Shown here: positions 1 to 64,000 of the stretch, piece by piece | How the letters are laid out: each line of letters begins with the position of its first letter | How positions within the stretch are numbered: the stretch's first letter is position 1 | NCBI RefSeq assembly: GCF_003063415.1 | Contig: NZ_NESK01000007.1 | Span: 1-64,000 of the forward strand | Direction of reading: 5' to 3' | Length of the DNA: 64,000 nucleotides | Source: Limnohabitans sp. 2KL-17 | Lineage (GTDB): Bacteria > Pseudomonadota > Gammaproteobacteria > Burkholderiales > Burkholderiaceae_C | Notes under the pieces: model-generated | Database searches by the model: none | What the model was told of the DNA's origin: nothing | Seen by the model: the letters and a program-made list of their open reading frames with translations, nothing else | Program-made: the position numbers and the translations under genes

Positions 1-47
1 CGCATCGTGAAAAGGCTCTCGGTGAAGGTGTCAGCGCCGCGCATCAT
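1..47 (-). mobile_element. Start of an IS5/IS1182-type transposase gene, running off the left edge
   Basis: On the minus strand a reading frame opens with two ATG codons (47 and 44) and reads MMRGADTFTESLFTMR before leaving the window. The phrase MRGADTFTESLF is, from memory, the usual N-terminus of a DDE transposase group in the IS5/IS1182 superfamily. Only about 15 residues are visible, so whether the gene is intact to the left is unknown. It lies beside two other IS remnants of different families. The identification rests on recognising a short peptide. Confidence 0.5.
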
Positions 48-127
48 GTGTCCGTGTAGTTGCTCAACAATTAACGTTTCTCAGGGGCTCGGCGTGGACC
101 TAAACATGGGAGTATTTCAGCAGCCTG

Positions 128-340
128 ATAGATGTCGCTGGGTCTGGGGGCGGGCAGCAAACGCCGCTCCAGACTGGCCTCATCCATGGCAGCGATGGCA
201 GGCCAATCCAGGCGAGCGGCCACGGCCAGGCCGACGTATTTGGTGACAACGCCTTTGGAGATGCCCAAAGCGGTGGCGATTTGCTGGTGCGACTGCTGGC
301 CTTCGAGTTTGAGACGCAAGGCGTCTTTGAGTTTGCGCAT
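128..340 (-). mobile_element. IS21-family istA transposase, N-terminal fragment (pseudogene)
   Basis: Reading on the minus strand from ATG 340, the peptide begins MRKLKDALRLKLEG and contains the helix-turn-helix stretch HQQIATALGISKGVVTKYVG. It continues to LLPAPRPSDIY, which is the typical N-terminal DNA-binding region of IstA of IS21 elements. After about 70 residues the similarity stops abruptly near position 128, and neither the DDE catalytic domain nor istB is present. The frame also stays open upstream to 361. It is a dead remnant next to an IS66 end on its right and another transposase start on its left. Confidence 0.7.
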
Positions 341-393
341 GTTGATCCTTGGGGCGGGCATAGCGGTCCGGCAAAAAGGATTGACGCTAACCC

Positions 394-604
394 GTAAGCG
401 TCCGGCCGTCCCATCTAGATTTTCGATTTACGCCTGCTCTTAGCAGATACTTGTCCACTTAAAGATCGTGGACACGTAGACACTAAGCCTGGCTCCAGCG
501 GTGCGGCAGCAGCTCGTCAATCCGGCTGTTCATGTGCATCGGCAGCCTCGTCAACACATCTTTCAGGTAACCATGCGGGTCGTGCCCATTCAGCTTGGCC
601 GCAT
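394..604 (-). mobile_element. IS66-family right end: terminal repeat plus C-terminus of TnpC (pseudogene)
   Basis: On the minus strand the frame ending at 483 reads AAKLNGHDPHGYLKDVLTRL and finishes RIDELLPHRWSQA-stop, the C-terminal element of the IS66 transposase TnpC. About 90 bp beyond the stop, at 394-400 on the plus strand, is GTAAGCG. This resembles the conserved outer end of IS66 inverted repeats and is in the right orientation and at the right distance. TnpC homology ends near 604, where the glutamine synthetase reading frame on the other strand begins to make sense. The rest of the element is absent, so this is a deletion remnant rather than a mobile copy. Confidence 0.65.
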
Positions 605-1694
605 CGTGCCGCTCGATTCGCGCCATGTGCTTCAACAGGCCGTGCAGCGCCTGGTCGAACGCGGCTGGCAAATGCGCTGCGGGCTCGAAGTCGAGTTCCA
701 CATCTACCGCCTGAAAGACCCGCTGCATGGACATGACCTCGACCCGGACCGTGCAGGCTGGCCCGGTCCCGCGCCCGAAGTCAGCTTGATTCACCCGGGC
801 TTCAACCTGCTGACCGAGGCCTGGTTCGACCGGGCCGAGGAGCCCCTGCGCATCGTGCAACGCACCGCACAGGCGCTGGGCCTGCCCCTGATCTCGCTCG
901 AAATTGAACTGGGCCCCAGCCAGGTGGAGGCGGTGTTTGACGTGAGCGATGCGCTGACGGCAGCCGACAACATGGTGCTTTTTCGCAATGCCACGCGCCA
1001 GGCCCTGCGCCGCGCGGGCTACCACGCCACGTTCATGTGCCGCCCCCCGTTTGAACACATCATGTCGAGCGGCTGGCATTTGCACCAATCAGTGTGCGAG
1101 CAGGCCACGGGCCGCAACGTGTTCATGCGCGATGCCCCCGCGCCCGGCAGCAGCCCACTTGATGCGCTTCAGGTGCTGTCTGATGCGGGTGCCGCTTATC
1201 TGGCGGGTCTGCTCGCCCATGCCCCGGCGCTCACGGCTTTGTGCACCTCCACCAGCAATGGCTATGGGCGTTTCAGGCCCAACGCGATGGCGCCGCAGTC
1301 CATCTTGTGGGGGCGCGACAACCGGGGCGCGATGCTGCGCGTGATTGGTGCGGCGGGCGACGCGGCCACGCGCATTGAAAACCGCTTGGGTGAACCGGCG
1401 GCCAACCCCTATCTGTACATGGCCTCGCAAATCCATGCCGGGCTGGCCGGTGTGGACGCGCAGCTGAAAGCCCCCGAAGCCACCGAAACACCTTACTCAC
1501 CCGGTGCGACCCTCATCCCGACCAGCCTGGCCAATGCCGTACGGGCACTGCAAAAAGACCCCACCCTGTGCCAGGCTCTGGGCCAGCCCTTTGTCGATTA
1601 CTACAGCACCCTCAAACTGGCCGAACACCAGCGCTTGGCGCAGGCCGAGGACGCGCAGGAATTCCACCGCCGTGAATATTTCGGGCGCATTTGA
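605..1694 (+). pseudogene. Glutamine synthetase family protein, 5'-truncated by an IS66 remnant
   Basis: About 360 codons resemble the C-terminal catalytic domain of GlnA-like ATP-dependent ligases. Visible landmarks are GLEVEFHIYRL, the His motif SSGWHLHQS, RFRPNAMAPQSILWGRDNRG and RIENRLGEPAANPYLYMASQ. Family members are about 450 residues, so roughly the first 100 (the beta-grasp domain) are missing. The frame upstream of about 605 is antisense to IS66 TnpC. An ATG-like start at 501 would give a chimeric N-terminus and is probably not meaningful. The downstream neighbour is a ferredoxin. GS-like ligases next to ferredoxins occur in aromatic amine or amide catabolic clusters such as those using gamma-glutamylation, so this may be the tail of such an operon (inference). 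Confidence 0.7.
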
Positions 1695-1735
1695 AACCCT
1701 CTTGAAGGACAGCGCCAGACGGCGACGCATTGAAC

Positions 1736-2065
1736 ATGATCACCATCCACCTGCAACCCCACGACCCCACACAAGCCGCACGCAGCCTGCAAGTCCAGGA
1801 GGGCCAAAGCCTGATGCAGTCCGCTGTCGATGCCAATCTACCCGGCATTCAGGCCGATTGCGGTGGGCTACTGACTTGCGCCACCTGCCATGTGGTCGTG
1901 CCTGTGAAATGGTTGGCCCAGCTGCCAGCCATGAGCGGCGACGAGGACAGCATGCTGGCCTTTACCGCCCAGGCACGCGAGCCAGGTAGCAGGTTGTCGT
2001 GCCAGATCGTGCTGACCAAGGCACTGGACGGCCTGCGGGTCACGCTGCCCGAGAGCCAGTACTGA
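1736..2065 (+). CDS. 2Fe-2S ferredoxin, putidaredoxin type
   Basis: A 109-residue [2Fe-2S] ferredoxin, an electron carrier that normally feeds a Rieske oxygenase or a cytochrome P450. The cluster ligands are plain: CGGLLTCATCH (Cys-x5-Cys-x2-Cys) and the fourth Cys in RLSCQI, followed by the putidaredoxin/adrenodoxin-like ending LDGLRVTLPESQY. The ATG at 1736 is preferred; a TTG two codons upstream (1730) is possible and neither has a strong Shine-Dalgarno. It lies 41 bp after the truncated glutamine synthetase and ends 9 bp before the end of convergent ffh. No oxygenase or reductase partner is visible, so it may be an orphan of a degraded catabolic operon. Confidence 0.85.
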   Translation: MITIHLQPHDPTQAARSLQVQEGQSLMQSAVDANLPGIQADCGGLLTCATCHVVVPVKWLAQLPAMSGDEDSMLAFTAQAREPGSRLSCQIVLTKALDGLRVTLPESQY

Positions 2066-2074
2066 GAGGGCAAT

Positions 2075-3460
2075 TCAGCGCGGCATACCGGGGAACCCGC
2101 CGCCACCGCCCATCAGGCCTTTCATGGCGCCCATGCGTTTCATCATCTTCATCATCCCGCCGCCGGACATTTTTTTCATCATGTCCTGCATCTGCTCAAA
2201 CTCCTTGAGCATGCGGTTGACGTCTTGCACCTGAACACCTGCGCCAGCTGCGATGCGGCGCTTGCGGGTGGCCTTGATCAACTCCGGCTTTCTGCGCTCC
2301 TGAGGCGTCATGCTGTGGATGATGCCTTGCTTGCGGCCAATGTCTTTTTCGACCTTGCCCATGTCCATAGAAGCGGCTTTGGCAGTCAGCTGCGACGGCA
2401 ATTTATCCATCAGGCTCGACAGGCCACCCATTTGTTTCATCTGCTGAATTTGGGCCAAAAAGTCATTCAAATCAAACCCACCACCGCTTTTGACCTTGGC
2501 AGCCAGCTTTTGCGCCGCTTCCATGTCCACGCCCGCAGTGACCTGCTCGACCAGGGCCAGGATGTCGCCCATGCCCAAAATACGCCCGGCGTGCCGCTCG
2601 GCGTCGAACACTTCCAAGCCATCAATTTTTTCACTGGTGCCGGCAAACTTGATCGGCACGCCGGTGATCTGGCGCACCGAGAGCGCTGCACCACCGCGTG
2701 AATCGCCGTCCAGCTTGGTCAGCACGATGCCGGTCAGGGGCAAGGCGTCACTGAAGGCCTTGGCGGTGTTGGCCGCGTCCTGACCCTGCATGGCATCCAC
2801 CACAAACAGGGTCTCGACCGGTTTCAGCTCTGCATGCAAGGCCTTGATCTCGGCCATCAGAGCCTCATCAATGGCCAGCCGGCCTGCAGTGTCCACCAGC
2901 AACACATCAAAGAAATGCTTGCGGGCGTAATCGATGGCAGCGCGGGCAATGTCGATCGGCTTTTGATCCGGCGTGCTGGGGAACCATTCGGCCCCGGCTT
3001 GCGCGGTCACGGTTTTCAGCTGTTCAATGGCGGCGGGGCGGTACACATCGCCAGAGACTGTGAGCACTTTCTTTTTGCGTTTTTCAATCAGGTGCTTGGC
3101 CAGCTTGGCGGTGGTGGTAGTTTTGCCGGCACCTTGCAAGCCCGCCATCAGGATCACGGCAGGCGGTTGTGCGGCCAGATTGATGTCGGACACACCCTCG
3201 CCCATGGTGGCGGCCAGCTCACGGTTGACAACACCCACCAGTGCCTGTCCGGGTTTGAGTGAGCCCATGACCTCCTGACCCAGGGCTTTTTCTTTCACAC
3301 GGGCAATGAAATCGCGCACCACCGGCAAGGCCACGTCGGCCTCCAGCAAGGCCATGCGCACCTCGCGCAGCATGTCCGCCACGTTGGATTCGGTGATGCG
3401 GGCCTGTCCGCTGAGGGTTTTGACGAGGCGCGAAAGTTTGTCGGTCAGGGCGGAGGCCAT
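2075..3460 (-). CDS. ffh: Signal recognition particle protein Ffh (SRP54 GTPase)
   Basis: The 461-residue GTPase binds 4.5S RNA and nascent signal sequences and delivers ribosomes to FtsY at the inner membrane. It has the N-terminal helical bundle, then the G domain with GLQGAGKTTTTAKLA (P-loop), DTAGRL and TKLDGDSRGG. The C-terminal Met-rich M domain (MMKKMSGGGMMKMMKRM) ends in GGGGGFPGMPR. The start is placed at ATG 3460 (MASALTDKLSRL), the usual start of orthologues, rather than at an in-frame codon ten residues upstream. It is divergent from the YpjD-like gene, the same ffh/ypjD adjacency seen in E. coli. Confidence 0.97.
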   Translation of the reverse strand: MASALTDKLSRLVKTLSGQARITESNVADMLREVRMALLEADVALPVVRDFIARVKEKALGQEVMGSLKPGQALVGVVNRELAATMGEGVSDINLAAQPPAVILMAGLQGAGKTTTTAKLAKHLIEKRKKKVLTVSGDVYRPAAIEQLKTVTAQAGAEWFPSTPDQKPIDIARAAIDYARKHFFDVLLVDTAGRLAIDEALMAEIKALHAELKPVETLFVVDAMQGQDAANTAKAFSDALPLTGIVLTKLDGDSRGGAALSVRQITGVPIKFAGTSEKIDGLEVFDAERHAGRILGMGDILALVEQVTAGVDMEAAQKLAAKVKSGGGFDLNDFLAQIQQMKQMGGLSSLMDKLPSQLTAKAASMDMGKVEKDIGRKQGIIHSMTPQERRKPELIKATRKRRIAAGAGVQVQDVNRMLKEFEQMQDMMKKMSGGGMMKMMKRMGAMKGLMGGGGGFPGMPR

Positions 3461-3537
3461 GGGGGAATCCAGAAATATCCGGTCAAGCATGATGGCGGAG
3501 CCCCTGTGGCTGCGCCTGAAAGGCTAAACTCGGTGCC

Positions 3538-4341
3538 ATGATTTTAGCGAGTCCCCCATTTTGGATGTTGCCTGCCACCGTCCTAGCTGCTTTGGCCTAC
3601 GGCTTGCCAGCCTTAGCGGGTGAGCGGCTTTCCCACACACATGCTCGTCGCCTTCTTTGGCTGGCATGGGCCGCGCATGCCGTGGCTTTGCTGAGCTTGC
3701 TGGTCGGGCCGGTCCACTTCGGGTTTGCACCCGCGATATCGGTGACTGCCTGGCTCGTGGTGAGCGCCTATATATTAGAAAGCCAGTTTTTCCCCAAATT
3801 CAAAGCACGATGGGCTATGGGCAGTTTGGGAACCATCGCCGTTGTTCTGGCCTGGTTTTTCCCGGGTACGCCCTTATCAGCGCAAGCATCGGCTTGGTTG
3901 CCTTTGCATTGGGCTTTGGGTTTGTCTGCTTACGGCATGTTTGGTGCCGCCGTGGTGCACGGCTGGATGATGACCCGGGCTGAACGCGATATCCGGATGG
4001 CCCAAGATGCCGGAAGCGGCGTACCGCTGTTAACGCTGGAGCGACTTACCTTCCGGTTCGTCTTGGCAGGTTTCTTTTTGCTGACAGGCACGTTGGTGGC
4101 AGGCATTTTGTTTGGCGATGCGCTCTACGGCCAAGGGCAAGGCCATTGGCGCTGGGACCACAAAACCATTTTTGCCTTGCTGTCTTGGTTGACCTTTGCC
4201 ATCTTGCTGATCGGTCGCAGCCAGTGGGGCTGGCGAGGCCGCCGCGCGGTCCGGGTGCTTTACATCGGGGCGGGGTTGTTGCTCTTGTCTTATGCCGGCT
4301 CCCGATTTGTTTTGGAAGTTTTGCTGGGGCGCATGGGATGA
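3538..4341 (+). CDS. YpjD/CcsA-like integral membrane protein (cytochrome c assembly family)
   Basis: The 267-residue protein has about eight hydrophobic segments and belongs to the CcsA/HemX/YpjD superfamily. The family includes haem-handling cytochrome c assembly proteins, but the YpjD branch has no firmly established function. Histidines lie at segment ends (for example PLHWALGLSAYGMFG and WRWDHKTIFALLSW), consistent with the superfamily fold. It is divergent from ffh with 77 bp between the starts. Its stop overlaps the start of the next small gene as ATGA, so the two are probably translated together. Involvement in cytochrome c maturation is not shown by the neighbourhood. Confidence 0.8.
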   Translation: MILASPPFWMLPATVLAALAYGLPALAGERLSHTHARRLLWLAWAAHAVALLSLLVGPVHFGFAPAISVTAWLVVSAYILESQFFPKFKARWAMGSLGTIAVVLAWFFPGTPLSAQASAWLPLHWALGLSAYGMFGAAVVHGWMMTRAERDIRMAQDAGSGVPLLTLERLTFRFVLAGFFLLTGTLVAGILFGDALYGQGQGHWRWDHKTIFALLSWLTFAILLIGRSQWGWRGRRAVRVLYIGAGLLLLSYAGSRFVLEVLLGRMG

Positions 4342-4574
4342 AATACCTGTTTTTACTGCTGGTGGTTGTGCTGATCATCTGGGCTTTAAAACGTGGGCGT
4401 TCGGCCAACAAGACCAATTCGCCTCAAAAAACGGATGCCCAAACGCCATCGGAAATGGTGACTTGCACCCATTGCGGGATCCATTTGCCTTCAGAAGAAG
4501 CCGTCTCTGGTCAAAAAGGGCTTTACTGCAGCGCCGAACATCGGACTGCAGCACAAGACCGCAACCCCGGCTAA
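4338..4574 (+). CDS. PP0621-like small membrane-anchored protein with CxxC pairs
   Basis: A 78-residue protein with an N-terminal membrane helix (MKYLFLLLVVVLIIWAL), a basic linker, and a small C-terminal domain with Cys pairs. The visible motif is TCTHCGIHLP followed by GLYCSAEH, a likely one-metal zinc ribbon. This matches the PP0621 family, conserved in beta- and gammaproteobacteria and of unknown role. The start is fixed by the ATGA overlap with the YpjD-like gene. ampD follows after 13 bp, suggesting one operon. Confidence 0.7.
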   Translation: MKYLFLLLVVVLIIWALKRGRSANKTNSPQKTDAQTPSEMVTCTHCGIHLPSEEAVSGQKGLYCSAEHRTAAQDRNPG

Positions 4575-4587
4575 AACCACTGCGGCC

Positions 4588-5169
4588 ATGTTTGAGTCCG
4601 CGCCAGAGACAATGCCACCTTGGCAAAAAGGTTGGCACCCTCAAGCGGTACGACTTGACTCCCCCAACTTCGGTTCTCGTCCCCCACTGGCATGCATTGA
4701 CCTGATCGTTGTCCACTCTATAAGCCTTCCGCCAGGCCAATATGGTGGCGATGCCGTGCAACGCCTTTTTACCAACCAGCTCGATTGGGAGGCCCACCCC
4801 TACTTCCAGTCCATCCGGGGACTGGTGGCCTCATCGCACTTCTACATACGTCGCGACGGATCGCTGTGGCAATTTGTCAGCTGCAATGACCGCGCCTGGC
4901 ATGCGGGGCAGTCCCATTACCGCGGGCGAAGCAATTGCAATGACGACTCGATCGGCATTGAACTCGAGGGCCTCGAGGGTGATACTTTTGAAGACGCGCA
5001 ATACCTGCGCTTGGCCGAACTTTGCCGGGACATCCAGCAAAACTACCCCATCGCTCACCTGGCGGGGCATGAACACATCGCGCCAGGCAGAAAGCAGGAC
5101 CCAGGTCCGGGCTTCCACTGGGCACGTCTGAAGCAGTTGTTGGATTTTCCGCCTCAGGTTTTTCCCTGA
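4588..5169 (+). CDS. ampD: 1,6-anhydro-N-acetylmuramyl-L-alanine amidase AmpD
   Basis: The 193-residue cytoplasmic zinc amidase cleaves the stem peptide from anhydro-muropeptides during cell-wall recycling, and its loss affects AmpC induction in other bacteria. The Amidase_2 fold is recognisable: first zinc His in LIVVHSISLPPG, substrate-binding region SSHFYIRRDGSLWQFV, and the second ligand set GHEHIAPGRKQDPGPGFHW, which supplies His and Asp. Length is typical. The ATG at 4588 is used; ATG 4612 is an alternative. It is third in the small operon after the YpjD-like and PP0621-like genes. A 416-bp non-coding region follows. Confidence 0.95.
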   Translation: MFESAPETMPPWQKGWHPQAVRLDSPNFGSRPPLACIDLIVVHSISLPPGQYGGDAVQRLFTNQLDWEAHPYFQSIRGLVASSHFYIRRDGSLWQFVSCNDRAWHAGQSHYRGRSNCNDDSIGIELEGLEGDTFEDAQYLRLAELCRDIQQNYPIAHLAGHEHIAPGRKQDPGPGFHWARLKQLLDFPPQVFP

Positions 5170-5456
5170 TCCCGATCTCTGGCGAACCATACCCAAAAAT
5201 ATTTACGCGTTTCAGGCTCAGTTCGAAATTGACTTTTGGATCAAAACAACAGCCACGCCATCGCCGTGCAGCCCAAGACTATCAAGGTATTTTCAGCACA
5301 ATTGCTTCGCAGGCCGCATCAGGACTGATTTGGCAGATCAAAAGCATTGAAAACAGGCGAATCGAGCCCTCTTTTCAGAAAATGAAAGGCGATCACAAAA
5401 GGCCTCGGCAACAATTTATTTGGCACGATCAAGCCAGACTCACAAAACTGACCGGT

Positions 5457-5472
5457 ACACTACCTGTAGTGG
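5457..5472 (+). promoter_or_regulatory. NrdR box 1 upstream of nrdA
   Basis: The 16-mer acactacctgtagtgg matches the NrdR-box consensus acaCwATATwGtgt-type palindrome at about 12 of 16 positions. A second box begins exactly 32 bp downstream, the usual three-helical-turn spacing for cooperative NrdR binding. NrdR is a Zn-ribbon/ATP-cone repressor of ribonucleotide reductase operons; its gene is not in this window. Confidence 0.75.
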
Positions 5473-5488
5473 CTTGTGCTAATGCCAG

Positions 5489-5504
5489 ACACCAGATATA
5501 GTGC
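5489..5504 (+). promoter_or_regulatory. NrdR box 2 upstream of nrdA
   Basis: The 16-mer acaccagatatagtgc matches the NrdR-box consensus at about 13 of 16 positions, with the central ATAT kept. It lies 82 bp before the nrdA start and 32 bp (start to start) after box 1. The tandem arrangement predicts repression of nrdA, and perhaps nrdB, by NrdR when dATP is plentiful. Confidence 0.78.
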
Positions 5505-5585
5505 TTCTTACAAATTCTCACAACTAAACAAATCGCCCATTGAAGCGGCTTGTTCCAGATTCAACGATCACAGAAATCCAACGAT

Positions 5586-8516
5586 ATGACCATGCAAACA
5601 GATCTGAAAATCGCCTCCCCATCCCCTGCCCATTTGCACCAGCCTGAAGCCAGGCAAAACAGTATCCCCGGCCTGCAGGCACTGGCCCACTACCAAATCA
5701 TTCGCCGCAATGGCGCTGTCGTGCCTTTCGAGCCGAGCAAAATCGCTGTGGCCCTGATGAAAGCCTTTTTGGCGGTTCACGGCACACAAGGCGCCGCATC
5801 AGCCAGCGTCCGCGAAGTGGTTGAAGAGTTGACACAAAACGTGGTCCGCGCTTTGGTGCGCTCTCGTCCTGGCGGGGGCACATTCCACATCGAAGACGTG
5901 CAAGATCAAGTGGAGTTGGGCTTGATGCGCAGCAGCAACCATGAAGTTGCACGCGCTTATGTGCTGTACCGCGAGCGTCGCACCCAAGAACGCGCTCAAC
6001 AGCAGCAACAAGCAGCCCCCAAGCCAACTGAACCACGCCTGCATGTCATTGATGGCGGCCAACGTGTCGCCCTGGATCTGGATTACCTCAAATCACTGAT
6101 GGTGAATGCTTGCGCCGGCTTGGGTAAGGACGTCAGCCCCGAACCTATCGTGGCAGAAACCATGCGCAACCTTTACGACGGCGTGCCGATGGAAGAGGTC
6201 TACAAAGCATCGATCCTGGCATCACGCACATTGATCGAAAAGGATCCTGACTACACCTATGTGACGGCTCGCCTGTTGATGCACACCATCGCCAAGGAAA
6301 TTTTGGGTAAGGAAGTGACGCAGGACCAGATGGCCGAAGAGTACATCAATTACTTCCCTCAATTCATCAAAAAGGGCGTAGACAACGACCTGCTCGACGA
6401 GAAGCTGCTGCAGTTTGACCTGAAAAAGCTGGCGAATGCACTCAAGCCCGAACGCGATTTGCAATTTGATTACTTGGGTCTGCAAACCCTGTATGACCGT
6501 TATTTCCTGCACGTGCGCAAGGCACGCATCGAGATGCCTCAGGCTTTCTTCATGCGCGTTGCCATGGGTCTTTCGCTGAACGAAATCAACCGCGAAGCAC
6601 GCGCCATCGAGTTCTACGAAATCCTGTCTTCGTTTGACTTTATGTCTTCCACGCCAACGCTGTTCAACAGTGGCACATTGCGATCACAGCTGTCGAGCTG
6701 CTACCTGACCACAGTACCCGATGATCTGGACGGCATTTACGAGTCCATCAAGGAAAACGCTTTGCTGTCCAAATTTGCGGGCGGACTGGGCAATGACTGG
6801 ACTCGTGTGCGTGCCATGGGCTCTCACATCAAGGGCACCAATGGCGAATCACAAGGTGTAGTGCCTTTCCTCAAAGTGGTCAACGACACAGCTGTCGCCG
6901 TGAACCAAGGCGGCAAGCGCAAAGGCGCGGTGTGCACTTACCTGGAAACTTGGCACTTGGACATCGAAGAGTTCTTGGAACTGCGCAAAAACACAGGCGA
7001 TGACCGCCGCCGCACTCATGACATGAACACGGCCAACTGGATTCCCGACCTGTTCATGCGTCGAGTCATGGAAAAAGGCAGCTGGACCTTGTTCTCGCCG
7101 TCTGATGTTCCAGATCTGCATGACCTTTTCGGCCTGGCTTTCGAAAAAGCCTACGTTGTGTACGAACAAAAAGCCGAGCGTGGCGAAATCAAGCCCAGCA
7201 AGACGGTGCCTGCGACCGACCTGTGGCGCAAGATGCTGTCGATGCTGTTTGAAACCGGCCACCCATGGATCACATTCAAGGATCCTTGCAACGTGCGCTC
7301 ACCTCAGCAACACGTTGGCGTGGTGCACTCTTCCAACCTTTGCACCGAAATCACCCTGAACACCAGCGACACAGAAACGGCCGTCTGCAACCTGGGCTCG
7401 GTCAACCTGTCGCGTCACCTGAAAGACAGTGCCAACGGCAAGATCATTGACCACGAGAAACTGAACAAGACCATCACGATCGCCATGCGCATGCTGGACA
7501 ACGTGATCGACATCAACTACTACGCCGTGAAAAAGGCCCGTGACTCCAACATGCGCCACCGGCCAGTCGGCCTGGGCTTGATGGGCTTTCAGGACTCGCT
7601 GTACGAAATGCGCATTCCTTATGCGTCACAGGCAGCTGTGGAATTCGCAGACCAATCGATGGAGGCCATCTGCTACTACGCTTATTGGGCCTCTACCGAG
7701 CTGGCGAAAGAGCGCGGCCAATATGCCACCTACAAAGGTTCTTTGTGGGATCAAGGCATCTTGCCTCTGGACACCCTGAAGCTGCTGGAGCGTGAGCGCG
7801 GTGGTTACGTTGAAGTCGACCGCTCATCCACCCTTGACTGGGATGCACTGCGCAAGAAGATTTCATCTGATGGCATGCGCAACTCCAACTGCGTAGCCAT
7901 TGCGCCGACCGCTACCATTTCCAACATCATTGGCGTGGACGCCTCGATTGAGCCTTGCTTTGGAAACCTGTCCGTCAAGTCCAATCTTTCGGGCGAGTTC
8001 ACCGTGATCAATGGTTACTTGGTACGAGACCTCAAGCGTCTTGGACTATGGGATGACGTGATGGTCATGGACTTGAAGCATTTTGATGGTTCATTGCGTC
8101 CGATCGATCGCGTACCGCAAGAAATCAAAGCCCTTTACGCCACCGCATTTGAAGTTGAAACTACTTGGCTGGTCGAGGCTGCTGCTCGTCGCCAAAAATG
8201 GATTGACCAAGCCCAGTCATTGAACATCTACATGGCAGGCGCATCAGGCAAAAAGCTGGACGACACCTACAAGCTGGCTTGGCTGCGTGGTCTCAAAACC
8301 ACTTACTACTTGCGCACATCCAGCGCCACACAAGCTGAGAAATCTACGGTGCAAGCAGGCTCACACAATGCAGTTTCTTCCTCGGGTTCGCCTACTGGTG
8401 GCATGAGTGCCATGGAAGCTGCCGCAGCTGCAGCACAAGTTCAGATGAGTGCATCACCAGCGACCGATATCAAGTTTTGTGCGATCGATGATCCCGGCTG
8501 CGAAGCCTGCCAATGA
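5586..8516 (+). CDS. nrdA: Ribonucleoside-diphosphate reductase class Ia, alpha subunit
   Basis: The 976-residue catalytic subunit reduces NDPs to dNDPs. Near the N-terminus is one ATP-cone (HYQIIRRNGAVVPFEPSKIA to about VLYRERR), the dATP-sensing domain. The catalytic barrel carries the active-site Cys pair in LSSCYLTT and AVCNLGSVN and the radical-site NLCTEI. The C-terminal redox shuttle is CAIDDPGCEACQ. The protein is longer than the E. coli enzyme (about 760), with extra sequence between the ATP-cone and the barrel, as in other Burkholderiales. ATG 5586 is chosen; ATG 5592 is possible and a TTG further upstream is less likely. It is controlled by two NrdR boxes. nrdB follows after 141 bp containing a stem-loop. 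Confidence 0.95.
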   Translation: MTMQTDLKIASPSPAHLHQPEARQNSIPGLQALAHYQIIRRNGAVVPFEPSKIAVALMKAFLAVHGTQGAASASVREVVEELTQNVVRALVRSRPGGGTFHIEDVQDQVELGLMRSSNHEVARAYVLYRERRTQERAQQQQQAAPKPTEPRLHVIDGGQRVALDLDYLKSLMVNACAGLGKDVSPEPIVAETMRNLYDGVPMEEVYKASILASRTLIEKDPDYTYVTARLLMHTIAKEILGKEVTQDQMAEEYINYFPQFIKKGVDNDLLDEKLLQFDLKKLANALKPERDLQFDYLGLQTLYDRYFLHVRKARIEMPQAFFMRVAMGLSLNEINREARAIEFYEILSSFDFMSSTPTLFNSGTLRSQLSSCYLTTVPDDLDGIYESIKENALLSKFAGGLGNDWTRVRAMGSHIKGTNGESQGVVPFLKVVNDTAVAVNQGGKRKGAVCTYLETWHLDIEEFLELRKNTGDDRRRTHDMNTANWIPDLFMRRVMEKGSWTLFSPSDVPDLHDLFGLAFEKAYVVYEQKAERGEIKPSKTVPATDLWRKMLSMLFETGHPWITFKDPCNVRSPQQHVGVVHSSNLCTEITLNTSDTETAVCNLGSVNLSRHLKDSANGKIIDHEKLNKTITIAMRMLDNVIDINYYAVKKARDSNMRHRPVGLGLMGFQDSLYEMRIPYASQAAVEFADQSMEAICYYAYWASTELAKERGQYATYKGSLWDQGILPLDTLKLLERERGGYVEVDRSSTLDWDALRKKISSDGMRNSNCVAIAPTATISNIIGVDASIEPCFGNLSVKSNLSGEFTVINGYLVRDLKRLGLWDDVMVMDLKHFDGSLRPIDRVPQEIKALYATAFEVETTWLVEAAARRQKWIDQAQSLNIYMAGASGKKLDDTYKLAWLRGLKTTYYLRTSSATQAEKSTVQAGSHNAVSSSGSPTGGMSAMEAAAAAAQVQMSASPATDIKFCAIDDPGCEACQ

Positions 8517-8557
8517 TTTCAAAAACATTGCACTTTGCTGTGATAAGCCAAGTGCGA

Positions 8558-8592
8558 TGCAATTGAACAACACTTAACGGTTGTTCAATGCA
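8558..8592 (+). promoter_or_regulatory. Stem-loop in the nrdA-nrdB gap
   Basis: The inverted repeat TGCAATTGAACAAC / GTTGTTCAATGCA (8558-8571 and 8580-8592) encloses an 8-base loop, with one bulged A. A weaker second pairing (cattgcactt with aagtgcgatg) lies just upstream. No T-run follows on the plus strand, so it is not a simple terminator. It could be a processing or stability element setting the NrdA:NrdB ratio, or an operator. Confidence 0.5.
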
Positions 8593-8657
8593 AAAAAGTT
8601 CATCGCTTCTTTGCATTTGATCAGCTTGCTTTCATAATTTGAGAACTGGAATTTTTT

Positions 8658-9785
8658 ATGTTGTCCTGGGACGATCAAGTCAAATCTGCGCCGCAAACTG
8701 CGATGCCTTCTTTTTCTGGTGCTGATGAAACAACAGCACCTGCCGCCGCATCTTCAACTGCAAGTCCTCGCCGCATGAATGCGGCTGACAAACGCATCAT
8801 CAACGGCCAGACCGACGTCAATCAACTCGTGCCTTTTAAATACAAATGGGCTTGGGAAAAATACCTGGCTACCTGCGCCAACCACTGGATGCCGCAGGAA
8901 GTGAATATGAACCGAGACATCGCCCTCTGGAAAGACCCCAACGGTCTGACCGAAGACGAGCGGCGCATAGTTAAACGAAACCTCGGCTTTTTTGTGACAG
9001 CCGACTCTTTGGCTGCTAACAACATCACGCTGGGCACTTACCGCCACATCACAGCCCCGGAATGCCGTCAGTTCCTGTTGCGCCAGGCATTTGAAGAAGC
9101 GATTCACACCCACGCTTACCAATACATCGTGGAGTCGCTGGGTCTGGACGAAAGCGATATCTTTAACGCTTACAACGAAATCAAATCCATTCGCGACAAG
9201 GACGAGTTCCTGATCCCGTTCATCAACGTGATCATGGACCCTCATTTCAAGACTGGAACCTTGCAAAACGACCAGGTTCTGCTGAAGTCTTTGATCGTCT
9301 TTGCTTGCCTCATGGAAGGTCTGTTTTTCTACGTCGGATTCACACAAATTTTGGCATTGGGGCGCCAAAACAAGATGACGGGTGCCGCAGAGCAATACCA
9401 GTACATCCTGCGCGACGAATCCATGCACTGCAATTTCGGTATTGATCTGATCAACACCATCAAACTCGAAAATCCACAACTTTGGACAGCAGAGTTCAAG
9501 GCGGAAATCAAAGATCTTTTTCTTCACGCGGTTGAACTCGAATACCGTTACGCCGAAGACACCATGCCCCGTGGCGTGCTGGGCATGAATGCATCCATGT
9601 TTAAAGGCTACTTGCGTTATATCGCCAACCGACGCGCCGTGCAGATTGGCCTTGAAGCACTGTTCCCGAATGAAGAGAATCCGTTCCCATGGATGAGCGA
9701 AATGATTGATCTGAAAAAAGAACGTAATTTCTTTGAAACCCGGGTCATTGAATACCAATCCGGTGGGGCCTTATCCTGGGACTGA
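8658..9785 (+). CDS. nrdB: Ribonucleoside-diphosphate reductase class Ia, beta subunit
   Basis: The 375-residue ferritin-like subunit carries the di-iron/tyrosyl-radical cofactor that starts catalysis in NrdA. Metal ligands are visible in FVTADSLAA (Asp), [10 protein letters not shown] (Glu and His), LMEGLFFY (Glu) and [10 protein letters not shown] (Glu and His). The radical Tyr is four residues after the ligand His in EAIHTHAY, matching Tyr122 of E. coli. The C-terminus ends GGALSWD, where the tail docks on NrdA. The N-terminus begins MLSWDD, an echo of that tail. A 40-residue Ala/Ser/Thr-rich N-terminal segment precedes the folded part. It has its own 141-bp upstream gap with a stem-loop. 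Confidence 0.95.
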
Positions 9786-9819
9786 TTTTCTGAAAACCTG
9801 TCGAATGAAACCCCTTTTC

Positions 9820-9900
9820 AAGCCACACTCCAAATTGCCCTCGGGCGATATGCGGTGTGGCTTTACTGCGTTCATGGTGTTGAGGGCCTCCTCAGCACCA
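9820..9900 (+). terminator. Two hairpins in the nrdB 3' region
   Basis: A perfect 9-bp inverted repeat, aagccacac (9820-9828) with gtgtggctt (9855-9863), encloses a small GCCC/GGGC hairpin. A second near-perfect hairpin, tggtgttgagg with cctcagcacca, spans 9875-9900. Neither is followed by a good T-run, so termination is only one possible role; 3' end protection is another. Confidence 0.4.
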
Positions 9901-9977
9901 TGGATCGCTTTGTGCAATCCAACAAGCACCAAGCGTTCCCTTTCCGTTGAGTTCTCAACTTGATCAAGGAGAAAACC

Positions 9978-10478
9978 ATGGCAACTGCAAAAAAAGTAGC
10001 GGCAAAAAAAGCTGCTCCAGCGAAAAAGGCCGTTATGGCCAAAAAACCAGCCGCTAAGAAAGCGGCTCCGGCTAAAAAAGTAGCCGCCAAAAAGCCAGCA
10101 GCCAAAAAAGCTGCACCGGCTAAAAAAGCTGCTCCTAAAAAAGTAGCCGCCAAAAAGCCAGCAGCTAAAAAAGCTGCACCGGCTAAAAAAGCTGCTCCTA
10201 AAAAAGTAGCCGCCAAAAAGCCAGCAGCCAAAAAAGCTGCACCGGCCAAAAAAGCTGCACCGGCTAAAAAAGCAGCCGCCAAAAAAGCTGCACCGGCTAA
10301 AAAAGCTGCGGCCAAAAAAGCTGCTGCTAAAAAGCCAGCTGCTAAAAAGCCGGCTGTGAAAAAGGCTGCTAAAAAGCCGGCTGCAAAGAAGGCATCCAAA
10401 GCACCCGCTGCCCCCGCTGCACAAACCACACTGAATCCTCAAGCTGCATGGCCGTTTCCTTCGGCCGCAAAGCCCTGA
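9978..10478 (+). CDS. Histone H1-like DNA-binding protein (Lys/Ala/Pro repeats)
   Basis: A 166-residue protein made almost wholly of AAKK, PAKK and KKVAAKKPA repeats, strongly basic and predicted to be disordered. It resembles the bacterial H1-like/AlgP/HctB group that binds DNA non-specifically. The C-terminus departs from the repeats: TTLNPQAAWPFPSAAKP, a tail also known in Burkholderiales relatives. The start is ATG 9978 with AAGGAG seven bases upstream. At the DNA level the middle is a 63-bp tandem repeat, so length variation between strains is likely. A strong terminator follows. The gene stands alone between nrdB and the convergent DUF3426 gene. Confidence 0.85.
   Translation: MATAKKVAAKKAAPAKKAVMAKKPAAKKAAPAKKVAAKKPAAKKAAPAKKAAPKKVAAKKPAAKKAAPAKKAAPKKVAAKKPAAKKAAPAKKAAPAKKAAAKKAAPAKKAAAKKAAAKKPAAKKPAVKKAAKKPAAKKASKAPAAPAAQTTLNPQAAWPFPSAAKP
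10075..10265 (+). repeat. 63-bp tandem repeat, about three copies, inside the H1-like gene
   Basis: The string tagccgccaaaaagccagca recurs at 10081, 10144 and (with the same start) 10207, an exact 63-bp period. Each unit encodes 21 residues of the type KKVAAKKPAAKKAAPAKKAAP. The copies are almost identical in DNA, including synonymous positions. This points to recent duplication by slippage or recombination rather than only selection for composition. Confidence 0.85.
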
Positions 10479-10504
10479 TTCAACTGTTAGGCGCGCGTAG
10501 CCCT

Positions 10505-10539
10505 AAAGCCCAACACTGGAAACGGTGTTGGGCTTTTTT
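10505..10539 (+). terminator. Rho-independent terminator after the H1-like gene
   Basis: The stem aaagcccaacac / gtgttgggcttt (12 bp, perfect) with an 8-base loop is followed by further T residues. It lies 27 bp after the stop codon of the H1-like gene. Confidence 0.9.
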
Positions 10540-10588
10540 ATGGTTTGCGTGCATCGAGGATAAACCTCACATGCTCAGGATTTCAAAA

Positions 10589-11407
10589 TCAGGGGTAAAA
10601 ACTAAGGAGACGGTAACCTGATGGCGACAAACCTGCTTCGGGCATGACTTGCAATTTGCCCTCCAAAATTTCTCCTTGTGCCAGCGCTGCAGGCGCCTCA
10701 AGTTCCGACACAGAGAAAACGCGCCGCACAAGGGTTTTATCCTGAGCATTCAACAGTGTCAACTCAAGGGCAGGCATCTGCAACTGATGCGATGTGGCGT
10801 TGCGCACTGACCAACTTAGCAAAAACCCATCCCCCTGCGGCATCAGACTGGAGTTTTCGATGACCACGCCATCGCGAACTTGCAGCGGCAAGATTTCACA
10901 GGCAAGTACACGACAGACCACATGCAATATTTTGGCGACATGTGGGTTCTTTTCCACCAGCGTTTGCCGCTCCATCCAAAGCCACTGAAATGCGAGAGTG
11001 AACAACAAGACTGCAGCAAACCATTTGGAGGCCCACGAACCCGACTTACTTCGCTGAGGCTGGGATGTATCCGTCTGATCTGCCCCACGCTCCAATGGCA
11101 ATGGCGAAAGTGGCTTGAATGTAGAGAGCGCATCTTCGAAGGAAGCGACAGCAGAAACTGTCTGAACATCAGAGGATCGATCTTCCTGCTTGAGCAACTC
11201 ATCAACGATGAGTCTTTCAACTGCCACCTCAGCAACAATTTCGCCTGGTAAACCATGGACTGCTTCGGGCCAAGCCACGATCAAGCCTGTGCTGTCAAAT
11301 GCATGCTGGCATTGACCACAACGCAGCCACCCCTGTGCAATTTTCAGTTGATCGGACACCACTTTGTAAGTGGTGCCACATTTCGGGCAGCGAGCGACCC
11401 AACTCAT
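10589..11407 (-). CDS. Zinc-ribbon and DUF3426 membrane protein
   Basis: The 272-residue protein starts with an MJ0042-type zinc ribbon (ARCPKCGTTYKV then LRCGQCQHAFD: two CxxC pairs). A linker, one transmembrane helix (WFAAVLLFTLAFQWLWM, about residues 129-145) and a C-terminal periplasmic DUF3426 domain follow. The function is unknown. It is the conserved downstream neighbour of prmA in Burkholderiales, and here it follows prmA by 40 bp in the same orientation. The ATG at 11407 begins the zinc ribbon directly, so the start is well supported. Confidence 0.85.
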   Translation of the reverse strand: MSWVARCPKCGTTYKVVSDQLKIAQGWLRCGQCQHAFDSTGLIVAWPEAVHGLPGEIVAEVAVERLIVDELLKQEDRSSDVQTVSAVASFEDALSTFKPLSPLPLERGADQTDTSQPQRSKSGSWASKWFAAVLLFTLAFQWLWMERQTLVEKNPHVAKILHVVCRVLACEILPLQVRDGVVIENSSLMPQGDGFLLSWSVRNATSHQLQMPALELTLLNAQDKTLVRRVFSVSELEAPAALAQGEILEGKLQVMPEAGLSPSGYRLLSFYP

Positions 11408-11447
11408 GGCATATGAAAGATCATGGCCAACACCAGCACCCCACAGG

Positions 11448-12344
11448 TCAAGCCAGAGCGACTGGCGATGTGGCCGTCATCAGAATCCAGCCGTCTTCGC
11501 TGTCGGCAACTTCCAATTGGATCCAGGGAGCGTACGCGGCCTTCAGTTCATCGGCCTGGCGCTCCAATATGCCTGCGAGCACCAAGGAACCACCTGAGGC
11601 CACATAAGAAACCAACAAGGGTGCCAAAACCTTGAGCGGCGAAGCCAGGATGTTGGCCAGAACCGTTTGGTATTGACCTTGTGCTTTGTCAGGTAAGCCA
11701 GCGACCAAGTTCACGCCGTTGGCTTCGGCATTGAGAACTGTGGACGTTACGGCGGCAACGTCGATGTCAACGGCGTCGATTTCCCGCGCACCGTATTTGG
11801 CAGCCCCAATGGCAAGGATGCCCGAACCGCAACCGTAGTCCAGCACCCGCTGGCCCTGCACGCCATGCTGTGCAATCCAGCGTAAACACATGCGGGTGGT
11901 GGGGTGCGTCCCAGTGCCAAATGCCAGGCCAGGATCGAGCCTAATGATCTGCCGGGCTTGCGCCGGTGGTTGGTGCCAAGTAGGCACGATCCAAAAATCG
12001 GGCGTAATTTCAACCGGTGCAAACTGCGATTGGGTTAAACGAACCCAATCCTGATCAGCGACAGTCTGAACACCGACCATGTGACAAGCTTCAAAGAAGT
12101 CTTGCGCAGAAAGTAGCTGAAGCGCCTCTCGGGCTTGTGACTCTTGCGCAAACAGTGCCGTCATGCGAGACCGTTGCCACCCGTCTTTGGGTGGCGGCAT
12201 GCCAGGCTCACCAAACAAAGCCTGCTCCGCAGGGGTCTGCGCATCGGCATCTTCAACCGACACGCTCAAGGCATCCAGGGCGTCCAGGGCATCACTCAGA
12301 ACATCCACACGTTCCTCGGGGCACAACAGGCTCAGTTCAAACAT
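11448..12344 (-). CDS. prmA: Ribosomal protein L11 methyltransferase PrmA
   Basis: The 298-residue SAM-dependent enzyme trimethylates ribosomal protein L11 on Lys and alpha-amino groups. The N-terminal substrate-recognition domain is followed by the Rossmann methyltransferase domain. Motifs are LDPGLAFGTGTHPTTRMCL, VLDYGCGSGILAIGAAK (motif I) and VLANILASPL (the N-x-x-x-x catalytic-loop region). Length is typical. It starts six bases after the accC stop in the same direction, so it is almost certainly in the accBC transcript. Confidence 0.95.
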   Translation of the reverse strand: MFELSLLCPEERVDVLSDALDALDALSVSVEDADAQTPAEQALFGEPGMPPPKDGWQRSRMTALFAQESQAREALQLLSAQDFFEACHMVGVQTVADQDWVRLTQSQFAPVEITPDFWIVPTWHQPPAQARQIIRLDPGLAFGTGTHPTTRMCLRWIAQHGVQGQRVLDYGCGSGILAIGAAKYGAREIDAVDIDVAAVTSTVLNAEANGVNLVAGLPDKAQGQYQTVLANILASPLKVLAPLLVSYVASGGSLVLAGILERQADELKAAYAPWIQLEVADSEDGWILMTATSPVALA

Positions 12345-12350
12345 GACGTT

Positions 12351-13700
12351 TCAGCGCTTGTGCTGGCTCAACCAGTGTTCAAGATAGTGAATGTTGGTGC
12401 CGCCCTGCATGAATTTGGCATCCACCATCAACTCGCGGTGCAAGGGGATGTTGGTATTGATCCCCTCGATCACGGTCTCGGCCAAAGCCGTCTGCATCCG
12501 GGCAAGGGCCTGCTCGCGGGTATCGCCATGAACAATCAATTTACCGATCATTGAATCGTAATTGGGCGGCACGAAATAATTGTTGTAGGCATGCGAATCG
12601 ACACGCACACCAGGGCCACCGGGCATATGCCAAGAAGTGATCCGGCCAGGGGATGGCGTGAACTTGAAGGGGTCTTCTGCGTTCACACGGCACTCAATGG
12701 CGTGGCCACGAATCTGAATTTGGCGTTGGGTAAAGGGCAGTTTTTCGCCCGCAGCCACCATGATTTGCGTCTTCACGATGTCAATGCCAGTGACCCACTC
12801 AGTCACCGGATGCTCGACCTGCACGCGGGTGTTCATCTCGATGAAGTAGAACTCACCGTTTTCATACAAGAACTCGAAAGTTCCAGCACCCCGGTAGTTG
12901 ATTTTTTTGCATGCCGCCACGCAACGTTCACCGATTTTCTCGATCAGCTTGCGGGGAACGCCAGGCGCTGGCGCTTCTTCGATCACCTTTTGGTGGCGGC
13001 GCTGCATGGAGCAATCGCGCTCGCCCAGATAGACCGCGTTCTTGTGCTTGTCGGCCAGGATCTGAATCTCGATATGGCGCGGGTTTTGCAGGAATTTTTC
13101 CATGTAGACCGCAGGATTGCCAAAAGCAGCCCCCGCTTCGGCCTTGGTCATCTGAACGGCATTGATCAATGCGGCTTCTGTGTGCACCACACGCATGCCG
13201 CGACCACCGCCGCCACCTGCTGCTTTGATGATCACCGGGTAACCAACCGACTTGGCAATGCGGCGAATCTGAACCGGATCATCGGGCAACTCGCCTTCCG
13301 AGCCCGGCACGCAAGGCACGCCGGCACGGATCATGGATTGCTTGGCCGAGACCTTGTCTCCCATGATTCGGATCGAATCGGGTGAGGGGCCAATGAACTG
13401 GAAACCGCTTTTTTCGACACGCTCGGCAAAATCGGCGTTTTCGCTTAAAAAGCCATACCCAGGGTGAATCGCTTCGGCATCGGTCACTTCGGCGGCCGAG
13501 ATGATGGCGGGCATGTTGAGGTAGCTCAACGGCGAGGCCGCAGGGCCTATGCAAACAGCCTCCTCGGCCAATTTGACATATTTGGCTTCTTTGTCGGCTT
13601 CGGAGTAAACCATCACCGCCTTGACGCCCAGCTCACGGCACGCGCGCTGGATGCGCAAGGCAATTTCGCCTCGGTTGGCTACCAGGATTTTCTTGAACAT
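12351..13700 (-). CDS. accC: Acetyl-CoA carboxylase, biotin carboxylase subunit
   Basis: The 449-residue ATP-grasp enzyme carboxylates the biotin on AccB, the first step of fatty acid synthesis. Visible motifs are the N-terminal [14 protein letters not shown], the glycine-rich ATP loop [14 protein letters not shown], the biotin-site [12 protein letters not shown], the metal-binding [18 protein letters not shown] and [10 protein letters not shown]. Length equals that of E. coli AccC. It lies 15 bp after accB in the same operon, and prmA follows. Confidence 0.98.
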
Positions 13701-13715
13701 GAAATCCCCGTTTGC

Positions 13716-14165
13716 TTATTCGACGATGAACAAAGGCTGACCGTATTCCACCGCCTGGCCGTTTTCACAGAGGATCTGTGTGACCGTACCGGCCTTGTCG
13801 GACTCGATCTCGTTCAGAATCTTCATGGCTTCGATGATGCACAGGGTGTCGCCCTCTTTGACCACAGAGCCAATCTGGATGAACGGGGCAGACCCAGGAC
13901 TGGAAGATCGGTAAAAAGTGCCCACCATGGGTGATTTGACCGCATGGCCAGCAGGCGCCGCAACGGCAATGGGGGCTTCAACCGGGGCCACTGGTGCAGG
14001 TGCCAGAGCCGCAGCAATGGGTGCGGCTTGTTGCATCACCACAGGTGCGGCTACGCCCATGCTCTTGACGATCCGGACTTTGCCTTCAGCTTCGGTGATT
14101 TCCAGCTCCGACACATTCGAATCGGACACCAAGTCAATCAGGGTTTTAAGTTTGCGTAAATCCAT
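13716..14165 (-). CDS. accB: Acetyl-CoA carboxylase, biotin carboxyl carrier protein
   Basis: The 149-residue carrier presents biotin to AccC and to the carboxyltransferase. An N-terminal helical segment ([20 protein letters not shown]) is joined by an Ala/Pro-rich hinge to the biotinyl domain. That domain has the biotinylation motif [10 protein letters not shown] and the protruding-thumb sequence [16 protein letters not shown] lies just upstream of the ATG. It leads the accB-accC-prmA-DUF3426 operon; its promoter must lie in the 160-bp gap towards the TlpA-like gene. AT-rich TTGAAA and TGTAAA elements are present there, but I cannot fix a promoter. Confidence 0.97.
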
Positions 14166-14325
14166 AGAGCCTCCAAAGCAACAAACACAGATAGTTGGCT
14201 GAATTTACACTAAATTTCAACAACGTCCATTGAAATTGTCTTTAAAGTTTGGAATTGGGTTTGCTTTCAATGCAAGCAGACGCATCATCAAATGACGGCA
14301 TGCCCCGCCTCCAACCTGCAAGGCC

Positions 14326-14886
14326 TCAGCCTTGTGCACCGCGCCATTGCGCGAGATCATCTGGCGTTAATTGCCCCATTTTTTGTCTCCAAATGCTGCC
14401 ATCTGCCTTGAAAAAAACCGTAAAAGGCAATCCTCCTGAAGCATTACCCAGTAATTTGGCCAACTCGGTTCCTTCCAGTCCGGCCATACCAATCGGAAAT
14501 CCGAGGGGTTGCCGGGCGAGAAAACGGCGCACAGCACTGGGCTGATCGATGGCCAAAGCCACGACTTGGTGGCCGTTGGCTGAATTTTCGCGCCAGAAGG
14601 CGTCAATCATAGGCAGTTCATCGACACAAGGCGGGCACCATGTGGCCCAAAAATTCAGCAAAAGGGGTTTGCCCTGAAAACTGGCCAGCCCCAGCCCCTC
14701 GCCAGATGGCGTCTCAAACTGCTGGGCCCAAACTAAGTGAGCAGCCGTTGCGGTCACAGGCAGGGGCTCAAAACGACGCAGGGCCACCCCCACACCTGCC
14801 ACGGCAGCAGCCGCACCGACACCCAAAATAAGATTGCGCCTTGAAGCACCAGAGCTTTGATTCTTCATGTCCAAATTGTCTTTCAT
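14326..14886 (-). CDS. TlpA-type thioredoxin-like protein, membrane anchored
   Basis: The 186-residue thiol-disulfide oxidoreductase has a basic N-terminus and an uncleaved or signal-anchor hydrophobic stretch (LILGVGAAAAVAGVGVAL, about residues 19-36). The thioredoxin fold carries the active-site WATWCPPC. The cis-Pro side is represented by GLPFTVFF. Such proteins act in the periplasm, often reducing apocytochrome c or other cysteines. The start at 14886 overlaps the previous gene's stop as ATGA, supporting this start over the internal ATG at 14868. A twin-arginine-like SRRN precedes the helix, but the motif is incomplete. Confidence 0.88.
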   Translation of the reverse strand: MKDNLDMKNQSSGASRRNLILGVGAAAAVAGVGVALRRFEPLPVTATAAHLVWAQQFETPSGEGLGLASFQGKPLLLNFWATWCPPCVDELPMIDAFWRENSANGHQVVALAIDQPSAVRRFLARQPLGFPIGMAGLEGTELAKLLGNASGGLPFTVFFKADGSIWRQKMGQLTPDDLAQWRGAQG

Positions 14887-15473
14887 GCGGCCAACAGGCG
14901 CTCAAGCGCCTGCAAATCCCCCCGGGGCGAGCGGCCTTGTTTATCGGGCAACAAGGCCCCGCGCAGATCGTCCAGATCGTAAATGCGCAGGTGAACCCCG
15001 ACATCTTCGTTCAGAGGCTCACAAAAGCTGTGCAAGCTCAACACATCCACGTCATCACCGTGCAGGCCCCGAACGGTTTGCACCTCATAACGCTGGTCCT
15101 GGTTGATCAAGGCAATCTCCGCTGATTTGGGGTCATCGCAAAACAAGGCCAGGTCGATGTCACACAAACGTGTGGCCCAACCTTGCCAAACAGCCCCCCC
15201 TAAGTGCGGACGAAACTCCTTCAGGCGCAGCATCCAGACCCGGGCCAGTTCGCGCAAGGCCCGCAACTCGGCTGGCTGGGTATCGGCGCAAAACAAGGCA
15301 ATGTAGTCGCGCACCTCGGACTCGACCACGTCGTTGGTTGGCAAGGCAGTCCGGCCAGGCAAGCCCAGCACTTTGAGGGCGCGGTGCTTGGCAGGACCAA
15401 AAGCCAGGCCTTCTTCCACCACCAGGCGGGCGGCAGTGGCTGCAATTTCGAGGGCAACATCGTTCATGGACAT
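14883..15473 (-). CDS. Conserved hypothetical protein, possibly nucleotidyltransferase-like
   Basis: This 196-residue, mainly helical protein matches no family I can name with confidence. A segment reading ATRLCDIDLALFCDD recalls the DxD strand of nucleotidyltransferases (SDIDLLV), but the preceding GS motif is not clear, so this is only a hint. The C-terminus is rich in acidic residues (GDDVDVLSLHSFCE). It is divergent from mpl with 56 bp between the starts and overlaps the TlpA-like gene by ATGA. Membership of that two-gene operon is the only contextual clue. Confidence 0.6.
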   Translation of the reverse strand: MSMNDVALEIAATAARLVVEEGLAFGPAKHRALKVLGLPGRTALPTNDVVESEVRDYIALFCADTQPAELRALRELARVWMLRLKEFRPHLGGAVWQGWATRLCDIDLALFCDDPKSAEIALINQDQRYEVQTVRGLHGDDVDVLSLHSFCEPLNEDVGVHLRIYDLDDLRGALLPDKQGRSPRGDLQALERLLAA

Positions 15474-15529
15474 GGATTGTGCCCGGCTGAAAGCCGGGAA
15501 AGCGCTTGCATCCCCCCTAAAATCCGGAC

Positions 15530-16897
15530 ATGCATATACATATTCTGGGCATTTGTGGCACCTTCATGGGTGGATTGGCCGCCTTGGCGCGGGAAGCCGG
15601 ACACCGGGTGACCGGTTGTGACGCGGGCGTCTACCCCCCCATGAGCGACCAATTGAGCGCTTTGGGCATTGGCTTGATAGAGGGCTTTGGTGCCGAGCAG
15701 CTGGCCTTGAACCCCGACATCTACGTGATCGGCAACGTCGTCAGCCGTGCCCGCCTGGGCGATGGGAGCCCCAAATTCCCACTGATGGAAGCCATTCTGG
15801 AGGCTGGTGCGCCCTACACCAGTGGTCCGCAATGGCTGTCAGAGCAAGTGTTGCAAGGACGCCATGTGCTGGCCGTTGCTGGCACGCACGGCAAGACCAC
15901 CACCACCTCGATGCTGGCCTGGGTGCTGGAGCAAGCCGGTCTGCAACCCGGCTTCCTGGTCGGTGGCGTGCCCCTGAACTTTGGCGTCTCCGCCCGCCTG
16001 GGCAGTGGCAAGTATTTCGTGATCGAAGCCGACGAATACGACACAGCATTTTTCGACAAGCGCAGCAAGTTCGTGCATTACCGCCCACGCACGGCGATTT
16101 TAAACAACCTCGAATTCGACCACGCCGACATTTTTGACGACCTGGCCTCCATTGAGCGCCAGTTTCACCACTTGGTGCGCACCATGCCCAGCTCAGGCCG
16201 GGTGGTGGTCAATGGCTTGGAGGAAAGCCTGACGCGCGTGCTGGCACAAGGCTGCTGGAGCGAAGTCCGCAGTTTTGGATCGACCGTGAGCGACTTCGTC
16301 GCCGAAGGCGAACCGTCCAACTTCAAAGTGTTGCAGGCGGGCCAAGCCGTGGCCGGCGTGCAATGGTGCATCGGCGGCGTGCACAACCAGCTCAACGCGC
16401 TGGCAACCATTGCTGCCGCAGAGCATGTCGGCGTGAGCCCCGTCTTGGCGGCGCAGGCGCTGGGCACTTTCGAGAACGTCAAACGACGCATGGAACTGCG
16501 TGGCACAGTGAAAGGCATCACCGTCTATGACGACTTTGCCCACCACCCCACGGCGATCCGCACCACAGTCAATGGCTTGCGCCGCCAGATTGGCAAGGCG
16601 CGCATCCTGGCCATCTTTGAGCCACGCAGCAACACCATGAAACTGGGCGCCATGAAAGCCCAGTTGCCTTGGAGCCTAGAAGAAGCCGATCTGGCTTTTT
16701 GCCATTCAGGTGGTCTGGGCTGGGATGCCGCAGCCGTCCTCGCACCCATGGGCGCAAAAGCGCAAGTGGGCGCCAACATTGACGAAGTGATCGCACAGGT
16801 CATGGCCCAGGTGCAGCCTGGCGACCAATTGCTGTGTATGAGCAATGGCGGCTTTGGCGGCGTCCACGCCAAGCTGCTGGAAGCCTTGCAGCGCTAG
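15530..16897 (+). CDS. mpl: UDP-MurNAc:L-alanyl-gamma-D-glutamyl-meso-DAP ligase Mpl
   Basis: The 455-residue Mur-ligase family enzyme reattaches recycled tripeptide to UDP-MurNAc. It has the N-terminal Rossmann domain (HILGICGTFMGGLA), the central ATPase P-loop [15 protein letters not shown], the motif VIEADEYDTAFFDKRSKF that separates Mpl from MurC, and NLEFDHADIF. It complements AmpD, encoded earlier in the window, in the same recycling pathway. A short perfect palindrome (cccggct/agccggg, 15482-15498) lies in the divergent promoter region. A bidirectional terminator closes the gene against aroG. Confidence 0.95.
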   Translation: MHIHILGICGTFMGGLAALAREAGHRVTGCDAGVYPPMSDQLSALGIGLIEGFGAEQLALNPDIYVIGNVVSRARLGDGSPKFPLMEAILEAGAPYTSGPQWLSEQVLQGRHVLAVAGTHGKTTTTSMLAWVLEQAGLQPGFLVGGVPLNFGVSARLGSGKYFVIEADEYDTAFFDKRSKFVHYRPRTAILNNLEFDHADIFDDLASIERQFHHLVRTMPSSGRVVVNGLEESLTRVLAQGCWSEVRSFGSTVSDFVAEGEPSNFKVLQAGQAVAGVQWCIGGVHNQLNALATIAAAEHVGVSPVLAAQALGTFENVKRRMELRGTVKGITVYDDFAHHPTAIRTTVNGLRRQIGKARILAIFEPRSNTMKLGAMKAQLPWSLEEADLAFCHSGGLGWDAAAVLAPMGAKAQVGANIDEVIAQVMAQVQPGDQLLCMSNGGFGGVHAKLLEALQR

Positions 16898-16911
16898 CGC
16901 ATATCACCCAT

Positions 16912-16939
16912 GAAAAAGCCCGCAGATGCGGGCTTTTTC
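16912..16939. terminator. Bidirectional terminator between mpl and the DAHP synthase gene
   Basis: The perfect palindrome gaaaaagcccgc / gcgggctttttc has a four-base loop. It gives a GC stem followed by five T residues on either strand and sits between two convergent genes. Confidence 0.9.
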
Positions 16940-16960
16940 ATGGCGCAAGACCTGTGCAAT

Positions 16961-18082
16961 TCAGCGTGACCGTCGTGCCTTCACTGCATCAGACAGCACC
17001 TGCAAAACGCCCATGCTGTCATCCCAGCCGATGCAGGCGTCGGTGATGCTCTGGCCGTAAGTCAGCTTTGTCACGTCATCTTTGCCGGCCGTGAACTTCT
17101 GGGCGCCATCGACGAGGTGACTTTCGACCATGACACCGAAAACCTGGCGCGAACCGCCGCTGATCTGCGCTGCGATGTCTTTGGCCACGTCGATCTGGCG
17201 TTCATGCTTTTTGCTGCTGTTGGCGTGGCTGCAATCGACCATGAGAGTGGCTGGCAGCTTTGCGGCTTCCAGCTCCTTGCAAGCTGCGGCCACGCTCTCG
17301 GCGTCGTAATTGGGGGCTTTGCCGCCACGCAATATCACATGGCAATCCTTGTTGCCTTGAGTCTGCACCACAGCGACCTGGCCATTTTTATGCACCGACA
17401 AAAAGTGGTGGCCACGCGCTGCGGCCTGGATCGCATCGGTGGCGATCTTGATGTTGCCATCCGTCCCATTTTTGAAACCAATGGGCGCGGACAGGCCGGA
17501 AGCCAGTTCACGGTGCACCTGGCTTTCAGTCGTGCGAGCGCCAATGGCTCCCCAGCTGATCAGGTCGCCGATGTATTGGGGGGATATCACGTCAAGAAAC
17601 TCGCTGCCAGCAGGCACGCCCTGGCGGTTGATTTCGATCAGCAACTGGCGCGCAATGCGCAGGCCTTCGTCGATGCGGTAGCTCTCATCCAGGTAGGGGT
17701 CATTGATCAGACCCTTCCAGCCCACGGTGGTGCGCGGTTTTTCAAAGTAAACCCGCATCACGATTTCGAGGGTGTCTGCGTATTGGTCTCGCAGGGGCTT
17801 CAAGCGGCGGGCGTAATCCAGCGCTGCAGCTGGATCATGAATGGAACAAGGCCCGATGATGACCAGCAGGCGGTCATCCTTGCCGTGTACGATTTTGACG
17901 ATCGATTGGCGGGTTTGAGAGATCAGCGTTTCCGTGGCCGTACCGGAGATCGGGAAGAAGCGAATCAGATGTTCGGGTGGAGGAAGCACAGTGATGTCCT
18001 TGATGCGTTCGTCATCGGTCTGACCGGTGCGGTCGGCAACATTCGAATACCAGCTTTCAGGGGCTGTGGTTTTGGCGTTCAT
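16961..18082 (-). CDS. aroG: 3-deoxy-7-phosphoheptulonate synthase, class I
   Basis: The 373-residue DAHP synthase is the entry enzyme of the shikimate pathway, joining PEP and erythrose 4-phosphate. Class I features are VIIGPCSIHDP, MRVYFEKPRTTVGWKGLINDP, GARTTESQ, GFKNGTDG and DCSHANSSKKHE. AroF, AroG and AroH isozymes cannot be separated here by eye, so the symbol means the family. GAGGAG lies just upstream of ATG 18082. The 5' leader contains an aromatic-rich leader peptide and a terminator (annotated separately), predicting transcription attenuation by charged aromatic tRNAs. tldD lies upstream on the same strand, 232 bp away. Confidence 0.95.
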   Translation of the reverse strand: MNAKTTAPESWYSNVADRTGQTDDERIKDITVLPPPEHLIRFFPISGTATETLISQTRQSIVKIVHGKDDRLLVIIGPCSIHDPAAALDYARRLKPLRDQYADTLEIVMRVYFEKPRTTVGWKGLINDPYLDESYRIDEGLRIARQLLIEINRQGVPAGSEFLDVISPQYIGDLISWGAIGARTTESQVHRELASGLSAPIGFKNGTDGNIKIATDAIQAAARGHHFLSVHKNGQVAVVQTQGNKDCHVILRGGKAPNYDAESVAAACKELEAAKLPATLMVDCSHANSSKKHERQIDVAKDIAAQISGGSRQVFGVMVESHLVDGAQKFTAGKDDVTKLTYGQSITDACIGWDDSMGVLQVLSDAVKARRSR

Positions 18083-18111
18083 CGTGGACTCCTCGGATAT
18101 AAAAACAGGTC

Positions 18112-18144
18112 AAAAAAAACCGCCGGGCTTTGAGGCTCCGGCGG
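18112..18144 (-). terminator. Attenuator terminator in the aroG leader
   Basis: On the minus strand CCGCCGG (18144-18138) pairs with CCGGCGG (18126-18120) across an 11-base loop, followed by eight T residues (18119-18112), 29 bp before the aroG ATG. An identical CCGGCGG occurs earlier, inside the leader-peptide codons at 18193-18187. It can pair with the first terminator arm instead, giving a mutually exclusive antiterminator. Confidence 0.88.
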
Positions 18145-18167
18145 TGTGTGTCGAGATGTTCGGGTGC

Positions 18168-18245
18168 TTACGCGCTCGCCTCTCGTCCGCCGGGGACTGA
18201 GAACCAAAAATAAAAAAAGTAAAAGAAAGCGCTGCACAAAGACAT
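18168..18245 (-). CDS. Aromatic-rich leader peptide of the aroG attenuator
   Basis: This 25-codon ORF reads MSLCSAFFYFFYFWFSVPGG and ends REASA-stop. Residues 7-15 are nine consecutive aromatic codons: Phe, Phe, Tyr, Phe, Phe, Tyr, Phe, Trp, Phe. Stalling on any of these when charged tRNA is scarce would leave the downstream CCGGCGG (18193-18187, codons Pro-Gly-Gly) free to pair with the first terminator arm. That would let transcription run into the DAHP synthase gene. The layout is that of pheA/trp leaders, but with mixed aromatic residues that fit an enzyme feeding all three amino acids. No strong Shine-Dalgarno is visible before its ATG, and I could not fix the promoter. Confidence 0.85.
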   Translation of the reverse strand: MSLCSAFFYFFYFWFSVPGGREASA

Positions 18246-18314
18246 GGATTCAATGTATCACAGCTTGATGACCGTTCCTGACACGCAGGCACGCGGACAA
18301 ACCCGAAGGCCCGT

Positions 18315-19793
18315 TCAAGCCGTGCCGCCCACGGTCAGGCCATCGATGCGCAAGGTTGGCTGCCCCACACCCACAGGTACGCTCTGGCCTTCCTTGCCGC
18401 AAGTGCCTACGCCCGAGTCGAGCTTCATGTCATTGCCGATCATGCTGATTTTCTTGAGCGACTCCGGGCCGCTGCCAACCAGGGTCGCCCCCTTGACGGG
18501 ATAGAGGATCTTGCCGTTTTCCACCCAGTAGGCCTGGCTGGCCGAGAACACGAATTTGCCGCTGGTGATGTCCACCTGACCACCGGCAAAGTTGGTGGCG
18601 TACAAACCCTTTTTGATGCTGGCCACGATTTCTTCGGGGCTCTTGTCACCACCCAGCATGTAGGTGTTGGTCATACGCGGCATGGGCACATGGGCATAGC
18701 TTTCGCGGCGGCCATTGCCCGTAGGCTTGACGCCCATCAGACGGGCGTTCATGGCGTCCTGGATGTACCCGCGCAGAATGCCGTCTTCGATCAATACGTT
18801 TTTCTGGCTGGCATGGCCTTCGTCGTCCACGTTCAGCGAGCCACGCCGGTCGGCGATGGTGCCATCATCAAGCACCGTCACACCCTTGGCGGCCACGCGC
18901 TGGCCAATTCGACCACTGAACGCACTGGAACCCTTGCGGTTGAAGTCGCCCTCAAGGCCATGGCCAACGGCCTCATGCAGCAGCACACCCGGCCAGCCAT
19001 TGCCCAACACCACGGTCATCTCCCCTGCAGGCGCAGGGCGGGCTTCGAGGTTGATAAGCGCGGCAGATACGGCCTCTTGCACATAGGTTTCGACCATGGC
19101 ATCGTCGAAGTAGGCCAGGCCGAAACGGCCACCACCACCCGCACTGCCCACCTCGCGGCGACCGTTTTGCTCGGCGATCACTGTGACAGACAATCGAATC
19201 AAGGGGCGTACATCGGCGGCCAGCGTGCCATCGGCACGGGCGACCATGACCACGTCGTATTCGGTCGCCAAGCCCGCCATGACCTGCACCACGCGTGGGT
19301 CCTTGGCTCGGGCGGTCTTTTCCACGCGGCCCAGCAGCTTGACTTTGGCCGTGCTGTCCAGGGTGGACATCGGGTCCAGCGAAGGGTAGAGCGAGCGGCT
19401 GGCAGAAATTTTGCGGGCCGGCACCTTGATGCGCTTGTTTTGCGCTGCCGAAGCGATGGTGCGCACCGTCATGGCAGCGTCCATCAGGGAGGCTTGTGAA
19501 ATATCGTCAGAGTAGGCAAAGGCGGTTTTTTCACCTGACACCGCACGCACGCCCACACCCTGGTCAATGCTGAAACTGCCAGTCTTGACGATGCCCTCTT
19601 CCAGGCTCCAGCCTTCGGAACGGGTGTACTGGAAGTACAAATCGGCATCGTCCACAGCGTGCGCTTTGATGGCGGCCAAGGCTTGGCTCAGGTGGGTTTC
19701 GTCAAGGCCAAAAGGCTCAAGCAACAGGGACCGGGCCGTGGCCAAGCGTTCGATGGTGGGTTCGCGTGAAATCATGACACTCATTGTAGGCAT
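18315..19793 (-). CDS. tldD: Metalloprotease TldD
   Basis: The 492-residue TldD/PmbA family zinc peptidase acts with TldE on unfolded peptides, for example in microcin B17 maturation and CcdA turnover. The zinc-binding helix is HEAVGHGLE. Other signatures are GSAGGGGRFG and GRRESYAHVPMPRMTNTYM. Start choice: ATG 19793 has AAGGG nine bases upstream; ATG codons at 19784 and 19775 are alternatives. The partner gene tldE/pmbA is not in the window. It lies upstream of the attenuated aroG on the same strand, but the 232-bp gap suggests separate transcripts. Confidence 0.94.
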   Translation of the reverse strand: MPTMSVMISREPTIERLATARSLLLEPFGLDETHLSQALAAIKAHAVDDADLYFQYTRSEGWSLEEGIVKTGSFSIDQGVGVRAVSGEKTAFAYSDDISQASLMDAAMTVRTIASAAQNKRIKVPARKISASRSLYPSLDPMSTLDSTAKVKLLGRVEKTARAKDPRVVQVMAGLATEYDVVMVARADGTLAADVRPLIRLSVTVIAEQNGRREVGSAGGGGRFGLAYFDDAMVETYVQEAVSAALINLEARPAPAGEMTVVLGNGWPGVLLHEAVGHGLEGDFNRKGSSAFSGRIGQRVAAKGVTVLDDGTIADRRGSLNVDDEGHASQKNVLIEDGILRGYIQDAMNARLMGVKPTGNGRRESYAHVPMPRMTNTYMLGGDKSPEEIVASIKKGLYATNFAGGQVDITSGKFVFSASQAYWVENGKILYPVKGATLVGSGPESLKKISMIGNDMKLDSGVGTCGKEGQSVPVGVGQPTLRIDGLTVGGTA

Positions 19794-19875
19794 GGATCAA
19801 GACCCTTGCCCGGGCCGGAAAGAACCAAGCCCCCAGCGACAGGCAAGCCCCTGACGGGCAAGCCCGCAGACCTCC

Positions 19876-20763
19876 TCAACGCTGGCGCATCAGTTGCAGC
19901 AAGGCGGCATCGTCCAGATCAGCCCAGCCCATGCCCAGGGCCTGTGCAAAAAGGTCCTTGGCTAATCGGCCCAAAGGTGGGTCAAAACCCGCCTCTTCGG
20001 CAGCCTGAACGGCCAAGCCAGTGTCTTTGGCCAACAGCGTGACGTGAGCGCGTGGCGCAAAATCATCTTGCAAAGCGCGATGCATACGGTCTGAGCCGAT
20101 CCAGCTTTGGCCACTGGAGGCCTCAATGACCGACAACGTGACCCTCGGGTCCAGGCCCAGGCGCTCGGCCAAAGCCATAGCCTCGGCAGCACCCACCAAA
20201 TTGACCGCCGCCAGCAAGTTGTTCACCAGTTTGGTTCGCGCACCGTCACCGGCACGGGTGCCGACCCGGAACACCTTTTGGCTCAAGGCATCCAGCAGGT
20301 TTTGGCTGCGCGCCCACAGCACATCCGAGCAGGCCACCATCAAACTCATGCTGCCGTCTTGGGCCCGCAAGGGGCCGCCCGACATGGGTGCATCAATGCA
20401 ACCAATGCCCAGCAGCGCCAGTCGCTCGGCCTGAGCCTGCACAGTGCCAGGCCCCAGGGTCGGACAAAGCATCACGGCCTGGCCTGGTTGAAGCGCAGCG
20501 CACGCGCCGCCCTCACCCCAGAGCACAGCCTCGGTTTGCGCCGCATCGACCACCGCCACCAGCAACACGCCATCGGGTGCCAGCTTGCGAGCGGCTTCCA
20601 GGGCCGAAGGGCAAGGTATGGCCCCCTTCAGGACCGCGCGGGAATGGGCCAGCGGGTCGGTGTCATGCACCCCGACAGACCAACCCAGTTCACACAAACG
20701 GGAAAGCATGCCGCCACCCATGTTGCCGGCGCCAACGATCACAACGGACAGGTGTGTATTCAT
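19876..20763 (-). CDS. NAD(P)-dependent beta-hydroxyacid dehydrogenase family protein
   Basis: The 295-residue member of the 3-hydroxyisobutyrate/tartronate semialdehyde reductase family has an N-terminal Rossmann fold (VVIVGAGNMGGGMLSRL). The substrate loop reads DAPMSGGPLRAQDGSMSLM, and the catalytic-Lys helix GARTKLVNNLLAAVNLVGAAEAMALA carries the conserved Lys. The substrate cannot be read from the sequence. Its ATG overlaps the rodA stop (ATGA), so it is translationally coupled to a cell-shape gene. I know of no functional link between the two. Confidence 0.85.
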   Translation of the reverse strand: MNTHLSVVIVGAGNMGGGMLSRLCELGWSVGVHDTDPLAHSRAVLKGAIPCPSALEAARKLAPDGVLLVAVVDAAQTEAVLWGEGGACAALQPGQAVMLCPTLGPGTVQAQAERLALLGIGCIDAPMSGGPLRAQDGSMSLMVACSDVLWARSQNLLDALSQKVFRVGTRAGDGARTKLVNNLLAAVNLVGAAEAMALAERLGLDPRVTLSVIEASSGQSWIGSDRMHRALQDDFAPRAHVTLLAKDTGLAVQAAEEAGFDPPLGRLAKDLFAQALGMGWADLDDAALLQLMRQR

Positions 20764-21914
20764 GTTTGAAGCAGTTGTTTGGACTTGGCAATCGACATCA
20801 GTATCCCTAGCGCCAAGCCCAGGGTGACCATGGCGGTGCCGCCGTAGCTGATGAAAGGCAGAGGCACCCCCACCACCGGCAAGATGCCGCTGACCATGCC
20901 CATGTTGACAAAGGCGTAGGTGAAAAAGATCATGGCCATGCTGCCTGCCAGCAAACGGCTGAACAAGGTGGGCGCGTCGGCCGCAATCATCAGGGCCCGA
21001 TACACCAGAAAAAAGAACCAGAAAATCAGGAACAGTCCGCCCACAAAACCAAATTCTTCGCCATAAGCGGCAAAAATAAAGTCCGTCGTGCGCTCAGGAA
21101 TGAACTCCAGGTGGGTTTGTGTGCCTTGCATGAAGCCCTTGCCCCAGAACCCGCCCGAACCGATGGCGATCATCCCTTGAATGATGTGAAATCCTTTGCC
21201 AAGCGGGTCACGCGCCGGGTCCAGCAAGGTGCAAATACGTTGCCGCTGATATTCGTGCAAAACCCGCCAGTCCAAGCCGTCAGCACACAAGGTCGGCTCC
21301 ATGATGACCAAAACCACCACCCCGATGACGCCCAAGGCCACGGGTGGCAAGATCCACCGCCACTGGAGCCCCGCAAAGAAAATCACGGCCAGCCCTGCAG
21401 CCAGGACCAGCAAGGCCGTGCCCAGATCAGGCTGCTTCATGATCAGGCCAACGGGAATGCCCAAAATGAGCAGCGCCACCGCAAAATCAAAAGGCCTCAA
21501 TTGACCTTCGCGTTTTTGAAACCATGCCGCCAGCATCAAAGGCAAGGCGATTTTCAAAATCTCACTGGGCTGTATGACTACGCCCAGATTAACCCACCGC
21601 TGTGCGCCTTTTTTGGTGATGCCAAAAATGGCCACCGCCACCAGCAAGACCACGCCGATCGTGTAAACCGGCACGGCCCAAGCCATGATCTTTTGGGGTT
21701 GCATTTGAGCCACCACAAACATGATGGCGCCCGCCAGCAGCATGTTGCGCCCGTGGTCAACGAAACGGGTGCCGTGGTCATATCCAGACGAGAACATGAT
21801 CAACAAGCCCGCGCAGGCGAGCATGAACACGGCAAATGCCAACGGGCCATCAAACCCCTTGAGCAGATACCTCAGGCGCTGAAACAGCGTCGGTTTTTGA
21901 ATGACTGAACCCAT
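20760..21914 (-). CDS. rodA: Rod shape-determining protein RodA (SEDS glycosyltransferase)
   Basis: This roughly 384-residue SEDS-family peptidoglycan polymerase of the elongasome has about ten transmembrane segments. Signatures are QPDLGTALLVLAAG (with the conserved Asp region), GSGGFWGKGFMQGTQTHLEFIPE and LPFISYGGTAM. The start is placed at ATG 21914 (MGSVIQKPTLFQRLRYLL); an upstream in-frame codon at 21956 would add 14 residues reaching the end of ruvC. The usual upstream partner mrdA (PBP2) and mreBCD are not here. It follows ruvC and mtgA instead. Confidence 0.94.
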   Translation of the reverse strand: MGSVIQKPTLFQRLRYLLKGFDGPLAFAVFMLACAGLLIMFSSGYDHGTRFVDHGRNMLLAGAIMFVVAQMQPQKIMAWAVPVYTIGVVLLVAVAIFGITKKGAQRWVNLGVVIQPSEILKIALPLMLAAWFQKREGQLRPFDFAVALLILGIPVGLIMKQPDLGTALLVLAAGLAVIFFAGLQWRWILPPVALGVIGVVVLVIMEPTLCADGLDWRVLHEYQRQRICTLLDPARDPLGKGFHIIQGMIAIGSGGFWGKGFMQGTQTHLEFIPERTTDFIFAAYGEEFGFVGGLFLIFWFFFLVYRALMIAADAPTLFSRLLAGSMAMIFFTYAFVNMGMVSGILPVVGVPLPFISYGGTAMVTLGLALGILMSIAKSKQLLQT

Positions 21915-21964
21915 AGGGAAGATTATCTCAGGCTGGGTTTGAAAAATACGGCCCAACCACCGCC

Positions 21965-22546
21965 TCAGTGGCTTCGCCCACTCCGGAACATGCCGTGGGT
22001 TTTACGATGAAGCACACCTTGAGCGGCCAGTTTGTTCATGGACGGGCTGGCATGGGCGTGTGTGATGGCCATGCCCAAGGCATCGGCGGCATCCTGGCGC
22101 GGGACCACGGGCAATTGAAGCAAGCGTTTGACCATTTCCTGGACCTGTGATTTTGCAGCCCGCCCGTGTCCAGTGACCGATTGCTTCATTTGTAAGGCGG
22201 TGTACTCGGCCACGGGCAGATCACACGACACCAGGGCCGTCAAGCAACATCCTCTTGCCTGACCCAGCAGCAGGGTCGCTTGCGGGTTGATGTTGACAAA
22301 CACGATTTCGACCGACGCCACATCCGGTTGGTAGCGGGCATGGATTTCACGGATTCCGTCGTAAATCACCTTCAGCCGGGCGGGTAAATTGCCCATGTCT
22401 CCCCGGGTGGTCTCGATCACCCCGCTGGCCACATATTGCAGGCGTGAACCGGTCATGTCCAAAACACCAAACCCCGTGGTCTGCAGGCCAGGGTCAATGC
22501 CCAAGATGCGCACGGTTTGGGGAGCGGGTGTTGTCAATGCACTCAT
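21965..22546 (-). CDS. ruvC: Crossover junction endodeoxyribonuclease RuvC
   Basis: The 193-residue Holliday junction resolvase has its four acidic catalytic positions visible: [13 protein letters not shown] (Asp), VEIVFVN (Glu) and [15 protein letters not shown] (two Asp). The region [16 protein letters not shown], a conserved RuvC stretch, is also present. ruvA and ruvB are not next to it. Instead it is coupled by ATGA to mtgA upstream and followed by rodA, so recombination and wall genes are mixed in one apparent transcript. Confidence 0.95.
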
Positions 22547-23283
22547 GGCAACACCACATCACCCATGCGAGCCATGATCGTTTCGGCCCTGCTGGCCAGA
22601 TAAGCCGACTGCGCCCGTTGCTCAAAATACCGGGGACGAGGCAGCATCACGGACAGTCGCGCGGCCTCCCAATCATTCAGCTGTGCCGCGCTTTTCCTGA
22701 AGTAATGTTGCGCAGCCGCCTCGGCGCCGAAAACGCCCTCACCCCATTCCACGCTGTTCAAATAAATCTCCAGAATACGCCGCTTGGACAGCACGGTTTC
22801 CAGGGTCAATGTGATCAACATCTCCTGGCCTTTGCGCCACAAGGTGCGTTCACCAGATAAGAAAAGATTTTTAGCCAGTTGCTGGGTGATGGTCGAGCCG
22901 CCCACAATTTTTACGTGGGTGGATTTGGTATCCGGTCGTCGCTGGGCACGCTGCTCAGCCACCGCTTTGGCCTTGGCATTTTTTTCCCAGGCCTTTTCCA
23001 AAGACTCCCACCAGACACCGCCATGCTGGGTGAATGCACTGTCTTCGGAAGCAATGACCGCTCGCTGCAAACCGGGTGAGATTTTTTTGTAATCCACCCA
23101 CTCCTGGCGCCAGGGCAAGCGGCCTTGCCGACTCACGATTTGCCAGATCTGCGAGCGCTCAAAAGAAGTCGATTGCGGTGCCAGCGCGTTCATGCTGGCG
23201 ATACGGAAAACAAAAAATACCTGCAACACCAACACGGCCAGCAAGACCAGAAAAAACCACCGCACAAAAGCCCGCATTGACAT
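22543..23283 (-). CDS. mtgA: Monofunctional peptidoglycan glycosyltransferase MtgA
   Basis: The 246-residue inner-membrane GT51 enzyme polymerises lipid II without a transpeptidase domain. It has one N-terminal membrane helix ([20 protein letters not shown]) followed by the GT51 motifs [17 protein letters not shown] (catalytic Glu), [27 protein letters not shown] and [23 protein letters not shown]. It follows a TonB-like gene by 36 bp and overlaps ruvC by ATGA. Confidence 0.96.
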
Positions 23284-23319
23284 CCTTTCTCTTTTTGTTT
23301 CAAAGTACAGCCCGACCTG

Positions 23320-24258
23320 TCAGGGCTGTAACTCATCGGCAGCCAGCATGCGCGTGTCCAATGTGCCCTCTTTGGAGAACTGAAATCTTGTAACGACCAC
23401 AATTTGTGTCGCCTGACGCCGCATGGTAGCGCTGAACACCTCAAACGGGGCTGCACTGCGAACAATCGCCACCGCCCGTTGGTCCAGCAAGGGTTGGCCA
23501 GAAGTTTGGGCAACCTCGGTCTGAACGAGGCGCCCACGGCCATCGACCGTGATCACCATGGTCAATTGGCCATAGAGTCTTTGCCCCCCCACCTGAGGGA
23601 AATTGAGCGTGCCGCGCGTTTCTATGGTCTGCCTCAGTTTGTCATAGTACAGCGCATAAACAGCCTCTTGGGTAGCCGGACTGATGAAACGCTTGCGGGG
23701 GCCACTTTGATTTTTTTGGACCTGTTGGTCAATCCGTGTCAACTGGCTGGCCAACTGCTGTTGTCGCTCTTGCATTGCCTGACGATCTGGCGCCTGAGCG
23801 CTTTCGCCTGAAGGGTCCCGGGTCAATGCCGACAACTCCTGCTGAAGCTGGGTCAACAAGCGAATTTGCTGCAGCCGCAGTGCTTCAATCTGGCGCTGCA
23901 TGGCTCCGATGTCAGTGCCCAATTCCTGGGTTTCAGAAGGTGGCAAGGGTGAACTTGAAGTTTGCGATCGGGTCGTTTGACCTCCCCCTGCCAGTTGCAC
24001 CTGGGCCAGGGCCTGCGTCCGTTCAGGGGCCTTTTCGCTGCGGGCGTTGACCAGCAGAACCTCCAGAGAGGTGTCCTCAAAAACACGGTTGAAACTTTGC
24101 GGATCGGCAAAGCGCCAGGCGATCAGGGACGCATGGACCAGCACAGAAAAACCCAAGGCCCACCAAAAGGTGTGGCGACGTATCGCCTGCCGCCACCAGG
24201 TGGGGTCCTCAGTCGCTGGCTGACCGCTTTCAAGCACCATCGCTTTGCGTGCTGTCAT
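23320..24258 (-). CDS. TonB-like / energy transducer family protein with coiled coil
   Basis: The 312-residue protein has one N-terminal membrane helix (about residues 31-50, FWWALGFSVLVHASLIAW), which contains a His as in TonB. A Gln-rich segment of strong coiled-coil character follows (about 115-185, IEALRLQQIRLLTQLQQEL). The C-terminal TonB-like domain (about 200-300) includes LTMVITVDGRGRLVQTEV and QRAVAIVRSAAPFEVF. No exbB/exbD neighbours are present. The start overlaps the RNB gene by up to 29 bp; ATG 24240 would shorten the overlap to 11 bp. The physiological role is unknown. Genes of this type often sit beside mtgA in Burkholderiales. Confidence 0.78.
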   Translation of the reverse strand: MTARKAMVLESGQPATEDPTWWRQAIRRHTFWWALGFSVLVHASLIAWRFADPQSFNRVFEDTSLEVLLVNARSEKAPERTQALAQVQLAGGGQTTRSQTSSSPLPPSETQELGTDIGAMQRQIEALRLQQIRLLTQLQQELSALTRDPSGESAQAPDRQAMQERQQQLASQLTRIDQQVQKNQSGPRKRFISPATQEAVYALYYDKLRQTIETRGTLNFPQVGGQRLYGQLTMVITVDGRGRLVQTEVAQTSGQPLLDQRAVAIVRSAAPFEVFSATMRRQATQIVVVTRFQFSKEGTLDTRMLAADELQP

Positions 24259-26284
24259 TCAAATCAACAGCAATCGTCAGCGGCCCAGCATTGATCGCCT
24301 CGTCTTCCTCCTGGTCCTCAGCCTCCTGGTCTGCTGACACCACAGGCGCATCCAGATGCGCTGTGACCGTGCCATTCACGTCAAGTGCCATCAAGTCCAC
24401 CTCACCTAATTTGACACGCACGCGCGCACCCCGCATCAAACCTTGCGCACCCATCACGCTGAACATCAACGGCAAGCTATCAGCCCGCACCAGCCAGATG
24501 CCCCCACCCATTTCCTTGACCAGACTGGCCTCCAGCTCGTCGATGCTTTGCTGCTGTACATGGCGCAATGTCCAGTAGCGCTCCATGCTGGACTGCACGC
24601 TGTTGTAGGCGCTGTAGGCGGCATCAAAACCACTGATGATGGAAAACAACTCGGCATCTTTGGGTTTGAATGGTGCAGCCAACGCGGCCGTGGCACCATG
24701 GCGCGCACACGCAATGATTTGCCATTGATTGACCAAGTCGGTGTAGCGACGCAGAGGGGATGTGCTCCAGGCGTAGCTTGGAACGCCAATCCCGGCATGT
24801 GGCAAAGCCTTGGTGCCCATGCGCACCTTGACGCCCGGCGCCATGCTGGCCTGGCTGCGGTAAATACCGGGCACACCCAGGCTGGCCATCCACTGGCCCC
24901 AAGTGCTGTTGGCCAGGATCATGGCCTCAGCCACCATCAAATCAAGCGGTGCACCGCGCTGGCGCGCATCAATCCGCACCACCTCGTCGCCTGTCGGTGG
25001 GGCCTCGTTGCTCGGGCGATCCAGTTTGAAGCTGTAATCAGGGCGGTTGAAATTCTCGGGTTTGCCACGCACCACCTCACGGCGGGTCTTGAGGGTCTGG
25101 GCCAAGCGCCAGAAAAATGCCAACGTCGGCCGGTCCACCGGCAAATCGGTCGGGGTATCGGCCTCGGCGCTTTCCAGCCATTCACGGGTGATGGTCTGAT
25201 CGAGCTGGTCATGCCGCAAGTTGGCCAAAATGGCCACACGTTCGACACGCGTTTCGGTCTTCAGCACTTCCAGATCGGTTTCATTGAAGGTCACATACAA
25301 AGACACCGCAGGGCAGTCACGGCCCTCGATCAGGGTGTAGGCCTGCACCACACTGTCGGGCAGCATGGTGATTTTGTAGCCTGGCATGTACACCGTGGAC
25401 AAACGCTGTCGCCCCAACTGGTCGATTGCACCGCCTGGCGACAAGGCCAGGCCAGGGGCCGCAATGTGGATGCCCACCGTGACAGTCCCTGTGCCTAGGC
25501 CTTGCAGGGACAAGGCGTCATCGATCTCGGTGGTGTGCGAGTCATCGATCGAAAAGGCCTGCACGGAGGCCAAAGGCAACTCGTCGTGAATGGCCGGGGC
25601 TTGCAGCGCCGGGAAACCCGTGCCTTTGGGGAACAGGTCAAACAAGAACCTCTGCCAATGAAAATCCCAGGCTGACGCGATGGCACCTGCGTTTTGCAAC
25701 AGATCCAAAGGTGCCGTCTGGCTGGTTTTGCTGGCCTCAACCACGGCTTTGTACTCGGGGGTATTTTTATCCGGCCGAAACAGAATTTTGTACAACTGCT
25801 CCCGCACAGGGGTTGGGCAGACCCCTGCCATCAGTTCGGCAGACCAGGCCTCGATTTGCGCCTGGATCTCTTTCTTTTTTTCGATGGCGAGCAAGGCCTG
25901 TTGCACGATTTCAGCGGGCGCTTTGCGGTAGCGGCCTTTGCCCCCCCGGCGGAAATAATGAGGTGCTTCGTGCAGCCTCAGCAATGCGGCCACCTGTTGC
26001 ACCGTGGTGGCGCCTTCGCTGAAATAGTCTTTGGCCAGATCGGCAAAACCGAATTCTTCCTCAGAGGCGAATTCATAGGCCAATTCAAGCTCAATGCTTT
26101 GGCTTAAAGCCGAGGCTTCGCTCAGCAAGCTGGCAGGGGCTGGCTTGTCAAACTTCAGTAGCATTTGTGCTGCCTTGACTTTGACCCGCTTGCCCGAATC
26201 CAGCTCCACCTGGGCGGAGGCTTCGGCTTCGGAAAGGATCCGTCCGGCCATGAATTTGCCGGCTTCTTCAAATAATGCGTACAT
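24230..26284 (-). CDS. RNB-domain exoribonuclease (RNase II family)
   Basis: The 684-residue 3'-5' exoribonuclease family member has the catalytic RNB block beginning FSIDDSHTTEIDDALSL, with the Asp cluster that binds Mg. It continues through STVYMPGYKITMLPD and YRSQASMAPG. The C-terminal part contains an S1-like barrel (SLPLMFSVMGAQGLMRGARV). The N-terminal cold-shock-like domains are weaker than in RNase R, so it is closer to a diverged RNase II. The end is acidic (DQEAEDQEEDE). A YqiA-like esterase lies 45 bp upstream in the same direction. Confidence 0.9.
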   Translation of the reverse strand: MYALFEEAGKFMAGRILSEAEASAQVELDSGKRVKVKAAQMLLKFDKPAPASLLSEASALSQSIELELAYEFASEEEFGFADLAKDYFSEGATTVQQVAALLRLHEAPHYFRRGGKGRYRKAPAEIVQQALLAIEKKKEIQAQIEAWSAELMAGVCPTPVREQLYKILFRPDKNTPEYKAVVEASKTSQTAPLDLLQNAGAIASAWDFHWQRFLFDLFPKGTGFPALQAPAIHDELPLASVQAFSIDDSHTTEIDDALSLQGLGTGTVTVGIHIAAPGLALSPGGAIDQLGRQRLSTVYMPGYKITMLPDSVVQAYTLIEGRDCPAVSLYVTFNETDLEVLKTETRVERVAILANLRHDQLDQTITREWLESAEADTPTDLPVDRPTLAFFWRLAQTLKTRREVVRGKPENFNRPDYSFKLDRPSNEAPPTGDEVVRIDARQRGAPLDLMVAEAMILANSTWGQWMASLGVPGIYRSQASMAPGVKVRMGTKALPHAGIGVPSYAWSTSPLRRYTDLVNQWQIIACARHGATAALAAPFKPKDAELFSIISGFDAAYSAYNSVQSSMERYWTLRHVQQQSIDELEASLVKEMGGGIWLVRADSLPLMFSVMGAQGLMRGARVRVKLGEVDLMALDVNGTVTAHLDAPVVSADQEAEDQEEDEAINAGPLTIAVDLNDSTQSDGA

Positions 26285-26328
26285 GACCCGATTTTCCCAT
26301 GTGACACCACCTGGAAGGGCACAAGGGA

Positions 26329-26925
26329 TCAGGCCAAGCGAAGAAATTCCAGGATTTCGGGCAGGTAAAGGTCGAAATCGCTCAGCGCGTGATCGCCGCC
26401 CTCCACCAGGCGCACACGCCCGGCCTCATGGCAAGCCAGCATTTCGCGCCAATCCAGCACCTCATCCCCCTTGGCGATCACGGCCAGTTTTTTTGTTGTG
26501 TGGGGCTGGTGGGGCTGAATTTTCGACTCCAGATCGGCCAGTTCCCGCACATAGTCCGCCTCAAAGAAAACCTTTTGAGAGGGGTCGTGCCAAGCCGGAT
26601 GTTCGCCAATGTAGCCCGCCAAATCACGCGCGGGGTGCACAGCGGGATTGAGTAAAACGGCCGGGCAACCCAGTTGCTGTGCCAGCCAGGCGGCATAAAA
26701 GCCGCCCAACGAAGACCCCATGATCGCCATGCGCTCTCGAGGCCAGGCTGAAACACCCGCCAACAATGCATCGATGGCCTGACGGGGAGAAGCGTGCAAC
26801 TGCGGGCACCACCAAGTCACGCCCGGATGGTCTGCCTGAACAATCCACGCCATTTTTTGGGCTTTGGCCGAATTCGGCGAAGACCGGAAACCGTGCAAAT
26901 AAAGCAGGTGGGTGGTGCGGGTCAT
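26329..26925 (-). CDS. YqiA/YcfP-like alpha/beta-hydrolase (esterase)
   Basis: The 198-residue alpha/beta-hydrolase of the UPF0227/YqiA type opens with LLYLHGFRSSPNSAKAQ (oxyanion loop). It has the nucleophile elbow MGSSLGGFYAAWLA, an Asp in KGDEVLDW and the catalytic His in GGDHALSDF. E. coli YqiA hydrolyses short acyl esters; the natural substrate is unknown. ATG 26925 shares a base with the lpxC stop (TGATG), which fixes the start and implies coupling to lpxC at the end of the division cluster. Confidence 0.88.
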   Translation of the reverse strand: MTRTTHLLYLHGFRSSPNSAKAQKMAWIVQADHPGVTWWCPQLHASPRQAIDALLAGVSAWPRERMAIMGSSLGGFYAAWLAQQLGCPAVLLNPAVHPARDLAGYIGEHPAWHDPSQKVFFEADYVRELADLESKIQPHQPHTTKKLAVIAKGDEVLDWREMLACHEAGRVRLVEGGDHALSDFDLYLPEILEFLRLA

Positions 26926-27848
26926 CACCAGGCAGGTTGAAGGGCGGCCAGTCCACGGGGGGCCTCAGAGGCATTGTCAAAGGTCACCACTTCATAGGCA
27001 TCAGGACGCGACAACAACTCCCGCAGCAAGCGGTTATTCAAGGCATGCCCTGAACGGAAAGCGCTGTATGCGGCCAACAGCGGTTTGCCCAAGATGTACA
27101 AATCGCCCATGGCGTCCAGAATCTTGTGCTTGACGAATTCATCGTCATAGCGAAGACCATCCGAGTTAAGCACCTTGTAATCGTCCATCACGATCGCATT
27201 GTCCAGTCCCCCACCCAGGGCCAGGCCATTGGCGCGCAACATCTCCACATCTTTGGCGAAGCCAAAGGTTCGGGCTCGGGCGATGTCGCGGGCATACACA
27301 CCCTCAGACATGTCGAACACCACTTGCTGCCCCGTGGAGTCGACGGCAGGATGACGGAAGTCGATTTCAAAACTCAGTTTGTAACCATGGTAGGGCGTCA
27401 AACGCGCCCACTTGATGTTCTCACCCTCCCCTTCAGACACTTCCACAGGTTTGAGCACGCGCACAAAGCGCTTGGGCACAGACTGCTCCACCACACCCAC
27501 GCTTTGCAGCAAAAAGACGAATGAGGAAGCCGACCCGTCAAGGATGGGCACTTCTTCAGCGGTGATGTCGACATACAGGTTGTCAATCCCCAAACCTGCG
27601 CAGGCCGACATCAGGTGCTCGACCGTCAAGACTTTGGCTTGCCCCACAGAAATCGTTGAGGCCAAGCGGGTATCGGTCACCGCCTCGGCACTGACCGGAA
27701 TATCAACCGGCTCCGGCAGGTCAATCCGGCGAAACACGATACCAGTGTCCGGTGCCGCCGGGCGCAGGGTCAACTCGACCCGCTGGCCACTGTGCAAACC
27801 GACACCCACGGCTTTGGTCAGGGTTTTGAGAGTACGTTGTGCAAGCAT
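26925..27848 (-). CDS. lpxC: UDP-3-O-acyl-N-acetylglucosamine deacetylase LpxC
   Basis: The 307-residue zinc deacetylase performs the committed step of lipid A synthesis. The zinc ligands fit [28 protein letters not shown] and the catalytic [10 protein letters not shown]. The ATG at 27848 ([21 protein letters not shown]) is used; a TTG two codons upstream is less likely. It keeps the ftsZ-lpxC order found across proteobacteria, but a 135-bp gap with a strong hairpin separates it from ftsZ. Confidence 0.96.
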
Positions 27849-27909
27849 GTGCAAATTTTAAAGGGCCAGGAATTCAATGGCGTTGACAAGGCATTCATCC
27901 ACACGCAAA

Positions 27910-27945
27910 TTGGGGGCAGACAGGCACATGCCCATCTGCCCCCAA
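27910..27945. terminator. Strong hairpin between ftsZ and lpxC
   Basis: The perfect 11-bp stem ttgggggcaga / tctgcccccaa has a 14-base loop that itself can form GGCA/TGCC pairs. On the transcribed (minus) strand it is followed by only three T residues after the stem, so it may be a leaky terminator or an RNA processing site between ftsZ and lpxC. Confidence 0.55.
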
Positions 27946-27964
27946 AGCACCCGAAATGTCCGTC

Positions 27965-27988
27965 AGATCAGCAGATCAGCAGATCAGT
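27965..27988. repeat. 8-bp tandem repeat at the ftsZ stop codon
   Basis: The unit agatcagc occurs two full times (27965-27980) and a third time as agatcagt, the last copy containing the ftsZ stop (TCA at 27984-27986, minus strand). It is too short to assign a role, but it is a potential slippage site next to an essential gene's stop. Confidence 0.6.
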
Positions 27989-29198
27989 CTGCCTGTTTGC
28001 GCAAGAACGCGGGGATTTCGATGTCGTCCATCCCCGCACTGGCCATGCCATCCACACGGGCAGCGGCATGGGTGCGGTTGCTGCGCCAGATGGCAGGTGT
28101 GTTCATGCCGCTGGTGGCCAAGGGTGCGCCCGCCTGCGTCGATGCAGCCATTGCGTTTTGACCGCCCATGGTGAAGGGCACGTTGTCGGTGCCAGTGCGC
28201 AGCACTTGCAGCGGCGGAGCCGTGCGGCGAGCACCCAGTTTTGACAAGCCTGTGGCCACAACGGTCACACGGATTTCGTCACCCAGCGACTCGTCATAGG
28301 CTGTACCGTAGATCACATGGGCATTTTCCGAAGCGTATGCACGGATGGTGTTCATCGCTTGCTTGGACTCGGACAGCTTCAAGGAGCCTTTGGCTGCACT
28401 GATCAGCACCAAAACACCTTTGGCACCCGACAGGTCCACCCCTTCAAGCAGTGGACAAGCCACAGCTTGTTCAGCGGCAATGCGCGCACGATCCGGGCCA
28501 CTGGCCGCAGCGGTACCCATCATGGCCTTGCCGGGCTCACCCATCACGGTGCGCACATCCTCAAAGTCGACGTTCACATGCCCTGGCACGTTGATGATTT
28601 CGGCAATACCGCCCACCGCGTTCTTGAGCACATCGTTGGCATGGGCAAAAGCCTCGTCTTGCGTCATGTCTTCGCCACCGGGCAATTCCAGCAGCTTTTC
28701 GTTCAGCACCACGATCAGTGAGTCGACATTGGCTTCGAGTTCCTGCATGCCCAAATCGGCATTGGACATGCGTCGGCCACCTTCAAACTCGAACGGTTTG
28801 GTCACCACACCCACGGTGAGGATGCCCATCTCCTTGGCGATGCGCGCAATCACTGGCGCAGCGCCTGTGCCTGTGCCGCCACCCATACCGGCGGTGATGA
28901 ACAACATGTGCGCGCCCTCGATCGCAGCGCGGATATCGGCTTCTGCGCTTTCTGCAGCTTCGCGGCCTTTTTCAGGCTTGCTGCCTGCTCCCAGACCGGT
29001 TTGACCCAACTGGATGAAGCGGTGTGCGGCGCTGCGGGCCAAGGCTTGTGCGTCGGTGTTGGCGCACACGAACTCAACGCCCTGGACTTGGCGCTCGATC
29101 ATGTGTTCAACAGCGTTGCCGCCGCCGCCGCCGACGCCGATCACTTTGATCTGGGTGCCTTGGTTGAATTCTTCGGTTTGGATCATTTCAATGGTCAT
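27984..29198 (-). CDS. ftsZ: Cell division protein FtsZ
   Basis: This 404-residue tubulin-like GTPase forms the Z ring. The nucleotide-binding loop VIGVGGGGGNAVEHM, the tubulin signature GMGGGTGTGAAPVIA and the T7 synergy loop NVDFEDVRTVM are all present. The C-terminus is a variable linker followed by the conserved tail DIEIPAFLRKQAD, which binds FtsA and ZipA. It follows ftsA by 133 bp, the longest gap within the division cluster, so a separate promoter for ftsZ there is plausible. Confidence 0.98.
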   Translation of the reverse strand: MTIEMIQTEEFNQGTQIKVIGVGGGGGNAVEHMIERQVQGVEFVCANTDAQALARSAAHRFIQLGQTGLGAGSKPEKGREAAESAEADIRAAIEGAHMLFITAGMGGGTGTGAAPVIARIAKEMGILTVGVVTKPFEFEGGRRMSNADLGMQELEANVDSLIVVLNEKLLELPGGEDMTQDEAFAHANDVLKNAVGGIAEIINVPGHVNVDFEDVRTVMGEPGKAMMGTAAASGPDRARIAAEQAVACPLLEGVDLSGAKGVLVLISAAKGSLKLSESKQAMNTIRAYASENAHVIYGTAYDESLGDEIRVTVVATGLSKLGARRTAPPLQVLRTGTDNVPFTMGGQNAMAASTQAGAPLATSGMNTPAIWRSNRTHAAARVDGMASAGMDDIEIPAFLRKQAD

Positions 29199-29331
29199 GG
29201 TGCTTCTCCTAAATTGGTTTGCAGTTGCCTGGGTGTTCTGAAAGCGTTTTTATTGGGACGGGAATACCAACATCGACACGGTCGCGCTGCCGGTGGACTG
29301 GCTTTGGCTAAATAGGGGTTTTTCCAGTTCA

Positions 29332-30561
29332 TCAGAAGTTCCCCACAATAAAGTCTTTGAATCGGCCAAAAGCGTTGTTCACGGAACTCTTCTTTTGTGT
29401 GACCTTGTAACCACGCAAGCGGGCCAAACGGGCTTCTTCAAGCAAGCCCATCACGGTGGCAGCGCGCGGCTGACTGACCATATCGGCCAAGCCTCCTGCG
29501 TACTTGGGCAGGCCGCGGCGCACGGGCTTGAGAAAAATGTCTTCGCCCAACTCGACCATGCCGGGCATGATGGCGCTGCCGCCAGTGAGCACGATGCCCG
29601 AAGACAACACTTCTTCGTAGCCCGATTCGCGGATAACCTGGTGCACCAGCGAGAAAATTTCTTCAATGCGTGGCTCGATGACGCCTGCCAGCGCCTGCCT
29701 ACTCAGCATGCGTGGGCCACGGTCACCCAGCCCAGGCACTTCCACCTGCGCGTCAGGATCGGCCAGCAACTGCTTGGCGAATCCGCTTTCCACCTTGATG
29801 TCTTCGGCGTCTTTGGTAGGCGTGCGCAAGGCCATGGCGATGTCACTGGTGATCAGGTCACCGGCGATCGGAATCACTGCTGTGTGACGGATGGAGCCGT
29901 TGGCAAAAATCGCCACATCGGTGGTTCCCGCGCCGATGTCAACGCACACCACGCCGAGCTCACGCTCGTCTTCTGACAACACGGCCAGGCTGGAGGACTG
30001 GGGGTTAAGCAACAACTGGTCCACTTCCAGCCCACAGCGGCGCACGCACTTGATGATGTTTTCTGCAGCACTTTGTGCACCGGTGACGATGTGCACTTTG
30101 GCTTCCAGACGCATGCCGCTCATGCCGATCGGCTCTTTGACTTCTTGCCCATCGATCACGAATTCCTGTGGGGCCACCAAGAGTAGGCGTTGATCTGTCG
30201 AGATGTTGATGGCACGGGCGGTTTCCATCACACGTGCCACATCAGCCTGAGTGACTTCCTTGTCCTTGATGGCGACCATGCCGCTGGAGTTGAGCCCTCG
30301 AATGTGGCTGCCGGTGATGCCCACGTTCACGCGGGTGATCTTGCAATCTGCCATCAACTCGGCCTCTTTCAGCGCTTGCTGAATGCTTTGCACCGTGGCA
30401 TCAATGTTGACCACCACGCCACGCTTGAGGCCATTGCCCGGCGCAATACCAAGTCCTGCAATCTTCAGCGAACCGTCCGGCATCACCTCGGCCACCACCG
30501 CCATGACTTTGGATGTGCCTATGTCCAAGCCAATCACCAGATCTTTGTACTCTTTTGCCAT
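29332..30561 (-). CDS. ftsA: Cell division protein FtsA
   Basis: The 409-residue actin-like protein tethers FtsZ to the membrane. It has phosphate-1 motif VIGLDIGTSKVMAVV, phosphate-2 CVDIGAGTTDVAIF, and the adenosine motif SGIVLTGGSAIMPGMVEL. A C-terminal amphipathic helix ends FGRFKDFIVGNF. The true start is ATG 30561 (MAKEYKDLVIGLD); the open frame runs 51 codons further upstream into ftsQ without a plausible start. It lies 40 bp after ftsQ. Confidence 0.97.
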   Translation of the reverse strand: MAKEYKDLVIGLDIGTSKVMAVVAEVMPDGSLKIAGLGIAPGNGLKRGVVVNIDATVQSIQQALKEAELMADCKITRVNVGITGSHIRGLNSSGMVAIKDKEVTQADVARVMETARAINISTDQRLLLVAPQEFVIDGQEVKEPIGMSGMRLEAKVHIVTGAQSAAENIIKCVRRCGLEVDQLLLNPQSSSLAVLSEDERELGVVCVDIGAGTTDVAIFANGSIRHTAVIPIAGDLITSDIAMALRTPTKDAEDIKVESGFAKQLLADPDAQVEVPGLGDRGPRMLSRQALAGVIEPRIEEIFSLVHQVIRESGYEEVLSSGIVLTGGSAIMPGMVELGEDIFLKPVRRGLPKYAGGLADMVSQPRAATVMGLLEEARLARLRGYKVTQKKSSVNNAFGRFKDFIVGNF

Positions 30562-30601
30562 ATCAATCACCGTTTCCGTTTCATTCTTGCGTTTTGATCT
30601 C

Positions 30602-31390
30602 TTAGGGCTTTTTATTGCCATCTGCTTCCAGCGTAGTGACGCCACGCAAGCGCAAGGCATAACCATCTTTGTGGCGCAAATCTGCACCCGCCAAGGCTGT
30701 GGGCGTGCGGCCATAACGGGCCGTCACTTGCGAAAGCGTACTGAAAAAAACTTTCAGCTGCGCTGCGATTTCAGCTTCTGTACCCCGGCCCAACTCCAGC
30801 AAGGCACCTCGTTCTGTTTGCACACGCCAACTGCCTCGTGGCGTCAATTCGAGTCGGTCAATGCCCATATCCATGGCTTCAAATAGGGGCACCAAATCAC
30901 GGTACATCTGCACAACAACAGCCGACTGGTCATCAGGGCCTTTCAAACGCGGCAAAGTTTCCACGTCGAGGTCTTCCACGTTCGCTTCAAATACACGACT
31001 TTGCTGATTCACCATTTTGTTAGCGCCATCGTCACCCCAAAGGGCCATGGGCTCATGCTCCACCAACACCGCTCTCAAACGGTTGGGGAAGTCACGGTGC
31101 ACCACCGCACCCCGAACCCAAGGCACAGCTTCAAATGCTTCGCGCGTGCGGTTCAAATCGATGGTGAAAAAGTTGCCACTCAATTGCGGCATCACATTGG
31201 CCCGCAATGTGACCGCGTTGTTACGTGTCACTTCACCTTGCACCGTGATCGCCTGAATCGCGAAGGCGGGGTGACGCAGCAGCCACCAGGCCACCCCACC
31301 CACAAGCAGCAACACGAATACAAGCACCAGCGATGCAGCGGCCATGTTCATGAGCCTGATATCGATTGGCAGGGGCATGGATTTTTTCAC
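30602..31390 (-). CDS. ftsQ: Cell division protein FtsQ
   Basis: The 262-residue bitopic divisome scaffold has a short cytoplasmic N-terminus, a membrane helix ([19 protein letters not shown]), the POTRA domain ([16 protein letters not shown] to about [25 protein letters not shown]) and the beta domain. GTG 31390 is chosen as start because AGGAGG lies exactly seven bases upstream and the codon overlaps the ddl stop (GTGA). ATG 31378, four codons in, is too far from that site. Confidence 0.94.
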
Positions 31391-32352
31391 CCTTGATCCT
31401 CCTGCGCATGGTCCAGCTTGGCAGCGTCCAGCAACTGGCAGCACAAGCTTTCATAGCTGATGCCTTCAGCCTTTGCGGACATGGGCACCAGTGAATGCCC
31501 TGTCATGCCCGGCGAAGTGTTGATCTCGAGCAGGTAGGGTTGCCGTGTCGATGCATCGATCATCACATCAATGCGCCCCCAGCCTCGGCAGCCCAGCACC
31601 TGGTAAGCCTTGATCACCAAGGTTTCAATCTCAGCCTCTTCGGCTGCAGGCAAGCCACTGGGCACCAAATATTGGGTGTCATCGGTGAAGTACTTGTTCT
31701 GGTAGTCGTAGTTGCCCTGAGGCGCAACGATGCGAATCACCGGCAGAGCCTTGGCTGTATCACCTTCACCCAACACCGGACAAGTCACCTCATCTCCCAC
31801 GATACATTGTTCACACAAAATGTCGGCATCGCACTTCGCGGCCATCGTCAATGCGGCAGGCAAGTCTTTGACCTGCTCAACCTTGGTCACACCAATCGAA
31901 GACCCCTCCCGAGCAGGCTTGACAATCATTGGCAGGCCCAAGGCCTTCACAAGACCGTCCACCGACACACTGTCCAATTGCTCGCGACGCACCAACACAT
32001 AGGCGGGTGTGGGCAAGCCTTCGGCCAGCCAAACGCGCTTCGTCATGGTCTTGTCCATGGCGATGCTGGAGGACATCACACCCGATCCGGTGTAGGGAAT
32101 GCCCAGCAACTCAAGCGCACCTTGCACCGTGCCGTCTTCGCCATAGCGGCCATGCAAAGCAATGAAGCACGCGTCAAAACCCTCACGCTTCAACTCACTT
32201 AAATCACGCTCGGCCGTGTCAAACGCTGACGCATTTACACCGGACGACTGCAGCGCTCTCAACACACCTCGTCCAGACATCAAAGAGATTTCACGCTCGG
32301 CAGAGCGCCCACCCATGAGAACGGCAACCTTGCGGAAATTGAAGGTACTCAC
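31387..32352 (-). CDS. ddl: D-alanine--D-alanine ligase
   Basis: This 321-residue ATP-grasp enzyme makes D-Ala-D-Ala for the muropeptide. Motifs are [51 protein letters not shown], the lid region and [15 protein letters not shown]. It starts with GTG overlapping the murC stop (GTGA), and its own stop overlaps ftsQ. It corresponds to the DdlB position in the dcw cluster. Confidence 0.97.
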
Positions 32353-33758
32353 GATGCACCTCCCATCTCAACGACTTTGGCGGGTACTGCGCCAATGGAT
32401 CCAGCGCCCATGCAGATCACCACATCGCCATCGCGGGCGTTGTTCAGGACAGCTTGGGGCATGTCCGTGATCGCATCCACAAACACCGGCTCCACCCTGC
32501 CGGCCACGCGCAACGCACGGGCCAGCGAGCGGCCATCAGCAGCCACGATTGGGGCCTCACCTGCGGCATAAACCTCGGACAACAACACACTGTCGCAGCC
32601 CTGGCCAATCACTTTCACGAAATCTTCAAAGCAATCACGGGTGCGGCTGTAGCGGTGCGGCTGGAATGCCAGCACCAGACGCCGTCCAGGAAATGCGCCA
32701 CGGGCCGCAGCGAGCGTAGCGGCCATCTCAACCGGATGATGGCCATAGTCATCGATCAATGTGAACGCGCCTGCACCACCGGCCACCCGCACATCGCCAT
32801 ACCGTTGAAAGCGACGACCGACCCCTTTGAACCCTGCCAATGCGTGCTGCACAGCCGCATCGTCCACACCCAATTCAACCGCTACAGCCACTGCCGCCAG
32901 CGCGTTGAGCACGTTGTGGTTCCCTGGCAGGTTCAACACCAAATGCAAATCTGGCAAAGTCACGCCGTTGCGCCGTTGCACGGTGAAATGCATCCGGCCA
33001 TTCTCGGCACGCACATCCACAGCACGCACCTGAGCGCCTTCGTTCAAGCCGTAGGTGGTCACAGGCCGGGCGATGTCACCCACGATGGACTGAACCCCGG
33101 GATCGTCAGAACACACAATGGCCGTGCCGTAAAAAGGCATCCGGTGTAAAAACTCCACGAATGCCGCTTTGAGTCGTTTTAGATCGTGGCCGTATGTTTC
33201 CATATGGTCGGCGTCGATGTTGGTCACCACAGCCATCACCGGCAGCAGGTTCAAAAATGAGGCATCCGACTCGTCTGCTTCAACCACGATGTAATCACCC
33301 GTGCCCAGTTTGGCATTGGCGCCCGCACTGTTCAGCCGGCCTCCGATCACAAAAGTCGGGTCCAAACCGGCTTCAGCCAACACACTGGCCACCAAGCTGG
33401 TGGTGGTGGTCTTGCCGTGTGTGCCCGCAATGGCAACGCCCTGCTTCATGCGCATGAGTTCGGCCAGCATGACCGCGCGCGGCACGATCGGGATATGACG
33501 TTCGCGTGCAGCCAGCACCTCAGGGTTGTCAGACTTCACAGCCGTCGATGTGACCACTGCATCGGCATCCTTGACGTTACTTGCAGCGTGGCCCACATGG
33601 GTCTTGATTCCCAATGCCGCCAAGCGCCGCAGTGTGGCACTGTCTGACAGATCAGAGCCGGAAATGACATATCCCGAATTGAGCAGCACCTCGGCAATAC
33701 CACTCATACCAGAGCCACCAATGCCGATGAAATGAATTTTTCGGATGGCGTGTTTCAT
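32349..33758 (-). CDS. murC: UDP-N-acetylmuramate--L-alanine ligase
   Basis: The 469-residue ligase adds the first amino acid to UDP-MurNAc. The N-terminal Rossmann motif is [17 protein letters not shown], the P-loop is [15 protein letters not shown], and the [14 protein letters not shown] and [11 protein letters not shown] motifs follow. It overlaps murG upstream and ddl downstream by four bases each. Confidence 0.97.
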
Positions 33759-34819
33759 GCTGTCAGTTCCTCACAAGCCAATACGACTTCTCGGGTCGCA
33801 TTTGTTTTTCGCTGCACGTAGGCTTGTTGTGCACAGGCCAATAAAGTCTCCCGATTCAAACCCGAGAGACGCTCAGCCAGTGCCTGCGCTGTCAACTCGG
33901 CTTGCGGCAGAAGCCAGCCCCCGCCCTGCGCCACCAAAAACTGTGCATTGGTGGTTTGGTGGTCGTCCACCGCAAAGGGAAAGGGCACAAACAAGGCCGC
34001 CGCACCCACGGCTGCAATTTCGGTCACCGTGCTGGCACCTGCCCGACAGATCATCAGATCAGCCTGCGCAAATGCGGTGGCCGTGTCATCAATGAACGGC
34101 GTCAATTCCGCCTGGATGCCTGCCGCCTCGTAGTTGGCCCGCAAGGCGTCAATTTGTTTTGCCCCGCTTTGGTGTGTCACCAGTGGGCGCGTGTGTGCAG
34201 GCATCAAAGCCAAGGCCTGCGGCACGATGTCGTTCAGGGCCTTGGCGCCCAGACTGCCACCCACTACAAGGATCCGCAATGGACCTGTCCGGCCAGCAAA
34301 ACGGTCTGCCGGAGGGGCTTGCTCCGTGAACTCACGGCGCAGTGGATTGCCCACACATTGACCCTGCTTGAATACGCCTGGAAATGCTGTGAAGACCCGA
34401 TCAGCAATCTGCGCCAGGACTTTATTGGCCAGGCCCGCCACCGAATTTTGCTCATGCAACACGACAGGCTTTCCACACAAACTGGCCATCAGCCCACCTG
34501 GGAATGTGATGTAGCCACCAAAGCCGAGAACCACATCAGGCCGAACGCGGCGAACCACCAGCAAACTTTGCCAGAACGCCCGCAGCAAACGCAAAGGCAG
34601 CAGCGCGAATGTCTGAATGCCTTTGCCGCGAACACCACCAAAGGCCACCACTTCAAAGACAAAACCACGCGGTGGTACCCATTGGCTTTCCAAGCTGTCG
34701 GGTGCGCCCAGCCAATGCACGCGCCATCCTTTTTCACGCAATGCCTCTGCCACAGCCAGTCCTGGAAAAATATGCCCCCCTGTGCCGCCAGCCATGACCA
34801 ATGCGCATTTGGTTTTCAT
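33755..34819 (-). CDS. murG: UDP-GlcNAc transferase MurG
   Basis: This 354-residue peripheral membrane glycosyltransferase converts lipid I to lipid II. Motifs are [17 protein letters not shown] at the N-terminus, [28 protein letters not shown] and [23 protein letters not shown] for donor binding. The start is ATG 34819, overlapping the ftsW stop as ATGA; the frame continues open upstream antisense-free but inside ftsW. Confidence 0.96.
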
Positions 34820-36117
34820 GACCGCCCTCCACGCATCATCTGTTTGTTCTCGGCATCTATGCGCAACACCACAGCGATGGCGATCAGGTTCATCATGATG
34901 GCCGAGCCCCCATAGCTCATCAAGGGCAGCGTCAAACCCTTGGTGGGCAATGCCCCCAAATTGACACCCATGTTGATGAAGGACTGAAAACCGATCCAGA
35001 TACCCACCCCCTGGGCGACCAAACCCGAGAAAACCTTGTCCAGCGCGATGGCCTGACGGCCAATCACCATGATGCGGCGACTGAGCCACAAGAACATGAA
35101 AATCACCAGTGACACACCCACCAAGCCAAATTCTTCACCAATCACAGCCAACAAGAAGTCGGTATGCGCCTCTGGCAACCAGTGCAACTTTTCCACGCTG
35201 CCCCCCAACCCAACGCCCCAGACCTCGCCACGTCCGATGGCAATCAGAGAGTGGGACAACTGGTAGCCCTTGCCCAACGCATGCTCGGCGCTGAACGGAT
35301 CAAGGTACGCAAAAATACGTTCCCTGCGCCAGGAGGATGCGGCAATCATCATCACGAATGCGCCCACCAGCACCGCGAAAATCAGGAAGAACATGCGGGC
35401 ATTGACACCCCCCAAAAACAAAATACCCATCGCAATGATGGCGATCACCATGAAGGCACCCATATCAGGTTCGGCCAGCAAAAATACACCTGCAAGTGCC
35501 ACTGCTGCGCCCATGGGCAAGACGGCGCGAAAGAACCGCTCTTTCACTTCCATCTTGCGCACCATGTAATCGGCTGCATAAATGATGGTGGCAAATTTCG
35601 CCAACTCGGACGGCTGAAAATTGATGACCCCAAAGGAAATCCAGCGCCGTGCACCATTGACCCCTTTGCCGATGAACGGAATCAGGACCAATGCCAACAA
35701 AACCAGGGAAATCACAAACAGAGGCCTGGCAATTTTTTCCCAGGTTTCTGTGGGGATCTGAAAAGCAAGAAGAGCCATGACGCTGCCAACCAGCATGGAA
35801 ATTACATGACGGGTCAGGAAATGGGTCTGCGTGTAACGTGAAAAACGGGGGTTGTCCGGCATGGCGATCGATGCCGAATAAACCATCACCATGCCCCACA
35901 TGAGCAAGGCCACGACCACCCAGACCAGCGCCTGGTCCACACTTTGCAAACGGGTCGCCGATCCTGGGGCGTTGCGGGCAAAGTCATAACTGCCCAGATT
36001 CACGGGAAGGGCTTGAGAACCCGCACCCTGTCCGCTCAATGTGCGGCCCGTCAAGAGTCGGCCCATGCGCGCAAAGCCTGCCTGAATGCGTTGGTTGATG
36101 GACAAGATGTCGCTCAC
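34816..36117 (-). CDS. ftsW: Cell division protein FtsW (SEDS polymerase)
   Basis: The 433-residue SEDS glycan polymerase of the divisome works with FtsI. It has about ten membrane segments after a 65-residue cytoplasmic N-terminus. Signatures are [14 protein letters not shown] with its conserved Asp, [19 protein letters not shown] and [12 protein letters not shown]. It starts with GTG at 36117, overlapping the murD stop (GTGA). Its paralogue RodA is encoded 14 kb further along the same strand. Confidence 0.95.
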
Positions 36118-37814
36118 AACCCGCCCTCCATCGACACGCCCGCCACCTCGGCCAGGCGGGCAACCGCCGTGCGAAAGACCTCAGCACGGTGGCCGTAGTT
36201 GTCAAACATGTCAAAACTGGCACACGCGGGTGACATCAACACGGCATCGCCACTTTGGGCCAGCGCAGCCGCTTGCGCGACCGCATCGTCCATGTCTACC
36301 GCATCCTGTAATGGCACGCCACTGCCTTGCAAAACCTCCCGTATGCGTGATGCATCACGGCCGATCAAGACCACGCTCCGCGCAAAGCGCGTAACGGGTT
36401 CAAACAACGGGCCAAAGTCCTGGCCCTTGCCATCACCGCCCAGAATCACCACGACGCGACGGTCAAGGCCCAAACCGTGCAAAGCCGCCACGGTTGCACC
36501 GACATTGGTGCCCTTGCTGTCATCGAAATATTCCACTTCATGGACGATGGCCACCGATTCCACGCGGTGCGGCTCACCCCGGTATTCGCGCAGGCCGTAA
36601 AGCATGGGTCCTAAGGCGCAACCGGCATGGCTGGCCAGAGCCAGTGCCGCCAGCGCATTGACAGCGTTGTGACGACCCCGAATGCGCAAGGCATCTGCGG
36701 GTATCAAGCTCTGGATGTGCAGCTCCTCGGCTTCCTCTTTGCGACGTCTGCGGGTTTCATCGGCTTCCAGTGCACGCACCAACCAGGTCATGCCGTTCAT
36801 CACTTCAATACCGAAATCACCAGGCCGGGTTGGCATGTCGCCACCAAATGTCACGCAGGCACGCTCTAGGGGTTTTTGCAGCTTGACCCGAACGGGCTGG
36901 GGACGCATGGCCATGACCTGCGGGTCTTCACGGTTCAGCACCATCAAGGCCTGTGCACCAAAAATTCTGGCCTTGGCTGCTGCATAAGCAGCCATCGAAC
37001 CGTGCCAATCCAAATGGTCTTGTGAAATGTTCAACACCGTGGCGGCTGTGGGCTCAAAACCCTCGCAGCTGTCCAGTTGAAAGCTGGACAGCTCCAGCAC
37101 CCAGACTTGTGGCAATGCACCGGCCATGGGGTGAACGGCCGCGGGCGCCACCGGGGCCTGCGGCCGCGGCTCGTCCTCTTCACCATCCGGTGTGTCCAGG
37201 ATTTCGTGGTCGGCGCTTTGGAGCGCTTCAATGCGGGCATCGTTGACCGGCTCAGTCACCTGTTTTTCTTCGCGTTCCAGGTCTTGCTGAGCCACCTGCA
37301 TATCGGCATGCGCCATGGCTTCGGCCAATGTATCGAGCAAGGTGGGGCCAATATTGCCAGCCACCTTCACCGTTTTTCCCGCACGTGCCACGAGTTGCCC
37401 CGTGAGCGAAGTCACCGTGGTTTTGCCGTTGGTGCCCGTGATCGCCAGGACCTGGGGGGCATAGCCAAAACGGGCTTTCAAATCTTGCAGGCCATCAGCA
37501 AACAAACTGAGCTCACCGCCTTGCCAAAGGCCGATGGCATGGGCTGCGTCGACCACCGGGGCCACGACACTGGGTGCCAGGCCAGGGCTACGGAACACAG
37601 CGCGCACCGAAGTGCCCTCAACCAGACTGGCGACAAAGGGGCCAAATATAAACCGCACCTGCGGCCACTCGGCCTGCAGCACCGACAACTGCGGCGGCGC
37701 TTCACGGGTATCGGCCACCGTCACTTCTGCGCCGGCATGGGCGCACCAACGGGCCATTGCCAGGCCCGAAGTACCCAAACCGAGAATCAGAACGTGTTGG
37801 CCTTGAAGCTGCAT
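36114..37814 (-). CDS. murD: UDP-MurNAc-L-alanine--D-glutamate ligase with an acidic insertion
   Basis: The ligase adds D-Glu to UDP-MurNAc-L-Ala. It has the N-terminal [15 protein letters not shown], the P-loop [32 protein letters not shown] and [17 protein letters not shown]. At 566 residues it is about 110 longer than E. coli MurD. Most of the excess is an acidic, Ala/Pro-rich insertion at about residues 165-233, between [12 protein letters not shown] and [15 protein letters not shown] smaller charged insertion ([14 protein letters not shown]) lies later. The insertion breaks the central domain strand order in a loop, so activity is probably kept. Relatives may share it. Confidence 0.94.
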
Positions 37815-37817
37815 GGT

Positions 37818-38996
37818 TTATCTCAGCTTCAAGGTCGACAAGCCGATCAGGCAGAGCAGCATGGTGATGATCCAGAAGCGGACAACCACCTGCGTTTCTT
37901 TCCATCCGCTTTTTTCGAAATGGTGGTGCAAGGGCGTCATCTTGAGGATGCGTCGGCCTTCACCGTATTTTTTCTTGGTGTATTTGAAATAGGCGACTTG
38001 CGCCATCACCGACAAAGCCTCGACCACAAAAATGCCGCCCATGATGGCCAATACGATTTCCTGGCGAACGATGACCGCGATGGCGCCCAAAGCGGCGCCC
38101 AACGCCAAAGCACCTACATCGCCCATGAAGACTTGTGCAGGGTGCGTGTTGAACCATAAGAAGGCCAAGCCAGAGCCCGCCATGGCAGCACAAAAAATCA
38201 TCAACTCACCGGCGCCGGGAATATACGGAAAGAACAGGTATTTGGAGTAAACCGAACTGCCTGTGACATACGCAAAAACACCCAGCGCTGAACCGACCAT
38301 GACCACCGGCATGATGGCCAAACCATCCAGGCCATCGGTCAAATTGACCGCGTTGCTGGCACCGACAATGACCAAGTAAGTCAGGAGCACAAAACCCAAC
38401 ACGCCCAGCGGGTAGTTGACCTCTTTGAAAAAGGGCACCTGCAAACCGGCCTTGGGCGGCAGGTTCACATCGAATCCAGACATGACCCATTTGCCAAACA
38501 GGTCCAGCACGCGCAAATTCGATACTTCGGAAATACTGAAAACCAGATACAGCGCCGCCAACAAACCGATCACCGACTGCCAGAAATATTTTTCGCGCGA
38601 GCGCATGCCTTCGGGGTCTTTGTTGACCACCTTGCGCCAGTCATCCACCCAGCCAATGGCACCAAACGCCAGGGTCACGATCAGCACAATCCAGACAAAG
38701 CGGTTGGACAGGTCAAACCACAACAAGGTTGAGATCGCAATCGACAACAAAATCAACACACCACCCATGGTGGGCGTTCCACTTTTGGCCAGATGCGACG
38801 CCATGCCGTAACCACGGATCGGCTGGCCAATCTTGAGTGCTGTCAGGCGCCGAATGACAAAGGGGCCAGCCGCCAAGCCAATCAACAGCGCCGTCATCGC
38901 GGCCATCACGGCACGGAAGGTGATGTATTGAAAAACGCGCAGAAAGCCCCATTCTGGTGACAAACTTTGTAACCATTGCGCCAAACTAAGCAACAT
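37818..38996 (-). CDS. mraY: Phospho-MurNAc-pentapeptide transferase MraY
   Basis: The 392-residue polytopic enzyme makes lipid I from UDP-MurNAc-pentapeptide and undecaprenyl phosphate. Signatures are [14 protein letters not shown], the Asp-rich [13 protein letters not shown], and [15 protein letters not shown]. The C-terminal [11 protein letters not shown] is typical. It overlaps the end of murF by 11 bp and is followed by murD after three bases. Confidence 0.97.
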
Positions 38997-40443
38997 GGGT
39001 TTGCCCTTTCAAGTCAATGGGAGTTGTTTGCTGTTTTTCGCCATGCAACAGCAAGGCTTCGACCACACGCTCCATCTTCATGAAGCGTGAGCCTTTGACC
39101 ACCACGCTCTGAAAGCCGCCGATGTGCGATGTGACCGCGGCCAGCAGGCTGTCCATGGCGTCAAAATGGTGCGCACCGCCAAACGCAGGGCACGCGTGCA
39201 CGCACAAATCACCCAAGGTGTAGAGCATTTCGATGTCGCGTTCGGCGGCATAAGCACCGACTTCGGCATGAAACTCGGGGCCCTGGTTGCCTACTTCGCC
39301 CATGTCACCAAGTACCAGCAAACGCGGTGCAGGCAACTCGGCCAGGACGTCGATCGCGGCACGTACCGAGTCGGGGTTGGCGTTGTAGGTGTCATCGACC
39401 AATGTGATCTCACCGGTCTGGGTGTGCAGCACCAGGGCGCGTGAGCGGCCCTTGACGGGCTCGAAAGCTTGCAGCCCTTGGGCCACCACGGCCAACGGCA
39501 CGCCGACAGCGAGCGCACAAGCACTGGCAGCCAGCGCGTTTTTGACGTTGTGACGGCCCGCTATGTGCAAGCGTACAGGCGCAGTGCCCTCAGCCGTCTT
39601 GAGGGTGAACTGCCAGGCACCCGAATGCCAGACCACCACGGCGGCCCCGACATCAGCGGGCACTTGGCAAGGAGCCAATGCAAATGTGCGCTGTGTACGT
39701 TGCCCCGCCAAGTCTTGCCAGAGATTTGTAAAGACTTCGTCAGCTGGAAAAACCGCCACACCACCCACGGGCAAAGCCTGCAGCACCGCACCATTTTCCA
39801 GCGCCACAGCATGCACTGTGCCCATGAATTCCTGGTGTTCTCGCTGTGCATTGTTCACCAGCGCCACAGTGGGTTGGGCCATTCGGGCCAGGCTGGCGAT
39901 TTCGCCTGGATGGTTCATACCCAACTCGACCACGGCCAGGCGGTGGTGGGCGCGCAGATTGAACAAAGTCAATGGAACACCGATGTCGTTGTTCAGATTC
40001 CCCTGGGTCGACAAGGCATCAGGACCCACATAAGCGTTCAAGATCGAAGCGATCATCTGCGTCACCGTGGTCTTGCCATTGCTGCCGGTCACGGCAATCA
40101 AAGGCAAGTCGAACTGTGCGCGCCAGCCGGCCGCCAATTCACCCAAGGCGATGCGCGCATCAGGCACCACCAAGGCGGGCAACCCCTGTGCAAGGGCTTG
40201 AGACTCACCCGAGGGCTCGCACATCACGGCTACAGCCCCTTGGGCCTTGGCCTGGGCGATGAACTGGTTGCCATCAAATCGTTCGCCGCGCAATGCGACA
40301 AACAGATCGCCAGCCTGCAAGCTGCGGCTGTCGGTGTGAACCCGATCGACCACCACAGACTGAACATTCACGCCCCGTGCCTGGTTCAGCCAAGCCAATG
40401 CCACGTCGAGGCTGAGGTTCATTTTGGAATTCGCGCTGCTCAT
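38986..40443 (-). CDS. murF: UDP-MurNAc-tripeptide--D-alanyl-D-alanine ligase
   Basis: This 485-residue ligase adds the D-Ala-D-Ala made by Ddl. Motifs are [21 protein letters not shown] near the N-terminus, P-loop [28 protein letters not shown] and [14 protein letters not shown]. The start overlaps the murE stop by ATGA. Confidence 0.97.
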
Positions 40444-41960
40444 GCGTTCAATCCCTGGCTTTGAGCCGCCCGCTGCCGCAAGGCGATCTGAGCCTGAGCT
40501 ACGTCCGAAAAAAGGTGACGCACACCCATGATTTCTTGCTCGGTTTCATGCCCCTTGCCCGCCACCAGCACGACATCCTGAGTTGCGGCTTGCGCCACTG
40601 CTTCGGCAATGGCCAAAGCCCGATCTGTCTGAATGCGGGCCAGCGCAGGTCGGGACAAGCCTGACACCATCGCAGCCAGAATCGCTTCAGGTGATTCGGT
40701 GCGGGGGTTGTCACTGGTCAGCACCACTTGGTCGGCAGCGGCTTCGGCGGCGGCGGCCATTAAAGGGCGCTTGCCTGCATCACGGTCTCCGCCGCAACCC
40801 AGTACGCACCACAAGCGGCCGCCACGGGCTGCTGCCTGCGAACGCAGCGCGTTCAGGGCGTGCGACACAGCATCGGGGGTATGCGCGTAATCAATCACCA
40901 CCAAGGGCTGTTTCTGTTCAGTCTGCCCCGAGGTCACACGCTGCATACGGCCAGGCACAGCCGACAAATGCGAACAGGCTTGTACAGCCTCTTTCAAATC
41001 AACGCCCAGGGCGCGCAAACTGCCGATGACACCCAGCAGGTTGTCGATGTTGTAGTCACCCATTAAATCGGTGTTCAGGGTCTGCACATCCTGCCCTTCA
41101 ACAACCTCAAAAGCGATGCCGTTTTGGCCAGTCAAGGGACGGGCTTGCAAACGGGCAGCACCGCGCCGCGAGCAGGTCCACAACTCCAGCGAGGTCAGCT
41201 GCAGCTGCTTGGCCAGCTGTGCGCCTTGCGCATCATCGATGTTGATGACCGCCGCTTGCAAACCGGGCCAGTTGAACAAGGCGGCTTTGGCTGACCAATA
41301 CCGGGCCATGTCACCGTGGTAATCGAGGTGGTCTTGCGTGAAATTGGTGAATACGGCCACATGAATGTGCGTGCCGTCCAGGCGGTGTTCAGCCAGCCCG
41401 ATGGACGAAGCCTCTAAAGCGCAATGTGTGACCGCTTCATCGACGAACACCCGGAACTGTCGCTGCATCAGCACCGGGTCGGGCGTGGTCATGCCCGTGT
41501 GAACCAGATCAGGCAAGCGGCCCACACCCAATGTGCCGATCAATCCACAGGCCTTTTGCAACACAGGCGACGACAAGGCCTGTGCCAGCCACCAGGCGGT
41601 GGAGGTCTTGCCATTGGTGCCTGTCACAGCCAGAACACGCAGTGTCTGGCTGGGGTGTTGGTAATAGGCATCGGCCACCAAGCCAGTTTTTGACTTGAGG
41701 CCTGGCATCACTGCCAGCGCCTGCAGTGCATCAGGTTTGACTGCGCCAAGCCAGCGTTCGCAGTCTTGTGCCTCCATCAGACAGGCCGTGGCCCCCTGAT
41801 TCAGGGCTTGCGCCAGATAACGGCGCCCATCAGTGGCCGCACCGGGCCAGGCGATGAACGCATCACCGGGCTTGACCATCCGGCTGTCGGTACGCAACTC
41901 GCCCGTCACGCGGGCGTGCAGCCACTTCGCAGTTTCGGGGGCGCTGTGCAAGGTCTGCAT
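40440..41960 (-). CDS. murE: UDP-MurNAc-L-Ala-D-Glu--2,6-diaminopimelate ligase
   Basis: The 506-residue ligase adds the third residue. The P-loop is AVTGTNGKTSTAWW. The motif DNPRTESPEAI marks the meso-diaminopimelate-adding type rather than the Lys type. FTNFTQDHLDYHGDM and DYAHTPDAVSHALNAL are also present. Its ATG shares a base with the ftsI stop (TGATG). The DAP specificity fits the presence of dapF and mpl in the window. Confidence 0.97.
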   Translation of the reverse strand: MQTLHSAPETAKWLHARVTGELRTDSRMVKPGDAFIAWPGAATDGRRYLAQALNQGATACLMEAQDCERWLGAVKPDALQALAVMPGLKSKTGLVADAYYQHPSQTLRVLAVTGTNGKTSTAWWLAQALSSPVLQKACGLIGTLGVGRLPDLVHTGMTTPDPVLMQRQFRVFVDEAVTHCALEASSIGLAEHRLDGTHIHVAVFTNFTQDHLDYHGDMARYWSAKAALFNWPGLQAAVINIDDAQGAQLAKQLQLTSLELWTCSRRGAARLQARPLTGQNGIAFEVVEGQDVQTLNTDLMGDYNIDNLLGVIGSLRALGVDLKEAVQACSHLSAVPGRMQRVTSGQTEQKQPLVVIDYAHTPDAVSHALNALRSQAAARGGRLWCVLGCGGDRDAGKRPLMAAAAEAAADQVVLTSDNPRTESPEAILAAMVSGLSRPALARIQTDRALAIAEAVAQAATQDVVLVAGKGHETEQEIMGVRHLFSDVAQAQIALRQRAAQSQGLNA

Positions 41961-43693
41961 CAGAACGACTCCTCGACCGACTTGGCCACAATTTGTGGTT
42001 TGACCGCCATGTCGGGCTGCACACCCAACAAGCGCAAGGTTTGTTGCACGGTCTGGCTGAACACGGGTGCAGCCACATCGCCACCGTAATACCGGCCATT
42101 GCTGGGTTCGTCGATCATCACCGCCACCACAATGCGAGGCGCCTCGATGGGCGCCATTCCGACAAAAAAGCCCCTGTATTTTTTACCGGCGTAACCTTTG
42201 CCTTCCTGTTTGTGTGCCGTCCCGGTTTTGCCCCCCACGGAATAACCCATGGTTTGGGCTTTCTGTGCAGTACCCCCCGGGCCTGCGGCCATTTGCAGCA
42301 TCTTGCGCATGGCTTTTGCGTTTTCGGCACTGATGACGCGTACACCCGCTACCTGTTGCTCAGCCTTCATCAGTGTGGCCGGGACCACTTCGCCATCGCG
42401 GGCAAACACGGTGTAAGCCCTGGCCACCTGGAACAAGCTGCCCGAAATGCCATAGCCATAACTCATGGTGGCCTGCTCGATGGGTCGCCAGGTTTTGTAG
42501 GGGCGCAAGCGCCCGGTGACCACGCCCGGAAAAGGAAGTTGCGGCTTTTGTCCGAAGCCGACTTGCGCAAACATTTCCCACATTTCGCGAGGCTGCAGTT
42601 GCATTGCCAGCTTGACCGTGCCCACATTGCTTGATTTTTGAATGATCTCGTTCACCGTGAGCACCCCATGCGGGTGCGCATCGGTGATGGTCGAGCCGGT
42701 GATGGTGATGCGACCGGGTGCCGTCTGAATCGGCGTCTCGGGTTTGACCAGCCCTTTTTCCAGCGCCAGCGCCACTGCAAATGGCTTCATGGTTGAGCCT
42801 GGCTCGAAGGTGTCGGTCAAGGCCCGGTTGCGCAATTGCTCGCCACTCAGGTTGATGCGTTTGTCAGGGGAATAGCTGGGGTAATTGGCCAGCGCCAGAA
42901 TTTCGCCAGATTGGGCATCAAGCACCACCACGCTGCCGGCTTTGGCCTTGTTTTCAAGCACCGCTTCGCGCAACTTCTGGTACGCAAAAAATTGCACCTT
43001 GCTGTCGATGCTCAACTGCAAATCCTCGCCATCAACGGGGGGCACGGTCTCCCCCACGTCTTCCACGACCCGCCCCAATCGATCCTTGATGACACGGCGC
43101 GAGCCCGGCTTACCTGAAAGCTGCTTCTGGAACACCAGCTCAACGCCTTCCTGACCCTGGTCTTCTACATTGGTAAAGCCCACGATATGCGCTGCCGCCT
43201 CACCCTCAGGGTACAAACGCTTGTATTCCTTGATGTCGTAAACACCCTTGATGTTGAGCGCAAGAATTTGCTTGACCACGGGCTCGTCAAGTTGCCTGCG
43301 CAACCAGACAAAGGTCTTTTCATCGTCTTTCAATTTTTTGTCCAGCTCGGACGTCGACATTTCCAGCAGACGGGCCAATTCACGCAACTTGACAGGGTCA
43401 CGCTCCATGTCTTCTGGGTTGGCCCAGATGCTCGGCGCAGGCACGCTCGATGCCAGCAACATACCATTGCGGTCCAGCACGCGTCCCCGATTGGCAGGCA
43501 ATGTGAGCGTTCTCGTGAAACGGACCTCACCCTGGCGAATGAAGAAATCATTGGCGAAGACCTGCACATAGGCGGCACGCGCCACAAGACCCATGAAACC
43601 CAAAGCGATGGCGGCCACAATCAGCTTGCTGCGCCAGACTGGTGTTTTGCTGGCGAGCAACGGGCTGGAAGAGAGCTGGACACTGCGGCTCAT
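41960..43693 (-). CDS. ftsI: Peptidoglycan D,D-transpeptidase FtsI (PBP3)
   Basis: The 577-residue septal class B penicillin-binding protein has one N-terminal membrane helix (LIVAAIALGFMGLVARAAYV) and a pedestal domain beginning RGRVLDRNGMLLASS. The transpeptidase domain has active-site FEPGSTMKPF (SxxK), the SxN motif in QKSSNVGTVK, and the KTG motif VGGKTGTAHK. ATGA overlap with ftsL upstream fixes the start. Confidence 0.97.
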   Translation of the reverse strand: MSRSVQLSSSPLLASKTPVWRSKLIVAAIALGFMGLVARAAYVQVFANDFFIRQGEVRFTRTLTLPANRGRVLDRNGMLLASSVPAPSIWANPEDMERDPVKLRELARLLEMSTSELDKKLKDDEKTFVWLRRQLDEPVVKQILALNIKGVYDIKEYKRLYPEGEAAAHIVGFTNVEDQGQEGVELVFQKQLSGKPGSRRVIKDRLGRVVEDVGETVPPVDGEDLQLSIDSKVQFFAYQKLREAVLENKAKAGSVVVLDAQSGEILALANYPSYSPDKRINLSGEQLRNRALTDTFEPGSTMKPFAVALALEKGLVKPETPIQTAPGRITITGSTITDAHPHGVLTVNEIIQKSSNVGTVKLAMQLQPREMWEMFAQVGFGQKPQLPFPGVVTGRLRPYKTWRPIEQATMSYGYGISGSLFQVARAYTVFARDGEVVPATLMKAEQQVAGVRVISAENAKAMRKMLQMAAGPGGTAQKAQTMGYSVGGKTGTAHKQEGKGYAGKKYRGFFVGMAPIEAPRIVVAVMIDEPSNGRYYGGDVAAPVFSQTVQQTLRLLGVQPDMAVKPQIVAKSVEESF

Positions 43694-43986
43694 GGTCGAA
43701 CCTCCTTGCCGGAGACAGCAGCATCTTTGGCCGACACGTATTGAGTGATGGCAGGAGAAGCGGGGCGCATTTGCAACTGCTGCCGTGCGATTTGCTCGAC
43801 CCGCAAAGGGGTCGCTTGGGCCCGGCGCTCGACCTGCAGCCGGTCCTGATCGATCTCCAGCCGTTTCGCTTCTTTACGTGCCGACTCCAGTGCCATGAAC
43901 ACGCGCCGGGTTTCGTATTGGCTGTGCACCAAAACCAGCGCACTGACCATCACCGCCAGCAACAAAAAAACGCTCAAGCGGGTCAT
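43690..43986 (-). CDS. ftsL: Cell division protein FtsL
   Basis: This 98-residue bitopic divisome protein has an N-terminal membrane helix ([18 protein letters not shown]) and a periplasmic leucine-zipper-like coiled coil (about residues 30-70). It joins FtsB and FtsQ. Sequence is poorly conserved, but size, topology and position between rsmH and ftsI identify it. Both ends overlap neighbours by ATGA. Confidence 0.93.
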
Positions 43987-44921
43987 GCGGGCACCTCGGT
44001 TCGCTCAGCCATGCGCATGATTGCGCTGCGCGAGCGGGGGTTTCCACGCACCTCGGCTTCACTGGGGCGTACACGCCCACAGGTTTTCAAGCGCATCTTT
44101 ACGGGCTCTGCAAAAGGAACACGCCGGTCCACCACTTCTTTGGAGTGCTTGGCCATGAATTGTTTGACGATGCGGTCTTCCAGCGAATGGAAACTGATCA
44201 CCACCAGGCGGCCACCTGGCGCAAGCACATGCAAGCTGGCTTTTAGCGCTTGTTCGAGCTCCGCAAGCTCTGCGTTGATGAAAATCCGAAAAGCCTGAAA
44301 TGTCCGCGTTGCAGGGTTCTGGCCCGGCTCGCGGGTTTTGACCGTGTCAGCCACGAGCTGGGCCAAATCGGTGGTGGTTGAAATTGGGCCCCGCTCTTGT
44401 CGGCGAGCCACAAGCGCCTTTGCAATCTGAACAGCAAACCGTTCTTCGCCATAGTCACGTATCACCTCCGTGATTTGATCCACCGTGGCTGCTGCCAGCC
44501 AATCGGCCACACTTTCTCCGCGCGTGGTGTCCATGCGCATGTCGAGCGGGCCCTCAAAACGAAAAGAAAAACCCCTCTCGGGGCTGTCGATCTGGGGGGA
44601 GCTGATGCCCAGGTCCATCAGCACACCATCGATGCTGCCAGGTGGCAACTCACCCAGATGCGAAAAACCTTCGTGCCGAATCGAAAAGCGGGCATCGTCA
44701 ATGCGCCCCGCCTCGGCAATCGCCTCTAAGTCTTTGTCAAAGGCCTGCAACCGGCCTTGCGCCGACAGACGAGAAAGTATCAAGCGAGAATGGCCGCCAC
44801 GGCCGAATGTGGCATCCACATAAGAGCCGTCCGCGCCCGCTGCAGCTTGGAGCAATTCATCCACAGCTTCGCTCAAAAGTACCGTCGTATGGGTCAATTC
44901 AGTGGGAGTCATGGCGTTCAA
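43983..44921 (-). CDS. rsmH: 16S rRNA (cytosine1402-N4)-methyltransferase RsmH
   Basis: The 312-residue SAM methyltransferase (MraW) has the motif [36 protein letters not shown] and the C-terminal [17 protein letters not shown]. The start is uncertain. TTG 44921 has AAGGA nine bases upstream and overlaps the mraZ stop (TTGA), whereas ATG 44912 is a conventional codon too far from that site. It is the second gene of the dcw cluster. Confidence 0.95.
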
Positions 44922-45346
44922 AAGGAAAAGTCCTTGAACACATCGGGCATGTCGCCCTGCATGGCCTGCGCCTCTTGCGCTTCATAAGTGGCTTTGTCCC
45001 ACAATTCAAAGTGATTGCCCATGCCCAACAGCATGGTGTCTTTGGAAATGCCGGCAGCCTGCCGCAACTCGGGTGAAATCAGCACACGCCCCGTGCCATC
45101 CATTTCCACATCCATGGCATTGCCCAAAAAGATGCGCTTCCACCATTGGGCGGACATGGGCAACTGGGCAATTCGCTCGCGGAATTTTTCCCACTCGGTA
45201 CGTGGAAAAACCATGAGGCACCCGTGCGGGTGCTTGGTGATGGTCAGCTGGCCCTGTGCCGTGGCGCTCAGGACGTCACGGTGCCGAGTCGGTACAGACA
45301 ACCGCCCTTTGGCATCCAGACTCAGCGATGAGGCCCCTTGAAACAC
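44918..45346 (-). CDS. mraZ: Division/cell wall cluster transcriptional repressor MraZ
   Basis: A 142-residue AbrB-fold DNA-binding protein that represses its own dcw operon. Two MraZ domains are visible: [23 protein letters not shown]-type sequence at the N-terminus and [20 protein letters not shown] in the second half, each with the DxxGR signature. GTG 45346 is chosen as start because orthologues begin at FQGAS and AAAAGG lies upstream; the frame is open 17 codons further. Four AGTG repeats lie 39-72 bp upstream. Confidence 0.93.
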
Positions 45347-45384
45347 AGCGATGACCTTTTCCTGTTGAAATTTGCAAGTGAAGA

Positions 45385-45418
45385 CACTTTTCCCCACTTA
45401 ATTGCACTTTTTTGCACT
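45385..45418 (-). promoter_or_regulatory. Probable MraZ operator: four AGTG repeats at 10-bp spacing
   Basis: On the minus strand AGTG occurs at four positions exactly 10 bp apart (plus-strand CACT at 45385, 45395, 45405 and 45415). The third from the promoter side reads AGTGGGGAAA, the closest to the known TGGG-type MraZ box. Direct repeats on one helical face upstream of mraZ are the established MraZ-binding arrangement. The other three copies are degenerate (AGTGCAAAAA, AGTGCAATTA, AGTGTC). Confidence 0.75.
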
Positions 45419-45643
45419 GTATCAGGAATTCAACGCAACTCATCAGGTGTAGATCGATTTTTTTCAATGAAATCAAGGGCTTAGCGGCGAAACCGAACCT
45501 TGATGAATCAGGAATTTCTATGTAAATTAGGCACTTACGAGAGGCAATGAAAGTAACCTATGAAGGATTTTAAAAAAATTAAAAACATGTAAATCTTCAA
45601 AATAAGTTCGATGTTTTCACTTTTCGTGGTTTGCGTCCAAGCG

Positions 45644-45669
45644 TAAAAAAACCCCTGGGAAGGGGTTTT
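45644..45669 (-). terminator. Terminator after the dksA-like gene
   Basis: On the minus strand AAAACCCC pairs with GGGGTTTT across a six-base loop (plus strand 45648-45655 and 45662-45669), and the T-run extends to seven. It lies 25 bp after the stop of the dksA-like gene. Confidence 0.85.
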
Positions 45670-45694
45670 CAGGTGTGGCAAGTGGGGGCTCAGC

Positions 45695-46879
45695 TCAATC
45701 ACCGAACATTTTTTGCTTCAACTCACGCCGTTGCTGAGCCTCAAGGGACAAAGTCGCTGTGGGACGGGCCAGCAATCGACCGACTCCGATCGGCTCGCCG
45801 GTTTCATCACAGTAGCCATATTCGCCCGCATCAATCAAACCAATCGATTGCTCGATTTTCTTGAGCAATTTGCGCTCACGGTCACGGGTGCGCAGCTCCA
45901 GAGCATGTTCTTCTTCAATAGTGGCACGGTCTGCCGGATCAGGCACCACCACGGTGTCTTCGCGCAAATGCTCGGTGGTTGCGCCTGCGCTGTTCAGGAT
46001 TTCTTGCTTCAGAACAGACAGCTTGCGGCGGAAATACGCCATTTGAACCTTGTTCATGTACTCCGAGTCGGGCATGGCCAGAATTTCGGCATCGGTCAAG
46101 CTCTCGACCGGCTTGGTCTTCCAGTTGTTGGCCAGTTTGGGGTCTTTCTTGATCGGCGCAAAAGGTGCAGAGACAGCCGCCACGGGGGCGCTGGGCATGA
46201 AACTGGCCTTTGCAGCTGTGGAGGCCACCGCAGGAGGCAGTGAGGGCACGGTGATCTGGGCCAAACGCGCAGAAGGTCGGGTTGATCGAATCAATTGATC
46301 GGGGCCAGCGGGCGCCACTGCCATCACGGCAGCTTGGGCGACCGGAGGGGTCAGTGTCGCCACTTTTTTAACAGTCATAGGTTTCGCTTCAGGTACGGGG
46401 GTCTTCTTTTGAGGAGAAGGTGCGGATTTGACCTTGGCCTTGGGGGCTGGGGTCGACTTCGGTGCAGCAGTGACTGCCTTTTTAGCGATCGGCACTGCAG
46501 CTTTGGGTTTGTTTTTGGAAGTTGCCACCTTGGAAGGCACAACGGCAGGCTTGGACTGCTTGCCAGGCTTAGCGGCAGGTGTGGTTGTTTTGGTTTTCGT
46601 TGCAGCTTTGGTGCCGGGTGAGGCTTTGACAGCGCCCTTGCCTGGTGATACCGGCTTGGCAGGCACGGGCTTTTTGGGGGGCAGGGCTTTTGAAGGTGCC
46701 GTCTTTTTGACCAGTGCAGATTTGGAGGTCACCGATTTTTTGAGTGGTACAGGTTTGGAGGGGGCCGACTTTTTGACCTGTGCAGGTTTGGCAGAGGCCA
46801 CCTTTTTAACCGGTGCCAGCTTTGTTTTCGCCTTGCTTGCAATCACTTTTGTCGTTATTTTTTTATTCGAGGTCTTCAC
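45695..46879 (-). CDS. dksA: DksA-family RNA polymerase-binding protein with a long H1-like N-terminal tail
   Basis: The 394-residue protein has a DksA core in its last 142 residues. The coiled coil (YMNKVQMAYFRRKLSVLKQE and ATIEEEHALELRTRDRE) carries the acidic tip DPADRAT. A globular region reads GYCDETGEPIGVGRLLARP then TATLSLEAQQRRE. DksA enters the RNA polymerase secondary channel and, with ppGpp, mediates the stringent response. Only one of the four zinc-finger Cys remains, as in zinc-independent DksA forms. Residues 1-252 are a Lys/Ala/Pro/Ser/Thr-rich, histone H1-like tail (for example KKSAPSKPVPLKKS), far beyond the usual 150-residue length. GTG 46879 has AGGAG seven bases upstream. 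It shares its strand with a COG0523 GTPase 251 bp away. Confidence 0.88.
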   Translation of the reverse strand: MKTSNKKITTKVIASKAKTKLAPVKKVASAKPAQVKKSAPSKPVPLKKSVTSKSALVKKTAPSKALPPKKPVPAKPVSPGKGAVKASPGTKAATKTKTTTPAAKPGKQSKPAVVPSKVATSKNKPKAAVPIAKKAVTAAPKSTPAPKAKVKSAPSPQKKTPVPEAKPMTVKKVATLTPPVAQAAVMAVAPAGPDQLIRSTRPSARLAQITVPSLPPAVASTAAKASFMPSAPVAAVSAPFAPIKKDPKLANNWKTKPVESLTDAEILAMPDSEYMNKVQMAYFRRKLSVLKQEILNSAGATTEHLREDTVVVPDPADRATIEEEHALELRTRDRERKLLKKIEQSIGLIDAGEYGYCDETGEPIGVGRLLARPTATLSLEAQQRRELKQKMFGD

Positions 46880-47129
46880 GTCTTGTCTCCTGGCCGTGTG
46901 AAAAGGCAGGCCCAAACCCCTTGCCACACAGCAGCAACCGATTGGAAAACCTGTTCATTTGCGTTTCGAGCCCCTGTTATAGACCTGACAGGGTTCACCA
47001 GCCTTGCCCAAAAGGGAGGCCTCAGGCGGGCGATTGTAGCGATAAGAAGGATCAAAAAATGCCAGGCAGACGATTAAAGACAGGAATGCAAAAAATGCCA
47101 TAAAGGCAGCTTATGCGGTGCCCAGCCCA

Positions 47130-48215
47130 TCAGACGAGGCACTGCTCCAAACCTTGCAGCAGAATGTCTTTGGGTAAATCGATGCCAATGAACACCATCT
47201 TGCTCATTTTGGATTCACCATCGGCCCACATCGGACCCAAATCGCTGCCCATGAGTTGGTGCACCCCCTGGAAAATCACCTTGCGCTCTGTGCCGCGCAT
47301 GTTGAGCACGCCTTTGTAACGCAGCATGCGAGGGCCATAAATGTTGACGATGGCACCCAGAAAGTCTTCCAGCTTGGCCGGCTCAAACGCCCTGTCCGAC
47401 CTGAAAACAAAACTTTTCACATCGTCGTCGTGGTGATGGTGATGGCCTTGTCCTTGGCCCTTTTCAGGGGCATGCGAGGGGTGGTCGCAATGCTCGCCAT
47501 GGTCGTGATCATGTTGGTGTGAAGGGTGGTCGCAGTCATCACCATGCACATGGTCATGGTCATTTAAAAAGTCCGGGTCGATGTCAAGTTTGGCGTTCAG
47601 ATTAAAGCCTTTGAGATCGAACACCTCCGACAGCGCCACCTCACCAAAATGCACCACTTTTTGCGGCGCACGCGGGTTCATGTGTTTCAGGCGGTGTTGC
47701 AGGGCGTCGAGTTCTTGCGCTGGCACAAGATCGGCCTTGCTGATGAAAATCTGGTCGGCAAAACCCACCTGTCGACGGGCCTCCTGCCGGTCGTTCAGTT
47801 GCTGGGCAGCATGCTTGGCATCCACCAAAGTCAGAATCGAGTCGAGCAAAAAGGTCTCGGCAATCTCATCGTCCATGAAAAATGTTTGCGCCACTGGTCC
47901 CGGATCGGCCAAGCCGGTGGTCTCTATCACAATGCGGTCAAAGTTCAGCAGGCCCTTGCGGCGCTTGGCAGCCAGCAACTGCAAAGTGGCACGCAGGTCC
48001 TCGCGAATCGTGCAGCAGATGCAGCCGTTGCTCATCTGAATGATTTGCTCATTGGTTTCCGACACCAGGATCTCGGTGTCGATGTTCTCCTCGCCAAACT
48101 CGTTTTCGATCACAGCGATTTTCTGGCCGTGGGCCTCGGACAGCACGCGCTTGAGCAGTGTGGTTTTGCCCGAACCGAGAAAGCCTGTGAGGATGGTGGT
48201 GGGGATCAGGGACAT
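47130..48215 (-). CDS. COG0523 (CobW/YjiA-type) GTPase with His-rich metal-binding loop
   Basis: This 361-residue G3E-family GTPase is a likely metallochaperone or metal-insertion factor. It has Walker A GFLGSGKTTLLKR (residues 11-23), the metal-site CICC (65-68), Walker B region VIETTGLADPGPV and ISKADLV (NKxD-like). A His/Asp-rich loop at about 219-265 contains two copies of CDHPSH and an HHHHH run. The C-terminal CobW domain has MRGTERKVIFQGVHQLMG. The metal is unknown; Zn is common for this group. It lies upstream of the zinc-ligand-poor DksA gene on the same strand. I saw no clear Zur palindrome before it. Confidence 0.88.
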   Translation of the reverse strand: MSLIPTTILTGFLGSGKTTLLKRVLSEAHGQKIAVIENEFGEENIDTEILVSETNEQIIQMSNGCICCTIREDLRATLQLLAAKRRKGLLNFDRIVIETTGLADPGPVAQTFFMDDEIAETFLLDSILTLVDAKHAAQQLNDRQEARRQVGFADQIFISKADLVPAQELDALQHRLKHMNPRAPQKVVHFGEVALSEVFDLKGFNLNAKLDIDPDFLNDHDHVHGDDCDHPSHQHDHDHGEHCDHPSHAPEKGQGQGHHHHHDDDVKSFVFRSDRAFEPAKLEDFLGAIVNIYGPRMLRYKGVLNMRGTERKVIFQGVHQLMGSDLGPMWADGESKMSKMVFIGIDLPKDILLQGLEQCLV

Positions 48216-48334
48216 GTCGCAATTCCGCTCAAAAGGTCAAAAAAACAAGAGTGCAAGTGTAGCGACACATTCAAATCCACCGTGCGTAGGTCGGGCTTGG
48301 CCTCACACAGCGAGCGTGCACCAGCCCAGCAGAT

Positions 48335-49309
48335 TCATTTGCGTTTGGCCCGAGGGTGTGCGGCGTCGTAGGCCTTGGCCAGATGCTGAAAATCCAGCCG
48401 CGTGTAAACCTGCGTGGTGGTGATGTTGGCGTGGCCCAGCAGCTCCTGCACAGCCCGCAAATCACCGCTGGACTGCAGCACATGACTGGCAAACGAATGA
48501 CGCAGCATGTGCGGGTGCACGGGTGTCGCCAAGCCCGCCAGCAAGCTGCGCCGCTTAAGCCGTTGTGCCACACCGCGCGCCGTCAGGCGCGTGCCATGTC
48601 GACCCGGAAACAGCGCCAGCGCCAGCGCCGATGTGCCCGGGGCTGAGCGAGTCAACATGCCGGGCAACTGGGGCCGCACCGCCAGCCAATGGGTCAGCGC
48701 CTCGATGGCTGAGCGACCCAAAGGAACACTGCGGCGCTTGCTGCCCTTGCCCTGCACCTGGACCTCGGCATTGGGCAAATCGATCCAGCCACGTCCGGCG
48801 CGATTGGCCTCTGTGCTCGCCACCACATCCAGCCCCGTCAATTCGGCAATGCGCAGTCCACAGCCATAAAGCAGCTCCACCATCGCTGCATCACGCGCTT
48901 CCAGCCACGGGTCATCCCCGGTTTCTTTGTGCTCGGCCAATTGCACAGCCTCGTCCACACCCAGCGCTTTGGGCAAAGGCTTGGCCACGCGTGGCGCACG
49001 CACATCGACCACCGGGTTGTGTGAAACCAGGCCTTCGCGCCCCAGCCATGTGTAAAAACCGCGCCATCCCGACAAAATGAGGGCAATGCCGCGACCACTG
49101 CGTCCCGCACTGTGCATCTGCGCCACCCATCGGCGCACATGGCCGCTTTGCACCTGCAGCAAGGGGACCTGTGATGCCAAGGCCATGTCGGCCAGCCGAA
49201 TCAAGTCAAGGCGGTAAAGAGTGCACGTGCGCTCGGCCAGCCGCTTTTCAAAACGCACATGCGCCAGATAACGAATAACCAGCGGATCGGTGCTTGCCGC
49301 ATCGGACAT
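48335..49309 (-). CDS. xerC: Tyrosine recombinase XerC
   Basis: The 324-residue site-specific recombinase resolves chromosome dimers at dif with XerD. Catalytic residues fit YGCGLRIAEL (Arg I), the beta-hairpin Lys in GKGSKRRSVPLG, HPHMLRHSFASH (His-xx-Arg), ELLGHANI and VYTRLDF (nucleophile Tyr). The N-terminal SAM-like core-binding domain spans about residues 10-100. It sits three bases after DUF484 in the conserved dapF-DUF484-xerC operon. Confidence 0.95.
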   Translation of the reverse strand: MSDAASTDPLVIRYLAHVRFEKRLAERTCTLYRLDLIRLADMALASQVPLLQVQSGHVRRWVAQMHSAGRSGRGIALILSGWRGFYTWLGREGLVSHNPVVDVRAPRVAKPLPKALGVDEAVQLAEHKETGDDPWLEARDAAMVELLYGCGLRIAELTGLDVVASTEANRAGRGWIDLPNAEVQVQGKGSKRRSVPLGRSAIEALTHWLAVRPQLPGMLTRSAPGTSALALALFPGRHGTRLTARGVAQRLKRRSLLAGLATPVHPHMLRHSFASHVLQSSGDLRAVQELLGHANITTTQVYTRLDFQHLAKAYDAAHPRAKRK

Positions 49310-49312
49310 GGG

Positions 49313-50002
49313 TCAGGCCTGTGGTGCCCGCAACACAGACAAAGCAGCACCCGCCAGTTCGGCCAGACGCTCGAGCAAGTCGGTGCCCATCTGGCTGTTG
49401 AAGCGCTGCGCGTCGGGTGATGCCAGAACCAGCAAGCCAAAAGCCGGCTGACCTGGCGCAGCACGCAAAGCCAGCAACGCCAAAGAGGCCGCTTGCGTGG
49501 GCTGGTCCAACCACTGAACGGCTTCGTAGCCTGCATTCGGTCCGACATAAGGCGTGTCCAGCGATGTGGCCAAAATTTGCACCGCTTCCGTCACGCCTTG
49601 CGCACATGCCGCCTGAGCGTATTGACCTTGCAGCGACCACAAACGCAACGCCACTTGAGGCACCTGAAACAACTCGCGGATGTTGTCCACTGCCAAATCG
49701 GCCAGGTGATCAGGCGGCGTGACCAGCAGTTCGCACGACCAGCGGTGCAGCTTGTCAGTGAGGATCATGTTTTCGTTGCCATGCCGGATCATGTCCATGA
49801 TGCGGTGCTCCAAGCCCTTGATCTTGTCGCGCAGCATTTGCGCCTGGCGCTCTTGCAAGCCCACCGTGCGGTGGCTTTGCGGGTGCGTCAGTTGCACCGA
49901 TGCCAGCAAAGAGGCGTGACGCTCAAAAAAATCAGGCGTATTCACCAGGTAGTCGGCGATATCGTCTTCGGTGATCGGGCTCATTGGCTCGGAGGGGTTC
50001 AT
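49313..50002 (-). CDS. DUF484 family protein (GAF-like)
   Basis: A 229-residue member of the DUF484 family. An N-terminal segment (ITEDDIADYLVNTPDFFERH) and a coiled-coil-like region (LQERQAQMLRDKIKGLEHRI) precede a GAF-like domain (about 95-225). The family is widespread between dapF and xerC but has no assigned biochemical role. ATG 50002 or the internal ATG at 49984 could be the start. It lies 17 bp after dapF. Confidence 0.9.
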   Translation of the reverse strand: MNPSEPMSPITEDDIADYLVNTPDFFERHASLLASVQLTHPQSHRTVGLQERQAQMLRDKIKGLEHRIMDMIRHGNENMILTDKLHRWSCELLVTPPDHLADLAVDNIRELFQVPQVALRLWSLQGQYAQAACAQGVTEAVQILATSLDTPYVGPNAGYEAVQWLDQPTQAASLALLALRAAPGQPAFGLLVLASPDAQRFNSQMGTDLLERLAELAGAALSVLRAPQA

Positions 50003-50019
50003 TTCATGGCTCCAAAAAT

Positions 50020-50892
50020 TCAGGAAAGATGGTCGGGCACGTTGATTTCGCCCTCAAAAACGGAGGTGGCGGGGCCCGTCATCAGCACTGGGCTGTCGGC
50101 CTGGCCTGCCCATTCGATGGTCAGCGAGCCGCCGTGGGTTTGCACATCGACACGGTTGTCTAGCCAGCCCTGGCGGATGCCCGCTACCACCGCCGCACAA
50201 GCGCCCGTACCGCACGCCAGCGTCTCGCCAGAGCCGCGCTCGAACACCCGCAACTTGATCTGGCTGCGGGAGACAAGCTGCATGAACCCCGCATTCACCC
50301 GTTTGGGAAACGCCGGGTGATTTTCAATCAGGGGGCCTTGGGCCAAGACAGAAAAGCTGTCCACGTTGTCGACCCTCTGAACGGCGTGCGGGTTGCCCAT
50401 CGACAGCACCGCCACACGGGCAATGCCTGACTGGCCCAGCGCCAGATCAAACACCGGCCAGCCGTTGACTTGGTCACTGACCAGTCCGATCGGGTTGAAG
50501 GGCACGCGGTCCCAGTCGAACACCGGCGCCCCCATGTTGACGGTCACTCGGCCATCGGGGTTCATGTGCAACTCGATTTCGCCTTGTTGCACCTTGACGC
50601 GCACCGTGGTTTTGTCGGTCAGCCCCTTGTCGAGGACATAACGCACAAAGCAGCGCGCCCCGTTGCCGCAATGCTCGACCTCACCGCCATCGGCGTTGTG
50701 GATCACGTATTCAAAGTCCAGCCCGGCAGCCGGTGATGGCCGCACGCTCAGGACCTGGTCAGCACCCACGCCAAAGTGGCGGTCAGCCAAAAAACGGTAC
50801 TGGGCTCCGCTCAGGCCCAGGCGACCACGGGTCTCATCGAGCACGACAAAATCGTTGCCGGCCCCTTGCATCTTGGTAAAGCGAATGTGCAT
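50020..50892 (-). CDS. dapF: Diaminopimelate epimerase
   Basis: The 290-residue cofactor-independent racemase converts LL-DAP to meso-DAP for lysine and peptidoglycan. The catalytic Cys pair lies in EHCGNGARC and [11 protein letters not shown]. The N-terminus [20 protein letters not shown] matches orthologues, fixing ATG 50892; the frame is open for 89 codons more upstream. It is divergent from the Nudix/MBL gene with 71 bp between starts. Confidence 0.97.
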
Positions 50893-50963
50893 GGCGGGGA
50901 TTATCGCCTTTGAGACTGGCATGCACCGGGGGACAGTCGCCTCGGCCGGCCCGATAATGCGGC

Positions 50964-52631
50964 ATGGCACGCACATCCCAACTCCTGCACACCCAACGTG
51001 AACCTGCGCCCCTGCGCCCTGCAGCCACCGTGCTGCTGCTGCGCGATGGGCCCGATGGCATCGAGGTCTTGATGACACGCCGGTCCATGACCGCCAGCTT
51101 TGCGCCTGGCGCCTACGTATTTCCCGGCGGCGGCATTGACAGCGCGGACGCCCAGGCACACAGCATGGCCCACCGCCGCGCCAAGCAAAGTGACCTGCAC
51201 CTGACCCAAGCCATCGCGGCCATCCGCGAAAGCTTCGAAGAACTGGGCGTTTTGTTCGCCCGCCACGCCGATGGGCGATGGGCCGACAACGCCGACATCG
51301 CCACCATCAACCGCCAAGCCCCCCCTGACACGTCGTTCTACGCCCAATGCCAACACCAGGGTTTGACGCTGGCCGCAGACCAAGTCTTTGTGCTGGCCCA
51401 CTGGATCACCGACCGCGACCTGCCGCGCCGCTTTGACGTGCCCTTTCTGGTCGCCCAAATGCCTGAGGGTCAAACCCCGGTGGCCGACGAATCCGAACAG
51501 TTCGAACCCGTCTGGGTGCGTCCTGCCGATGCTTTGTCACGCCATGCAAACGGCGACTTCTTCATCGTTTTCCCGACCATCCGCACACTGCAACGGCTGA
51601 CAGCCTTTGCCCTGGTGCAAGACGTGCTGCAAGCCTGCGCCGTGAACGACGAACCCCTCTGGACCAGCTGCCCTCGGGCGGGTTGGCTGGCGGGCAACGA
51701 AGCGCGCTATATGGAGCACGAGGCTCCTTTTGGCGAATTGGCGCTGGTCACACCCGATGGGCAAATCCACCACCACCTGGACTGGCAAACCGAGGGCCCC
51801 GTGCCCTTGCTCAAAAACCTGCAGCGCCTGACGGCCCCCAACCCGGGCGTGATGACGGGCCCCGGCACCAACAGCTACTTGTTGGGCGACCCGAACACCG
51901 GCTACATCGCCATCGACCCCGGTCCTGCCGATGTCGATCACCTGAAACGCATCTGGCGTGCAGCGGGTGGACACATCCGCATGATTGTCTGCACGCATTC
52001 GCACCCCGACCATTCACCGGGTGCCCGGCCTCTGCAAGCGCTTTGCACCCACAAACCACCCATCCTGGGTATGGCCTCGCGCCCCACGTCGCGGGCCAAC
52101 AGCCAGTTCGTACCCGACCGGGAACTGGAAGACGGTGAAAAACTGGTTCTGCAAGGCACTGGGCCAGATGGCGACATCACGCACACGCTGCGCACCGTCC
52201 ACACCCCCGGCCATGCAGCCAACCATCTGTGCCTAGTGCTCGAAGAAGACGGCTTGCTTTTTTCAGGCGACCACGTGCTCAACGGCAGCACCACCGTGAT
52301 CGACCCGCCCGATGGCCACATGGGCGACTACCTGGCCTCCCTGGACAAACTGGCCACCGCTTGTGAAGCAGACGGCATCGAGTTCATCTTGCCTGCCCAT
52401 GGCCATGTGCTGGGCTTTGCGCACCAGGCTATCACCCAGCTGCGGGCGCATCGCCTTCGGCGGGAAGCCAAAATCGCCGCCGCCATGCAGGCCATGCCCC
52501 AGGGCAGCTTGCAGGAATGGGTCGAAAAAGCCTACGACGACGTGCCGCCGCGCCTTTGGCCTGTGGCCGCACGCTCGCTGCAAGCGCATGTGGACCACAT
52601 CCGGGAACAAGCATTGGCTTGCGAGCCATGA
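50964..52631 (+). CDS. Nudix hydrolase fused to a metallo-beta-lactamase-fold hydrolase
   Basis: This 555-residue two-domain protein has an N-terminal Nudix-like domain (about 15-235) with [11 protein letters not shown] and the catalytic helix [13 protein letters not shown]. An insertion separates the Gly and the REUxEE halves of the Nudix box. The C-terminal LACTB2-like MBL domain (about 270-530) has [10 protein letters not shown] (HxHxDH), a His in [13 protein letters not shown] and PAHGH. Each domain resembles stand-alone enzymes acting on nucleotide or acyl-CoA derivatives and on RNA or thioesters respectively; the joint substrate is unknown. An S4-domain gene follows after 28 bp. Confidence 0.88.
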
Positions 52632-52659
52632 GGCTTTTTGAGATTTTTTGAAAGACTTG

Positions 52660-53355
52660 ATGACCCCCTCTGAAGAAGGTATCCGATTGGCCAAGCGCGT
52701 GGCGGCGGACCAAAATTGCTCTCGCCGTGAAGCCGAAGCCCTTATCGTGGCAGGTGGCGTGCAGGTGACGGGCAAAGTGGTCACCGACCCGGCCCGGCGC
52801 GTCAAGGACGAGCAAGCCGTTAACGTCAATCGCCTGGTCTCCATGGCAGCACTGGCACCGCTGACCCTGGTGCTTTTCAAGCCTGCCGACCTGGTTGCCA
52901 ACCTGGCCTGGCTGCAAAACACCGTGGGTCTGAAGTCACCCCGGCCGGGCATTTGGGGCGCCGAGCGGCTGGCCAAAATGCAGCAACCCCTGCCTTTGCC
53001 CAAAGCGGCCAGTGGCTTGAGTATATTTTCCGACGATGTGGGGGTGTTGCGCCACCTCGAAGACCGCCGCAGCCCAATGGAACAAGAATGGATGGCCACC
53101 CTCGGGGGGCCAGTGCCCGAGGGCCTGCTCAAAGCCCTGAGCGGACCAGGCTTGCGCCCCAGCATCAACCGGCAGACCGAAACCGTCACCGTGCTGCGCA
53201 TTGCAGGCAAAGACATCGATGGCCAAGAGCTGGGTCGGTGGCTCGACCAGCAATGCCCCCTGCAAGACCTGCGCCGCCAGCGCGTGGGCCGCCTCAGTCT
53301 GGCACCAATGGTCCCAGGCGAATGGCGGCAGCTGGAAGGCTACGAACGCTTTTAG
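52660..53355 (+). CDS. S4 RNA-binding / pseudouridine synthase-like protein lacking the catalytic Asp
   Basis: The 231-residue protein resembles RsuA/RluF-type rRNA pseudouridine synthases. An S4 domain (about 7-55, RLAKRVAADQNCSRREAEAL) is followed by a diverged synthase domain. The catalytic motif G-R-L-D-x-x-T-x-G-L is represented by PLPKAASGLSIFSDD at about 112-126, so the essential Asp position is Pro. It may bind RNA without modifying it. ATG 52660 is preferred over a TTG four codons upstream. It is probably co-transcribed with the Nudix/MBL gene. Confidence 0.75.
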   Translation: MTPSEEGIRLAKRVAADQNCSRREAEALIVAGGVQVTGKVVTDPARRVKDEQAVNVNRLVSMAALAPLTLVLFKPADLVANLAWLQNTVGLKSPRPGIWGAERLAKMQQPLPLPKAASGLSIFSDDVGVLRHLEDRRSPMEQEWMATLGGPVPEGLLKALSGPGLRPSINRQTETVTVLRIAGKDIDGQELGRWLDQQCPLQDLRRQRVGRLSLAPMVPGEWRQLEGYERF

Positions 53356-53520
53356 TTGATTTTCGACAAAAACACACAGGATTTACCCTTGAATTACAAC
53401 GGGCAATCCCCAATTATTCTTTCAGTCTGAGAAAATGACTCACCAGTCATAACTGCAACCAGCAGCCAATGACGAGGCAAAGCCCAACAGGGTTTTGTCC
53501 AACGCAGAAAGGAGCACACC

Positions 53521-54042
53521 ATGCGTTTGAGCACCAAGAGCCGATTTGCCGTCACCGCCATGATCGACGTGGCACTGCGCGAAGACCGCGGGCCCGTTTC
53601 ATTGGCCGCTATCAGCGTGCGCCACCAGATTTCGCTGTCCTATCTGGAGCAGCTGTTCAGCAAATTGCGCCAACAAGGCCTGGTTGAAAGCACCCGTGGC
53701 CCTGGCGGCGGTTATTCGCTGTCGCGCAATGCCGAAAAAATCACCATGGCCGACATCGTGGGCGCGGTCGATGCATCGTCAGACGAAGAAGCGGCTGCCG
53801 ATGGCGGCTGGATGAACAGCGACCTGTGGGCCAGCCTGAACGAAAAGATGCTGACGCATCTGCAGTCCATCAGCCTGCGCCAACTGGTGGCCGAGCAACG
53901 CACCAAGGGTGTGACGGTCGAGCCAGCACCACAGCCTGCCATCAAGCGTGGCGTGTTTGCCAAGCCCAAAAGCACCCTGAAAATCACTGCACCCAACTCG
54001 GTGTTTGCGCTGGCCAACAGCCTGATGCCCTCGCGCGGCTGA
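53521..54042 (+). CDS. Rrf2-family regulator, IscR-like but without cysteines
   Basis: A 173-residue winged-helix regulator. The DNA-binding half is very IscR-like: MRLSTKSRFAVTAMIDVAL, SLSYLEQLFSKLRQQGLV and RGPGGGYSLSRNAEKI. IscR normally has three Cys holding a [2Fe-2S] cluster after AVD; here that segment is acidic (DASSDEEAAADGG) and the whole protein has no cysteine. A basic C-terminal tail (IKRGVFAKPKSTLKI) follows. AAAGGAG lies upstream of ATG. No isc genes are nearby; cysK lies beyond rnpB. It may work as a constitutively apo-type IscR or as a CymR-like regulator (inference). Confidence 0.82.
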   Translation: MRLSTKSRFAVTAMIDVALREDRGPVSLAAISVRHQISLSYLEQLFSKLRQQGLVESTRGPGGGYSLSRNAEKITMADIVGAVDASSDEEAAADGGWMNSDLWASLNEKMLTHLQSISLRQLVAEQRTKGVTVEPAPQPAIKRGVFAKPKSTLKITAPNSVFALANSLMPSRG

Positions 54043-54080
54043 CGCGGTGAAAATCTGGCGCTGGCTTGATCACCGCCCCA

Positions 54081-54109
54081 CAAAAAACCCGCTTCGGCGG
54101 GTTTTTTTG
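54081..54109. terminator. Bidirectional terminator shared by the Rrf2 gene and rnpB
   Basis: The stem aaaaaacccgc / gcgggttttttt has a ttcg tetraloop and T-runs on both strands. It sits between the plus-strand Rrf2 gene and the minus-strand rnpB. Confidence 0.92.
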
Positions 54110-54121
54110 TCATTGAAAAGT

Positions 54122-54474
54122 GTGAAGCTCGCCGATAAGCCGGATTCTGTGCACAACGGTTGCCCGTTGTGTGACCGCCATTACTCTGGACCGGGGGTCG
54201 CCCACCCGGCTCGATGCTACCTACCCGCCAACTCACCCCGCGGAACCACAGGGAGAAACAACGCGGCGAACCGCGTCACTTCAGGAAGGCCTACTTGGTA
54301 TTGCTGCGCGTAGAGATTGCCCGTTTCACCCGCACTGAAGCGGCTCGTCTCTGTTGCTCTGATCCTCACCTCACGGTGGAGAGGCATTGCCTCCTACGCT
54401 GTCCTGTGCAGTCCGGACGTTCCTCCAGTGCACCCTTTCGGGTCTTGCACCAGCGACGGTCTGGCGAGCTTCAC
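54122..54474 (-). ncRNA. rnpB: RNase P RNA (class A)
   Basis: The catalytic RNA of RNase P matures tRNA 5' ends. The minus-strand transcript begins GTGAAGCTCGCC and ends GGCGAGCTTCAC, a perfect 12-bp P1 helix. Conserved core elements are GAGGAACGTCCGGAC (CR-I/P4 5' strand), AGGATCAGAGCAACAGA-type CR-II/III sequence, GGTGAAACGGGCAATC, and ACAGAATCCGGCTTAT (P4 3' strand plus CR-V). At about 353 nt it is normal for betaproteobacteria. A strong terminator follows at 54081-54109. Confidence 0.97.
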
Positions 54475-54574
54475 ATGCCAATTATCGCCTGCGGGCATAT
54501 GCTCATGCCGATAAAGGTCTGAACTTTCACGCACAATGTTTTTTTGCCCCAAAGTTTCAGCCTGGAGAAGCGAC

Positions 54575-55492
54575 ATGAAAGCCCAAAACATCCTCGACAC
54601 CATCGGCAATACGCCTCATGTGCGTATCAACCGCCTGTTTGGCCCCGGCGCCAACGTTTGGATCAAGTCCGAACGCAGCAACCCCGGAGGCTCCGTCAAA
54701 GACCGCATTGCACTGGCCATGGTCGAAGCGGCTGAGAAATCCGGGGCACTCCAGCCTGGCGGCACCATCATCGAACCCACCTCGGGCAATACAGGCATCG
54801 GCCTGGCCATGGTCGCTGCTGTCAAGGGTTACAAATTGGTGCTGGTCATGCCCGACAGCATGAGCATTGAGCGCCGCCGCCTGATTCTGGCTTATGGCGC
54901 CACGTTTGATTTGACTCCCCGCGAAAAAGGCATGAAGGGCGCCATCGCCCGCGCCGAAGAGCTGGTGGCCAGCACCCCCGGCTCATGGATGCCCCAGCAG
55001 TTTGAAAACCCCGCCAACATCGAGGTCCATGTGCGCACCACCGCGCAAGAAATCCTGGCGGACTTTCCCGATGGCATTGACGCCCTGATCACCGGTGTGG
55101 GCACTGGCGGCCACCTCACGGGCACAGCACGCGTGCTCAAAGCCAAGTTCCCCCAGCTCAAGGTCTTTGCGGTCGAGCCGGCCGCTTCACCGGTCATCTC
55201 GGGCGGCGCACCCGCACCCCACCCCATCCAGGGCATTGGCGCTGGCTTTATTCCCAAAAACCTCGACACCGCTGTGCTGGACGGCGTGATCCAGGTCGAT
55301 GCTGAAGAAGCCCGAGAATACGCCCGCCGATGCGCCCGCGAGGAAGGCATGCTGGTCGGCATTTCGTCGGGCGCCACACTGGCGGCCATAGCGCAAAAAC
55401 TGGCCGAATTGCCAGCAGGCGCCACCGTGCTCGGTTTCAATTACGACACGGGTGAACGCTATCTGTCGATCGAGGGCTTTTTGCCAGCTTGA
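54575..55492 (+). CDS. cysK: Cysteine synthase A (O-acetylserine sulfhydrylase)
   Basis: This 305-residue PLP enzyme makes cysteine from O-acetylserine and sulfide. The Lys Schiff-base motif is [13 protein letters not shown], the substrate loop [13 protein letters not shown], the PLP-phosphate loop [10 protein letters not shown], and the late SSGATLAA. Length and the loop favour CysK over CysM, though the two are close. ATG 54575 has GGAGAAG upstream. It is divergent from rnpB. Confidence 0.93.
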
Positions 55493-55598
55493 TCGGTTAA
55501 TGCCACGCATCGCCCTGAATGGCCAACGCCGTGCCCAAGGCTGGTCAAAGCGATAATCACCGCTTCTTGCTTGATAACCACAAGCCACAGAGGTTTCC

Positions 55599-57434
55599 AT
55601 GATCCGGATTTCAGAACTCAAACTCCCCCTTTCGGCGCTTCCTGTTGAGGTGCGCCGTGCGGCAGACGCGCCGTCCGAAACCGACGAAGATCGTCTGCCC
55701 ACGCCCCATCCCGAGAAGGCCTTGCGTCAACTGGCGGCTCATGCGCTGGGCATTGCCGATACAGAGATCGGCGCACTGAATGTGTTCAAGCGCAGCTTTG
55801 ATGCGCGCAAAGCCGAATTGCTGGCGGTGTACATCGTGGACTTGTCGCTCAGCGATACCCAGACCGAAGCGGCATGTCTGCAAAAGTTCAAGGCCAACCC
55901 ACACATTCAGCCCACGCCCGACATGCAGTGGCATGCGCCCTTTCAGGCCCCCAAAGATTTTGGCATCCAGGAAGGCGAGCGTCCCGTGGTGGTCGGCTTT
56001 GGGCCTTGCGGTATGTTCGCGGCGCTGGCTTTGGCGCAAATGGGTTATCGACCCATCGTGTTGGAGCGTGGTAAACCAGTGCGAGAGCGCACCAAGGACA
56101 CATGGGGCCTGTGGCGCAAGAAAGTGCTCGACCCCGAGAGCAATGTGCAGTTTGGCGAAGGCGGCGCTGGCACCTTTTCAGACGGCAAGCTCTACAGCCA
56201 GATCAAGGACCCGCGCCACCTGGGCCGCAAGGTCATGGACGAATTCGTCAAAGCCGGTGCACCGACCGACATCCTGTTTGCGGCGCACCCGCACATCGGC
56301 ACCTTCAAGCTGGTCAAGGTGGTGGAAAACATCCGTGAACAAATCATCGCGCTTGGCGGCGAAATCCGTTTTGAGCAGCGCGTGAGCGATGTGCTGCTGT
56401 CTCCAACCGCAGATGGCCATCGCCTGAACGGTCTGCAAGTGCTGGACCTACGCACAGGCCAAAGCCAGACCTTGCACACACGCCATGCGGTGCTGGCCTT
56501 GGGCCACAGCTCACGCGACACCTTTGTCATGCTGCACCGCCGTGGCGTGGCCATTCAAGCCAAGGCGTTTTCGATTGGTGTGCGCATCGAGCACCCACAA
56601 AGTGTGATCGACCAGGCCCGCTGGGGACGCCACGCAGGCCACCCCTTGCTGGGTGCGGCCGACTACAAGCTGGTGCACCATGCCAAAAACGGCCGAGCGG
56701 TGTACAGCTTTTGTATGTGTCCTGGTGGCACTGTGGTCGCAGCCACCAGCGAACCGGGCCGTGTGGTCACCAACGGCATGAGTCAATACTCGCGCAACGA
56801 GCGCAATGCCAACGCTGGCATGGTGGTGGCCATCGACCCGCCCGACTTCCCGCTGGACAAAGCCGCCTGGCAAGCCGCCTTTGGCGAAGAAGACGGCGAA
56901 CAAATGGCACAAGAGGCGCAGGCCCTTGCCCAAGAACAGCCCCCTGCCACGCACCCCCTGGCGGGTATCGTGTTGCAACGCCAACTGGAAACGCGCGCCT
57001 TTGAAGTGGGTGGCGGCAACTACGAGGCACCTGGTCAATTGGTGGGCGACTTTTTGGCGCAGCGCACCTCCACTCAGTGGGGCAGCGTGCAACCCTCTTA
57101 CAAACCTGGCGTGAAGCTGATCAACCTGTCCGACGTGCTGCCCGACTACGCCGTGGAAGCCATGCGAGAAGCACTGCCGGTATTTGGTCGCAAGATCAAG
57201 GGCTACGACATGGCCAATGCGGTGATGACGGGTGTCGAAACCCGCACCTCGTCGCCACTGCGTATCCCCAGAGGCGATGACCACCAAAGCACCAACACCC
57301 CGGGCCTGTACCCTGCCGGTGAAGGGGCCAGCTACGCGGGTGGCATTTTGTCTGCAGGGGTCGATGGGATCAAGGTGGCTGAATCCTTGGCAAAACAAAT
57401 CGCTTTGCGACTCATGTCAGCGTCAACACACTGA
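55599..57434 (+). CDS. FAD-dependent dehydrogenase, COG2509 type
   Basis: The 611-residue flavoprotein has an N-terminal domain of about 100 residues (MIRISELKLPLS...) typical of this family. The dinucleotide-binding motif is PVVVGFGPCGMFAALALAQMG, the ERGKPV strand end follows, and the C-terminal FAD motif is LYPAGEGASYAGGILSAGVDG. The sequence FGEGGAGTFSDGKLYSQIKD is characteristic. The substrate is unknown; the family is widespread and mostly annotated as uncharacterised. It ends two bases before a convergent Crp/Fnr-like gene and lies 106 bp after cysK. Confidence 0.85.
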   Translation: MIRISELKLPLSALPVEVRRAADAPSETDEDRLPTPHPEKALRQLAAHALGIADTEIGALNVFKRSFDARKAELLAVYIVDLSLSDTQTEAACLQKFKANPHIQPTPDMQWHAPFQAPKDFGIQEGERPVVVGFGPCGMFAALALAQMGYRPIVLERGKPVRERTKDTWGLWRKKVLDPESNVQFGEGGAGTFSDGKLYSQIKDPRHLGRKVMDEFVKAGAPTDILFAAHPHIGTFKLVKVVENIREQIIALGGEIRFEQRVSDVLLSPTADGHRLNGLQVLDLRTGQSQTLHTRHAVLALGHSSRDTFVMLHRRGVAIQAKAFSIGVRIEHPQSVIDQARWGRHAGHPLLGAADYKLVHHAKNGRAVYSFCMCPGGTVVAATSEPGRVVTNGMSQYSRNERNANAGMVVAIDPPDFPLDKAAWQAAFGEEDGEQMAQEAQALAQEQPPATHPLAGIVLQRQLETRAFEVGGGNYEAPGQLVGDFLAQRTSTQWGSVQPSYKPGVKLINLSDVLPDYAVEAMREALPVFGRKIKGYDMANAVMTGVETRTSSPLRIPRGDDHQSTNTPGLYPAGEGASYAGGILSAGVDGIKVAESLAKQIALRLMSASTH

Positions 57435-57436
57435 AG

Positions 57437-58108
57437 TCACACCGTGGGCGTTGTCATTTGTTGATGGCATGAGCACGCCCGCGCCATCAGCCCTTGCGGT
57501 ACGCTGGCCTGTAACCAGCCTTCATGCATTTCAAAGCCCCAAGAGTGTGACGTGTCCGTCGCGCACTCCTGCATCTGTATGAGCGAATGCCTGATGGACA
57601 GTGGCAAGGATTGGATGTGCAAATCCAGCCTGGTCCTTGACGACTGTGCCCAACAATACAAAAGCCAACTGGCCAAGCGTTGTTCCGCCGTGTGATGCTG
57701 CACACAAAATGACCATTGGGCCATTTGGCCGATGAGTCCTTGCGTTGCGGCCATGGCATGGCGCAGCCATGTGGTGTAGCGCTGCGGGTCCTTTCTTATC
57801 TGAGCCCAGTCCATGCGCCAGGCCTGGCCCGAAGCCATCACATGGGCTTGAATGGAACTGCCGCCAAGCTGATGTGGCAACACACAACCGTGTCGCCCAA
57901 GAACGGCCAACGCAGTCTGCCCCAAAGGCTCGGGCCCCAGAGTAATCAAGGCATCCACCGGAAAATATGCCCACTCGGCCCGATCTGCCTGATCGCATGG
58001 CAAGGGGCCGGTCTGCAAATCAACAGGCTCGCAATTCAACGCAGGCACGACCGCATCATCGGCAAGCATCAAAGCCAGCAAGGAATTTTCAATGGTTTTG
58101 TCAGCCAA
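57437..58108 (-). CDS. Crp/Fnr-family-like protein with degenerate HTH
   Basis: A 223-residue protein related to the two other Crp-type proteins that follow. A cNMP-binding-like beta barrel (about 20-125: AEWAYFPVDALITLGPEPLGQ) and the dimer helix (HHTAEQRLASWLLYCWA) are visible. The C-terminus keeps the family's terminal Cys motif (MARACSCHQQ; compare NRSCECYG in the third paralogue). The expected helix-turn-helix (hLAxxLGVRRxSI) is replaced by SLPLSIRHSLIQMQECATDT, so DNA binding is doubtful. It is convergent with the FAD dehydrogenase and divergent from the next Crp-type gene. Confidence 0.65.
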   Translation of the reverse strand: MADKTIENSLLALMLADDAVVPALNCEPVDLQTGPLPCDQADRAEWAYFPVDALITLGPEPLGQTALAVLGRHGCVLPHQLGGSSIQAHVMASGQAWRMDWAQIRKDPQRYTTWLRHAMAATQGLIGQMAQWSFCVQHHTAEQRLASWLLYCWAQSSRTRLDLHIQSLPLSIRHSLIQMQECATDTSHSWGFEMHEGWLQASVPQGLMARACSCHQQMTTPTV

Positions 58109-58207
58109 ATGTTTGCGCTCCGGGCGTCTGTGTTGAGTGATCTGACGGCCTGCAAGGCTGCAGATTTTTAGATTTTTTTATTCCATTTATTTTATGTGCT
58201 TTAACGA

Positions 58208-58230
58208 ACACACATGATCGTACGGTGTGT
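58208..58230. promoter_or_regulatory. Candidate operator before the second Crp/Fnr gene
   Basis: The inverted repeat acacac (58208-58213) with gtgtgt (58225-58230) has an 11-base spacer and lies 10 bp before ATG 58240, between two divergent Crp/Fnr-type genes. The arms are short and simple in sequence, so chance is possible. Confidence 0.35.
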
Positions 58231-58239
58231 ATTCAACTG

Positions 58240-59019
58240 ATGGCGCTTGAACATATACTGCCCGTGCTTTTTAAAAATGCACCCACGGACTGGCGCGCTG
58301 CTTTCTGTGCAGCCCCTCCCAAAACCCCTGCCATTCGGGTAACTCTAGTGACGCTATTGACCAACGGGCTCGTCTTTCAACTCGCCAAGGAAGATCAAAG
58401 CCAACTGCAAAAAATTTGCGAACCCGTTCAACTGGTTGCAGGTCAAGTCTTGTGCGAACCCGTGCAGCATGGAACCCCCAAGGTCTACTTTTTGGACGGT
58501 GCATGCGTGGCCCTGATGGTTGAAAACCAAAACAACAAACTGGCCGTTGGCTTGGTCGGTTCCGAAGGGATGATCGGTCTGGGTGCAGTGCTGGGAAGCC
58601 GTCATGAAAATCTGCGCTTTCGTGTGCAAACCAGTGGCACTGCATGGGTTTCAGAAAGTGCTGATCTGGCCCTTTTGTTGCACCAGCGGCCGGGCATGCT
58701 TTGGGTCATCTCCGTGCATCTTTGGCAATTGGCGGAACATGTAGCGACCATGTCTGCGTCAGTTCAATTTGACGACATCGTCACACGGCTTGCATATTGG
58801 CTGGTGCTCTCCGCCGATCGGGCGCATACCCAGCGCCTGCACTTAACACACGAACATTTGGCTCGAATGCTCGGCGTTCGACGCGTCAGCATCACATTGG
58901 CAGCGGGGTCACTGAAAGAGCAAGGCCTCATCGCCTACCAACGAGGTGCCCTCGACATTCTGGACCTGCCTGGTCTGAGGAAAATCGCTTTGCCGATTCG
59001 CCCAGAGTCAACCGTTTGA
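58240..59019 (+). CDS. Crp/Fnr-family transcriptional regulator
   Basis: This regulator of about 259 residues has an N-terminal effector barrel (LQKICEPVQLVAGQVLCEPVQ to about GMIGLGAVLGSRHENLRF), a dimerisation helix, and a complete winged HTH (HEHLARMLGVRRVSITLAAG). It lacks the Fnr-type Cys cluster at the N-terminus and the canonical cAMP pocket residues, so the ligand is unknown. The roughly 35 residues before the barrel look non-conserved; ATG 58240 is used, but a GTG near 58347 is possible. It is the first of two co-directional Crp-type genes. Confidence 0.82.
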   Translation: MALEHILPVLFKNAPTDWRAAFCAAPPKTPAIRVTLVTLLTNGLVFQLAKEDQSQLQKICEPVQLVAGQVLCEPVQHGTPKVYFLDGACVALMVENQNNKLAVGLVGSEGMIGLGAVLGSRHENLRFRVQTSGTAWVSESADLALLLHQRPGMLWVISVHLWQLAEHVATMSASVQFDDIVTRLAYWLVLSADRAHTQRLHLTHEHLARMLGVRRVSITLAAGSLKEQGLIAYQRGALDILDLPGLRKIALPIRPESTV

Positions 59020-59060
59020 TCACAGTTTCTTAAATAAACACACCATCAACGGCATCTGCT

Positions 59061-59080
59061 TATGTTCCATGAGGAACATA
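59061..59080. promoter_or_regulatory. Perfect palindrome TATGTTCC-N4-GGAACATA
   Basis: This 20-bp perfect dyad lies 53 bp before the start of the third Crp/Fnr-type gene. Its size and symmetry suit a dimeric Crp-type regulator. The core TTCC-N4-GGAA recurs at 61707-61718 upstream of the NarL-type regulator gene. Confidence 0.65.
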
Positions 59081-59132
59081 TTGGCCTAAAAACTCTGCTA
59101 AATTAGCATCTCGATTATTGAAATTTACGCTT

Positions 59133-59864
59133 ATGCCAATCGATTTCAATTCAAATAGCCTTATTGCACTGCTGCCTGCCTCCACTCTGCTTGAATGGAC
59201 ACCTCATTTCGAGCGTGTGGAATTTTCGCTGGGTCAACAGCTCTTCGATCCTAGCCATACACAAGAGCACCTGTATTTTCCTCTCACGGCGATCGTGTCG
59301 TGGATGAACACCCTTCAAAATGGGTCTGCAACCGAAGTCGCCATCACAGGCAGAGAGGGCATGGCTGGCATCTTTTTACTGATGGGCGCCGCACATACAC
59401 AAAACAACGCTTATGTGCAAAAAGCCGGATCAGCCCTGCGGATCCGATTGCGTGTGGTGCAGGAAAGTTTCGACCACAACACGGATGTTCAGAAAATTTT
59501 CTTCAGGTTCACGCAATCCGTCCTGACACAACTGGGCCAAAGCACGGCATGCCACCGACATCACTCACTGGATCAGCAACTTTGCCGCAAGCTCTTGCAC
59601 ACCCTGGACCGACAAGACGGTGAGGTCATCCTGATGACGCACGAACTCTTGGCCCAAGCGTTGGGGGTTCGGCGCGAGGGCATCTCGCACGCAGCGTACC
59701 GTCTGATGAAAGACAACATCATCAGCTATGCCCGTGGACGCATACAAGTGATCGACCGACAGGCCCTGGAAAACCGTTCTTGCGAGTGTTATGGCGTGAT
59801 CTCCAAGGGGTTTCCTTTTTTCATAAACAAGATGGACGTGCCACCCCTCGCGCCAGCAGACTAG
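59133..59864 (+). CDS. Crp/Fnr-family transcriptional regulator with C-terminal Cys motif
   Basis: The 243-residue regulator has a barrel domain (HLYFPLTAIVSWMNTLQNG, GREGMAGIFLLMG), a dimer helix (HHSLDQQLCRKLLHTLDR), an intact HTH (HELLAQALGVRREGISHAAY) and the terminal NRSCECYG seen in many betaproteobacterial Crp/Fnr proteins. The effector is unknown. ATG 59133 is preferred over TTG 59118. The palindrome at 59061-59080 suggests autoregulation. The 3' end overlaps the convergent pseudo-receiver gene by four bases. Confidence 0.85.
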   Translation: MPIDFNSNSLIALLPASTLLEWTPHFERVEFSLGQQLFDPSHTQEHLYFPLTAIVSWMNTLQNGSATEVAITGREGMAGIFLLMGAAHTQNNAYVQKAGSALRIRLRVVQESFDHNTDVQKIFFRFTQSVLTQLGQSTACHRHHSLDQQLCRKLLHTLDRQDGEVILMTHELLAQALGVRREGISHAAYRLMKDNIISYARGRIQVIDRQALENRSCECYGVISKGFPFFINKMDVPPLAPAD

Positions 59865-60505
59865 ACCGACACCATCTGGTTGCGAATCGCATAACGGGTC
59901 AAGTCGGCCACCTTGTGCAAGCCAATCTTGCGCATGATGTTGCGGCGATGAACCTCCACTGTGCTGGGTGCAATTTGCAGGTTGCGTGCAATTTCCTTGG
60001 ACGAATACCCGTCGGCAATCAAACGAAGCACCTGCTCCTCTCGCCCTCCCAGATGACTCTTAAGGCTGACGTCACCTGATCTGGCCTTTCGAACGCTCTC
60101 CATCATTTCTGATGCTGCGGCCTGACACAAATACACACGACCGGCTGCAGCGGCCCGAACGGCAGACATCAACTCGTCAATGCTGCTGGTTGTCGATACG
60201 TAGGCTTTGGCCCCCGCATCCAGAATTTCGATGATCGAATTGCGATCTGACTCGGTGGAAAATGCCACCATGTTTTTGGTAGGTTGATGGTTTGCGATCT
60301 GATGCATCAGTTGGATATCTTGTGAATCCTTGCCATGCATGCCGATCAGGACGACGTCAGGGTCCAATTCATCACACAAGGCATTGGTCTGAAGGCCGTT
60401 GTCAGATATGCCCACCACATCCATGTCCTGGTGTGTGCGCAAAACTGCGGCAATCCCTTCAGAGACCACTTTATGTTTGGAAGAAAGCAAAACTCGAATT
60501 GACAT
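59861..60505 (-). CDS. LuxR/NarL-type regulator with a pseudo-receiver domain
   Basis: A 214-residue protein with receiver-like fold and a good GerE-type HTH (about 148-205: REEQVLRLIADGYSSKEIAR then STVEVHRRNIMRKIG). Key receiver residues are lost: the acidic pair after the first strand is Ser-Ser-Lys (VLLSSKHK), the phosphoacceptor Asp is Gly55 (VVLIGMHG), and the late Lys is Ser/Thr (AKAYVSTTS). Phosphorylation is therefore unlikely, and control may be by expression, ligand or heterodimerisation. ATG 60505 has GGAGG seven bases upstream. It lies near an intact NarL-type paralogue. Confidence 0.87.
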   Translation of the reverse strand: MSIRVLLSSKHKVVSEGIAAVLRTHQDMDVVGISDNGLQTNALCDELDPDVVLIGMHGKDSQDIQLMHQIANHQPTKNMVAFSTESDRNSIIEILDAGAKAYVSTTSSIDELMSAVRAAAAGRVYLCQAAASEMMESVRKARSGDVSLKSHLGGREEQVLRLIADGYSSKEIARNLQIAPSTVEVHRRNIMRKIGLHKVADLTRYAIRNQMVSV

Positions 60506-60692
60506 GTCAACGCCTCCAAATATGGCCAAAACGGCCTTCGAATTAGCAAGTCAAACCAATCGATCAGTGTTCATCACTCCCAAGGCAGCTGTACTTCACA
60601 ACATACTCTGGACAGTGTATTGAGTGGTCACATGTTTGACTGTGCGTAAAAACACAAAACAGCAGAAATAACAGCCGTCTTCAACAAGCATC

Positions 60693-60986
60693 TCACTGCA
60701 GCAACGACCCGCCTGAAGAGCTCGGAAGAGCTGGCAATGAGACATTTTTGGTGTTCATTTTTTCACTGATGTTCAACGCCTCTTTCAAATGCTCATGGGC
60801 ATTGAAGGAGTGGTGCTTGGACAACTTGGCATGGTGCAATGCGGCCTTGAAAGCACCAGCCTCATGGTGCCTGGCGGCTTCCTTGTTGCGCTGGTATGCA
60901 TGCAGCAGCTCATCTGAGGCACGACGATAGTGTTCGCCAATGTGCTCTGCGTAGGCCTTTTCAAGCACTTCATTTTCATGGGTCAT
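60693..60986 (-). CDS. Small His-rich helical protein, unknown function
   Basis: This 97-residue protein has many His residues spread along predicted helices (EHIGEHYRRASDELLHAYQ, ARHHEAGAF, LHHAKLSKHHSFNAHEHL) and a Ser/Gly-rich end. It has no signal peptide or membrane helix. ATG 60986 has AAGGAG at good spacing, which supports it as a real gene. It stands between two response-regulator genes on the same strand. The spaced His pattern could bind metal, but I recognise no family. Confidence 0.7.
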   Translation of the reverse strand: MTHENEVLEKAYAEHIGEHYRRASDELLHAYQRNKEAARHHEAGAFKAALHHAKLSKHHSFNAHEHLKEALNISEKMNTKNVSLPALPSSSGGSLLQ

Positions 60987-61027
60987 GTCAGCTCCTTGTG
61001 GGTCATTATTTGTGGTGTAGCCATGCT

Positions 61028-61663
61028 TCAAACCAGACCGTGCTCTTGCATGTACCGCTGCAAAGACATACGACCAGGGCAATTGAGCTTTTGATAAATG
61101 TGATGCAGGTGCAGCTTGGCTGTGCCCTCACTGATGAACAATTTATTGGCAATTTTTTTGTTCGGCCAGCCTTCGGTCACCATGCGTGCCACGGTCATTT
61201 CACGTGGCGTCAACAAATGGGACGGGTTCGCATTTTTCTTTTTCTGCTCCAGCAAAAGAGACATGGTCTTAACGGAGAGGTCACGATCGAGCCACTTGCC
61301 ACCTTCGTGCACCGACTTGATACATCGAAGCAGAACGTGCTTGGATTTTTCTTTGGAAACCAGGCCAGACACATCCAGATCCAGCGCACGCATCACTTCG
61401 CCAATGGGCGCGCCCGTGAACACCACGGGACGTGTCTGAAGTTTTTGCGCCCTGATCTCTTCCAGCACAGCCAGACCGCTTCTCTGTGACAAAGACAAAT
61501 CCATCACCAAAATATGCGGTTGATGTTGCGCCAGAGCGCGCAAAGCCTCATCGCCATTTCTGACGCAAGACTTGACCGAAAAATCTGGCAAGTCATGAAA
61601 CACGTGGGACAAGCCCTCCAACATCACCGGATACGGGTCGGCAAGCACAAGATCAATGGACAT
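61028..61663 (-). CDS. NarL/FixJ-family response regulator
   Basis: The 211-residue regulator has an intact receiver: Asp9 (VLADPYPVM), phosphoacceptor Asp55 (ILVMDLSLSQRSG), Thr83 (VFTGAP) and Lys104 (GLVSKEKS). The LuxR-type HTH reads LTPREMTVARMVTEGWPNKK then EGTAKLHLHHIYQKLN. ATG 61663 is used because GAGG lies nine bases upstream; ATG 61672 is too close to it. No cognate histidine kinase is in the window. The 221-bp upstream gap contains two dyads. Confidence 0.88.
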   Translation of the reverse strand: MSIDLVLADPYPVMLEGLSHVFHDLPDFSVKSCVRNGDEALRALAQHQPHILVMDLSLSQRSGLAVLEEIRAQKLQTRPVVFTGAPIGEVMRALDLDVSGLVSKEKSKHVLLRCIKSVHEGGKWLDRDLSVKTMSLLLEQKKKNANPSHLLTPREMTVARMVTEGWPNKKIANKLFISEGTAKLHLHHIYQKLNCPGRMSLQRYMQEHGLV

Positions 61664-61703
61664 GAATTTCATCCTCTTCAAGGTTTTACTCAGACGAAAA
61701 GAT

Positions 61704-61753
61704 TGTTTCCAACAGGAAATACCTCGCCTAGTCTTCCTGTCCAGAATAGGACA
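61704..61753. promoter_or_regulatory. Two dyads upstream of the NarL-type regulator
   Basis: The first is TTTCC-AACA-GGAAA (61706-61719), sharing the TTCC-N4-GGAA core with the palindrome at 59061-59080. The second is TGTCC-N6-GGACA (61738-61753). Both lie within 95 bp upstream of the regulator's start and may be binding sites of one of the local Crp/Fnr-type proteins. Confidence 0.45.
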
Positions 61754-61884
61754 CGATGCCCTTCTTTGTGATCCCTTGAATTGCTGAGTCGCACTACGTT
61801 CAAACCAGTAAGCCCACAGAAACAGGCAATCAAAACAGTGGTTTTTGATGTCAAGAAAATACCGTGGACACGTGCCGGCCTCCT

Positions 61885-64000
61885 TCAGCGAAACACCTTG
61901 TGTTTGATCGGCCGAATGGGTTTGGGCGCGCTTGCAGGCTTGTTGCCCAGGTATTCGCAAGCATGCCGAAAGCGTTGAAGTGTTTTTTGTGCACGTCCCA
62001 AAACGCTGCCTGCGGGATACCCGTTGACACCCAATGCGCCAAAGCACACACCGGTCAAGAGCGCCATACCTTCGCTGGCCGTCTCCGCCACATGGATGTG
62101 AAATTTCCCATCAGATACCGCTTTGACCACCCGCTCATCGAGCATCAAATGCCTTTGGTTTCGGCTGGGCATCAGCACCCCTTGCTGACCATCCAGGCCC
62201 AGGCTTTCACAACTTCGAAAGTAGCCTTCAATCTTTTCGTTGATGCCGCCGACAGGCAGCAATTCGCCATGCTGATTGACCGCCCCCGTCACCGCAATGC
62301 CTTGCCGCAAGGGCAGGCCCGACAAACTCGACAACAAGGCAAAAAATTCGGCACATGAAGCCGAGTCACCCTCAACTCCGCTGTATTCCTGCTCAAATAC
62401 CACCGCTGCATTCATGGCCAATGGCGCAATGTGGGCAAACAAGGCTGATAAATAGCTGTGCAAGATCAGCACCCCTTTGTCATGAATGGGGCCCGACAAT
62501 TCCACCTCGCGCTCAATGTTGAGAAGGCCTTCTTCACCGGCATAGGTACAGGCCGTCACGCGCACCGGAAAGCCAAAGCGGTAGTCCCCCAAATCCACCA
62601 CGGTGAGCCCATTGATCTGTGCCACCTGTTCGCCCGTCACGACCAGCAGACGTTCACCATCCACAATGGTTTCCTGCAATCTTTGCTCCGGGTAGTTGTG
62701 TCGGTGAATCCGTGCCTGTCTGGCCTTTTCCACATCGATGGCATCCACGGTGTTGTTGCCGCGCTGTTTGGCCAGCGTTGCACTTTCAATCACCAAGGCT
62801 TCAGTCAAAGCAAAGATCGCGCTTTGTCGATCCTGGTCATCTGCCGTGCGATGGGTCTCCTCGATCAGGGCCGCCACGGCGGAGGCCGAAAAATGAGGCA
62901 AATTCATTTTTCTGCAGGCATGGCCTACAAAAATGGCCGTGGCATGAGCCGACTCGGTGGTGGCCGCAAAGCTCTCGGCAAAATCGACCTTGCAACGAAA
63001 TCGCCGGGCAAACTCCGGGTCGGCTTCCTGCACTGCGTAGTACTCGTCGGCCGAAGCTACCAAAACAATCTTCACATCGATATCCAGCGCTTCGGGCTCC
63101 AGTGACACCGCTGCAATGGGGGCATACATCATGCCGGGCTCTTCGATCTGCAAGCGGCCATTGCGCATGAAGCGGCGCAGTTTTTCCCAGACATGAGGAT
63201 CGGCCAGAAGATCACGCAGGTGCAACATGAGGAAGCCCCCATTCGCCTTGAGCAAGCTGCCTGCTCGAATCCTTGAGAAATCGGTCACCAACTCCCCGCT
63301 GTCCGATTCGTATTCGATGCTGCCAAACAGCGTTCTGAACAGGGGGTTATCCTCCAAAATGACAGGTGCGCCCTGCAGTGCATGGTTGTCCACCAGCAGG
63401 TTGACGCGAAACAGCGACAGCACGGCATCCAGCGCCTCCAGCCGAATTTCTTCTTCGTCACCGGGCTCGAACAAGGTCACATTTTCAAGAATGCTGTGGT
63501 GAATTTGTTCCATGAAAACGCCCAGCTTGACCCCATCTGACAGTGGTTGCTTGAGCGCATCCCGGATCAACTGGATTTCATGGTCCAGCATGGGCTTGAG
63601 GGTCTGCCGCCGCAGGGCCGACAAGCCCTCATTCATGACACGTTCCATGGCGCGCATTTTTTCCAGGTAGCGGCTGATCTCGCTTCGGAGTGACTCTTCG
63701 CTGACATCGATTTCTGCGCGTTGTTCGCGGCTCAAGGCCAAGGCTTTTCCCGCTGTCACGGGTTCACCCTGTGCATCTTTCAAGGTGAACACCATGTGCC
63801 CCTGGTCGCGCATCAAGGCGAAGTGGTGCGCCTCGGCATAGGCACTGAGGGCAAGATACCCACGATCTTCCTCGGTCTTGTAAGACGCCTCAATTCGCTT
63901 GCTTTCAGCCTTGAAGTCGTCTTGTCCCAAACGCTTGGGTACTTCGCTTTGCAGTCGCTTGGCCAGCTGCAGCATCAACTGGCGCAGCACACGACCTTGA
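61885..64000 (-). CDS. Lon-like ATP-dependent protease (LonB/COG1067 type), N-terminus beyond the window
   Basis: Over 700 residues are visible and the frame is still open at the right edge; the family is about 800 residues. Visible are the helical region (LREQ-type coiled coil about ESLRSEISRYLEKMRAMERV), late AAA+ parts (HLRDLLADPHVWEKLRR, KIVLVASADEYYAV, DPEFARRFRCKVDF) and the C-terminal Lon protease domain. The Ser-Lys dyad fits VEGDSASCAEFFALLS and VGGINEKIEGYF. The first Walker motif is presumably off the edge. It differs from classical Lon by lacking the N-terminal LAN domain in what can be seen. Its 3' end faces the upstream gap of the NarL-type regulator, with which it is co-directional. 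Confidence 0.88.
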   Translation of the reverse strand, partial: QGRVLRQLMLQLAKRLQSEVPKRLGQDDFKAESKRIEASYKTEEDRGYLALSAYAEAHHFALMRDQGHMVFTLKDAQGEPVTAGKALALSREQRAEIDVSEESLRSEISRYLEKMRAMERVMNEGLSALRRQTLKPMLDHEIQLIRDALKQPLSDGVKLGVFMEQIHHSILENVTLFEPGDEEEIRLEALDAVLSLFRVNLLVDNHALQGAPVILEDNPLFRTLFGSIEYESDSGELVTDFSRIRAGSLLKANGGFLMLHLRDLLADPHVWEKLRRFMRNGRLQIEEPGMMYAPIAAVSLEPEALDIDVKIVLVASADEYYAVQEADPEFARRFRCKVDFAESFAATTESAHATAIFVGHACRKMNLPHFSASAVAALIEETHRTADDQDRQSAIFALTEALVIESATLAKQRGNNTVDAIDVEKARQARIHRHNYPEQRLQETIVDGERLLVVTGEQVAQINGLTVVDLGDYRFGFPVRVTACTYAGEEGLLNIEREVELSGPIHDKGVLILHSYLSALFAHIAPLAMNAAVVFEQEYSGVEGDSASCAEFFALLSSLSGLPLRQGIAVTGAVNQHGELLPVGGINEKIEGYFRSCESLGLDGQQGVLMPSRNQRHLMLDERVVKAVSDGKFHIHVAETASEGMALLTGVCFGALGVNGYPAGSVLGRAQKTLQRFRHACEYLGNKPASAPKPIRPIKHKVFR

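Follow-up and report, generated by a model that had tools for sequence, protein, structure and literature searches.

Upstream of aroG in Limnohabitans sp. 2KL-17, within a window of 64,000 nt (the whole stretch of contig NZ_NESK01000007.1 that was analysed), lies an element that, with a probability of about 0.9 judged from sequence, is a ribosome-mediated transcription attenuator of this gene. It combines a leader ORF with codons for the end products of the pathway, an intrinsic terminator before the gene, an antiterminator that excludes this terminator and a downstream gene of the cognate pathway. Very probably, the enzyme is made mainly during Phe, Tyr and Trp shortage. The parts of the element are listed in Table 1; their conservation, their spacing and the coordinated variation of two of its helices come from comparison with related loci.

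Table 1. Positions of aroG and of the parts of its leader in the window
Feature	Position	Strand	Basis or remark
aroG, class I DAHP synthase, 373 aa	16961..18082	-	ATG at 18082
Shine-Dalgarno GAGGAG of aroG	18089..18094	-	direct reading
Segment 4, CCGGCGG plus eight T (terminator 3' arm and U-tract)	18112..18126	-	sequence, covariation, folding
Terminator 3' arm CCGGCGG	18126-18120	-	
Eight T	18119-18112	-	
Segment 3, TCTCG...CCGCCGG (antiterminator 3' half and terminator 5' arm)	18138..18156	-	flanking-position covariation with segments 2 and 4
TCTCG part of segment 3	18156-18152	-	
CCGCCGG, terminator 5' arm	18144-18138	-	
Leader peptide ORF MSLCSAFFYFFYFWFSVPGGREASA	18168..18245	-	read directly; third-base variation pattern in relatives
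Leader stop TAA	18170-18168	-	
Segment 2 CCGGCGGACGAGAG	18180..18193	-	predicted pairing with 1 or 3; GGCGG in three frames
Segment 1 TTCTCAGTCC, predicted partner of segment 2 (protector hairpin)	18194..18203	-	MFE
Aromatic sensor codons FFYFFYFWF	18201..18227	-	direct reading; aromatic codons enriched 9-32 nt ahead of GGCGG, within and beyond the family
Leader ATG	18245-18243	-	
Inferred transcription start (leaderless), A of the leader ATG or adjacent	18245..18246	-	6-nt gap to the -10, few SD matches
Extended -10-like element TGATACATT	18252..18260	-	pattern TGnTAnAnT; recurs in close loci

The aroG product passes the general NCBIfam DAHP synthase model aroFGH (548.2 bits, cut-off 173.2); its score of 560.2 against the AroG-specific model falls slightly below the cut-off of 568, and the name aroG is therefore used loosely here. 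The upstream gene is tldD, whose stop lies 69 nt before the leader ATG. The leader reads exactly as the preliminary description had it, a minus-strand ORF of 25 codons plus stop (18245-18168) with the run FFYFFYFWF, and the GC hairpin with eight T residues that it placed after the ORF is confirmed as CCGCCGG...CCGGCGG followed by eight T. None of 20,000 dinucleotide shuffles of the 133-nt leader yielded an ATG ORF with nine consecutive aromatic codons, or with 8 of 10. Folding of positions 18100-18260 gave a z of -2.28, with 5 of 200 shuffles folding equally well. A generic terminator scan of the window missed the leader hairpin because its loop limit is 8 bases, and returned only an unrelated plus-strand terminator-like site; a promoter scan of the window found no sigma-70-like promoter and no consensus promoter with a -35.

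From these parts we infer a course of events that extends from the transcription start through stalling and the 1:2 helix to the direction of the response. Transcription would start at the leader ATG or within about 2 bases of it, and from a start at the ATG the ribosome would load directly on the 5' end. Under a shortage of Phe-, Tyr- or Trp-tRNA, the ribosome would stall in the FFYFFYFWF run and cover segment 1; segment 2 (GGCGG...GAGAG), freed by the stalled ribosome, would pair with segment 3 (TCTCG...CCGCCGG), blocking the terminator and allowing aroG to be transcribed. When all three tRNAs are ample, a ribosome at the stop codon would cover segment 2, and the 3:4 terminator would end transcription.

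The loci compared were drawn at two distances. The close set consists of the best 80 of 581 aroG loci found plus the window (81 loci), with genera including Limnohabitans, Polaromonas, Hydrogenophaga, Ramlibacter, Acidovorax and Curvibacter; alignment A1 holds 79 of these and leaves out L039 and L071. Alignment A2 consists of 79 chosen rows, 19 from the family and 60 others. Counts of frames, codons, flank triples and folding refer to 173 loci (113 family and 60 other), of which 165 are distinct and among which the window stands twice, also as L086; L146 was dropped from parsing for its interrupted T-run, with the leader visible there. An extended -10-like element, an ATG 6-10 nt further on, an aromatic ORF and a CGGCGG-T terminator occur in 79 of the 81 close loci. 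L071 has the ORF and the terminator, and carries TACATT with no preceding TG; L039 has neither -10-like element nor aromatic ORF nor terminator. A hairpin that outlives its aromatic codons, the case that the preliminary description named as telling against attenuation, was thus not found in the close set, where the two are kept together or, in L039, are both absent.

The leader appears to be translated, to judge from how its variation falls on codon positions. FWFS is present in 89 of the 113 family leaders, a selection that fixes W, F and S; the codon before it, on which no selection was made, is Tyr in 84 of the 89, with T at base 1 in 85 and A at base 2 in 87, whereas base 3 varies (C 59, T 28, G 2), and the third base of the Ser codon, after TC, is A in 55, T in 21, G in 9 and C in 4. 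Phe codons occur in 173 of 173 loci, Tyr codons in 168 and Trp codons in 122 (98 of 113 family loci, 24 of 60 elsewhere), so that the claim of a mixed aromatic run stands for Phe and Tyr and fails for Trp in 51 of 173. Many leaders outside the family have no Trp codon, so that sensing of three amino acids could readily be compared with that of two. Among family leaders and others alike, aromatic codons peak at codons ending 9-32 nt before GGCGG (50-98% per position). The first base of the stop codon lies a median of 21 nt (range 6-33) beyond the first base of GGCGG and no less than 23 nt ahead of CCGCC. Five Acidovorax-type leaders (L056, L062, L074, L078 and L081) stop right after PGG, inside segment 2 (GGCGGATGAGAG), which would place the terminating ribosome farther upstream than in the window.

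Segment 2 overlaps the coding part of the leader, and its frame is not kept: GGCGG or a near-variant lies in frame 0, 2 or 1 in 111, 55 and 7 of 173 loci, respectively. The peptide tails differ between families (SVPGGRE, LPLAEGIDRRC, RPRRDE) while the RNA segment is constant, and reading in three frames implies that the element is kept as RNA. Ramlibacter-like leaders (L025, L026, L060 and L076) have GGCGG in a shifted frame, giving NAPAVERSER or HAPAVERSER.

Covariation within close relatives only had no power, 6 of 8 terminator pairs being invariant there, and the order-wide alignment A2 was used instead. In A2, 90.9% of the cells of the 2:3 helix are paired, with 28 double-change cells, and 96.3% of those of the 3:4 helix, with 44; for both helices, no shuffle out of 500 equals the real helix in covariation score, in paired cells or in double-change cells, with related sequences counted separately. 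Slid versions of the two helices have a lower covariation score and fewer paired cells, but some exceed the real helices in pairs changed on both sides or in pair types. These last two measures are not above shuffles, the observed values being equalled or exceeded by 306 and 157 of 500 shuffles for 2:3 and by 73 and 500 of 500 for 3:4. Because the GGCGG/CCGCC/GGCGG core is nearly invariant, the covariation rests mainly on one flanking position and on the closing terminator pair. At the former, the triple X2/Y3/X4, made up of the bases that precede GGCGG in segments 2 (X2) and 4 (X4) and of the base that follows CCGCC in segment 3 (Y3), reads C/G/C at 104 and T/A/T at 22 of the 173 loci (96 and 22 of 165 once repeats are removed), and the other 47 triples are mixed, including 15 A/G/C and 10 T/G/C; 21 of the 79 A2 rows are unpaired at the 2:3 flanking position. 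At the latter, A-U is replaced by G-C in 6 of 79 rows, all of family f4 (L143, L147, L149, L153, L154 and L170), which is a clean compensatory change. Coordinated change, whose presence in the 2:3 and 3:4 helices the preliminary description had put forward as a check, is found in both, and the proposed pairing of the leader CCGGCGG (18193-18187, minus strand, in codons CCC GGC GGA) with CCGCCGG as an antiterminator is supported by 2:3 covariation and by folding.

Energies add to this picture unevenly. Across 80 loci (20 sampled from the family and 60 others), in a test that ignores kinship, the own 2:3 partner beats foreign ones in 64, and in 52 when the tail is taken alone; in the family alignment, only 62.9% of the cells of the second antiterminator arm, CGAGA/TCTCG, are paired. 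The 1:2 helix, TTCTC/GAGAG, is paired in 95.9% of cells within the family; it has no covariation support, and its own pairing is better in only 36 of the 80 loci of the cross-pairing energy test, for which reason we regard it as predicted rather than demonstrated. By a lenient criterion, some 5' pairing of segment 2 is predicted in 171 of 173 loci. The MFE fold of the complete leader contains the terminator in 172 of 173 loci; once segments 1 and 4 are taken out, the antiterminator core forms, again in 172 of 173. A locus had to carry the core motifs to be parsed at all, and part of both counts therefore holds by construction. If segment 1 is masked while segment 4 is left in place, the terminator is the more stable structure in 10 of 12 example loci (2:3 is favoured in L137 and L152); since it mostly wins even then, the choice between the two structures would have to be kinetic, as in the classic model.

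The spacing of the -10-like element points to a leader mRNA that probably lacks a 5' UTR. The 6-10 nt distance from TGnTAnAnT to the ATG in 79 of 81 close loci comes from an ATG choice that had used the -10, and the spacing was therefore determined again with the ATG picked from the peptide alone. On this independent choice, TANNNT is found 6-8 nt upstream in 78 of 80 close loci (14, 40 and 24 at 6, 7 and 8 nt; exceptions L044 and L058) and is rare at other distances. So near a -10 would leave a 5' UTR of about 0-2 nt. Shine-Dalgarno matches of at least 4 nt precede the leader in 19 of 113 family loci, against 83 of 113 for aroG, and outside the family in 6 of 60 against 37 of 60, by a crude measure that 30 of 113 family aroG starts fail too and that takes 79 of the 113 loci from the -10-dependent ATG choice. 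The 6-8 nt spacing and the scarcity of such matches together make the leader probably leaderless. This does not extend to all loci, since outside the family TANNNT stands at 6-8 nt in only 25 of 60 (in 28 if 9 nt is included), while each other position has it in zero to four. If true, a leaderless start would provide a natural system for studying ribosome loading on nascent 5' ends and coupling with RNA polymerase.

The element is widespread. Of 299 family genomes, 289 have a match to covariance model R1, spread over 137 of 141 genera, and so do 70 of 300 genomes of the order; the genome studied here has a single match, and its second class I DAHP synthase (C68) is without one. Model R2, built from the more diverse, order-wide A2, matches in 101 of the 300 order genomes, in 77 of them strongly and at full length (E of 3.3e-6 or better), nine of the 77 being from the family itself; the other rows are weak (E of 3.9e-5 or worse), many of them terminator-only. 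Entry into aromatic synthesis would gain a testable control point in 289 of 299 genomes of the family and 77 of 300 across the order. The models added 96 loci from the family and the order, of which 95 have an aroG match with the leader immediately upstream; in the remaining one, L107, the contig ends before any aroG, and it was dropped. A search of the class gave matches in 29 of 369 genomes, seven of them strong, and four of these seven lie outside the order, before a DAHP synthase. Of the 35 rows of this search, 7 are strong, and 23 of the 28 weak ones cover the model in part; we set the weak rows aside as chance, as only the four strong ones among 27 new loci lie near an aroG match. These four, L179-L182, belong to two families outside the order, and an element of this kind ahead of DAHP synthase there suggests an older origin or transfer.

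As a negative control, we took 21 order genomes picked for lacking an R1 match, one of which (G311) carries a weak terminator-only R2 match. Fifteen of them have a DAHP synthase match, and at their 19 loci, a small control, neither the script nor inspection by eye found an aromatic leader with an ATG start and a terminator of this kind. L221 was flagged for a GC stretch and T-run, without an aromatic run. By eye, L209 shows a hairpin and T-run, and a TTG frame in which 6 of 10 codons are aromatic runs across them; this hairpin looks like the terminator of the neighbouring gene.

Other mechanisms could in principle be served by the same sequence. In one, FYFFYFWFSVPGG would act as an arrest peptide that stalls the ribosome from within the exit tunnel; an aromatic amino acid might be bound in the process, as Trp is with TnaC, and the signal would be something other than codon starvation. 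The strong conservation of WFSVPGGRE in many close relatives is what such a peptide would require; the part after the run, however, shifts its frame across families, in the proportions given above, and changes in sequence, whereas the aromatic codons hold a constant distance to GGCGG, and the logic of a biosynthetic gene suits a response to shortage rather than excess. We consider an arrest peptide very unlikely.

Still less credit goes to the idea that the hairpin merely terminates tldD and that the T-rich ORF arises incidentally from a stretch rich in pyrimidines. The tldD stop is certainly close to the leader ATG, and pyrimidine-rich codons will pair with any purine-rich tail, but a -10-like element stands directly before the ORF in 79 of 81 loci, variation tracks codon positions, some family loci (L053, L060) have by eye another upstream end, and a control locus, L216, resembles a tldD end without having the element. 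Control by tRNA or metabolite binding (a T-box or riboswitch), or by a protein, is the least probable of the three: leaders of these kinds do regulate aromatic genes in Firmicutes, but Rfam, T-boxes and riboswitches included, has no match in the leader at gathering threshold, and the aromatic ORF with three mutually exclusive segments fills most of the leader. Sub-threshold Rfam matches (CC0196, 16.7 bits against 35; ftsZ-DE, 15.9 against 72.2) were rejected.

Ribosome-mediated attenuators are familiar from pheA, trp, ilv and thr of E. coli, and the aroG element resembles these in its short ORF rich in cognate codons, its segments 1-4 and its terminator just before a biosynthetic gene. It differs from them in targeting the first enzyme of the common pathway, in mostly having all three aromatics in one run, in its few SD matches and in its occurrence across many families of an order. 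The preliminary description had set the mixed run against classic leaders biased to a single amino acid; the run itself is there, but ilv and thr are precedents for leaders of several amino acids, and the contrast is softened accordingly.

Attenuation of DAHP synthase genes has already been proposed, for Acholeplasma uORFC-13-1 and for aroF of E. coli and Shewanella. The former (PMC8632094) is a predicted uORF attenuator upstream of aroF with 24 representatives, environmental sequences included; like the aroG leader it precedes a DAHP synthase and has a Phe codon and a terminator, but it has an RBS, and at least one Phe codon instead of a mixed run. For the latter, in another group of bacteria, Table 3 of PMC2659441 lists attenuation via Tyr-tRNA, crediting Camakaris 1980; the same paper counts aroF among the genes for which no regulatory RNA structure has been proposed. 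Excerpts of PMC1173090 describe putative attenuators near tyrA, and in them we recognised none before a DAHP synthase of this group; the word aroG is absent from PMC2965389 and PMC1262725. Among the matches listed by an open-access literature search, which could miss other DAHP synthase gene names, we recognised no aroG attenuator for this group. As far as we have seen, the candidate attenuator is new in its gene, its sensor mix and its probable leaderless start.

For that start, the trpL leader of Sinorhizobium meliloti (rnTrpL) is a precedent: according to PMC7298713, it is a leaderless attenuator whose RNA 5' end is the ATG of trpL, but it is a Trp leader before trpE(G), and its terminated RNA and its peptide act in trans. 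One could imagine by analogy that 70S ribosomes load without a leader on the nascent 5' AUG of the aroG transcript, that the whole aromatic pool is sensed at once (Phe, Tyr and, in most of the family, Trp), and that the terminated leaderless RNA of about 134 nt or the hydrophobic peptide acts in trans, as reported for rnTrpL/peTrpL; we hold this combination to be unlikely. Elsewhere in the window, a full-length bacterial RNase P class A RNA gene lies at 54120-54472 on the minus strand.
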